This document shows, one piece after another, positions 1 to 46,090 of a stretch of DNA of 46,090 nt. Numbering within the stretch: the stretch's first letter is position 1; each line of letters starts with the position of its first letter. The notes beneath the pieces were generated by a model. The model was given only the letters and a program-made list of their open reading frames with translations, did not search any database and was not told the DNA's origin. The stretch spans positions 1-46,090 of the forward strand of contig JAQSWV010000016.1 in NCBI GenBank assembly GCA_029266455.1, in the 5' to 3' direction. Made by a program: the position numbers and the translations under genes. Source of the stretch: Nocardioidaceae bacterium. GTDB taxonomy: Bacteria; Actinomycetota; Actinomycetes; Propionibacteriales; Nocardioidaceae.

Positions 1-40
1 TTCACGTCCACCTTCCCACGACACCCAGATTGCGGAGGAC

Positions 41-262
41 ATGCCGAAGAAGGAAGGGGTCATCGAGATCGAGGGCTCCGTTGTGGAGGCTCTGCCGAAC
101 GCCATGTTCCGGGTGGAGCTGACGAACGGGCACAAGGTCCTCGCCCACATCAGCGGCAAGATGCGCCAGCACTACATCCGGATCCTCCCCGAGGACCGGG
201 TCGTGGTGGAGCTCTCGCCGTACGACCTCACCCGCGGACGCATCGTCTACCGCTACAAGTAG
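41..262 (+). CDS. infA: Translation initiation factor IF-1
   Basis: IF-1 binds the A site of the 30S subunit during initiation, together with IF-2 and IF-3. The 73-residue product is a single S1-like OB fold of the usual family length, with the expected [10 protein letters not shown] start and the [20 protein letters not shown] core. The ATG is preceded by a good Shine-Dalgarno (GGAGG at 34-38). It heads the segment infA-rpmJ-rpsM-rpsK-rpsD-rpoA-rplQ, the standard bacterial alpha-operon order, and rpmJ begins 11 nt downstream. The promoter lies outside the window. Identity is not in doubt. Confidence 0.98.
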
Positions 263-272
263 AAAGAGCTCG

Positions 273-386
273 ATGAAGGTCCAGCCGAGCGTCAAGAAGA
301 TCTGCGACAAGTGCAAGGTGATCCGTCGCAACCGACGGGTCATGGTGATCTGCGACAACCCCCGCCACAAGCAGCGCCAGGGCTGA
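273..386 (+). CDS. rpmJ: 50S ribosomal protein L36
   Basis: A 37-residue protein (MKVQPSVKK..., ending RHKQRQG) that matches L36, which binds 23S rRNA in the large subunit. All four zinc-ribbon ligands are present: Cys11, Cys14, Cys27 and His32. This is therefore the zinc-binding (C+) form rather than the zinc-free paralogue. The start ATG is 11 nt after infA, with AGAAAGAG just upstream. A 219-nt gap follows before rpsM. Confidence 0.97.
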
Positions 387-605
387 CCGCCAGGGCCGAG
401 CAACGGCGCCGGCGCAGCACGCCGGCGCAGCATCACCCTCCAGCGTGACCGCTCGCGAGGTTCCGGGTCCGCCCGGGACACCGCGTCACCCCCGGACGGA
501 GGCCGGGGCCCGACCGAGGAGTCGCCCCTGAGGGGCCGCTCCTCGAGGCGAGTCGGGGCGCGGCACGCACGACACCTCCGGACGAACGGAAAGGACGCCA
601 CCGCC
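387..605 (+). promoter_or_regulatory. rpmJ-rpsM leader with strong hairpin
   Basis: This 219-nt stretch without a gene sits inside an otherwise tight ribosomal-protein operon. It contains a strong hairpin at 516-544: GAGGAG (516-521) pairs with CTCCTC (539-544), and CCCC (525-528) pairs with GGGG (532-535) around a TGA loop. The rpsM Shine-Dalgarno (GGAAAGG) lies near 589-595. I see no convincing -35/-10 pair. It could be an attenuator, an mRNA-processing site or an r-protein autoregulatory leader; the function is unassigned. Confidence 0.4.
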
Positions 606-986
606 ATGGCACGTCTCGTCGGCGTCGACCTTCCCCGCGACAAGCGGGTCGGGGTCGCGCTCACCTCCATCTTCGGCATGGGTCGCACCCGCGCCCAGCA
701 GACCCTCGACGCCACCGGGGTCAACCCCGAGACGCGGGTGCACCAGCTGGGTGACGAGGAGCTCGTGAAGCTCCGCGACTTCATCGAGGGCAACTTCCAG
801 ATCGAGGGCGACCTCCGTCGTGAGGTCGCCGGTGACATCCGGCGCAAGGTCGAGATCGGGAGCTACCAGGGTCGCCGCCACCGCAGCGGCCTGCCGGTGC
901 GCGGTCAGCGGACCCGCACCAACGCACGCGGCCGCAAGGGGCCGAAGCGCACCGTCGCCGGCAAGAAGAAGGTCGGCAAGAAGTAG
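606..986 (+). CDS. rpsM: 30S ribosomal protein S13
   Basis: S13 sits in the head of the 30S subunit and contacts the P-site tRNA and the 50S subunit through its basic tail. The 126-residue product starts [14 protein letters not shown] and has the helix-two-turn-helix region, the [14 protein letters not shown] rRNA-binding motif and a Lys-rich C-terminal tail (GKKKVGKK). The ATG follows GGAAAGG at good spacing. Length and sequence are typical for actinobacteria. It follows rpmJ and precedes rpsK by 69 nt. Confidence 0.98.
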
Positions 987-1055
987 TTCCCGGCAGGCGA
1001 CGTCCCATGCCTGCCCGACCGCATCCTCTCCCTCGATCCCAGGAGTCTCGACCAC

Positions 1056-1463
1056 ATGCCCCCCAAGAGCCGTACGACACCAGGCACCAAGAAGGTGCGC
1101 CGCAAGGAGAAGAAGAACGTCGTCGCGGGCGCAGCCCACATCAAGTCGACGTTCAACAACACCATCGTCACCATCACCGACCCTGTCGGGGCCGTCATCG
1201 CGTGGGCCAGCGCCGGCACCGTGGGGTTCAAGGGCTCGCGCAAGTCGACTCCGTACGCGGCGCAGATGGCCGCAGAGGCAGCCGGTCGCCGCGCCATGGA
1301 GCACGGAATGAAGAAGATCGACGTGTTCGTCAAGGGCCCGGGCTCGGGTCGGGAGACCGCGATCCGCTCGCTCGGGGCCGTGGGCCTCGAGGTGGGCACC
1401 ATCCAGGACGTCACCCCCACGCCGCACAACGGCTGCCGTCCCCCCAAGCGCCGTCGCGTCTGA
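1056..1463 (+). CDS. rpsK: 30S ribosomal protein S11
   Basis: S11 forms part of the 30S platform near the mRNA exit. The 135-residue product has the basic N-terminus ([20 protein letters not shown]) and the conserved core with [11 protein letters not shown]-like [11 protein letters not shown], the [11 protein letters not shown] motif and the C-terminal [13 protein letters not shown] ending. ATG start after CCAGGAG. It lies between rpsM and rpsD in the standard operon order. Confidence 0.98.
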
Positions 1464-1542
1464 CCTCGCCCCACGATCTGCCCGTGATCGCCCACACCAC
1501 CCGCACCGCCACCAGCACTGCCACCAAGGAGACCTGACTCAC

Positions 1543-2151
1543 ATGGCCCGTTACACCGGACCCATGACGAAGAAGTCGCGCCGACTGGGAGTTGACCTCG
1601 TCGGTGGAGACCAGGCATTCGAGCGTCGCCCCTACCCGCCCGGCCAGCACGGCCGCGGCCGGGTCAAGGAGAGCGAGTACCGCCTGCAGCTGCAGGAGAA
1701 GCAGAAGGCCCGCTTCACCTACGGCGTCATGGAGAAGCAGTTCCGCAACTACTACCACGAGGCGAGCCGTCGGGGCGGCAAGACCGGTGACAACCTGCTG
1801 GCCCTGCTGGAGGGACGGCTGGACAACGTCGTCTACCGCGCCGGGTTCGCCCGCACGCGCCGGCATGCCCGCCAGCTGGTCGTGCACGGCCACTTCCTCG
1901 TCAACGGCCGCAAGGTCGACATCCCGTCGTTCCAGGTCAGCGAGCACGACGTCATCGACGTGCGGCCGAAATCCATCGAGACGACCCCGTTCATCGTCGC
2001 GCGTGAGACGCACGGTGAGCGCATCGTTCCCGCCTGGCTCGAGGTGCTGCCCAACAAGATGCGCGTTCTGGTGCACTCGTTGCCCGTGCGGCAGCAGATC
2101 GACGTGCCCGTCCAGGAACAGCTGATCGTGGAGTTCTACTCCAAGAAGTGA
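1543..2151 (+). CDS. rpsD: 30S ribosomal protein S4 (zinc-free form)
   Basis: S4 is a primary 16S rRNA binder that nucleates 30S assembly. The 202-residue product has the N-terminal RPYPPGQHGRGR motif and an S4 RNA-binding domain (about 90-160, including RQLVVHGHFLVNGRKVDIPS). It contains no cysteine in the N-terminal region, so it is the C-minus form without the zinc knuckle. ATG start follows AAGGAG. It is placed normally between rpsK and rpoA. Confidence 0.98.
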   Translation: MARYTGPMTKKSRRLGVDLVGGDQAFERRPYPPGQHGRGRVKESEYRLQLQEKQKARFTYGVMEKQFRNYYHEASRRGGKTGDNLLALLEGRLDNVVYRAGFARTRRHARQLVVHGHFLVNGRKVDIPSFQVSEHDVIDVRPKSIETTPFIVARETHGERIVPAWLEVLPNKMRVLVHSLPVRQQIDVPVQEQLIVEFYSKK

Positions 2152-2229
2152 CATGGCACCCGGCTCCCGCCGGATGCCCCGCAACAAGTTCGCACCCTCA
2201 TATAGCGGTCGGTGCGGAAAGGATCACAC

Positions 2230-3243
2230 GTGCTCATCGCCCAGCGCCCCAGCCTGTCCGAAGACGTCATCGGAGACCACCGCTCACGGTTCGCCATCGA
2301 GCCGCTCGAGCCGGGCTTCGGTTACACCCTCGGCAACTCCCTGCGTCGCACCCTGCTCTCGTCCATCCCCGGTGCGTCCGTCACGTCGATCAAGGTCGAC
2401 GGCGTCCTGCACGAGTTCTCGACCATCGAGGGGGTCAAGGAGGACGTCACCGAGATCATCCTCAACCTCAAGGAGCTCGTCGTCTCCTCCGAGCACGACG
2501 AGCCGGTCACCATGTACCTGCGCAAGCAGGGTCCTGGCGACGTCACGGCGGCTGACATCGCCCCGCCCGCGGGCGTCGAGGTCCACAACCCCGACCTGCA
2601 CCTTGCCACGCTCAACGACAAGGGCCGGGTCGAGATGGAGCTCGTGGTCGAGCGGGGTCGCGGCTATGTGTCGTCGGTCCAGAACAACCTCGGTGACGGC
2701 GAGATCGGACGGCTCCCCGTCGACTCGATCTACTCGCCGGTGCTCAAGGTGACCTACAGGGTCGAGGCGACCCGCGTCGAGCAGCGGACGGACTTCGACC
2801 GGCTCGTGATCGACGTCGAGACCAAGCCGTCGATGAAGCCGCGCGACGCCATCGCCAGCGCGGGCAAGACGCTCGTCGAGCTGTTCGGGCTGGCCCGTGA
2901 GCTCAACGTCGAGGCAGAGGGCATCGACATCGGTCCGTCTCCGGTCGACGAGCAGCTGGCCGCCGACCTGGCCCTGCCCGTCGAGGAGCTCACCCTCACC
3001 GTTCGGTCGTACAACTGCCTCAAGCGCGAGGGCATCCACACCGTCGGGGAGCTGATCTCCCGCAGTGAGCAGGATCTACTCGACATCCGGAACTTCGGTG
3101 CGAAGTCGATCGACGAGGTGAAGGCGAAACTGGTCGAGATGGGCCTGTCCCTCAAGGACAGTGCACCCGGTTTCGATCCGGCGGCGGCCCTCGAGGCCTA
3201 CGGCGACGACGACCAGACCTACGTCGAAGACGAACAATACTGA
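2230..3243 (+). CDS. rpoA: RNA polymerase alpha subunit
   Basis: The alpha subunit dimerises to nucleate RNA polymerase and contacts promoters and activators through its C-terminal domain. I chose the GTG at 2230 (product [12 protein letters not shown]..., 337 aa): AAAGGA at 2218-2223 gives ideal spacing, and the upstream GTG at 2212 would put that Shine-Dalgarno inside the gene. The N-terminal dimerisation domain carries [19 protein letters not shown]. The C-terminal domain (about 245-315) carries [20 protein letters not shown] and the [11 protein letters not shown] helix-hairpin-helix. The tail is acidic. It is followed by rplQ. Confidence 0.98.
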
Positions 3244-3298
3244 GGCTGCGGCTGCGCCCCGGACATGCCCGCAGTACCGACCTCGAGGAGTCTGACCA

Positions 3299-3886
3299 AT
3301 GCCAACGCCCACCAAGGGCCCGCGGCTGGGCGGTAGCCCCGCTCACCAGCGGATGATCCTCGCCAACCTCGCGACGAGCCTGTTCGAGCACGGCCGGATC
3401 ACCACCACCGAGGCCAAGGCGCGACGGCTGCGGCCGTTCGCCGAGCGGTTGATCAGCAAGGCCAAGCGGGACGACCTGCACCACCGTCGTCAGGTGCTGT
3501 CCGTGATCCGGGACAAGGGTGTCGTGCACAGCCTGTTCACCGAGATCGGACCGAACTACGCCACCCGCCCCGGTGGGTACACGCGGATCACCAAGATCGG
3601 TCCCCGCAAGGGCGACAACGCGCCGATGGCGGTGATCGAGCTGGTCGAGGCCAGGGAGTTCGCGAGCCGTACGTCCTCGCCCCAGACGCCGGCCGCGAGC
3701 GGGACGCCCGCTCCGGAGCCGGCCCCTGCCGAGGAGGCGACACCGTCCGACGAGGAGACGACGGGGTCGGCCTCCGTCGAGGAGGATGCTCGCCAGGCAG
3801 AGGCCACCGGCGCCGAGCCGCAGGAGTCGGCCGAAGACGTCGACGACACCGATGCCGGTGACGCCGACGAGGAGCCGAAGGCCTGA
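3299..3886 (+). CDS. rplQ: 50S ribosomal protein L17 with acidic C-terminal extension
   Basis: L17 lies near the peptide exit tunnel. Residues 1 to about 118 are the conserved domain ([18 protein letters not shown], then [19 protein letters not shown]). Residues about 120-195 form a low-complexity tail rich in Ala, Glu, Asp and Pro. Such tails are common in actinobacterial L17 and absent from the 127-residue E. coli protein. A Shine-Dalgarno (GAGGAG) precedes the ATG. The TGA stop (3884-3886) overlaps the proposed CTG start of truA. Confidence 0.97.
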
Positions 3887-4710
3887 GCGGCACGCGGCTG
3901 CGGATCGACCTCGGCTACGAGGGAACGGCATTCTCCGGATGGGCCCGGCAACCCGGCTTGCGCACGGTGCAGGACGAGCTGGAGTCGGCGCTCACCCGGA
4001 TCCTACGGCTGGACAAGGTGGCGGTGACCTGCGCGGGTCGCACCGACGCGGGCGTGCACGCGCGCGGGCAGGTCGTGCACGCGGACGTGCCGGCCGCGGC
4101 CCTCGAGGCGACTCGCGACGGGGCCGACGCAGTACTGCTCCGACGGCTCAACGCCGTGCTGTCCGACGACGTCGTCGCGCACAGCGTGGCAGTCGCGCCG
4201 CCGGGCTTCGACGCCCGGTTCTCGGCCGCGTGGCGGCGCTACGTCTACCGCATCTGTGATCAGCCGCACCACCTGGACCCGCTGCAGCGCAGAAGCACGC
4301 TGGTGTGGCGTCGGCCGCTCAGCACCACGCGGATGGCCGACGCGGTCGACGGACTGCTCGGGGAGCACGACTTCGCCGCGTACTGCCGGACGCGAGCCGG
4401 TGCCACGACCGTCCGGACGCTGCTGCAGCTCGAGCCACTGCGACCCCGGGGGCTGGTCGAGGTGACAGTCGTGGCCGACGCGTTCTGCCACTCGATGGTG
4501 CGCGGCCTGGTCGGGGCGCTGGTGGCGGTCGGAGAAGGCCGGCTCGGTCTCGACGAGCCGGCCCGCATCCTCGCGGGGTGCCGTCGCGATCCGCGCGTAC
4601 AGGTGCTGCCCGCTCACGGCCTCACCCTGGAAGCGGTCGGCTATCCGCCCGACCGTCAGCTGGCGGAGCGGGCGCAACAGGCACGGTCACGACGGGACCC
4701 GGTGCCATGA
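3883..4710 (+). CDS. truA: tRNA pseudouridine(38-40) synthase TruA, apparent CTG start
   Basis: TruA converts U38-U40 in the anticodon arm of tRNAs to pseudouridine. The catalytic Asp is in [12 protein letters not shown] (Asp55 with this start). The conserved N-terminal strand [17 protein letters not shown] is encoded at about 3901-3951, upstream of the first standard start (TTG at 3958). Between the preceding in-frame stop (TGA 3859-3861) and 3958 there is no ATG, GTG or TTG. The only plausible initiators are CTG at 3883, overlapping the rplQ stop as CTGA, or CTG at 3898. With 3883 the protein is 275 aa, normal for the family. A single-base sequencing error in a GTGA is the alternative. Confidence 0.9.
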
Positions 4711-5306
4711 GCGAGCACTACTTCTCTGCGGACCCCACCTCGCCGGCACGGCACGCGGACCTCACTGCCGACGTCTGGGGCCACGAGCTGGCGATGCGCA
4801 CCGCCAGCGGGGTCTTCTCCCACGGGCGGGTCGACCTCGGCACCCGCGTGCTGCTGCGTACGGAGCGACCGCACCCCGACTCGCGCACCGTGCTCGACCT
4901 GGGGTGCGGCTACGGTCTGGTGGCCGTCGCTCTGGCCCACACGCTGCCCCTGGCCCAGGTGTGGGCCGTCGACGTCAACGAGCGGGCCCTGCACACCACC
5001 AGGACGAACGCGGAGGCGCACCGACTCGGCGACCGCCTGCACGTCTGCGCCCCCGACGAGGTGCCCGACGGTCTGGGCTTCGACGAGATCTGGTCCAACC
5101 CCCCCATTCGGATCGGGAAAGCCGCGGTGCACGGTCTGCTGCAGCGGTGGGTGCCGCGGCTGAACCGGCACGGTCGTGCCGTGCTGGTCATCGGCCGGAA
5201 CCTGGGCGCGGACTCCTATCAACGCTGGATGTGGGAGCAGGGCTGGTCCTGTGAACGGCTGGGCAGCGCCAAGGGGTTCCGGGTCTTCGAGGTCCGCCCC
5301 GGCTGA
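4707..5306 (+). CDS. RsmC/RlmG-like class I methyltransferase
   Basis: A 199-residue SAM-dependent methyltransferase of the MTS family (RsmC and RlmG methylate guanine N2 in rRNA). Motif I is VLDLGCGYGLVAVAL and motif II is VWAVDVNERAL. The catalytic NPP motif appears as SNPPIRIGK, where the family usually has NPPFH. It is about half the length of E. coli RsmC and corresponds to the stand-alone catalytic domain common in actinobacteria. The ATG overlaps the truA stop (ATGA), so translation is probably coupled. The exact rRNA target cannot be read from sequence. Confidence 0.85.
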   Translation: MSEHYFSADPTSPARHADLTADVWGHELAMRTASGVFSHGRVDLGTRVLLRTERPHPDSRTVLDLGCGYGLVAVALAHTLPLAQVWAVDVNERALHTTRTNAEAHRLGDRLHVCAPDEVPDGLGFDEIWSNPPIRIGKAAVHGLLQRWVPRLNRHGRAVLVIGRNLGADSYQRWMWEQGWSCERLGSAKGFRVFEVRPG

Positions 5307-5433
5307 GGGGGAGCTTCGCGCACGCCGCGCCACCCGGCGTGGGGACGGGCGGGGTGACCCTGGGACCCGAGGGCCGCGTCGGTCACGCAATCCGGTCGCG
5401 ACGAGGGAGGCGGATCCCGCAGACTGGTCGCTC

Positions 5434-7131
5434 GTGGGACACGTCGAGCTGGCCGGCATCCGATTCGAGCTGCCCGACGGGCGGGTCCTGCTCGACGACG
5501 TCGGGTTCCGGGTAGGGGACGGGGCCAAGGTCGCGCTGGTGGGGGCCAACGGGGCGGGGAAGACGACGCTGCTGCGCATCGTGACCGGCGAGCTGGGCCC
5601 GCACGGCGGCACGGTCACACGTACGGGCGGTCTGGGCGTGATGCGCCAGATGGTGACTCCGACGGGTGCCGACTGGACGGTCCGCGACCTGTTGCTGTCA
5701 GTGGCCCCGCAGCGGGTTCGCGCGGCGGCGGAGGCGGTCGACCGGGTCGAGCTGGTGCTGATGGATCGCGACGACGAGCGCACCCAGCTGCGGTACGCGT
5801 CCGCGCTCGCGGAGTACGCCGATGCCGGGGGATACGACACCGAGGTGGCCTGGGACGCGTGCTGCACCAGTGCGCTCGGCGTTCCCTATGAGCGGGCCCG
5901 GTGGCGGTCGGTCTCCACCTTGTCGGGCGGTGAGCAGAAACGGCTGGTGCTCGAGGCGCTGCTCCGGGGGCCGGACGAGGTGCTGCTGCTGGACGAACCC
6001 GACAACTTCCTCGACGTCCCGGGCAAGCGCTGGCTGGAGGAGCGGCTGTCCGGCTCGGCCAAGACGATCCTGTATGTGAGCCACGACCGCGAGCTCCTGG
6101 CGCGCACAGCGACGCGGGTGGTCACCCTCGAGCTCGGAGCAGCGGGCAATACGGCCTGGGTGCACCCCGGCGGCTTCCGGACGTACCACGACGCGCGCAA
6201 GGCTCGCTTCGAGCGGCTGGAGGAGCTGCGCCGGCGCTGGGACGAGGACCATGCCAAGCTGCGCGCCCTCGTGCTCATGTACAAGCAGAAGGCCGCCTAC
6301 AACGACGGCCTGGCGTCGCGGTACCAGGCAGCGCAGACCCGCCTGCGGAAGTTCGAGGAGGCGGGCCCGCCGCAGGCCATCCCCCGTGAGCAGGACGTCC
6401 GGATGCGGCTGGTCGGCGGCCGCACCGGCAAGCGAGCAGTGGTCTGCGAGCAGCTCGAGCTCACCGGGCTGATGAAGCCGTTCGACCTCGAGATCTGGTT
6501 CGGCGAGCGCGTCGCCGTGCTCGGCTCGAACGGGTCGGGCAAGTCACACTTCCTGCGGCTGCTGGCGGCGGGAGGCAGCGATCCCGACGTCGAGCACCGC
6601 CCGGTCGGCGACACCGTCGTGGCCCCGGTTGCCCATACCGGCCGGGCGCGCCTGGGTGCGCGGGTCCGGCCCGGCTGGTTCGTCCAGACCCACTCCCACC
6701 CCGAGCTGATGGGCAGGACGCTGCTGGAGATCCTGCACCGCGGCGACGCCCTGCCCGACGGACGTGGCCGAGCGGGGATGCCGCGGGAGCAGGCAGCGCG
6801 CGCGCTCGATCGCTACGAGCTCGCCTACGCCTCGGAGCAGCGCTTCGAGGCGCTGTCGGGCGGCCAGCAGGCGCGGCTGCAGATCCTCCTGCTCGAGTTG
6901 TCCGGGGCCACGGCCTTGCTGCTCGACGAGCCCACCGACAATCTCGACGTGCAGTCGGCCGAGGCGTTGGAGGACGGGCTGGCCCGCTTCGAGGGGACCG
7001 TGCTGGCCGTGACCCACGACCGTTGGTTCGCTCGCGGGTTCGACCGGTTCCTCGTGTTCGGCGCCGACGGGTCGGTCTACGAGTCGGAGGAGCCCGTCTG
7101 GGACGAGGGCCGGGTCGCCCGGGCGCGCTGA
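5434..7131 (+). CDS. ABC-F family ATPase
   Basis: A soluble protein with two fused ABC ATPase domains and no membrane segments, as in ABC-F translation factors and ribosome-protection proteins. Domain 1 has Walker A GANGAGKTT, signature LSGGEQKR and Walker B LLLDEPDNFLD. Domain 2 has GSNGSGKSH, LSGGQQARLQ and LLLDEPTDNLD. The inter-domain linker (about 245-310) is charged and helical, as expected for the ribosome-inserting element. I chose GTG at 5434 because it starts right before the first domain (MGHVELAGIRFELPDG), giving 565 aa; the open frame continues upstream through the methyltransferase gene in another frame. Whether it is a housekeeping factor or gives antibiotic protection is unknown. 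Confidence 0.85.
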   Translation: MGHVELAGIRFELPDGRVLLDDVGFRVGDGAKVALVGANGAGKTTLLRIVTGELGPHGGTVTRTGGLGVMRQMVTPTGADWTVRDLLLSVAPQRVRAAAEAVDRVELVLMDRDDERTQLRYASALAEYADAGGYDTEVAWDACCTSALGVPYERARWRSVSTLSGGEQKRLVLEALLRGPDEVLLLDEPDNFLDVPGKRWLEERLSGSAKTILYVSHDRELLARTATRVVTLELGAAGNTAWVHPGGFRTYHDARKARFERLEELRRRWDEDHAKLRALVLMYKQKAAYNDGLASRYQAAQTRLRKFEEAGPPQAIPREQDVRMRLVGGRTGKRAVVCEQLELTGLMKPFDLEIWFGERVAVLGSNGSGKSHFLRLLAAGGSDPDVEHRPVGDTVVAPVAHTGRARLGARVRPGWFVQTHSHPELMGRTLLEILHRGDALPDGRGRAGMPREQAARALDRYELAYASEQRFEALSGGQQARLQILLLELSGATALLLDEPTDNLDVQSAEALEDGLARFEGTVLAVTHDRWFARGFDRFLVFGADGSVYESEEPVWDEGRVARAR

Positions 7132-7137
7132 CCGCGC

Positions 7138-7186
7138 GACGTCATACGCGCGGCGGCGTACCGTCGGCGGGTTGTATGACGCTGCG
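7138..7186 (-). repeat. Dispersed palindromic repeat, copy A
   Basis: The 59-bp gap between the convergent ABC-F and HAD genes is almost entirely this element. Its ends are inverted repeats: GTCATAC (7141-7147) and GTATGAC (7174-7180). Read on the minus strand it matches copies B and C at 41963-42070: GTCATAC-AAC, then CGCCG, then CGGTACGCC, then ATGAC. Its position suggests a bidirectional terminator or REP-like element. Confidence 0.7.
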
Positions 7187-7190
7187 CGGG

Positions 7191-7798
7191 TCACACCGGC
7201 AGCCCGCGGGCTCGCAGGTCGTCGCGCAGGTGGGCGCCGTCGGTGAACACGATCGCATCCATGCCGGCCCGCGCCGCGGCGGCGACGTTCTCGGCCTTGT
7301 CGTCGACGAACACGCAGCGATCGAGGGCGAGGCCGAGCCGCTGCTGCAGCCTGGCGAAGATCTCCGGGGCCGGCTTCGCCACCCCCTCGTCGCCCGAGAC
7401 GACGATGTCCTCGAACAGGGTGAGGAACGCGAACCGCTCGCGTGCGTGCGGGAACAGCTCACTGGACCAGTTGGTCAGTGCCACCAGCCGCACACCCGCC
7501 GTGTGCAGCTCGCGCAGGACCGCGACGCTGTCGTCGACCGCGCCGAGCAGGGAGTGTGCGAACTCTGCCCGGTACGAGGCGGCGTGCCGGGCCCAGTGCG
7601 GGTGCGTGGCCTCGACCTCGGCCTCCGCCTCGTCCCACGTCCGACCTCCGTCCTGGAGGTGGTTCCACGCCAGGAAGTCGAAGTCGGCCGCGGCCAGGAA
7701 GCGCTCTGCCTCGTCGTTCCCCACGCCTGCGGCGATGGCCGGGTGCGGGTCCCAGCGGACCAGGACGTTGCCGAGATCGAAGACCACCGCCGCCGGGG

Positions 7799-7808
<10 letters not shown>
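7191..7808 (-). CDS. HAD-superfamily hydrolase (subfamily IA)
   Basis: A cytosolic phosphatase-like or dehalogenase-like hydrolase; the substrate is unknown. All four HAD motifs are visible: VVFDLGNVLV (nucleophile Asp followed by Gly, as in several IA members), ALTNWSSE, the Lys in GVAKPAPEIF, and VFVDDKAEN. The cap is the helical C1 type. I chose TTG at 7808, which gives MGLTPAAVVFDLG and overlaps the gltA 3' end by 10 nt (205 aa). GTG at 7787 is an alternative but would begin right at the nucleophile motif. It is the second gene of a gltA-HAD unit and probably translationally coupled. Confidence 0.85.
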
Positions 7809-9088
<1,280 letters not shown>

Positions 9089-9151
9089 GCCGCACAACCT
9101 ACGACTGCCGGGGTGCAGCGTCGAATCCGGTGCCGCACTGCGGAACCCGCT

Positions 9152-9181
9152 TTGACCGGTCTGCGTCGGGGCGGGTAACCT
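9152..9181 (+). promoter_or_regulatory. Sigma-70 type promoter of rplM-rpsI
   Basis: TTGACC at 9152-9157 and TAACCT at 9176-9181 are separated by 18 nt, a good housekeeping promoter. Transcription would start near 9188, about 80 nt before the rplM GTG. It lies in the divergent gltA/rplM region, so rplM-rpsI-glmM is transcribed apart from the upstream alpha operon. Confidence 0.65.
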
Positions 9182-9267
9182 GGGCGGTCGTCGTGTGCGC
9201 GTCGCCGCTTGAGCGCGCCGTCGCACCGCGCCCGACGTCCACGCCGATCCGAACGAAGGTCCCCACC

Positions 9268-9711
9268 GTGCGTACGTACAGCCCCAAGCCTGGTGACGTG
9301 CAGCGTCAGTGGCACGTCATCGACGCCACCGACGTCGTGCTGGGACGCCTCGCCGTCCAGGCGGCCACGCTGCTGCGCGGCAAGCACAAGCCCACGTACG
9401 CGCCGCACGTCGACTCCGGGGACTTCGTGATCGTGATCAACGCCGGCAAGGTGGCGCTGACCGGCGACAAGCGTCGCACCAAGCTGGCCTACCGGCACTC
9501 CGGCTACCCCGGTGGCCTGAGCTCCATCACCGTCGGCGAGCTGCTCGACAACGACCCACGCAAGGCCGTGGAGAAGGCGGTGTGGGGCATGCTCCCCAAG
9601 AACAAGCTCTCGCGGCAGCTGCTCAAGAAGCTGAAGGTGTACGCGGGCCCCGAGCACCCGCACGTCGCCCAGCAGCCGCACGCGTTCGAGATCAGCCAGA
9701 TCGCTCAGTGA
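9268..9711 (+). CDS. rplM: 50S ribosomal protein L13
   Basis: L13 is an early assembly protein of the 50S subunit. With GTG at 9268 the product is 147 aa, the usual size, and begins [19 protein letters not shown]. The [19 protein letters not shown] and [10 protein letters not shown] motifs are present. GAAGG at 9255-9259 is spaced 8 nt from the GTG; the longer open frame upstream covers the promoter and is not coding. The stop overlaps an alternative rpsI GTG. Confidence 0.97.
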
Positions 9712-9734
9712 CCCAGGAACCGAGGACCTCCACC

Positions 9735-10256
9735 GTGGCCGACAGCGCCGACACCGCGTACGCGACCAGCACGCCCGCCGAGGGCGCCCCCGGCGACGGG
9801 GACTCCACCGTCGCCTACAGCTCCGAGAGCGCGGCGTCTCCTGACGCCCCGCCCCGCCCCGCGACGATCGCGCCGGCGGCGGCCACCGGCCGGCGCAAGG
9901 AGGCGGTGGCCAGGGTCCGGCTGGTGCCGGGCACCGGCAGGTGGACGGTGAACGGCCGCACCCTGGAGGAGTACTTCCCCAACAAGGTGCACCAGCAGAC
10001 GGCCAACGAGCCGTTCGTGCTCATCGACCTCTCCGACCGCTTCGACGTGGTCGCCCGCATCCACGGTGGCGGCATGACGGGCCAGGCGGGCGCCCTGCGC
10101 CTCGGCGTGGCTCGGGCGCTCAACGAGATCGATGTCGAGGCCAACCGGCCGGCGCTCAAGAAGGCCGGCTTCCTGAGCCGGGACGCCAGGGTCAAGGAGC
10201 GCAAGAAGGCCGGCCTGAAGAAGGCCCGCAAGGCTCCGCAGTACTCCAAGCGCTGA
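9735..10256 (+). CDS. rpsI: 30S ribosomal protein S9
   Basis: S9 reaches into the P site of the 30S subunit with its basic C-terminus. The conserved domain starts at about residue 45 ([17 protein letters not shown]) and ends with the typical [12 protein letters not shown]. An acidic, Ser/Ala-rich N-terminal extension of about 45 residues precedes it, as in related actinobacteria. GTG at 9735 has GAGGA at 9722-9726. GTG at 9708, overlapping the rplM stop, is an alternative that adds 9 residues. Confidence 0.96.
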
Positions 10257-10267
10257 CGGCCGGGCCC

Positions 10268-11623
10268 GTGGGGCGGTTGTTCGGCACCGACGGGATACGT
10301 GGGCTCGCCAACCGCGACCTCACCGCCGAGGTGGCTGTCGACCTGTCGGTCGCGGCCGCGCACGTGCTCGGCGAGGCGGGCGCCTTCGCGCGCCGTACTG
10401 ATCGTCGACCGCTCGCCCTCGTGGGGCGTGACCCGCGGGCCTCGGGCGAGTTCCTGCAGTCGGCGGTCATCGCCGGCCTGGCCTCTGCGGGTGTCGACGT
10501 GCAGCAGCTGGGGGTGCTTCCCACGCCGGCGGTCGCGTACCTCACCGCCGCGCTGGACGCCGACCTGGGCGTGATGATCTCGGCCAGCCACAACCCGATG
10601 CCCGACAACGGCATCAAGTTCCTCGCCCGCGGCGGCCACAAGCTGGCCGACGCCACCGAGGACGCCATCGAGGCGCGTCTCCGGGAGCCGTGGGACCGGC
10701 CCACCGGGGCAGCCGTCGGCCGGGTGCACGTGCCGGCCGGCGAGTGGCGGCGCTACATCGACCACGTGGTGGGCACGGTGCTGCACGGCCTGCACGGGAT
10801 CAGCGTCGTCCTCGACTGCGCGAACGGCGCGGCGTCCCGGGTCGCCCCGGCGGCGTTCGTGGCGGCCGGGGCCACCGTGCACACCATTCACGACCACACC
10901 GACGGGTACTCGATCAACGACGGCTGCGGCTCCACCCACCTCGACGACCTGCGTGCCGCGGTCGTCCGCGAGGGTGCCGACATCGGGTTCGCCTTCGACG
11001 GCGACGCTGACCGGTGCCTCGCCGCCGACGCGGCGGGGACGGTCATCGACGGCGACCAGATCCTGGCGGTGCTCGCCCGCGCGATGCGCGATCGCGGCGA
11101 GCTGGTGCACGACACCGTCGTGGGGACCGTGATGAGCAACCTCGGCTTCCAGCGGGCCATGGACGAGCTCGGGATCACGGTGGTCCAGACGGCGGTCGGC
11201 GACCGGTACGTTCTCGAGGCGATGCAGCGAGGCGGCTTCGTGCTGGGAGGGGAGCAGTCGGGGCACGTGATCATGGCGCTGCATGCGACCACCGGCGACG
11301 GCCTCCTCACCGCCCTGCACATGACCGAGCAGATGGCGGCCACCGGTCGCACTGCCGCCGACCTGGCCGCGGTCATGACCAGGCTCCCGCAGGTGCTGGT
11401 CAACGTGGCGGGGGTGGACAAGTCGCGAGCCGACAGCGACCCGGACGTCGTGACGGCCGTCGGCCGGGCGCAGGCCGAGCTCGAGGGCGTGGGCAGGGTG
11501 CTGCTGCGCCCGTCGGGGACGGAGGCGCTGGTACGCGTCATGGTCGAGGCGCCGACCGCGGAGCGCGCCGAGGCCGTCGCCCGCGACCTGGCCGGAGTCG
11601 TGGAGCACCGCCTCGCCCTGTGA
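10268..11623 (+). CDS. glmM: Phosphoglucosamine mutase
   Basis: Converts glucosamine-6-phosphate to glucosamine-1-phosphate for UDP-GlcNAc and peptidoglycan. The 451-residue product has all four phosphohexomutase signatures: FGTDGIRG at the start, the phosphoserine loop ISASHNP (Ser107), the metal loop FDGDADR, and the phosphate-binding RPSGTEALVRVM near the C-terminus. GTG start is 11 nt after rpsI. glmS, which supplies its substrate, lies 1 kb downstream, with coaA between them on the other strand. Confidence 0.97.
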   Translation: MGRLFGTDGIRGLANRDLTAEVAVDLSVAAAHVLGEAGAFARRTDRRPLALVGRDPRASGEFLQSAVIAGLASAGVDVQQLGVLPTPAVAYLTAALDADLGVMISASHNPMPDNGIKFLARGGHKLADATEDAIEARLREPWDRPTGAAVGRVHVPAGEWRRYIDHVVGTVLHGLHGISVVLDCANGAASRVAPAAFVAAGATVHTIHDHTDGYSINDGCGSTHLDDLRAAVVREGADIGFAFDGDADRCLAADAAGTVIDGDQILAVLARAMRDRGELVHDTVVGTVMSNLGFQRAMDELGITVVQTAVGDRYVLEAMQRGGFVLGGEQSGHVIMALHATTGDGLLTALHMTEQMAATGRTAADLAAVMTRLPQVLVNVAGVDKSRADSDPDVVTAVGRAQAELEGVGRVLLRPSGTEALVRVMVEAPTAERAEAVARDLAGVVEHRLAL

Positions 11624-11638
11624 CCCGGCCGCCCGGGT
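11623..11638. terminator. Weak hairpin between convergent glmM and coaA
   Basis: ACCCGG (11623-11628) and CCGGGT (11633-11638) form a perfect 6-bp stem with a four-base loop, starting at the last base of the glmM stop. There is no U-tract. It lies in the 62-bp gap between convergent genes, where a bidirectional terminator would be expected. Confidence 0.3.
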
Positions 11639-11685
11639 GACCCGGCGGACAACGGCGTGGCGATCGACGGAGTGCCTCCGGCGGC

Positions 11686-12642
11686 TCACCGCTTGCGCAG
11701 CCGCACCCAGCGCACCGCGTGGTTCCCGTCCTTGCGCAGCACCAGGCTGGCGCGGCCGCGCGTGGGGAGGATGTTGGCCTGGAGGTTCGGCCCGTTGATC
11801 GTGTCCCACAGCTGCTCGGCCTGAACCACCGCCTCGGCCTCGGTCAGGGCGGCGTAGCGGCGGAAGTACGAGGCAGGGTCGCGGAACGCCGTGCCGCGCA
11901 GCCGCAGGAACCGCTCGACGTACCACCTGCGGAGGTCGGACCCGGCAGCGTCCACGAACACCCCGAAGTCGAAGAAGTCGCTGACCGCCAGCCCCTGGCG
12001 GCCGTCGGCGCGCACCCGCGCCGGCGCCAGCACGTTCAGGCCCTCGACGATGACGATGTCGGGACGGCGCAGGACCACCTGCTCGTCGGTGACGTCGTAG
12101 GCCAGGTGCGAGTAGACCGGCGCCGCGACCTCGTCGACCCCCGACTTCACCGCCGACACGAAGCGGAGCAGCGCCCGCCGGTCGTACGACTCGGGAAAGC
12201 CCTTGCGCGCCAGCAGGCCGCGGCGCTCCAGCTCGGCGTTGGGCAGCAGGAACCCGTCGGTGGTGACCAGCTCGACCCTGGGGTGCTGCGGCCAGCGGGC
12301 CAGCAGCTCGCGCAGCAGGCGCGCGGTCGTCGACTTGCCCACCGCGACCGATCCGGCGATTCCGATGACGAAGGGGGTCCGCTGCGGCTGCGGCCGGTCC
12401 AGGAAGCGCTCTGTCGCCTGGTGCAGCAGCGCGGCGTGCCGCACGTGCAGACTCAGCAGCGCGGTGAGCGGCACGTACACCTGGTGCACCTCGGCGGGAT
12501 CGAGGGCGTCACCCAGGCCGCGGACGCGGTCCAGCTCGTCGGCCGAGAGGACACACGGAGCGTCGCCGGCAGCTGCCGAGAGCCGCGCCCAGTCGGCCCG
12601 CTCGAGCTCGACGTACGGGGACGCCTCGGCCATATCGGCCAT
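11686..12642 (-). CDS. coaA: Type I pantothenate kinase
   Basis: Phosphorylates pantothenate, the first committed step of coenzyme A synthesis. The 318-residue product has the P-loop GSVAVGKST (residues 97-105), [18 protein letters not shown] and the C-terminal [20 protein letters not shown] block, all typical of bacterial type I (CoaA) enzymes rather than CoaX. The ATG at 12642 is annotated; a second in-frame ATG is three codons later. It is divergent from glmS, with only 32 bp between the start codons. Confidence 0.97.
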
Positions 12643-12661
12643 TGTGCCGGTCGCCCCTCGG

Positions 12662-12667
12662 TACCCT
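12662..12667 (+). promoter_or_regulatory. -10 box for a probable leaderless glmS mRNA
   Basis: TACCCT (12662-12667) fits the actinobacterial TANNNT -10 consensus and is followed by 7 nt and then the glmS ATG at 12675. Transcription would start at or next to the A of ATG. No Shine-Dalgarno precedes the ATG. No clear -35 is visible. Confidence 0.5.
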
Positions 12668-12674
12668 GACGCCC

Positions 12675-14522
12675 ATGTGCGGCATCATCGGGTACGTCGG
12701 AAGTCAGCAGGCCGTGGACGTCGTCATGGACGGGCTCCGGCGCCTCGAGTACCGCGGCTACGACTCTGCCGGCGTCGCGCTCGTGTCGTCCGGTGAGCTG
12801 TACGCCGCGAAGCGGGCGGGCAAGCTCGCCAACCTCGACGAGGCGCTCAGCCAGGATCCGCTGCCGCGGGCGACGACCGGCATCGGGCACACCCGGTGGG
12901 CCACCCACGGCGCACCCAACGACGTCAACGCGCACCCGCACACCGACTCCGCCGACCGGGTGGCCGTCATCCACAACGGCATCATCGAGAACTTCGCCGA
13001 GCTGCGCGCCGGGCTCGAGGCGCTAGGCCACGACCTGCTGTCGGAGACCGACACGGAGATCGTCGCCCATCTGCTCGGCGAGGCGCTCCCGCAGCACGGC
13101 GACGACCTGGCGGCGGCCATGCGTGCCGTGACCTCGCACCTGGAGGGCGCGTTCACGCTGGTCGCGGTCGCCACCGCCGATCCCCACACGGTGGTCGCCG
13201 CCCGCCGCAGCTCACCGCTGGTGGTGGGGCTGGGGAACGGGGAGAACTTCGTCGCCTCCGACGTGTCGGCCTTCATCGCCCACACGCGCGACGCCCTGGA
13301 GCTGGGCCAGGACCAGGTCGTCGAGGTGACCAGCGACACCGTCACCATCACCGACTTCGCCGGCCGGCCGGCCGAGGCCGTCGCCTACCACGTCGACTGG
13401 GACGCGTCGGCGGCGGAGAAGGGTGGCTACCAGTGGTTCATGCTCAAGGAGATCGACGAGCAGCCACGTGCCATCGCCGACACCCTGCTCGGCCGCACCT
13501 CGCCGGACGGCCGGCTCCAGCTGGACGAGGTCCGGCTGTCCGAGGAGGAGCTGCGCGAGGTCGACAAGGTGATCATCATCGCCTGCGGCACGGCCTTCTA
13601 CTCCGGCCTCGTCGCCAAGTACGCCATCGAGCACTGGACCCGGGTGCCATGCGAGGTCGAGCTGGCCAGCGAGTTCCGCTACCGCGACCCGGTGCTCGAC
13701 CGCCAGACCCTGGTGGTGGCCATCAGCCAGTCCGGCGAGACCATGGACACCCTGATGGCGATCCGTTACGCGCGGGCACAGAACGCGCGCGTGCTGGCGA
13801 TCTGCAACACCAACGGCTCGACCATCCCCCGTGAGTCCGACGCCGTGATCTACACCCGGGCCGGGCCGGAGATCGCCGTGGCGTCGACCAAGGGCTTCCT
13901 GTCCCAGATCGTCGCCTGCTACCTGCTCGGGCTCTACCTGGCACAGGTGCGTGGAACCAAGTACGGCGACGAGATCGCGACGATCATGGCGCAGCTCCAG
14001 GAGGTGCCCGCAGCCGTGCAGCGGGTGCTGGACGGCGCCGAGCAGGTGCGTGCGCTGGCCCGCGACCTGGCCGACAGCCCGTCGGTGCTCTTCCTGGGCC
14101 GCCACACCGGATTCCCGGTGGCGCTCGAAGGGGCGCTGAAGCTCAAGGAGCTCGCGTACCTGCACGCCGAGGGCTTCGCTGCCGGCGAGCTCAAGCACGG
14201 GCCGATCGCGCTGGTGCAGGAGGGTCTGCCGGTCTTCGTGATCGTCCCGCCGCGGGGGCGCGACGCGCTGCACGGCAAGGTGGTGAGCAACATCCAGGAG
14301 GTCCGTGCTCGCGGCGCGCGCACGATCGTCCTGGCCGAGGAGGGCGACCCGACGGTGCTCGCGTACGCCGACGAGGTCATCCGGCTCCCCCAGGTGCCGA
14401 CCCTGATGCAACCGCTGGTGGCGACCGTGCCGCTGCAGGTGTTCGCCTGCGAGGTGGCGACCGTGCTCGGCCACGACGTCGACCAGCCCCGCAACCTCGC
14501 CAAGTCGGTCACGGTCGAGTGA
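12675..14522 (+). CDS. glmS: Glutamine-fructose-6-phosphate aminotransferase (isomerising)
   Basis: Makes glucosamine-6-phosphate from fructose-6-phosphate and glutamine, the start of amino-sugar synthesis. The 615-residue product begins MCGIIGYVG, where Cys2 becomes the N-terminal nucleophile of the class II glutaminase domain (1 to about 230). Two SIS domains follow (with [10 protein letters not shown] and the C-terminal [10 protein letters not shown]). There is no glmS ribozyme upstream, since coaA starts only 32 bp away. It is the first of seven genes joined by 4-nt overlaps. Confidence 0.97.
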
Positions 14523-14875
14523 TCGTCGGGGTGGGCATCGACGTCGTGGACGTGCTGCGGTTCGAGCAGACCCTCACCCGTACCCCCGGTCTGCGAACCC
14601 GCCTGTTCACCGTCCGGGAGCAGGAGCGACCGGTCGCTTCCCTCGCGGCCCGGTTCGCCGCCAAGGAGGCCCTCGCCAAGGCCCTCGGCGCACCCCACGG
14701 CCTGCACTGGGTGGACGCTGAGGTGGTCTCCGCCGCCGACGGCCGTCCGCACCTGGCGCTGACCGGTTCGGTCGCCGAGCGCGCGCGCGCCATGGGAGCG
14801 TCGGCGGTGCACGTCTCGCTGAGCCACGACGCCGGCATCGCCTCGGCCGTGGTGGTGCTGGAGACCACCTCGTGA
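14519..14875 (+). CDS. acpS: Holo-[acyl-carrier-protein] synthase
   Basis: Transfers 4'-phosphopantetheine from CoA to the acyl carrier protein. The 118-residue product has the AcpS fold signatures: [14 protein letters not shown] (metal-binding Asp), [13 protein letters not shown] (metal-binding Glu) and [18 protein letters not shown]. The GTG start overlaps the glmS TGA (GTGA), so it is probably translationally coupled. Linkage with nnr is common in bacteria. Confidence 0.95.
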
Positions 14876-16407
14876 CCGACCGCAGTGATCGCCCCGCTCC
14901 CCTCGCGTGGGACCGTGACCGGGATTCCGGGCGGGGGGCAACACGACGGGCCTACCTGGTGGCCGACGTCCGGGCTGCGGAGGAGCGGCTGATGGCCACG
15001 CTGCCCGACGGTGCGTTGATGCAGCGGGCCGCGGCGGGGCTGGCCGCCGCGTGTGTCGACCTGCTGGTGCAGTCCCGGGGACGGGTCTACGGGGCCAGGG
15101 TGCTGGTGCTGGCCGGGTCCGGGAACAACGGCGGCGACGCGTTGTACGCCGGCGCGCGGCTGGCCGGTCGCGGCGCGGCCGTGGAGGCGCTGCTGCTCAG
15201 CCCGGACACCACGCATGGAGCCGGGCTGGCCGCACTCCGGCAGGCCGGTGGGCGGGTCGTGGACGCGGTGGCCGCCGACCGCCCGGCAGACCTCGTCCTC
15301 GACGGGATCGTCGGCCTGGGCGGGACGCCCGGGCTGCGGCCCGAGGCAGCCGAGGTGTGGCAGGAGTGCCGTCGGCTGCGTGACCGGAACGGCGCAACCG
15401 TGGTGGCGGTCGACCTGCCGAGCGGGGTGGGCGCCGACGGTGGGGCGGTCGCCGGCGACCGCGTCGAGGCCGACGTCACCGTGACGTTCGGCGCGTACAA
15501 GGTCGGGTTGCTGGCCGGACCGGGCGCCCGGGACGCCGGCGCGGTCCACCTGGTCGACATCGGGCTCGGGTCCTACCTGGAGCCGACCGGCGGCGACTTC
15601 CGGGCGCTGACCGCGGACGACGTGGCGAGCCTGCTGGGGCAGCACCTCGAGCCGGCACCGGACGATCACAAGTACACCCGCGGTGTCGTGGGCGTCGCGG
15701 CCGGCTCGGCGCAGTACACCGGGGCGGGACTGCTCGCGGTCGAGGGGGCCTCCTGCGGACTGGCCGGCATGATCCGGTTCGCCGGTCCGGACGAGGTGGC
15801 CGACCTCGTCCGCGTACGCCGGCCCGAGGTGGTCGTCGGTCGTGGTCGCGTGCAGTCCTGGGTGGTGGGCTCCGGGGGCGGTGGCGATGCCGAACAGGTG
15901 CTCGGCTGGGCCCGGGAGGAGCAGGTGCCGCTGGTGGTGGATGCCGACGCCCTCCAGCACCTGTCCGGGCGCCTCGGCGTGCCCGCCGTGCTCACCCCGC
16001 ACGCCGGCGAGCTCGCCGGCATGCTCGGCGTCGAGCGCCAGGAGGTGGAGGCCGACCCGGTCGGCGCCGCGCACGATGCGGCCGACGAGTTCGGTGCGGT
16101 CGTGCTGCTCAAGGGCAACCGCACCGTGCTCACCGAGCCCGGCAGCTCGTCGCAGGCGCCCGCGCGCCCACGGCGGACCTTCATCAACACGACCGGGACC
16201 CCATGGCTCGGCACCGCGGGCGCGGGCGATGTGCTGGCCGGCCTGGCCGGTGCGGTGCTTGCCGCCGACGGCCGTCCCCTGGAGTCGGCCGCCGTCGCCG
16301 CCTGGCTGCACGGTGCGGCCGCGGTCCACGCCGGTGCGGGCGGTCCGATCGTCGCCATGGACGTCGCCGCTGCCCTCCCGCGGGTGATCCGGGACCTCGT
16401 CGGGTGA
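14872..16407 (+). CDS. nnr: Bifunctional NAD(P)H-hydrate epimerase/dehydratase
   Basis: Repairs hydrated NADH and NADPH: the N-terminal half epimerises and the C-terminal half performs ADP-dependent dehydration. The YjeF-type epimerase domain (about 25-235) has [14 protein letters not shown] and [14 protein letters not shown]. The ribokinase-like dehydratase domain (about 245-511) has [21 protein letters not shown] and the [15 protein letters not shown] nucleotide loop. GTG overlaps the acpS stop (GTGA). The first 26 residues are unusually polar and may be non-conserved. Length, 511 aa, is normal for the fused enzyme. Confidence 0.95.
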
Positions 16408-17552
16408 GTGCCGCCTCGAGCCCCCGGGTCGAGGCCGTCATCGACCTCGGCGCGGTCCGCGCCAACGTCGCCCGGCTCCGCGACGTCGCCCAGGGCAGCC
16501 AGCTGATGGTCGTGGTGAAGGCCGACGGGTACGGCCACGGGATGCAACCGGTCGCCCGAGCCGCCCGCGAGGGCGGCGCCGACTGGCTCGGCGTGGCCGT
16601 CCTCGAGGAGGCGCTGGCCTTGCGGAGCGCCGGCGACGAGGGTCGGCTGTTGTGCTGGCTCGCGACGTCCGGCGAGTCCTACGACGCCGCCGTGCGCGCC
16701 GACATCGATCTCACCGCCTCGTCGCGCGGGCAGCTGGGTGAGGTCGTCGCCGCCGCGCGGTCCGCGGGCGTGTGCGCACGACTCCAGCTCAAGGTGGACA
16801 CCGGGCTGTCCCGCAACGGCTGCCTGCCGTCGGACTGGCCGCACCTGGTGGCCGCCGCGGCCGACGCGCAGCGCAGCGGCGATGTCATGGTGACCGGTGT
16901 GTGGTCACACCTGGCGTGCGCCGACGAGCCTGACCATCCTGCCAACGACGCCCAGCAGCAGGTGTTCGACGAGGCGCTGGGCGTGGCCGCCCACTCGGGC
17001 CTCGATCCCGAGGTGCGGCACCTCGCCAACTCGCCGGCCACGCTGACCCGTCCGGCTGCGCACTACGACCTGGTGCGTACGGGGTTGGCCGCGTACGGCC
17101 TGTCCCCTGCGCCCCGGGTCGCGGACGCCGCCGGCTTCGGTCTACGGCCGGCACTCACGCTCACCGCCCGACTGGCCGCCGTGAAGCGAGTACCGGAAGG
17201 CATGGGGGTGTCGTACGGGCACACGTTCGTCACCGACCGCCCGACCACACTCGGCCTGGTCCCGCTCGGGTACGGCGACGGGGTGCCCCGGGTGGCGGCC
17301 AACCGCGCCGAGGTGCTGGTCCACGGCCGTCGCGCGCGTGTGGTGGGAAGCATCTGCATGGATCAGTTCGTCGTCGATCTCGGCCTCGTGGACGACGTGG
17401 CCGTCGGCGACGAGGCCGTGCTGCTCGGTACGGGGGAGGCCGGTGAGCCGACCGCCCAGGACTGGGCGGAGTGGACCGGCACCATCGCGTACGAGGTCGT
17501 CACGCGGCTCGGCGGGCGCATCGTCCGCCGGTACACGGGCGTCCGCTCGTGA
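16404..17552 (+). CDS. alr: Alanine racemase
   Basis: PLP enzyme that makes D-alanine for peptidoglycan. The 382-residue product has the PLP lysine in VVKADGYGHG (Lys39), the second catalytic base Tyr271 in VSYGHTF, and the C-terminal beta domain with ICMDQFVVDLG. GTG overlaps the nnr stop (GTGA). The setting next to glmS and nnr, and upstream of tsaE-tsaB-rimI, matches the usual actinobacterial order. Confidence 0.96.
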   Translation: MSAASSPRVEAVIDLGAVRANVARLRDVAQGSQLMVVVKADGYGHGMQPVARAAREGGADWLGVAVLEEALALRSAGDEGRLLCWLATSGESYDAAVRADIDLTASSRGQLGEVVAAARSAGVCARLQLKVDTGLSRNGCLPSDWPHLVAAAADAQRSGDVMVTGVWSHLACADEPDHPANDAQQQVFDEALGVAAHSGLDPEVRHLANSPATLTRPAAHYDLVRTGLAAYGLSPAPRVADAAGFGLRPALTLTARLAAVKRVPEGMGVSYGHTFVTDRPTTLGLVPLGYGDGVPRVAANRAEVLVHGRRARVVGSICMDQFVVDLGLVDDVAVGDEAVLLGTGEAGEPTAQDWAEWTGTIAYEVVTRLGGRIVRRYTGVRS

Positions 17553-18619
17553 GCGGCCCTGCCTGGGGTCGCGTGCTCGGCGTCGGGATGGCCGTCGCCG
17601 GCGGCACGGCCGCGGCCGCGGCGGGCGGTCTCGCCGCCCAGCGCCGGTTCGCGGCGCGCCGTGCGCAGCGTGCCGGGCCCGCCGAGCTCGGCACCCTCCG
17701 CTCCGACCCGCACGTCGTCGTCGCCGACGACGGCCTGCTCCTGCACGTCGAGGTCGACGAGGCGGGTCCCGAGGGTGCCGCCGACGCCCCGACCGTGGTG
17801 CTGGTGCACGGCTACGTCCTCGACCTCGATTGCTGGCACTTCCAGCGAGCGGCGTTGCGCGGCCGCTACCGGGTCGTGCTGTACGACCAGCGCAGCCACG
17901 GGCGCTCGGGCCGTTCGGACCCGGCCCGCACCACGATCGAGCAGCTCGGACGCGACCTCGCGACCGTGCTGCACGAGATGACGACGGGGCCGGTCGTGCT
18001 GATCGGTCACTCCATGGGCGGGATGTCGATGCTGGCCCTCGCCGAGCAGTTCCCCGAGGTCGTGGCCGAGCGGGTCGTCGGTGTCGCGTTCATGGCCACC
18101 AGCGCCGGCGGTGTCGGTCAGCTGTTGCCGGGCGCGCCGGGCCGGCTGCTGGACCGGGCCCAGCCGCTGGTCGTCGCGGGACTGGCCCGGCTGCCGTGGC
18201 TGGTCGAGACCGGCCGGCGCACCACCGCGTTCGCCCTCACCAAGCGCATCGCCTTCGGTGGCGAGGTGCCCGACTCCTACGTGGTGTTCGTCGACCAGAT
18301 GATCTCCCGGACGCCCTCGGACGTGATCTGGGACTTCTTCCCGAGCTTCCGCACCCACCGTCGCGAGCACGCCCTGGCCGCCTACGCCGACGTGCCCGGC
18401 CTGGTGGTGGGGGGCGAGCTCGACCACGTGCTGCCGTTCAGCCACACGGAGCGGATCGCGCGCGAGCTGCCCCGCGCCCGGCTGCTGGAGCTGGCGGGCG
18501 TGGGCCACATGCTGATGCTCGAGAAGCATGAGGCTGTCGGCGAGGCGATCGAGGAGCTGCTGGCCGTGGTCGCCGCGGAGTCGGCGGGACGGCAACCCGA
18601 GCCGGGACGGCCGCGATGA
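17549..18619 (+). CDS. Alpha/beta-fold hydrolase
   Basis: A 356-residue hydrolase of unknown substrate. Residues about 8-32 form an Ala/Gly-rich hydrophobic segment, probably an N-terminal membrane anchor, followed by a basic stretch (RRFAARRAQR). The catalytic triad can be placed: nucleophile Ser155 in GHSMGGMS, Asp in GGELDHVLP, and His in AGVGHMLML. The oxyanion motif is LVHGYVLD. GTG overlaps the alr stop (GTGA). Genes of this type often sit between alr and tsaE in actinobacteria, but the role is not established. Confidence 0.88.
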   Translation: MSGPAWGRVLGVGMAVAGGTAAAAAGGLAAQRRFAARRAQRAGPAELGTLRSDPHVVVADDGLLLHVEVDEAGPEGAADAPTVVLVHGYVLDLDCWHFQRAALRGRYRVVLYDQRSHGRSGRSDPARTTIEQLGRDLATVLHEMTTGPVVLIGHSMGGMSMLALAEQFPEVVAERVVGVAFMATSAGGVGQLLPGAPGRLLDRAQPLVVAGLARLPWLVETGRRTTAFALTKRIAFGGEVPDSYVVFVDQMISRTPSDVIWDFFPSFRTHRREHALAAYADVPGLVVGGELDHVLPFSHTERIARELPRARLLELAGVGHMLMLEKHEAVGEAIEELLAVVAAESAGRQPEPGRPR

Positions 18620-19188
18620 GCAGGCAGGAGTGGGACCGGCTGGCGGTCGCCATGTCGGCGTGCATCGCCTGCGATCTCTCGCAGTCGCGGCAGCGGGTGG
18701 TGCCGGGACAGTTCCCGCCGGGCGCCCGGGTGCTGCTGGTCGGTGAGGCGCCCGGTCGCGAGGAGGACGAGGGCGGGGAGCCGTTCGTCGGCCGCTCCGG
18801 CCGGCTGCTCGACGGGTTGCTGGCCGACGTGGGCCTCGACCGGTCGCGCGTGGCCGTCGTCAACACCGTCAAGTGCCGGCCACCGGCCAACCGGACGCCG
18901 AAGCGGGCCGAGCTGGCGACCTGCCGCCCGTGGCTCGACCAGCAGGTCGAGGCGGTCGACCCCGCCGTCGTGGTGACGCTCGGCGGGTCAGCGCTGGCGT
19001 GGGCCTTCGGTGCCCGGCACCGCCTGCGGGACATGCGGGGACGGGTGCACTCCGGCGCCGCTGTCGGACGCCCTGTCGTGGCGACCTACCACCCCTCGGC
19101 GGCACTGCGTTTCGGACCGGCCGGCGAGCCGCTGGCCGCACTCCGGGCCGATCTGGGGCTGGTCGCCGAGCTCCTGAGGACCGCGTGA
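18616..19188 (+). CDS. Family 4 (Fe-S) uracil-DNA glycosylase
   Basis: Removes uracil from DNA in base excision repair. The 190-residue product has the family 4 active-site motif GEAPGREEDEGGEPFVGRSG and the distal HPS motif (TYHPSAALR). Four cysteines fit a 4Fe-4S cluster: Cys16, Cys19, Cys87 and Cys103, with the CxxC and C-x15-C spacing of this family. ATG overlaps the hydrolase stop (ATGA). Its position inside a cell-wall and tRNA-modification gene run is functionally unrelated to its neighbours. Confidence 0.9.
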   Translation: MSRQEWDRLAVAMSACIACDLSQSRQRVVPGQFPPGARVLLVGEAPGREEDEGGEPFVGRSGRLLDGLLADVGLDRSRVAVVNTVKCRPPANRTPKRAELATCRPWLDQQVEAVDPAVVVTLGGSALAWAFGARHRLRDMRGRVHSGAAVGRPVVATYHPSAALRFGPAGEPLAALRADLGLVAELLRTA

Positions 19189-20198
19189 CCACGGGGACCC
19201 GGCCGGAGGGTCGCTCGTCGCTGAGCCTGGCCGAGGTCGGGCCGGACCGCGCGGCCGAGGTCGCGCGGGTCGTGCACCGCGCCTTCGGGGCCCGGCCGCG
19301 GCTCGACCCGCCGAGCACGGCCATGGACGAGACCGTGACCTCGGTGGCCGAGGCGCTCCGCGCCGACGGCGGACTGCTGGTCCTGCGCCAGGACCAGCCC
19401 GTCGGAGCGTTGCTGTTCGACTCGACCGTGCCCGGACGGCTCGGCCTGCGCCGGGTGAGCGTGGACCCTGCCCACCAGGACCACGGGGTCGCGTCGGCGA
19501 TGGTCGGGGTGGCCGAGGACGTAGCCGCGGCCCGGGGGCTGGACGGGGTGTGGCTGGACGCCCGCGACGAGCTGGCCGAGACCGTGACCTTCTGGCTGCG
19601 CCGCGGGTACGTGGTGGTCGACCGCGTGGGGCCGTCGATCCGGCTGGCCAAGACACTGGAGCTGGCCCGCGCCCTGCCCACCGCCGACGACACCCGGGAG
19701 TTCGGCAGACGGCTGGCCGCACAGCTGGTCCCGGGCGACCTGGTGGTGCTCACCGGCTCCCTGGGCGCCGGCAAGACGACGCTCACCCAGGGCATAGGGG
19801 CGGGTCTGGGCGTTCGCGGCGATGTCACCTCGCCGACGTTCGTGATCTCGAGGGTCCACCCGTCACTCACCACCGGTCCGGAGCTGGTGCACGTCGACGC
19901 GTACCGGCTGGCCGGCACCGCCGAGCTCGACGACCTCGACCTCGACGCGTCGGTGGCGGATGCGGTCACCGTGGTCGAGTGGGGCGAGGGGCTGGCCGAG
20001 CGGCTGGGGCAGTCGTGGCTCGACGTACGCCTCGACCTGCTCGAGCACGGCGGCAAGGCAGCGCTGGCGGCGGCCGGACCCGACCGCGACGTCCGGCGCC
20101 CCCCCGACCTCGACCCCGGGGAGGTGCGTGTGATCACCGTCCGCCCGCGCGGTCCACGATGGGCCACGTCCCGGCTGCGCTCGACCCTGCTGGCCTGA
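19185..20198 (+). CDS. tsaE: GNAT-TsaE fusion (t6A synthesis ATPase)
   Basis: TsaE is the ATPase that drives the TsaB-TsaD complex in making the t6A37 modification of tRNAs. The 337-residue product is a fusion. Residues about 15-152 look like a GNAT acetyltransferase (VSVDPAHQDHGVASAM as the acetyl-CoA loop, then FWLRRGYVVVDR). Residues about 155-337 are TsaE, with Walker A GSLGAGKTT (191-199), TSPTFVISRVH and VVEWGEGL. Stand-alone TsaE is about 150-170 aa. GTG overlaps the glycosylase stop (GTGA). I see no stop or start suggesting two separate genes. Confidence 0.88.
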   Translation: MTTGTRPEGRSSLSLAEVGPDRAAEVARVVHRAFGARPRLDPPSTAMDETVTSVAEALRADGGLLVLRQDQPVGALLFDSTVPGRLGLRRVSVDPAHQDHGVASAMVGVAEDVAAARGLDGVWLDARDELAETVTFWLRRGYVVVDRVGPSIRLAKTLELARALPTADDTREFGRRLAAQLVPGDLVVLTGSLGAGKTTLTQGIGAGLGVRGDVTSPTFVISRVHPSLTTGPELVHVDAYRLAGTAELDDLDLDASVADAVTVVEWGEGLAERLGQSWLDVRLDLLEHGGKAALAAAGPDRDVRRPPDLDPGEVRVITVRPRGPRWATSRLRSTLLA

Positions 20199-20294
20199 CC
20201 AGCCTCCTGGGATGAGTTCCGCGAAGGCGACCGCGAGCACCGCGGCCTGACGGGTGTCGCAGATCCGGACGCCCCCCCGGCGGAGGGGAGGCCG

Positions 20295-20300
20295 TAGGCT
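20295..20300 (+). promoter_or_regulatory. -10 box for a probable leaderless tsaB mRNA
   Basis: TAGGCT (20295-20300) fits TANNNT and is followed by 8 nt and the tsaB GTG at 20309. The 110-bp gap after tsaE otherwise shows no Shine-Dalgarno at useful spacing from the GTG. No clear -35 was found. Confidence 0.45.
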
Positions 20301-20308
20301 CGGCGATC

Positions 20309-20986
20309 GTGCTCCTCCTCGCCCTCGACACCGCAACGCCGGCGGTCACGGTGGCGGTCCACGACGGGAACCGGGTGCTGGCGGCACGGACCACGGTCGA
20401 CGCCCGGCGCCACGGCGAGCTGCTGGTGCCGCTGCTGGCCGAGGCGATGTCCGAGGCGGGGGCCGAGCCGCGAGACGTCACCGACATCGCGGTAGGGGTG
20501 GGGCCAGGACCTTTCACCGGGCTGCGGGTCGGGCTGGTGACGGCACGCACCACCGCCTCGGTGGTCGGGGCCGTCGTCCATGGGGTGTGCAGCCTCGACA
20601 TCATCGCCGCTGCCGTGTCGTCGGGTGCGCCGTTCGCGGTCGCCACGGACGCACGCCGGCACGAGGTCCACTGGGCGTCGTACGACGGGGCCGGGCGGCG
20701 TACCGACGGCCCCGCGGTCGACCGGCCGGCAGACCTCGCCCACAGGCTGGCAGCTGACGTCCCCGTGGTCGGGCGCGGCGCAGCGGTCTACGCCGACGAG
20801 CTGGCTCGCTCCGCACCACCGCTCGACGGGCCGCTGGACCCCGACGCGGCCGTGCTCGCCCAAGCGGTGGTCGATGGACGGGTGGAGCTGTTGGCGGTCG
20901 AGCCGCTGTACCTGCGCCGGCCCGACGCGCAGGTCCCAGGTCCGATGAAGCCGGTGGTCCCGCAGCACTGGCGGCGGCGACGGTGA
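20309..20986 (+). CDS. tsaB: t6A synthesis protein TsaB
   Basis: TsaB is an inactive TsaD paralogue that scaffolds the t6A threonylcarbamoyl transfer complex. The 225-residue product starts MLLLALDTATPAVTVAVHDG and has HGELLVPLL and GVGPGPFTGLRVGLVTA, the family hallmarks. It begins at a GTG after a TANNNT box. Its partners TsaE (upstream) and RimI (downstream) are present, but TsaD, which usually follows rimI, is not in this window. Confidence 0.94.
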   Translation: MLLLALDTATPAVTVAVHDGNRVLAARTTVDARRHGELLVPLLAEAMSEAGAEPRDVTDIAVGVGPGPFTGLRVGLVTARTTASVVGAVVHGVCSLDIIAAAVSSGAPFAVATDARRHEVHWASYDGAGRRTDGPAVDRPADLAHRLAADVPVVGRGAAVYADELARSAPPLDGPLDPDAAVLAQAVVDGRVELLAVEPLYLRRPDAQVPGPMKPVVPQHWRRRR

Positions 20987-21023
20987 CTGGCCGGAGGGGA
21001 CGTCGGCCTCCGGACCTCCGGCG

Positions 21024-21599
21024 GTGACCGGTGACGGGGTCGGGCGCGCACCCCTCGTGACGCTGAGACCGGCGAGCGTCTCCGACCTCGTCACGCTCGG
21101 GGACATCGAGCAGCGGTGCATGGGCCCCGATGCGTGGAGCCGGGAGGCGTTGGCCGCCGAGCTCGGCGCCGAGACCAGTGCCGCGGAGACCAGCGCCGCG
21201 GAGACCCGCGCCGCGGAGACCCGCGCCGCGGAGACCGGCGCCGCGGAGACCGGCGCCGACGAGGGAGGGGTGCGGCCGACACGCTATGCCGTGGTTGCGG
21301 AGCGGCCGGGGGGAGTCGTGGTCGGCTACGCCGTACTCCTCGCGGTCGCGACCACCGCCGACGTGCTGCGGGTGGCCGTGGACCCGGCCCACCGCGGCAG
21401 GGGCGTCGGCAGAGCACTGCTTGCCGACCTGCTGGCGGAGGCGTCCCGCCGCGGGTGCGATGCGGCCCTGCTCGAGGTGGGCGTGCCGAACTCCGCCGCC
21501 ACGGCGATGTACCGGGCGGCGGGGTTCACCGAGATCGGCCGGCGCCCGCGCTACTACGCCGGCGGGACCGACGCCAGCGTCATGCGGTTGCCGCTGTGA
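21024..21599 (+). CDS. rimI: Ribosomal protein S18 alanine acetyltransferase RimI-like, with repeat insertion
   Basis: GNAT acetyltransferase, probably for the N-terminus of S18 or other proteins. The acetyl-CoA loop is VAVDPAHRGRGVGRALL, and the C-terminus has LEVGVPNSAATAMYRAAGF and GRRPRYY. The family length is about 150 aa; this one is 191. The excess comes from six copies of the pentapeptide A-E-T-x-A at residues 49-78, inserted after the helix where RimI proteins have WSREAL. GTG at 21024 is annotated; GTG at 21057, just before TLRPAS, is also possible. The 3' end overlaps the convergent methyltransferase gene by 20 nt. Confidence 0.88.
   Translation: MTGDGVGRAPLVTLRPASVSDLVTLGDIEQRCMGPDAWSREALAAELGAETSAAETSAAETRAAETRAAETGAAETGADEGGVRPTRYAVVAERPGGVVVGYAVLLAVATTADVLRVAVDPAHRGRGVGRALLADLLAEASRRGCDAALLEVGVPNSAATAMYRAAGFTEIGRRPRYYAGGTDASVMRLPL
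21168..21257 (+). repeat. In-frame 15-bp tandem repeat, six copies, in rimI
   Basis: Six units of 15 bp (GCCGCGGAGACCNGC type) encode AETSA, AETSA, AETRA, AETRA, AETGA, AETGA. The units occur as pairs sharing the same variable residue, which suggests stepwise duplication. Changes in copy number would keep the reading frame. Confidence 0.9.
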
Positions 21600-22662
21600 C
21601 CGGCTGCAGCCGGTAGAAGCGCCACAGCTCGTTGTCGATGGGCAGCACCTCGATGCCGTCGAAGCCGGCGTCCTGGGCGTACCTGCGCAGTGTGTCCGGC
21701 CGCATCACCGTGCCGGTGCCCGCCGACGGCGAGTGCGACATGCCGTCGGGCAGGCAGATCAGCATGGACAGGCCGTACATGAACCTCTCGACGTCGTCCC
21801 CGGCACCGGCGAACTGTTCGGGGACCCGCTCGTCCATCACGATCACGTGACCGTCCGGGCGTGCCAGTCGGCGCATGGCGCCCAGCACCGCCACCGGGTC
21901 GGCGAGGTCGTGGATGCACTCGAAGGCCGTGACCACGTCGTAGTCGCCTGCCCGGTCGACGGCCGCGGCGTCGACGTGGGCGAAGCGCACCCGCTCGGCG
22001 ACGCCGGCATCGGTCGCGTGCTTGCGGGCGGCCAGCACCGACGCCTCGTCCAGGTCGTAGCCGTCCACCCGGGTGTCCGGGTACGCCAGGGCGATCGCGA
22101 TCGACGACCATCCCTCGCCGCAGCCGACGTCGGCGACCTCTGCGCCGGCCTGGAGCCGGGCGTGCAGGTCGGGGACGGCCGGGAACCAGTCGGCGCCGAG
22201 GGCGGACATGAACCAGGGCCGGTTCATGTCGGCCTGGCTGGTCCGCATGTCGGGTCCGTAGCCGCTCCAGGGCACCCCGCCGCCGGTGCGGTACGCCTGC
22301 ATCAGCGCGGGCAGCTGCTGGCCGGCGGCGGTGATCATCCGGGCGAGGGGAGCCAGGTACGCGAGGCTGTCCCGGTCCAGCAGGACGGTGGCGTGGTCCG
22401 CGGGCAGCGAGTATCGCCGGTCGGCAGCCGGAGCGGACGGGTCGTCCACCTCGAGCAGCCCGGTGACGGTCTGCTGCTCGAGCCACTCGGCGGCGTAGCG
22501 TGGCGCGATGCCTGCTGCGTTGGCCGATTCCTCGCTGGTCAAGGCGCCGCGGGTGTGCAGTGCCTCGTAGAGGCCCAGCTGCTCGCCCAGGTAGATGGTC
22601 GTGAGGTCCAGAGAGCCGAGTGTCGCCTCGAAGAGGCGCTCGGACAGCTGGTCGGTGTTCAT
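21580..22662 (-). CDS. SAM-dependent methyltransferase with winged-helix N-terminus
   Basis: A 360-residue protein with an N-terminal winged-helix-like segment (about 1-95) and a class I methyltransferase domain (about 155-340). Motif I is VADVGCGEGWSSIA, followed by VDGYDLDEAS, ECIHDLADPV and the strand GHVIVMDERV. The layout resembles mycobacterial Rv2258c-type methyltransferases; the substrate is unknown. I chose ATG at 22662 because CAGGAG lies 4 nt upstream; an ATG five codons earlier (22677) lacks this. It is last in a minus-strand group with the GNAT and micro-ORF, and its 3' end overlaps rimI. Confidence 0.82.
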   Translation of the reverse strand: MNTDQLSERLFEATLGSLDLTTIYLGEQLGLYEALHTRGALTSEESANAAGIAPRYAAEWLEQQTVTGLLEVDDPSAPAADRRYSLPADHATVLLDRDSLAYLAPLARMITAAGQQLPALMQAYRTGGGVPWSGYGPDMRTSQADMNRPWFMSALGADWFPAVPDLHARLQAGAEVADVGCGEGWSSIAIALAYPDTRVDGYDLDEASVLAARKHATDAGVAERVRFAHVDAAAVDRAGDYDVVTAFECIHDLADPVAVLGAMRRLARPDGHVIVMDERVPEQFAGAGDDVERFMYGLSMLICLPDGMSHSPSAGTGTVMRPDTLRRYAQDAGFDGIEVLPIDNELWRFYRLQPVTAATA

Positions 22663-22753
22663 GGGACTCCTGTTCATCGCGGTCGGTGTCGAGCGGACGT
22701 GAGCGTCGGTGCAGGTCGTGGGGACTCGCTCCTGGGGTCTGGGCGGCAGTCTC

Positions 22754-23614
22754 TCAGCGGGGTCGCGACCACAGGGTGAAGCGCGACACCGGAAGGAACC
22801 CGACACGTTCGGCGCCGGGCCGGCTGGCGTCGGTGAACAGGCCGGCCGCCGGTAGTCCGGGTGCGGAGAGCAGCCGCTCCCGCACCAGTGCGTACCAGTG
22901 CCCCCGGCGACGCGCCATGGGCAGCGTGACGCCGAAGGAGAAGTGGGCGATGCCGCAGTCGACGAAGAGCCCGCCTGCTGTCACCGGCTCACCCCGGTCG
23001 TAGGCCAGCCACAGGCGCAGCCGGTCGTCGTCGAGGATGCGGGGGTCGAGGAGCGCTCCCGGCAGCGAGGGCTGGACGTCGGGGAACGGATACCCCTCGA
23101 CCACCACGCTCTCCCAGCGCCGCACGGCGGCGGCGTCGGCGACACGCTCGATGCTCACGTCCGAGGCGCCGGGGAGCCTGCCATCGGGCGGACGCAGCAT
23201 CAGCGGCGGGTGGCCCTCGAGCTGCCAGCCGTACCGTTGCAGATCCGGCGTCGGCCACGGACTCCACAGGTAGACGGTGCCGACGCCGGTCGAGTAGAAG
23301 CCATCCAGCTCGGACAGCGTGGCTGCCGGGTCGCGGAGGCTGTCCGGGTGCAGCAGCAGCGTGGCGTTGAGCACCGTGGCCGGCCGACCCAGGTCGGCGG
23401 CTGCATACCACGAGGTGCGCCGGAACCGGCCGCCCCCGGCGCCGGCGACCGCCTCGAGGTACGCCGCGTGGTTGTCGACGTACTGGCGGGTCAGCGTGTC
23501 GCCGGGTGGGGTGGTCGGCTGCCAGCCGTCCTCGAGCGGTGGGGGGCTCGCGACCGTCGTGGCGCCCGGCCCGGGGGAGGAAGGGGACTCGGCAGCGGCG
23601 GCCAGCGCGTTCAT
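22754..23614 (-). CDS. GNAT-type acetyltransferase (putative)
   Basis: A 286-residue protein whose C-terminal half looks like a GNAT fold: LWLAYDRGEPVTAGGLF, then HFSFGVTLPMARRRGHWYAL as the acetyl-CoA loop region, then a C-terminal RVGFLPVSRFTLW. The N-terminal half contains Pro-rich sequence and a region that may be a second, degenerate domain. Substrate is unknown. The ATG overlaps the stop of the upstream 45-codon gene (ATGA), so the two are translationally coupled. 91 nt separate it from the downstream methyltransferase. Confidence 0.65.
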   Translation of the reverse strand: MNALAAAAESPSSPGPGATTVASPPPLEDGWQPTTPPGDTLTRQYVDNHAAYLEAVAGAGGGRFRRTSWYAAADLGRPATVLNATLLLHPDSLRDPAATLSELDGFYSTGVGTVYLWSPWPTPDLQRYGWQLEGHPPLMLRPPDGRLPGASDVSIERVADAAAVRRWESVVVEGYPFPDVQPSLPGALLDPRILDDDRLRLWLAYDRGEPVTAGGLFVDCGIAHFSFGVTLPMARRRGHWYALVRERLLSAPGLPAAGLFTDASRPGAERVGFLPVSRFTLWSRPR

Positions 23615-23748
23615 CGAACCGATCCGGCGCGACGGCGGCGCCGGCCGCGGCCGACGGCGGAGGTGGCCAGCCGGCGCTCGCTGGCCTCCCGGATCAGCTC
23701 GTCCTGCCGGTCGTAGGTCTGGCGCATGTACAGGTACGCGGCGTTCAT
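23611..23748 (-). CDS. 45-residue micro-protein, coupled to GNAT gene
   Basis: An uncharacterised small gene. The product starts MNAAYLYMRQTYDRQDELIR and has a helical, charged N-terminal half followed by a strongly basic tail with a run of Arg residues (GRGRRRRRAGSVR). Evidence that it is real: AAGGAG lies 7 nt before the ATG, a near-perfect Shine-Dalgarno, and the TGA overlaps the ATG of the GNAT gene as ATGA. It is the first gene of a minus-strand group divergent from the SARP regulator. Function is unknown; a leader peptide or small RNA/DNA-binding protein is possible. Confidence 0.65.
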   Translation of the reverse strand: MNAAYLYMRQTYDRQDELIREASERRLATSAVGRGRRRRRAGSVR

Positions 23749-23952
23749 GGCGGTGCTCCTTCACAGTTCCTCCGGTCCGCCGCGGCGGCCCTTGGAGGTC
23801 CGTCCCGGTCCGGTCGGCGTCGGCGGGTTCGACGGGGTTCGACGCGGACAACGCTGCCCTGGACTCCTTTCACACCGCTGACAGATCGCTGTCGCCGGCC
23901 TGGCGAGCACCGGTCGCTGGACCGGCTGCTGGACCGTTGCCATGCTTCCCCG
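23749..23952. promoter_or_regulatory. Divergent control region of SARP regulator and micro-ORF group
   Basis: This 204-bp gap has several repeated motifs. GGTTCGACG occurs twice in direct orientation (23826-23834 and 23836-23844, period 10). GACAG-ATCG-CTGTC is a perfect palindrome at 23880-23893. GCTGGACCG occurs twice (23916-23924 and 23928-23936, period 12). SARP proteins bind short direct repeats, so these are candidate operators. No clear -10 or -35 was found. Confidence 0.4.
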
Positions 23953-26943
23953 GTGACACCGGCGCCGGACGACGTCGAGCTGTTGGTGCTCGGCCCGCTC
24001 GCGGTACGGGTCGGCGCCGAGGTCGTGGTGCCCTCGGGCCGGCAGGCACGCCTGCTCGCCTCGCTCGCTCTGGCGAACGCGCGGGTGGTCAGTGCCGACC
24101 GGCTCATCGACGAGAGCTGGGGCGACGACCCACCGGAGTCCGCACGGGCAGCACTGCACACCGTCGTCGCCCGGCTGCGACGCGCCCTCGGCGCCGGCGG
24201 TGTCGCCCTGGTCCGCCGCGCCCCGGGGTACGCCCTGGAGCTGCCCCGCGAAGCGCGTGACTCCGAGCGGTTCGCGGACCTGTGCCGACGGGCACGGGCG
24301 GTCGACCCGCAGTCGGCGGTGTCCGCCCTCGACGAGGCCCTCGCGCTGTGGCGCGGGCCGGCGTGGGGCGACCTGGGCGACGACCTCGCCCGGGCGGACG
24401 CTGCGCGGCTGGAGGAGGCAAGGATCCAGGCGCGTGAGGACAGAGCCGACGCGCTGCTGCGGGCAGGTCGCCTGGGCGAGGCGGTGGCCGACCTGGAGGC
24501 CCTGGTCGCCGAGCACCCGCTGCGCGAACGCGGTGTCGGGCTGCTCATGGACGCGGTCCGTAGGGAGCGCTCCACCGCCGACGCGCTGGACGTCTTCGCG
24601 CGTCATCGGCGGCTCCTGGCCGAGGAGCTCGGCCTCGACCCCTCACCCCACCTGCAGGCGCTGTACGACCGGACCCTGCGACAGGAGACGGCTGATCCGC
24701 CTCTCGCGGTGGCCGACCTGCCGCCCGACCCGGTGGACGTCCTCCCGAACAGCGAGGAGGCCGGACAAGGGCCGGGCCCGGCGGTGGCGGCCGTCGATCG
24801 TGCACCGTCGTGGGGGCTGGTCGGCCGTACGTCCGAGCTGGCCGCCCTGCGTCGCCTGATCGGACAGCAGCGCCTCGTCTCGGTGGTGGGTCCGGGCGGT
24901 GTCGGCAAGACCCGGCTGGTCGCTCACCTGGCGGGCGAGCTGGCCGGGCCGACCTACTGGGTCGATCTTGCGGCGACCACCGACTCGGACGCCGTCCCGC
25001 AGCTGGTGGCCGACGCACTGGGTGTGGAGGCGCATCCGGGGACGACGCTGCTGGCGGCCCTGCGGCTGCGGGCCGCGGAGGCCTCCGGCCTGCTGGTCCT
25101 GGACAGCTGCGAGCATCTGTTGGACGCCGTGGCCCGCCTGGTGGTGCGCTTGGTGCAGCTCGGGTCGAAGCTGCATGTGGTCGCGACCAGCCGGGAGCGG
25201 CTGGGTGTCGAGGGGGAAGTGGTCGAGGCCCTGGCACCGCTGGCCCTGCCGTCCCCCGGCAGTGCGGACGCGCAGGCACCGGCGGTGGAGCTTTTCCTGC
25301 GCCGTGCGCGCGCCGTCACCGCCGACCTCCCACTGTCCGATCCACTGCTGCGGCGGGTCGGCGACATCTGCCGCAGCCTGGACGGCCTGCCGCTGGCCAT
25401 CGAGCTGGCGGCCACCCGGGTGGGCACGCTCACCGTCGACGACCTCGCTGATCGGCTGGACCGCCGGCTCGACGTCCTGGCCAGCGGATCGCGTACCGCT
25501 CCCGACCGGCATCGCACGCTGCGGGCGGTCGTCGACTGGTCGTACGAGCTGCTCGGGGAGCAGGAGCGGGCCGTCTTCGCCAGGCTGGCGGTCTTCGCCG
25601 CCGAGTTCGACCTCGCCGCCGCCGAGCAGGTGGCGGCCTCGGACGGTCTTGCCGCATCCCAGGTCGCCGACGTGGTGGGCCGGCTGGCCGACCAGTCGAT
25701 GCTCGTCCGTCCCGGCACTGTCGGCCGGGGCCGCTATCGCATGTTGGAGACGTTGCGCGAGTACGCACTCGGCCAGATGTCGTCCGAGCAGCTCTCGCTG
25801 GCGCGGCGGCGCCATGCCGAGTGGGTCGTGGAACTGGCCGAAGCCGCCGAGCGGGGCGTCGGCGGCCCCGACGAGGCAGCGTGGGTGACCAGGCTGGACG
25901 AGGTGGTCGACGACATCCGCGCAGCCTGGCAGTGGGCCGAGTCGAGCGGCTCGCTGGCGGCAGCGTCCCGGCTCGTTGCGGCCCTCGGGCGGTGGGCGCA
26001 GATGCGGATACGGCCGGACGTGCTGCGCTGGGGGGAGCGGCTGGCCGCCCTCGAGCCCGATGCCGGCCTCCCCCGCTACGCCGAGGCAGTCGCCGTCGGC
26101 GGCTTCGGGGCCTGGGCCGACGGCCGGCTGGACGATGCCCGGAGCCTCGCCGAGAGTGCCGTCGCCGCGGCGGGCGGGCCCGACGAGCCGGCCGCGACCA
26201 AGGCGCTCGAGGTGCTCAGCGACGTCTGCCTGCTCGCCGGCGACCTCGAGAGGTCGGCCGCCTGGGCACGGCAGGCCGCCCAGGTCAGTGCGGCTGCAGG
26301 TCATGAGGTCGACGCGACGCTCGAGCTGGCCAACGTCACCCTGGCCGGTTGCTACGCCGGCGAGCCGGTGGAGGGCGTGCTTGCCGAGACCCTGCGTACC
26401 GCGGCAGCGTCGCGGTCGCCGACGGCCCGAGCCATGGCCCTGTTCGTCGAGGGAGAGGTCCGGGCAGACAGCGACCCCGACCGGGCGATGGCCGCGCTGG
26501 AGGAGTCGCGCCGCGTCGCCGAACAGGTGCGCAACCGGTTCGTGGGCGGGCTCGCGATGACCTCGGCGATCTCGCTGCGCGCACGGCACGGGGAGCCTGG
26601 TCCGGCCGCGTACCGGCTGTTCGCCGAGGCGGTGGCGCACTGGCGGGTCACCGGCAACCGCACCCTCCAGCTCACCACGCTGCGCAACCTCGTGATCCTG
26701 CTCGTGCGCGCCGGTGCGGATGTCGCGGCCGTGGAGCTGGCCGCGGCGATCGCCGCGCGCACCGACATCCATGCCACGTACGGCGAAGAGGCTCGGCGGC
26801 TGCGCGACGCGGCAGGCACGGCGCGCTCGCGACTGCCGGAGCGCGTGAGCGGCGAGGCGACCACCCGCGGCTCGGCCCGGACGCTGGACGATGCGGCTCG
26901 AGTGGTACTGCGCGTCCTGGACGGCCTCCAGCGTCCAGCGTGA
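23953..26943 (+). CDS. SARP/AfsR-type transcriptional regulator with NB-ARC domain
   Basis: A 996-residue multidomain regulator. Order: an OmpR-like winged helix (about 5-95, LGPLAVRVGAEVVVPSGRQA), a bacterial transcriptional activation domain (about 100-250), an NB-ARC-type ATPase (about 290-560; Walker A VGPGGVGKTRL near 314, Walker B LLVLDSCEHLL, then GLPLAIELAATR), and an Ala-rich helical TPR-like C-terminus. No C-terminal LuxR helix-turn-helix is visible. AfsR-like proteins control secondary metabolism or stress genes. I chose GTG at 23953 (MTPAPDDVELLVLG); the upstream open frame is non-conserved antisense to the GNAT gene. The divergent methyltransferase/GNAT group is the likely target. 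Confidence 0.88.
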   Translation: MTPAPDDVELLVLGPLAVRVGAEVVVPSGRQARLLASLALANARVVSADRLIDESWGDDPPESARAALHTVVARLRRALGAGGVALVRRAPGYALELPREARDSERFADLCRRARAVDPQSAVSALDEALALWRGPAWGDLGDDLARADAARLEEARIQAREDRADALLRAGRLGEAVADLEALVAEHPLRERGVGLLMDAVRRERSTADALDVFARHRRLLAEELGLDPSPHLQALYDRTLRQETADPPLAVADLPPDPVDVLPNSEEAGQGPGPAVAAVDRAPSWGLVGRTSELAALRRLIGQQRLVSVVGPGGVGKTRLVAHLAGELAGPTYWVDLAATTDSDAVPQLVADALGVEAHPGTTLLAALRLRAAEASGLLVLDSCEHLLDAVARLVVRLVQLGSKLHVVATSRERLGVEGEVVEALAPLALPSPGSADAQAPAVELFLRRARAVTADLPLSDPLLRRVGDICRSLDGLPLAIELAATRVGTLTVDDLADRLDRRLDVLASGSRTAPDRHRTLRAVVDWSYELLGEQERAVFARLAVFAAEFDLAAAEQVAASDGLAASQVADVVGRLADQSMLVRPGTVGRGRYRMLETLREYALGQMSSEQLSLARRRHAEWVVELAEAAERGVGGPDEAAWVTRLDEVVDDIRAAWQWAESSGSLAAASRLVAALGRWAQMRIRPDVLRWGERLAALEPDAGLPRYAEAVAVGGFGAWADGRLDDARSLAESAVAAAGGPDEPAATKALEVLSDVCLLAGDLERSAAWARQAAQVSAAAGHEVDATLELANVTLAGCYAGEPVEGVLAETLRTAAASRSPTARAMALFVEGEVRADSDPDRAMAALEESRRVAEQVRNRFVGGLAMTSAISLRARHGEPGPAAYRLFAEAVAHWRVTGNRTLQLTTLRNLVILLVRAGADVAAVELAAAIAARTDIHATYGEEARRLRDAAGTARSRLPERVSGEATTRGSARTLDDAARVVLRVLDGLQRPA

Positions 26944-26960
26944 GGGACACTGCCCGGCAC

Positions 26961-26966
26961 TACGGT
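26961..26966 (+). promoter_or_regulatory. -10 box for a probable leaderless acyltransferase mRNA
   Basis: TACGGT (26961-26966) fits TANNNT and is followed by 6 nt and the GTG at 26973. The gene lies directly after the SARP gene, so co-transcription from upstream is also possible. Confidence 0.35.
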
Positions 26967-26972
26967 GGCCGG

Positions 26973-27737
26973 GTGCTGGACCTCACGTACCGTCCCCTGA
27001 CGGTCGCGGTCGCGGTCGCCTTCCGGCTGCTGCGACTGCGGGTCGACGTGACCGGCAGCGAGCACGTGCCGACCACCGGTGGTGCGGTGCTGGCGCTCAA
27101 CCACGTCAGCTACGTCGACTTCGTGCTCGCCGGGATCGCGACCCAGCAGAGCAGGAGGAAGGTGCGCTTCCTGGCCAAACGCGAGCTGTTCTCGTCCCGG
27201 TTGACCGGTCCACTGATGCGGTCGCTGCACCACATCGAGGTCGACCGCACCGCCGGCAGCGGCTCGTTCGACGAGGCGGTGCGCTATCTGGCCGCCGACG
27301 AGCTGGTGGGGCTCTTCCCGGAGGCGACCATCAGCCGGTCCTTCGAGCTCAAGCAGTTCAAGACCGGCGCGGTCAGGTTGGCCGCCGCGGCCCGGGTGCC
27401 GTTGGTGCCGGCCGTGCTGTGGGGGACGCAGCGCATGGTCACCAAGGACCGACCGCGCGACCTCTCCCGCGGCCAGACCGTCACGATCCACGTCGGGGCG
27501 CCGCTGCACCCTGCCGGAGCAGACGTGGTGGCCGAGACGGCCGAGCTGCGGGAGCATATGGGCACGCTGCTCGACCGGGCCATCCGCACCTACCCGGAGC
27601 AGACCGCGGGTGCCTGGTGGCTGCCCGCTTCGTACGGAGGCACCGCCCCGAGCCCCGAGGAGGCCCAGCGGCTCGACGCTGCGGAGCAACGGCGACGCGC
27701 GGAGGCTGCGGAGCGGCGGAGTCCTAGTCGCCGGTGA
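26973..27737 (+). CDS. 1-acyl-glycerol-3-phosphate acyltransferase family (PlsC-like)
   Basis: A 254-residue membrane-associated acyltransferase for phospholipid or related acyl transfer. The catalytic HX4D motif is in [10 protein letters not shown]; the substrate motif FPEATIS and the [10 protein letters not shown] strand follow. A hydrophobic segment near the N-terminus ([12 protein letters not shown]) fits membrane association. GTG at 26973 follows a TANNNT box; an alternative GTG at 26940 overlaps the SARP stop (GTGA) and adds 11 residues. The Arg/Glu/Ala-rich C-terminus is low complexity, and the last bases overlap the DUF664 remnant on the other strand. Confidence 0.88.
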
Positions 27738-27828
27738 CGCCGTCGGCCATCTGGCGGAGCAGGTCGAGGTGGCCGTTGTGCCGGGCCGTCTCCTCGATCA
27801 TGTGCAGGATCACCCAGCGCAGCGTCGG
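27724..27828 (-). pseudogene. 3' remnant of a DinB/DUF664-family gene
   Basis: Read on the minus strand, this stretch encodes [20 protein letters not shown], then [13 protein letters not shown] and a TAG stop. That is the conserved C-terminal helix of DUF664 (DinB-like, putative metal-binding) proteins, including its His residues. Upstream of it the frame loses resemblance to the family (Arg/Cys-rich), and there is no space for the missing ~130 residues. The 231-bp gap 27738-27968 otherwise shows nothing. It looks like a decayed gene truncated at its 5' side. Confidence 0.6.
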
Positions 27829-27968
27829 GGGATGCTGCGCTGTCCATGCCGGCGTGGTGTCGGTCCGGGTGCTGGCCACTGTCGCGACTCTGCAGCCTCC
27901 GCTCCGGCGTCGACAGCGCGGGGACCTGACCAGGCGGTCCGAGGCCCGGCCTGTCCACCGGGTCGTGC

Positions 27969-29159
27969 TCAGTCGAGCGGCTCCACCAGCAGGGCCGTTC
28001 CCCGGCCCTCGACCCGGGTGAGCACCAGCGTCGCCACGACCGACCCTGACAGCCCGAGCCGTCGACGCAGCTGCTCGGGCACCACGTCCACTCCGCGCTT
28101 CTTGATCGTCAGCGTCCCCACGTCCCGCGCGCGCAGTGCCGCGCGCAGCGCTCGCTCGCGGTACGGGAGGACCTCGACGACCCGGTACGCACGGGCCAGC
28201 GGGGTGGCGACGAGCCGGTCGGAGGTGACGTACGCAAGATGCTCGTCGACCAGCCGGCCGCCCACCAGGGTGGCGACCGCCGTGACCAGGCCGGCGCGGG
28301 TGACGGCGTCGTCGGGCTCGTACAGGTGCTCGAGCAGCGGCCCCGCCGGCAGCGGCCCGGGGTCGTCCACATCAGTGAGCGTGGTGCCGTCGGGAAGCAC
28401 CGTGGCCCGGCGCCGCGCGGTGGCGAGCGGTGGCCCCCATAGGGCGGCCTCGACCAGGTCGCCGCCGTCGCTGACCCACTCGGCCTCCACCCGCGGGGGC
28501 ACCATCGCGTGGGGGAGGCCGGGTGCCGTCTTGACGACCACGTGTCGGGCGGGCTCCGCGGTCAGCAGCGACTGCACGAACGTCCACGGCGGCGACCACG
28601 CAGCGGGGTCGAAGCTGCGGCCGGCGCCTCCGCGGCGGGCGGGGTCGACGAACACGGCGTCGTAGGCCGAGAGGTCGACGTCGAGGGCATCCGCGACGAG
28701 GACCTGGCCCGGCAGCGCCAGGGCAGCGAGGTTGGCTCGGGCCATCGCCACCCGGGCCGGGTCGCGGTCCACCCCGGTGACCCGCAGCCCGGCGCGGGCC
28801 ATGGCCACCATGTCGGCGCCGATCCCGCAGCCGAGATCGACGACCGTGGCGGCGTCGGAGTGGGCGAGCCTCGCGGCACGGTGCGACGCCACCGTGAAGC
28901 GGGTCGCCTGCTCCAGGCCGGTCCGGTCGAGCAGCAGGTGCGGGGCGTCGGCACCGAGCTTGGCCGTGGCACGCTGCCGTAGCGCGACCAGCGTGGTGGC
29001 CGCAGCGACCAGGCGCGCGTCGTGGGAGCGGCGCAGCCGCGACGCCCGCGCCAGCCCCGGCGCGCCGACGAGCTCACTCGGCGGCAGGCCGGCGAGCTCG
29101 GCCAGCAGGCGCCGTGCGGCCGGAGTGGTCAGGCTGCGCACCGTCGCCGCGTCCACCAC
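27969..29159 (-). CDS. Class I SAM methyltransferase with THUMP-like C-terminus
   Basis: A 396-residue protein found widely in actinobacteria, of uncertain substrate, probably an RNA. The central methyltransferase domain has [27 protein letters not shown] and the catalytic-region FVDPARR. The C-terminal part (about 310-396) with [19 protein letters not shown] matches the THUMP-like domain described for this family. I chose GTG at 29159, since the open frame above runs into the CIRCE element. The start is 6 bp from CIRCE-1, divergent from groES, so HrcA could influence it too. Confidence 0.82.
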
Positions 29160-29165
29160 TCGATC

Positions 29166-29192
29166 CTGGCACTCGGGTTGACCGAGTGCTAA
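29166..29192 (+). promoter_or_regulatory. CIRCE operator 1 (HrcA site)
   Basis: CTGGCACTC (29166-29174), a 9-nt spacer, then GAGTGCTAA (29184-29192). The right arm is a perfect match to the CIRCE consensus, and the left arm matches at 7 of 9. HrcA binds this element to repress chaperonin genes. The -35 box of groES lies in its spacer. Confidence 0.85.
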
Positions 29193-29206
29193 CAGCGGCC
29201 TATGGT
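29178..29206 (+). promoter_or_regulatory. Sigma-70 promoter of groES-groEL
   Basis: TTGACC (29178-29183) and TATGGT (29201-29206) are spaced by 17 nt, a strong vegetative promoter. Transcription would start near 29213, at the beginning of the second CIRCE element. The 5' leader would be about 118 nt. Confidence 0.75.
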
Positions 29207-29211
29207 CGGCG

Positions 29212-29238
29212 TTGGCACTCTCCTCGTGGGATTGCCAA
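29212..29238 (+). promoter_or_regulatory. CIRCE-like operator 2
   Basis: TTGGCACTC (29212-29220), a 9-nt spacer, then GATTGCCAA (29230-29238). It keeps the 9-9-9 architecture and most consensus bases; the arms pair except at one position. Two CIRCE copies upstream of groES are common in actinobacteria. It overlaps the predicted transcription start. Confidence 0.7.
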
Positions 29239-29330
29239 CGGCTTGGTCGTACGACCCCCGCGACGGCGTCCGACCCGGCCACCCGAACTGCCCCATACGT
29301 CTACTTCCCCCGAAAGGGAGGGTCGGCACA

Positions 29331-29630
29331 GTGTCGATCACCATCAAGCCGCTCGAGGACCGCATCGTGGTCCGGGCCCTGGACGCGGAGCAGACCACCG
29401 CTTCCGGCCTGGTCATCCCGGACACCGCCAAGGAGAAGCCGCAGGAGGGCGAGGTTCTCGCCGTCGGCCCTGGCCGCTTCACCGAGGACGGGGACAAGCG
29501 CGTCCCCCTGGACATCAGCACCGGCGACGTCGTCGTCTTCAGCAAGTACGGCGGCACCGAGGTCAAGTACAACGGCGAGGAGTACCTCATCCTCTCCGCA
29601 CGTGACGTTCTCGCCGTCGTCGACAAGTGA
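29331..29630 (+). CDS. groES: Co-chaperonin GroES
   Basis: Forms the heptameric lid of the GroEL chamber. The 99-residue product begins [20 protein letters not shown] and has the mobile loop ([20 protein letters not shown]) and the [15 protein letters not shown]-terminal strand region. GTG start follows AAGGGAGG (29314-29321) at 9 nt. The longer frame starting at 29202 covers the leader and is not coding. It is first in groES-groEL under HrcA-type control. Confidence 0.97.
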
Positions 29631-31346
<1,716 letters not shown>

Positions 31347-31400
31347 TCCGACCGACCCGGCACGGCCCTGGAGTTTTCGCAGGGTCGGCTGCGAAACTGA

Positions 31401-31432
31401 CACTGCCCCGGCGCTGCAGCGCCGGGGCAGTG
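31401..31432. terminator. Bidirectional terminator, 32-bp perfect palindrome
   Basis: CACTGCCCCGGCGCTG and its exact reverse complement form an uninterrupted 32-bp palindrome between convergent groEL and terC. The stem is GC-rich; only a short T-rich tail (CTCGTTTC) follows on the plus strand. It can act on both strands. Confidence 0.75.
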
Positions 31433-31493
31433 CTCGTTTCGCTGGGGTAGTGCTCGCCGTGGACACCCCGCCCGACGCGGGGCCGCCGGGTCG

Positions 31494-32504
31494 CTACACC
31501 GGCGAGGACTGCTGGTCCGACCGCTCCTGGCGTCGGCTCGCCACCAGACTGGTGGTGGTGGTGATGACCAGGACGGCCACGATGACACCCAGCGAGAGCA
31601 GGGTGGGGATCTCCGGCACCGACGGCCACTGCATGTGTGCCCAGTGCAGGGCCAGCTTGGCGCCGATGAACCCCAGAATGACCGCCAGCCCGTAGCCCAG
31701 GTGCACGAGCTTGCTCAGTGCGCCTTCCAGCACGAAGTACAGGGCGCGGAGCCCGAGCAGAGCGAAGGCGTTCGTGGCGAAGACCAGGAACGGGTCACCG
31801 GTGATGCCGTACACCGCCGGGACGGAGTCCACCGCGAACACCACGTCGGTGGCCAGGACCGCGACCACGACGAGCGCGAACGGGGTCAGCGCGCGCCGTC
31901 CGCCGATGCGACTCGTCATCCGCGTGCCCTCATAGGTCTCGGTCACCGGCAGGAAGCGGCGAACGAACCGGACGCTCCGGATCTGGTCGACCTCGACGTG
32001 GTGAGCGGCCCCCGTGAGAGCGTCGCGGAGAAGCTTGACGGCCGTGACGACCAGCACCAGCCCGAACACCAGGAACATCCAGTCGAAACGGGTCAGGGCC
32101 GCGGCCCCGAGGGCGATGAAGATGCCGCGCAGGACGAGCGCGCCGACGATCCCGTACAGCAGCACCCGCTGCTGAAGGGCCTTGGGCACGGCGAAGGCGC
32201 CCAGCAGGAGCATGAACACGAACAGGTTGTCGACGCTCAGGGACTTCTCGACCAGGTAGCCGGTGATGTACTCCAGGCCACGCTGGTCACCGAAGCGCTG
32301 CCAGATGTACACACCGAAGGCGAGCGGCAGCGCGACGTAGAAGGCCGACCACCCCACCGCCTCCTTCATCGTCACCTCGTGCGGGCGCCGCGTGAGCAGG
32401 AAGTCGAGCGCCAGGAGCGCGACCACTGCTCCGAGCGTGACGGTCCACAAGGTCGGGGTTCCGACGGAGTCAAGGGCAGGGGGTGCGGCAGCGAGCAAGG
32501 ACAT
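31494..32504 (-). CDS. TerC/Alx-family membrane protein (probable metal exporter)
   Basis: A 336-residue integral membrane protein with about nine hydrophobic segments. The two TerC signatures are present: EKSLSVDNLFVFMLL and ATDVVFAVDSVPAVYGIT, both with conserved acidic residues in membrane segments. Alx and related TerC proteins are linked to Mn2+ export and to metalation of exported enzymes. The upstream yybP-ykoY riboswitch supports Mn2+ as its signal. ATG follows GAGGAG, 5 nt away. It is downstream of the lctP-type gene but separated by the riboswitch. Confidence 0.9.
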   Translation of the reverse strand: MSLLAAAPPALDSVGTPTLWTVTLGAVVALLALDFLLTRRPHEVTMKEAVGWSAFYVALPLAFGVYIWQRFGDQRGLEYITGYLVEKSLSVDNLFVFMLLLGAFAVPKALQQRVLLYGIVGALVLRGIFIALGAAALTRFDWMFLVFGLVLVVTAVKLLRDALTGAAHHVEVDQIRSVRFVRRFLPVTETYEGTRMTSRIGGRRALTPFALVVVAVLATDVVFAVDSVPAVYGITGDPFLVFATNAFALLGLRALYFVLEGALSKLVHLGYGLAVILGFIGAKLALHWAHMQWPSVPEIPTLLSLGVIVAVLVITTTTSLVASRRQERSDQQSSPV

Positions 32505-32510
32505 GTCGTC

Positions 32511-32629
32511 TCCTCAGAGCGGTTCTCCGCGTCTGAGGTCTCCTTCGCCCATCATCGGGCGCCCGCCCGGGGCCGCCATCGGGCGGCCGTAGTGACCGGG
32601 TCGGAACTCGGGAAGTACTCCCCTCAGGG
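32511..32629 (-). ncRNA. yybP-ykoY (Mn2+) riboswitch with SD-sequestering platform
   Basis: On the minus strand the leader has CTGAGGGGAGTA (with the conserved GGGGAGTA of this class, near 32616-32627), CGGTCACTACGG, two internal hairpins (GGCCGCC/GGCGGCC and CGCCC/GGGCG), and GGAGACCTCAG. CTGAGG and CCTCAG form P1. The same CCTCAGA (32532-32538) can instead pair with TCTGAGG (32512-32518), which overlaps the terC Shine-Dalgarno. Metal binding would stabilise P1 and free the ribosome site, i.e. a translational ON switch. Recognition is by motif only. Confidence 0.8.
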
Positions 32630-32648
32630 GCAAGTTTACCCGGCGTGG

Positions 32649-34367
32649 CTACGGCAGCATCCACTCCAGGACGTTGGTCTGGAGCCACACGAGCAGGCAC
32701 ATGACGACGAGCAGCCCGAGGCTCCAGCCGACCACCTTTCGGAAGAGGTCGCCCTCGCGACCGGCCATGCCGACCGCAGCCGCGGCGATGGCGAGGTTCT
32801 GCGGCGAGATCATCTTGCCGAGCACGCCACCCGAGGAGTTCGACGCGGCCATCAGCGCCGGGTCGAGGCCGGCACCCTGCGCTGCCGTGACCTGCAGCGC
32901 GCCGAACAGGGAGTTCGCCGACGTGTCCGACCCCGTCACGGCCACCCCCAGCCAGCCGAGAACCGGGGACAGGATCGCGAACGCCTTGCCCGCCTCGGCC
33001 ATCCAGTTGCCGAGCGACGCGGTCTGCCCGGAGTTGTTCATGACGTACGCGAGAGCCAGCACCGCCATCACCGTCACGATCGCGGTCGCGAGCTGGGCCC
33101 AGGTCTTGGCGTACGCCGCCATGGCTCTCGCGGGCGACACGCCGATGACCGGCATCGTGATCAGGCCGGCGATGATCATCAGCGTCCCGGCCGCGCCCAG
33201 CCAGTTGAACGTGAACGGCGGCGGCTCCGCGCCGCTGGCGCTGACCAGGTCGAGGCCCGGCCACGCGAACAGGTAGGTGAACGGCTCTGCTGCCAGCGCA
33301 TCCTTGATCGCCGGGATCTGCACGATGCTGAAGATGATGATGATGATCAGGTACGGCGCGTACGCCTTGAAGACCTCGGCCGGGGCGTCATGCGTGGTGT
33401 CGCCGGCCCCGGTCGTCGTCGCCGTGGTCGTGCCCGCGGCCTGGGTGCCCGAGCCTCCCGGGCTGGTCCTGGACGGGTCGCCCCCCGCGGCCACGTGCTC
33501 GTCACCGCCCTCGGTGTAGTGCTCCGACGGTGACCACACGCGCACCAGCAGGACCGTGGCCAGGGCCCCGGCGAGGGCCGCGACGATGTCGGTGAGCTGC
33601 ACCGAGAAGTACGTGGCCGTCAGCCACTGCGCGATGGCGAACGCCGCCCCGCAGACGATCGCGGGCAGCCACGTCTGCCGGACGCCGCGCACGCCGTCGA
33701 TGATGAAGACCAGGATCAGGGGGACGAACAACGCCAGCACCGGTGTCTGGTGGCCGACCAGGGCACCCAGGTTCTCCACCGAGAAGGCGTCCCGCTGCTC
33801 CTCGGGGACCACCGCCTGGGTGACCGACGCCAGCGTGACGATGGGGATGGCCAGCGCGCCGAACGCGACCGGGGCGGTGTTGGCGACCAGCGCCAGCGTG
33901 GCGGCCTTGAGCGGCTTGAAGCCGAGGGCGATCAGCATGACGCTGCTGATCGCCACCGGTGTGCCGAAGCCGGCCAGCGCCTCGAGCAGCGCGCCGAAGC
34001 AGAAGGCGATGATGATCGCCTGGACCCGCATGTCGTCGCTGATCGTCGCGAACGAGCGCCGCAGCACGTCGAAGTGACCGGTCTCGACGGTGAGGTTGTA
34101 GACCCAGATCGCGTTGATGACGATCCACAGGATCGGGAAGAAGCCGAAGACCGCGCCCCACGAGGCGACCAGGAGGGCCTGGTCGACGGGCATGGAGTAG
34201 GCCGCGATCGCGATCACGATGGACACGCCGAGCGCGGCCAGCCCGGCGATCCAGGCGGCCAGGCGCAGCGCCCCCAGCAGCACGAAGAGAGTGACAAGAG
34301 GTATCGCGGCTATCAGGGCGGTCGCGGTCAGCGAGCCTCCCACTGCGTTGATGTCCGGCTGGAACAT
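32649..34367 (-). CDS. L-lactate/glycolate permease (LctP family)
   Basis: A 572-residue protein with about 12-14 membrane segments, of the LctP/LldP/GlcA family that takes up lactate or glycolate with protons. Family features include FGALLEALAGFGTPVAISSVML and the C-terminal SPQNLAIAAAAVGM. A low-complexity Gly/Thr-rich loop (about 290-325) is an unusual insertion in a cytoplasmic or periplasmic loop. GAGGGGA precedes the ATG. It is last in aceB-glcD-glcE-glcF-permease, 75 nt after glcF, so glycolate is a likely substrate; lactate cannot be excluded. Confidence 0.88.
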   Translation of the reverse strand: MFQPDINAVGGSLTATALIAAIPLVTLFVLLGALRLAAWIAGLAALGVSIVIAIAAYSMPVDQALLVASWGAVFGFFPILWIVINAIWVYNLTVETGHFDVLRRSFATISDDMRVQAIIIAFCFGALLEALAGFGTPVAISSVMLIALGFKPLKAATLALVANTAPVAFGALAIPIVTLASVTQAVVPEEQRDAFSVENLGALVGHQTPVLALFVPLILVFIIDGVRGVRQTWLPAIVCGAAFAIAQWLTATYFSVQLTDIVAALAGALATVLLVRVWSPSEHYTEGGDEHVAAGGDPSRTSPGGSGTQAAGTTTATTTGAGDTTHDAPAEVFKAYAPYLIIIIIFSIVQIPAIKDALAAEPFTYLFAWPGLDLVSASGAEPPPFTFNWLGAAGTLMIIAGLITMPVIGVSPARAMAAYAKTWAQLATAIVTVMAVLALAYVMNNSGQTASLGNWMAEAGKAFAILSPVLGWLGVAVTGSDTSANSLFGALQVTAAQGAGLDPALMAASNSSGGVLGKMISPQNLAIAAAAVGMAGREGDLFRKVVGWSLGLLVVMCLLVWLQTNVLEWMLP

Positions 34368-34442
34368 GGCGTCGGTCCCCTCGGCGTGTCGGAGCGCGGC
34401 GTGCTCGGCGGGTCAGCGGGCGGTGGGCAGCGTACGGCGAGA

Positions 34443-35789
34443 TCAGCGGTCGGTGAGGGATGTCGAGGGGTGTCCGGCGATGGAGGCGTCGAGCACCTCC
34501 ACGGTGTGAGCGGTCGACATCGAGGTGCCGGCCCGGCCCAGAGCCGAGCTGATCTGCAGCAGGCAGCCGGGGTTGGCCGTCACCAGCAGGTCGGCACCGG
34601 TGGCCGCGACGTGCTCGGCCTTGCGGTCGCCCAACTGCCGTGCCGGGCGCGGGTTGAGCAGGTTGTAGACGCCGGCGCTGCCGCAGCACATCCCGCCCTC
34701 GCCGATCTCCATGACCGTGAGCTCGGGGATCGCGTTCAGCAGGTCGCGCGGGGGTGTGCGGACACCCTGGGCGTGCGCGAGGTGGCAGGCGTCGTGGTAC
34801 GCCACGGTCACCGGCAACGCGTGGCGGGTGGCCACCGGGCCGAGCTCGACGAGCAGCTCGGTGATGTCACGGACCTTCGCCGCGAACCCGGCGGCCGCCT
34901 CGGCGTAGCGCGGGTCGTCGGCCAGCAGCTCGGCGTACTCTTTCATCGACGAGCCGCAACCGGCCGAGTTGACCACCACCCACTCGACGCCGGCATCCGC
35001 GAAGCTGTCCAGCAGCCGCCGGGCGAACCTCTGTGCCTCGGCCTTCCGGCCGCTGTGCACGCTGAGCGCCCCGCAGCAGCCCTGGCTCTGCGGGACCACG
35101 ACGTCGCAGCCCTCGGCCGCGAGCACCCGCGCGGTTGCGTCGTTGACCCCGGGGAAGAACTCCCGCTGCACGCATCCGGTCAGCATGCCCACGACGGCGC
35201 GGCGTGTCCCTTGTGCCGGGACCCGCTCGGGCAGGCTCGTGCGCGAACGGATCGTGGGTGCGACCCCCTCCATGGTCTGCAGCGTGTTCGGGAGCCGCTC
35301 GAGCAGGCCGCTGCGCCGGAGCAGCCGCTGCAGGCCGCTGCGCTGGTACACCGCGAGCGGGCCCCGCATCACCCGAAGCCGCCGGGGGTAGGGGAACAGC
35401 GCGAAGATCGCCTCCCGCAGCGCCCGCTGACCGCGCGGCCGCTGGTGGGTCGTCTCCACCTCGGCCCGGGCCCGCTCGATGATCTGGTCGTACTTGACCC
35501 CCGACGGGCATGCCGTCACGCAGGCCATGCATCCCAGGCAGGCGTCCAGATGTCCCACCGTCGACTCAGGGAGCTGGCCGCTGCGGGCGGCCTGCTCCAC
35601 CAGGTGGATGCGGCCCCGGGGTGAGTCCATCTCCTCGCCCCACAGCGAGTACGTCGGGCACGTCGGCAGGCAGAAGCCGCAGTGCACGCAGTCGCCGAGC
35701 ATCCGGTCGAGCTCGTCGCTCGTCTGGAACGGCGCGGGCGCGAAGGCGTCGTCGTTGGTCTCGAGCGGCGGGTTGTGCTGGGTGACCAT
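34443..35789 (-). CDS. glcF: Glycolate oxidase iron-sulfur subunit
   Basis: Carries electrons from the flavin subunits GlcD/GlcE to the respiratory chain. The 448-residue product has two 4Fe-4S motifs of ferredoxin type: CVHCGFCLPTCPTY and CLGCMACVTACPSG. Two CCG domains follow, with SQGCCGALSVHSG, YHDACHLAHAQG and GGMCCGSAG. ATG at 35789 is 4 nt downstream of the glcE stop. The same architecture occurs in LutA/GlpC; the flanking glcD and glcE make GlcF the best call. Confidence 0.93.
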   Translation of the reverse strand: MVTQHNPPLETNDDAFAPAPFQTSDELDRMLGDCVHCGFCLPTCPTYSLWGEEMDSPRGRIHLVEQAARSGQLPESTVGHLDACLGCMACVTACPSGVKYDQIIERARAEVETTHQRPRGQRALREAIFALFPYPRRLRVMRGPLAVYQRSGLQRLLRRSGLLERLPNTLQTMEGVAPTIRSRTSLPERVPAQGTRRAVVGMLTGCVQREFFPGVNDATARVLAAEGCDVVVPQSQGCCGALSVHSGRKAEAQRFARRLLDSFADAGVEWVVVNSAGCGSSMKEYAELLADDPRYAEAAAGFAAKVRDITELLVELGPVATRHALPVTVAYHDACHLAHAQGVRTPPRDLLNAIPELTVMEIGEGGMCCGSAGVYNLLNPRPARQLGDRKAEHVAATGADLLVTANPGCLLQISSALGRAGTSMSTAHTVEVLDASIAGHPSTSLTDR

Positions 35790-35793
35790 CGGT

Positions 35794-37047
35794 TCAGATC
35801 CCTCCGACGAAGCGGCCCGGCGCGAACCGGTGATCGGGGTCGAACTCGTCCTTGACCCGGCGCATCAGGTCCAACCCACCGACGGGGCCCCACGAGTCCA
35901 CGTGCGCCCGCACGTCGTCCGGTGCCTGCAGCACCACGGCACTGCCGCCGGTGGCGGCTGCCCGGAGCCGCTCGACCGCCGCCGCAACGTCCGCGACGGA
36001 CTCGCCGGACAGAACCGCCATCAGTACGCCGGATCCCCCGCTGCCTTGCACCCGGCACCTGACCTGCTGACCCTGCTCGACGTCGCGGGCGGCGGCGAGC
36101 ACGGCGGTCACACCGGTCAGCGGCACGGCGACCTTGACCACGACGTCGGCCGGCTCGGCGTCGATCCTGGCCAGGTCCGCGGTCGCGACGTCGGCTACCT
36201 GGGCCTCCTGACCGAGCAGCCCCGCCGCCGCGTCGGAGCGGGCCGCGACGCCACGCTGCGTGCCCTCGAGCAGGACCAGGACGTCTGCCTCGTCGGCACC
36301 GGCCTCCCGCCGCACCTCCACCGCGCTGGGGGCGAGCTGCGACCCGGTCAGCGCCAGCGCGGCCGACGCCGCCTCGGGCAGTGGCAGGGTGCTGCGCATC
36401 CATCGGGACTCGGGGGGCAGCGGGTGCAGCCGCACCACCAGCCGGGTCACGAGGCCCAGCGTGCCGTAGGCACCGCCCAGCAGCTTGGCGATGTCGTAGC
36501 CGGCCACGTTCTTCACGACCTTGCCGCCGGCCTTGGCGACCACGCCGTCGGGTCGCACCATCGTGATGCCCAGCACCAGGTCGCGCGGTGTCCCGTACAG
36601 CAGCCGGCGAGGGCCGCTGCGGGTGGTCGCCATCGCTCCGGCGACGCTGGAGCCGGGCACCGGCTGGTCCAGCGCGAGCTGCTGGCCGTGCCGGCCCGCC
36701 TCGGCGTTCAGGGCGTCGATCGTGGTGCCGGCGTCGACCACACACACCAGGTCGCCCGCGACGTGCTCGACCACCTGGTCGAGCCGTTCGGTGCCGACGA
36801 CGAGGTCGACGCCGCGCGGCGGTACGCCCCAGTGCAGCGCGGTCCCGCGTCCCCGCACCACGACCTGCAGGCCGCGTGCGGCGGCCACCCGGAGCACGGC
36901 GGCTGCCTCGTCGGTGGAGCCGGGCGTGGCGACGTAGCGGGGCCGGACCCCGGCGACGGCATCACCCTCGCCGGCCTCCACCGCGGCGCCGCCGGCAGCG
37001 GTGGCGAGCTCGTCCAGAGCCGACCCGACGGACGCCGCCGTCGCCAT
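35794..37047 (-). CDS. glcE: Glycolate oxidase FAD-binding subunit GlcE
   Basis: Second FAD-binding subunit of glycolate oxidase. The 417-residue product has a PCMH-type FAD domain (about 20-195), with VVVRGRGTALHWG, DQPVPGSSVAGAMAT and KVVKNVAGYDIAKLLGGAYGTLG, and ends with DPDHRFAPGRFVGGI. ATG at 37047 shares its A with the glcD TGA (TGATG), so the genes are coupled. The open frame above this ATG overlaps glcD in another frame and is not coding. Confidence 0.9.
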   Translation of the reverse strand: MATAASVGSALDELATAAGGAAVEAGEGDAVAGVRPRYVATPGSTDEAAAVLRVAAARGLQVVVRGRGTALHWGVPPRGVDLVVGTERLDQVVEHVAGDLVCVVDAGTTIDALNAEAGRHGQQLALDQPVPGSSVAGAMATTRSGPRRLLYGTPRDLVLGITMVRPDGVVAKAGGKVVKNVAGYDIAKLLGGAYGTLGLVTRLVVRLHPLPPESRWMRSTLPLPEAASAALALTGSQLAPSAVEVRREAGADEADVLVLLEGTQRGVAARSDAAAGLLGQEAQVADVATADLARIDAEPADVVVKVAVPLTGVTAVLAAARDVEQGQQVRCRVQGSGGSGVLMAVLSGESVADVAAAVERLRAAATGGSAVVLQAPDDVRAHVDSWGPVGGLDLMRRVKDEFDPDHRFAPGRFVGGI

Positions 37048-38599
37048 CAGAAGACCTCCGCCAGACCGGCCTCCTGCAACGGGTGCGCTCCCTGCCTGCG
37101 ACCCGGTCGCTCGCCGCACAGCCGCGGCGTCGGGAAGACCTTCCCCGGATTGGACAGGTGGCGAGGGTCGAAGGCGCAGCGCAGCAGCTGCATGGTGTCC
37201 AGGTCGTCGGGCCCGAACATCTCGGCCATGTACGGCGCCTTGTCGGCCCCGACGCCGTGCTCGCCGGTGATGGAGCCGCCGTGCTCCAGGCACAGTCGCA
37301 GGATGCTGCCCGAGACCTCCTCGGCGCGTTCGGTCTCGCCGTCCTGGCCGGCGTCGAACAGCACCAGCGGGTGCAGGTTGCCGTCGCCGGCGTGGAAGAC
37401 GTTCGCGACCCGGATCCCGGCCTCGTCGGCCAGCTCGTCGATGCGGTGGAGCACCTCGGACAGAGCGGTCCGCGGGATGACGCCGTCCTGCACGATGTAG
37501 TCGGGGCTGATCCGCCCGACCGCGGCGAACGCGGACTTGCGGCCACGCCAGATGAGCGCCCGCTCGGTGTCGTCCTGCGCCTGCCGCACCTCGAAGGCGC
37601 CGGCCTCCTCGCAGTGCCGGAGGACCTCGTCGAGCTGCGCGTCGACCTCCGGAGCCGGTCCGTCGAGCTCGATGACCAGCACCGCGCGGGCCCCCTGAGG
37701 GTAGCCGCACTGCACGGCCTCCTCGGCGGCCTCGATGGCCAGCTGGTCCATCATCTCGATGGCGGCGGGCACGACACCCGCCCCGATGATCGCCGAGGTC
37801 GCGGTGCCGGCGTCGTCGGTGCTGCGGAACCCGGCCAGCAGCGTCGTGACCTTCTCCGGCAGGCGGGTGAGCCGGACCGTGACCTCGGTGACCACCCCGA
37901 GCGTGCCCTCCGACCCGACCACCGTCCCGAGCAGGTCATAGCCCGGCGAGTCGGGGGCGACGGTGCCGAGCGTCGACGGTTGCCCGTCCGGCGCGATCAT
38001 GTCGACCGCGAGCACATGGTTGGTGGTGAAGCCGTACTTGAGGCAGTGCGCACCGCCGGAGTTCTCCGCCACGTTGCCGCCGATCGAGCAGATCTGCTGG
38101 CTGCTCGGATCGGGGGCGTAGTAGTAGCCGTGCGGCTTGGCGGCCGCGGTCACGTCCAGGTTGATGACGCCGGGCTGCACGACGGCCCGCTGCGCCAGCG
38201 GGTCGACGTGCAGGATGTCGCGCATCTGGCTCAACACGATCAGCGCACCGTCGGCGACCGGCAGCGCCCCGCCCGACAGCCCGGTGCCCGATCCCCTGGC
38301 CACGAAGGGCACTCCCAGCTCGTGGCAGGTGGCCACCACCTCACGGACCTGCTCGGCGTTCGTGGTGAGAACGACGACCGCCGGCACCACCGAGTACGCC
38401 GCCAGGCCGTCGCACTCGTACGTCCTCCGCTGCGCCTCGTCGGTCAGCACCGACCGCTCGCCGAACGACTCGGTGAGGCGGCGGATCAGGGCGGCGACCG
38501 CTGCACCGTCGGCCCGGGCGTCGTCGGCGCCGGTCGGAGTGTCGTCGGGGCCGTGGCGCGCGGTGCTCTGCTCGGCCTGGTCGGACGTCGGGTGCGTCG

Positions 38600-38603
<4 letters not shown>
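37047..38603 (-). CDS. glcD: Glycolate oxidase subunit GlcD
   Basis: Flavin subunit that oxidises glycolate (or D-lactate) to glyoxylate (or pyruvate). The 518-residue product has the FAD PCMH domain with [36 protein letters not shown] and [12 protein letters not shown], and the FAD-oxidase C-terminal domain with [14 protein letters not shown] and [12 protein letters not shown]. The first 35 residues are a polar, non-conserved extension. The ATG overlaps the aceB stop as ATGA. The D-lactate dehydrogenase family is related, but the glcE and glcF partners support glycolate oxidase. Confidence 0.92.
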
Positions 38604-41955
<3,352 letters not shown>

Positions 41956-41962
41956 CCCGTCC

Positions 41963-42010
41963 GACGTCATACAACGCGCCGCTGGTGCGACTCCACCACG
42001 ATGACGCAGC
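41963..42010 (+). repeat. Dispersed palindromic repeat, copy B
   Basis: Begins GACGTCATACAACGCGCCG right after the guaB stop and ends ATGACGCAGC. The arms GTCAT and ATGAC bracket a GC-rich middle that differs most from the other copies. Copies B and C stand head to tail, 14 bp apart, between guaB and guaB3. Confidence 0.7.
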
Positions 42011-42024
42011 GGGCGCAGCGTCAC

Positions 42025-42070
42025 GACGTCATACAACGCGCCGGCGGTACGCCCCCGGCAGGATGACGTA
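42025..42070 (+). repeat. Dispersed palindromic repeat, copy C
   Basis: Begins GACGTCATACAACGCGCCG, continues GCGGTACGCCCCCGG, and ends ATGACGTA. It shares the CGGTACGCC core with copy A (minus strand, 7138-7186). The last arm lies about 22 bp upstream of the guaB3 -10 box. Confidence 0.7.
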
Positions 42071-42092
42071 CGCCCGCCTGGCGCATCCTCGT

Positions 42093-42098
42093 TAGGCT
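42093..42098 (+). promoter_or_regulatory. -10 box for a probable leaderless guaB3 mRNA
   Basis: TAGGCT (42093-42098) fits TANNNT and is followed by 7 nt and the ATG at 42106. No Shine-Dalgarno is present. Confidence 0.5.
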
Positions 42099-42105
42099 CT
42101 GTGGC

Positions 42106-43209
42106 ATGGAAATCGAGATCGGGCGAGCCAAGCGGGGGCGCCGCGCGTACTCGTTCGACGACATCGCCATCGTCCCGAGCCGGCGCACCCGTGACCCCGA
42201 GGAGGTCTCGGTCGCCTGGCAGATCGACGCGTACCGCTTCGAGATCCCGGTCATCGCCGCACCCATGGACTCGGTGATGTCGCCGGAGACCGCCATCGCG
42301 TTCGGCAAGCTCGGAGGTCTCGGTGTCCTCGACCTCGAGGGGCTGTGGACGCGCTACGACGACCCCGGCCCCATGCTCGAGGAGGTCTCGCGCCTGCGTG
42401 GCCACGAGGCGACCAGGCGGCTGCAGCAGATGTACGCCGAGCCGATCCGCCCCGAGCTCGTGCGCGACCGGCTGCAGCAGATGCGCGATGCCGGCGTCAC
42501 CGTTGCCGGAGCGCTCTCGCCGCAGCGGACCAAGCAGTTCGCGGAGGTGGTGGTCGAGGCGGGGGTCGACCTGTTCTTCATCCGCGGCACCACGGTCTCG
42601 GCCGAGCACGTGTCGAGCAACGCCGAGCCCCTCAACCTCAAGGAGTTCATCTACGAGCTCGACGTGCCGGTCATCGTCGGCGGGTGCGCCACGTCGCAGG
42701 CTGCTCTGCACCTGATGCGCACCGGAGCCGCAGGGGTGCTGGTCGGCTTCGGGGGTGGGGCCGCGCACACGACCCGCTCGGTGCTGGGGGTGGCGGTCCC
42801 GATGGCGACGGCCATCGCCGACGTCGCCGCGGCCCGGCGTGACTACCTCGACGAGTCGGGTGGCCGCTACGTGCACGTGATCGCCGACGGGTCGGTCGGA
42901 CACAGCGGCGACGTCGCCAAGGCGGTGGCGTGCGGTGCCGACGCCCTCATGGTGGGCTCACCCTTCGCGCGGGCCGAGGAGGCGCCCGGCCGCGGCTTCC
43001 ACTGGGGCGCCGAGGCCTGGCACGCAGACCTGCCTCGCGGCGAGCGGGTCGAGATCGGCACCGTCGGGACGCTGGAGCAGGTCCTGTTCGGTCCGTCCCG
43101 CGTCGCCGACGGCACCATGAACCTCATCGGCGCGCTGAGACGCGCCATGGCGACCACCGGCTACACCGAGCTCAAGGAGTTCCAGCGGGTCGAGGTCATC
43201 GTGCAGTGA
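42106..43209 (+). CDS. guaB3: GuaB3-type IMPDH-family protein, catalytic Cys absent
   Basis: A 367-residue TIM-barrel relative of IMP dehydrogenase, without CBS domains. It corresponds to mycobacterial GuaB3, encoded next to the true IMPDH. Family motifs include AYSFDDIAIVPSRRT, IAAPMDSVMS and VAVPMATAIADVAAARRDYL. At the position of the IMPDH catalytic loop (GPGSICTTR) it reads GGGAAHTTR, with His221 in place of the nucleophilic Cys. It therefore probably does not run the normal IMPDH reaction. The function of actinobacterial GuaB3 is, to my knowledge, unsettled. ATG begins after a TANNNT box. Confidence 0.9.
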   Translation: MEIEIGRAKRGRRAYSFDDIAIVPSRRTRDPEEVSVAWQIDAYRFEIPVIAAPMDSVMSPETAIAFGKLGGLGVLDLEGLWTRYDDPGPMLEEVSRLRGHEATRRLQQMYAEPIRPELVRDRLQQMRDAGVTVAGALSPQRTKQFAEVVVEAGVDLFFIRGTTVSAEHVSSNAEPLNLKEFIYELDVPVIVGGCATSQAALHLMRTGAAGVLVGFGGGAAHTTRSVLGVAVPMATAIADVAAARRDYLDESGGRYVHVIADGSVGHSGDVAKAVACGADALMVGSPFARAEEAPGRGFHWGAEAWHADLPRGERVEIGTVGTLEQVLFGPSRVADGTMNLIGALRRAMATTGYTELKEFQRVEVIVQ

Positions 43210-43255
43210 CGGCTGGTCGGGCCTGCGGCTGAGCCGGCTGGATGGCCGGCCCGGA

Positions 43256-43261
43256 TAGTCT
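43256..43261 (+). promoter_or_regulatory. -10 box for a probable leaderless guaA mRNA
   Basis: TAGTCT (43256-43261) fits TANNNT and is followed by 6 nt and the GTG at 43268. No Shine-Dalgarno is present. Confidence 0.45.
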
Positions 43262-43267
43262 GCACAG

Positions 43268-44848
43268 GTGAGTGTGGATCTCCCCGACCACGACCTCGTG
43301 CTGGTCGTCGACTTCGGCGCCCAGTACGCGCAGCTGATCGCCCGCCGGGTGCGTGAGGCCCGGGTCTACTCCGAGATCGTGCCCCATCAGGTGGCTGTCG
43401 AGCAGATGCGGCTGCGACGGCCGAAGGCGGTCATCCTGTCCGGCGGACCGCAGTCGGTGTACGAGCCGGGGGCGCCGCAGGTGGACGCGGAGCTCTTCAC
43501 GCAGGACGTGCCGGTGTTCGGCATCTGCTACGGGTTCCAGGCGATGGCCATGGCGCTGGGGGGAGACGTGGCGCGTACGGGTCTGTCGGAGTTCGGGCGC
43601 ACCCTCGTCGACGTGCAGGGCGGCGGCGGCCGGTTGCTGGCGGACCTGCCCGAACAGCACCGGGTGTGGATGAGCCACGGCGACTCGGTCGCCCAGTCGC
43701 CGCCAGGGTTCACCACGCTGGCCGGCACCAAGGACACCGCGGTGGCCGCCTTCGAGGACCTCGACCGGGGTTTCGCCGGGGTCCAGTGGCACCCGGAGGT
43801 GCTGCACACCGAGCACGGGCAGCGGGTGCTGGAGCACTTCCTGCTCGAGGTGGCCGGCTGCCGGCCCACCTGGACGATGGTCAACATCGTCGACGAGCAG
43901 GTCGAGCGCATCCGGGCCCAGGTCGGCGACAAGCGGGCCATCTGCGGACTGTCCGGCGGCGTCGACTCTGCGGTGGCGGCAGCGCTCGTCCAGCGCGCGA
44001 TCGGCGACCAGCTGACCTGTGTGTTCGTCGACCATGGGTTGCTGCGCAAGGGCGAGGCCGAGCAGGTGGAGCGTGACTTCGTCGCCGCCACCGGCGTGGA
44101 CCTGAAGGTGGTAGAGGCCGCCGAGCGGTTCCTGACGGCGCTGTCAGGTGTCACCGAGCCCGAGGAGAAGCGCAAGATCATCGGGCGTGAGTTCATCCGC
44201 GTCTTCGAGACCGCAGAGCTCGAGGTGGTGGCCGCCGCCGGCGCCCAGGGAGAGGCGGTCGAGTTCCTGGTGCAGGGCACCCTGTATCCGGACGTCGTCG
44301 AGTCCGGCGGTGGCGAGGGTGCGGCCACCATCAAGAGCCATCACAACGTCGGCGGTCTGCCCGATGACGTGCAGTTCACCTTGGTGGAACCGCTGCGCGC
44401 GCTGTTCAAGGACGAGGTCAGGCGGGTCGGTGAGGAGCTCGGCCTGCCCGCCGACATCGTGTGGCGCCAGCCGTTCCCCGGTCCCGGTCTCGGCATCCGG
44501 GTGATCGGTGCGGTCGACGCGGAGCGGCTGGCGGTGCTGCGTGAGGCCGACGCGATCGCTCGCTCAGAGCTCACTCGGGCGGGGCTCGACCGTGAGGTCT
44601 GGCAGATGCCGGTGGTGCTGCTGGCGGACGTCCACTCGGTCGGCGTTCAGGGCGACGGCCGTACGTACGGCTACCCGGTGGTGCTGCGCCCGGTGACCAG
44701 CGAGGACGCCATGACCGCCGACTGGGCCCGGCTGCCGTACGACCTGCTCGAGCGCATCTCCACCCGGATCACCAACGAGGTCCGGCAGATCAACCGGGTG
44801 GTCGTCGATGTCACCAGCAAGCCGCCCGGAACCATCGAGTGGGAGTAG
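43268..44848 (+). CDS. guaA: GMP synthase (glutamine-hydrolysing)
   Basis: Aminates XMP to GMP. The 526-residue product has a class I glutaminase domain (about 10-200) with nucleophile Cys87 in GICYGF and His175/Glu177 in QWHPEV. An ATP pyrophosphatase domain follows, with the P-loop [13 protein letters not shown], and then the dimerisation domain with [15 protein letters not shown], ending KPPGTIEWE. All catalytic residues are present. It completes the guaB-guaB3-guaA set, each gene with its own -10 box. Confidence 0.97.
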
Positions 44849-44913
44849 GCCACCGGACCCGCACGTTGGGACCCGTGCTCCGGGCATTGACTCGATCGCC
44901 CTCACGCCGGTGT

Positions 44914-44980
44914 TAAGGTCCGTCAACGTCACTACAAGCGCTGCGCGGGCCAGCTCCCCCGCTAAGGGGGATGGACCTCC
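44914..44980 (+). promoter_or_regulatory. Leader of the MFS gene with SD-overlapping hairpin
   Basis: TCCCCC (44955-44960), GCTAA loop, GGGGGA (44966-44971) form a hairpin whose 3' arm is the best Shine-Dalgarno for the GTG at 44981. A longer-range pairing of AGGTCC (44916-44921) with GGACCT (44973-44978) is also possible. TAAGGT (44914-44919) may be a -10; TTGACT at 44887-44892 is 21 nt upstream of it, too far for a good -35. Translational control is inferred only. Confidence 0.35.
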
Positions 44981-46090
44981 GTGACTGCCGACAGTTCATC
45001 CCGGGGGATCCTGTCGGACCCCACGCCCAAGACGAGCTGGCTGCCGCTGGTGGCGCTGGCCCTCGCCCAGTTCGTGATGGTGCTGGACCAGTCTGCGATG
45101 AATGTCTCGATCAGCACGCTGGTGGACGACTTCGACACGACGGTGACCACGATCCAGGCCGTGATCACCCTCTACTGCCTTGTGATGGCGATGTTCATGC
45201 TCACCGGCGGCAAGATCGGCGACATCATCGGCCGTCGACGGGCGTTTGTCGTCGGCCTGGTCATCTACGCCTGTGGTTCGGCGATGACGGCGGTGGCGCC
45301 GACGGTGTTCGTGTTGACGCTGGGTTGGTCGATCTTGGAAGGGCTCGGTGCTGCATTGGTCTTGCCGGCGATGGTGGCGCTGATCGCGGGGAACTTTGAG
45401 GGCGCTTCGCGGAAGGTGGCGTATGCCGTGATCGGCGGGGTCGCCGGTGCCGGGATCGCGGTGGGGCCGATTCTGGGCGGCTGGGCGACCACGGAGTACT
45501 CGTGGCGGGTGATCTTCGTCGGCGAGGTGCTGCTGGTGGCGCTGATCCTGGTGATGACCCCGAAGGTGGCCGACGCCGTGCGAACTGGCTTGGCACCGAA
45601 GCTGGACACTGTCGGCACGGTGCTGTCCGCGTCGGGTCTGGGCCTGCTGGTCCTGGGGGTTCTGCAGTCGAGCGCCTGGGGCTGGATCAAGCCCAAGGAG
45701 GACTCCCCGTTGACGCCCTTCGGCTTCTCGCTCACGCTCTTCGTTGTTGGTGCCGGCTTGCTGCTGTTGTGGGCGTTTACGCAGTGGCTGGGTCGGCGGG
45801 AGCGCAGCGGACGAGACCCGCTGGTGCACCTGGTGCTCCTGGATGTCGCCCCGCTTCGCTCCGGCCTGATCGGGTTGTTCAGCCAGAACCTGATCCTGAT
45901 GGGCATCTTTTTCACGATCCCGCTGTACCTACAGCTGGTCATCGGTCTCGACGCCTTGGAGACCGGCATTCAGATGCTGCCGGTGTCCATCACCATGTTC
46001 ATCGCGTCCGCGGCCGGCTCGCGACTGTCGGCCCGCTTTTCGATCCGGTCCATCGTGCGGGTTGGCCTGGCGACCGCGGCGGTCGCGGCC
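44981..46090 (+). CDS. MFS drug exporter, DHA2 family (partial, runs off the window)
   Basis: The first 370 residues of a membrane exporter in the EmrB/QacA (14-segment) group. GTG at 44981 starts a frame that stays open to the last base. The first segment is PLVALALAQFVMVLDQSAMN with the family's acidic residue; motif A is GGKIGDIIGRRRAF; the GxxxGPxxGG motif C appears as GAGIAVGPILGGWATTEYSW. At least nine membrane segments are visible. Substrates are unknown. Parts of the gene after about 45240 use more T/G-rich codons than the flanking genes, which hints at a different history. Confidence 0.88.
   Translation, partial: MTADSSSRGILSDPTPKTSWLPLVALALAQFVMVLDQSAMNVSISTLVDDFDTTVTTIQAVITLYCLVMAMFMLTGGKIGDIIGRRRAFVVGLVIYACGSAMTAVAPTVFVLTLGWSILEGLGAALVLPAMVALIAGNFEGASRKVAYAVIGGVAGAGIAVGPILGGWATTEYSWRVIFVGEVLLVALILVMTPKVADAVRTGLAPKLDTVGTVLSASGLGLLVLGVLQSSAWGWIKPKEDSPLTPFGFSLTLFVVGAGLLLLWAFTQWLGRRERSGRDPLVHLVLLDVAPLRSGLIGLFSQNLILMGIFFTIPLYLQLVIGLDALETGIQMLPVSITMFIASAAGSRLSARFSIRSIVRVGLATAAVAA

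Follow-up and report, generated by a model that had tools for sequence, protein, structure and literature searches.

The stretch of DNA analysed here (the window, 46,090 nucleotides from a Nocardioidaceae bacterium) carries on its minus strand a terC gene (31494–32504) encoding a 336 aa protein that matches the Pfam TerC family (PF03741, 159 bits, E 1.1e-46) and has its nearest named TerC relatives in the Nocardioidaceae. Upstream of terC lies a lactate permease gene (34367–32649), and on its other side, on the opposite strand, a chaperonin gene (29724–31346). From the stop codon of the permease gene to the start of terC there are 144 nt, with a leader that a first-pass annotation had read as a yybP-ykoY Mn2+ riboswitch with terC as the regulated gene. 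All motifs named in that reading fall within this interval, and the yybP-ykoY marks as well as the P1 strands CTGAGG/CCTCAG are present on the minus strand where they had been placed.

A promoter and terminator scan of the locus returned nothing; a candidate promoter of the terC leader came instead from the comparison of leaders, in the form of a −10-like hexamer, TAAACT (32633–32638, minus strand), of the pattern TANNNT. Such a hexamer occurs within −25 to −7 in 30 of 31 window-type leaders (type as defined below, the window included) versus 1 of 31 for a control stretch, and in 7 of 26 second-type leaders versus 0 of 26. Transcription of the terC leader is expected to start near 32627–32625, at the 5′ P1 strand.

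Anatomy and covariation of the predicted aptamer

The predicted alx-type Mn2+ aptamer spans 32533–32627 (minus strand, like all features given below). It is delineated by covariation and by R1, a covariance model that scores it at 91.7 bits with its own leader in the model, and it has no match to the Rfam model RF00080. It opens with the 5′ strand of P1.1, CUGAGG with the conserved core GAGG (32622–32627), followed by L1, GGGGAGUA (32616–32623), the first two letters of which also belong to P1.1, and by the 5′ strand of P1.2, CUUC (32612–32615), which covaries with its 3′ counterpart GAAG (32543–32546). P3 comprises P3.1 (CCCGG, 32596–32600, with CCGGG, 32566–32570), the 7-nt bulge L3, UCACUAC (32589–32595), and P3.2 (GGCCGCC, 32582–32588, with GGCGGCC, 32571–32577), in which six of the seven pairs have changes on both sides. 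The P4 hairpin, GCCC...GGGC, follows at 32547–32560. L3 is placed by sequence and window fold, P3.1 and P4 by fold together with the covariation alignment. On the 3′ side lie GGAGACC (32543–32537) and the 3′ strand of P1.1, CCUCAG (32533–32538), which with A32532 is also the anti-Shine-Dalgarno strand. As in the family plan, L1 stands opposite the 3′ GAGACC, between P1.1 and P1.2. The motifs named at first pass are thus in place, whereas L3, P1.2 (CUUC/GAAG), P3 and P4 had been missed; of the six-pair P1 then proposed, only the four inner pairs GAGG/CCUC are conserved, the outer two being absent from 15 and 16 of the 32 leaders.

The eight letters of L1 are identical in 134 of the 135 distinct R1 matches, a constancy that is partly by construction, since the leaders in R1 had been picked by GGGAGUA; similarly, UCA in L3 is found in 32 of 32 window-type leaders, GUCA having belonged to the selecting pattern. 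A32593 in L3 would be the Mn2+-contacting A, by comparison with UCA41AUUC of the Lactococcus lactis aptamer, in which the A of UCA is described as contacting the ion (PMC6754395). None of 200 shuffles folds as well as the whole leader (z −3.4), the free fold of which contains P3, P4 and the anti-Shine-Dalgarno hairpin but neither P1 nor P1.2. No hairpin occupies the place of P2 in the predicted folds of the window leader and of the Escherichia coli alx leader (the mntP fold has one). On this modelled fold we read the window aptamer as a three-way junction of P1, P3 and P4, in contrast to the four-way junctions (P1–P4) of the crystallised L. lactis and Xanthomonas oryzae aptamers.

Relatives were collected from the TerC orthologues of named genomes (32 loci) and from further relatives by a sequence pattern that required GGGAGUA, GUCA (its end fixed in part) and AGACC in this order. 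This gave 62 distinct leaders, split by locus into 32 of the window type (TerC sharing 68% identity or more with the window's protein) and 30 others (leaders of terC paralogues and that of E. coli alx). Letters demanded by the pattern are constant in these leaders and carry no evidence, which must come from pairing outside those letters. The aptamer is present in 28 of the 32 TerC orthologues (27 by pattern and one, L022, by R1 at 29.8 bits), and in the remaining loci, L007, L009, L012 and L031, neither pattern nor R1 found it.

The 32 window-type aptamers were aligned (alignment A1) and scored against a structure that takes P3 and P4 from the window fold and P1.1 and P1.2 from the family plan, and that therefore leans to the window. 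Paired cells amount to 85.6% of 916 versus 74.1% in shuffles (0 of 500 as high), and the covariation score is 0.350 versus 0.168 in shuffles and at most 0.146 with slid partners. The number of cells with changes on both sides is exceptional (123 versus 43.7), while the number of pairs with such changes (17 of 30) is not, being reached by 19 of 500 shuffles and by the +1 slide. Covariation is clearest in P1.2, where UA is replaced by CG in 10 and 8 of the 32 sequences. Among the four inner pairs of P1.1 two are invariant and one swaps in 4 sequences, and P1 reads AAGG/CCUU in three window-type leaders (L019, L036 and L037). An RNAalifold consensus computed on A1 recovers P1.1, three P1.2 pairs and P3.2, with two pairs (columns 62–63 with 105–106) in place of P3.1 and P4. 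Taken as a whole, the covariation supports the predicted aptamer.

The alternative hairpin over the ribosome-binding site

The putative Shine-Dalgarno sequence of terC, GAGGAG (32510–32515), is separated by 5 nt from the start codon ATG at 32504. Fold energy and covariation point to an alternative hairpin that would hide it (32512–32538), in which CCUCAGA (32538–32532) pairs with UCUGAGG (32518–32512) over GCGG-AGAA-CCGC, with a one-base C bulge before GCGG. The 7-bp stem is the one proposed at first pass; its closing hairpin has four pairs rather than the three of CGG-AGAA-CCG. The 35 nt containing this hairpin fold at −18.4 kcal/mol, and none of 200 shuffles is as stable (z −4.8). The earlier claim that the two structures exclude each other is upheld, CCUC being common to P1 and the anti-Shine-Dalgarno helix, and the latter covaries beyond P1. 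For this comparison the Shine-Dalgarno sequence was placed by its position relative to the start codon, and pairing played no part in the choice. Outside the Shine-Dalgarno letters the helix pairs in 91 of 124 cells in window-type leaders (shuffle mean 61.4, maximum 76 in 2000) and in 94 of 108 cells in second-type leaders (shuffles 78.1, maximum 88). The first four positions (CCUC against GAGG) are near-constant (117 of 124, the same in shuffles) and uninformative. Among the 31 window-type leaders the helix reaches 6 bp or more in 21 and, by the rule used, falls below 4 bp in 4; among the 27 of the second type these counts are 21 and 2. In L019, L036 and L037 the pairing of CCUU with GGAGG is kept by means of a G-U pair. 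From these alignments we conclude that the choice between P1 and the anti-Shine-Dalgarno helix is conserved and that this helix covaries separately from the aptamer. A single leader displays both states readably, and its relatives retain both.

Computed stability favours the anti-Shine-Dalgarno form over one in which P1 is forced, in 30 of 31 window-type and 26 of 27 second-type leaders; this would make the former the default OFF state, as an ON switch requires. For the window the OFF form is favoured by 13.8 kcal/mol, so that either the ligand or the order of folding must overcome a large difference. It also speaks against the simple scheme that in the nearest-neighbour model the Shine-Dalgarno letters of the window are not released by forcing P1 (unpaired at a mean of 0.31 in the free fold and 0.24 with P1 forced), since they then pair with codons 2–3. 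In window-type leaders the median rises slightly upon forcing P1, from 0.30 to 0.35, with a rise in 20 of 31, and more clearly in second-type leaders, from 0.17 to 0.48, with a rise in 25 of 27. The direction ON is predicted from the anatomy, the anti-Shine-Dalgarno strand being the P1 strand.

The hairpin could alternatively be a transcription attenuator, intrinsic or Rho-dependent, that does not act on the ribosome. A hidden ribosome site can leave RNA exposed to Rho. The riboswitch class is described as working at the level of either transcription or translation (PMC6754395). Against attenuation, no U run follows the hairpin, no terminator-like site is found in 31300–32900, and the Shine-Dalgarno region itself, conserved in position, makes up the hairpin's 3′ arm. 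We regard attenuation as quite unlikely and prefer translational control.

Kinship with alx and the reach of RF00080

R1 was built from A1 alone (32 leaders, the window's included). The leader of E. coli alx, a sequence from another phylum and outside the training set, is found by R1 at 41.2 bits (E 6e-8 in 174 kb, 2.7e-9 in 8 kb); the E. coli mntP leader is not. The alx leader shares with that of the window an identical L1, a nearly identical L3 (UCAUUAC versus UCACUAC), the P1.2 and P1 strands, a predicted P3 made of a one-base-bulged stem, a 7-nt bulge and a 7-bp upper stem, and a predicted fold without a hairpin between the P1.2 strand and P3. It also precedes a gene of the TerC family, alx being described as a TerC homologue (PMC13274385). 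Its P4 is longer than the window's, as is the distance separating AGACC from the start codon; in the window the anti-Shine-Dalgarno strand is the 3′ P1 strand itself. The mntP leader also shares L1, but has ACAUACU (a 7-nt bulge) as L3 and an extra hairpin before P3. With the L. lactis and X. oryzae aptamers the window has in common a C-A followed by four residues in L3 and P1.1 as switching helix, and with the L. lactis crystallised aptamer also UCA in L3 (PMC6754395). The regulatory RNAs of Actinomycetota are stated to include yybP-ykoY switches (PMC8164766), and an actinobacterial terC gene with a yybP-ykoY leader is already in print, namely cg2157 of Corynebacterium glutamicum, with a 5′ UTR seen by RNA-seq (PMC3890552). 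That leader differs from the window's, which the present Rfam model does not see, in being listed in that study from Rfam, at 49 bits, and is likened to it here by its published description (PMC3890552).

The first-pass annotation had suggested a covariance search with the family model as a check, counting the lack of a hit against its claim, and a lack of hits is what we found. No Rfam family matches in the window at the gathering score, and RF00080 gives no match in 32300–32900 at E 10; with all of Rfam at E 10, the leader draws only weak matches, all to unrelated families. Nor is the leader matched in an RF00080 search of the whole genome at E 10, the sole match of which (contig C87, position 19994; 25 bits, positions 53–79) we set aside as a chance match that has no GGGGAGUA nearby. 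RF00080 likewise finds nothing at the gathering score in 20 terC loci (19 from relatives and L001, from the window's own genome) and nothing at E 10 in nine of those relatives' loci. As controls served the E. coli alx and mntP leaders, both reported to be Mn-sensing yybP-ykoY riboswitches (PMC9603457). RF00080 does not find the alx leader at E 10 and scores the mntP leader at 41.6 bits, under its 45-bit cut-off. Since the model misses the one and places the other below its cut-off, its failure to match the window leader is weak evidence and no refutation; the gathering cut-off is a detection rule and not a structural feature of the class.

Distribution, target genes and the proposed mechanism

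Of 293 genomes of the order, 176 have an R1 match at E 0.01 and 117 have none; in the class, 206 of 394 genomes are matched at E 0.001, the two samples overlapping. RF00080 matches 26 of the 293 genomes at E 0.01 and none over its cut-off, so that annotation by RF00080 would miss the R1 branch in the order. The searches of these genomes used stricter filters, by which weak matches are lost. For the best weak RF00080 matches the loci of nine relatives were fetched; all score below the Rfam cut-off, all have ACAYACU as L3, and they precede GDT1 (8) or MntP (1) genes. In the seven of these nine genomes with a listed R1 place, this place differs from that of RF00080, and among the matches listed the two models mostly see different sets. 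Alongside the alx-like set, the nine leaders (L155–L163) form another in the same order, which is mntP-like. They share GGGAGUAG, GAGAC and P1-type ends with the window leader and differ in an L3 of the ACACACU/ACAUACU type and in being weakly seen by RF00080.

Downstream genes were identified by tblastn in 132 loci around R1 matches (69 + 63). This sample is non-random: it joins the best-scoring places, the window included, to chosen places that are richer in multi-match genomes, and some loci repeat one place. It contains 138 R1 matches, 135 of them distinct, and in this non-random sample TerC lies downstream of 118 of the 138 within 1500 nt and of 113 within 120 nt. The other 20 include one MntP gene (L140) and one GDT1 gene (L137), both behind leaders with ACANACU as L3, as well as short hydrophobic ORFs, five copies of one unassigned protein, a match at the locus end (L120) and two R1 matches upstream of PGPGW (PF09656) membrane proteins (L191:248–658 and L213:236–565). 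MntP is named by Pfam as a putative manganese efflux pump, and GDT1 proteins export Mn.

These targets bear on what the RNA senses. The E. coli alx riboswitch reporter is described as responding to Mn, and also as rising 3.5-fold at pH 8.5 alone and being highest with Mn and pH 8.5 together (PMC9603457). The alx leader being the closest characterised relative found, the same RNA might in the window's host answer physiologically to alkaline pH, or to pH and Mn2+ jointly. We consider this unlikely, given that the targets of the aptamer include MntP and GDT1 and that L1 and L3 retain the letters expected where Mn would bind; moreover, alkaline pH may itself act through tighter Mn2+ binding. A more distant thought is that a covarying, structured leader has kept its likeness to yybP-ykoY by ancestry and changed its ligand to another metal or a metabolite. 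The ligand is assigned here from sequence and target genes, L3 reads UCANNAC here and UCAACAUACU in the RF00080 consensus, and some genes behind R1 matches are unassigned. Yet UCA in L3 is that of the crystallised L. lactis aptamer (PMC6754395), the bulge is the same as in alx, and MntP and GDT1 are again among the targets, which together render a changed ligand highly unlikely.

We thus hold that the leader is very probably an alx-type yybP-ykoY Mn2+ riboswitch acting as a translational ON switch of terC. The family assignment made at first pass stands on the homology to alx, the letters of L1 and L3 and the target genes, and the design of the switch on the P1-or-anti-Shine-Dalgarno choice kept in relatives and on the covariation of the anti-Shine-Dalgarno helix. 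We propose the following course of events. Transcription would start at or beside the 5′ P1 strand. At low Mn2+, CCUCAGA on the 3′ side of P1 would pair with UCUGAGG in the Shine-Dalgarno region, with the GCGG/CCGC hairpin as a cap, and terC, its Shine-Dalgarno sequence hidden, would be poorly translated. When Mn2+ is plentiful, the ion would bind between L1 (GGGGAGUA) and L3 (UCACUAC) and lock P1 (GAGG/CCUC) and P1.2 during RNA synthesis, a decision that would thus be taken co-transcriptionally. Locked P1 would withdraw the strand that hides the Shine-Dalgarno sequence, and the TerC then made would presumably lower or redistribute Mn2+. In Vibrio parahaemolyticus, MneA and TerC are described as encoded downstream of members of the class and as induced by Mn, with cellular Mn rising upon their loss (PMC13274385), and meeY of Bacillus subtilis is described as a TerC gene with a Mn-responsive riboswitch (PMC10550928).

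Riboswitch class, ligand, gene family and control at translation have all been described before. What is new, within the reach of word searches of the literature, is the size of the branch missed by the present Rfam model and some of its target genes. We give about even chances to the broader, joint reading, in which the leaders form a separate branch of alx type with a three-way junction, missed by Rfam, by which TerC is usually controlled in the class as sampled and which marks further genes of Mn2+ handling. With the same evenly balanced expectation, the genes so marked would be those for small hydrophobic proteins beside or instead of terC, for PGPGW proteins and for a protein of about 280 residues. 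Small hydrophobic proteins are thereby brought into view as possible participants in the handling of Mn2+.

Several further observations were made at these loci. The second terC gene of the window's own genome (contig C113, locus L066) has no R1 match; its leader contains GGGGAGCA and GGUCACACGG, lacks GAGACC, and is possibly a decayed aptamer. In L121, L123, L139, L147 and L073 (plus strand) a family of proteins of 55–93 residues is encoded between aptamer and terC; these have a PSTRRWAPRGNAR-like tail and, on inspection by eye, one hydrophobic stretch, and their leader is in common with a terC paralogue. Very short hydrophobic ORFs directly follow the R1 match in L101 (1371–1478) and L112 (36 aa), and further short ones do so in L168 (1845–1946, 34 aa), L169, L172 and L175, with no TerC within 1500 nt after the ORFs in any of these six loci. 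In the latter four the aptamer stands back to back with another R1 match, 96–139 bases away. R1 matches in L185, L196, L199, L208 and L214 precede proteins alike in their first residues (for example MSKLNRLFD); Pfam gives no match for the two that were read to their full length (278 and 291 aa). Finally, one locus with a terC paralogue also contains a c-di-AMP riboswitch (L055:2639–2810; RF00379, 58.8 bits).
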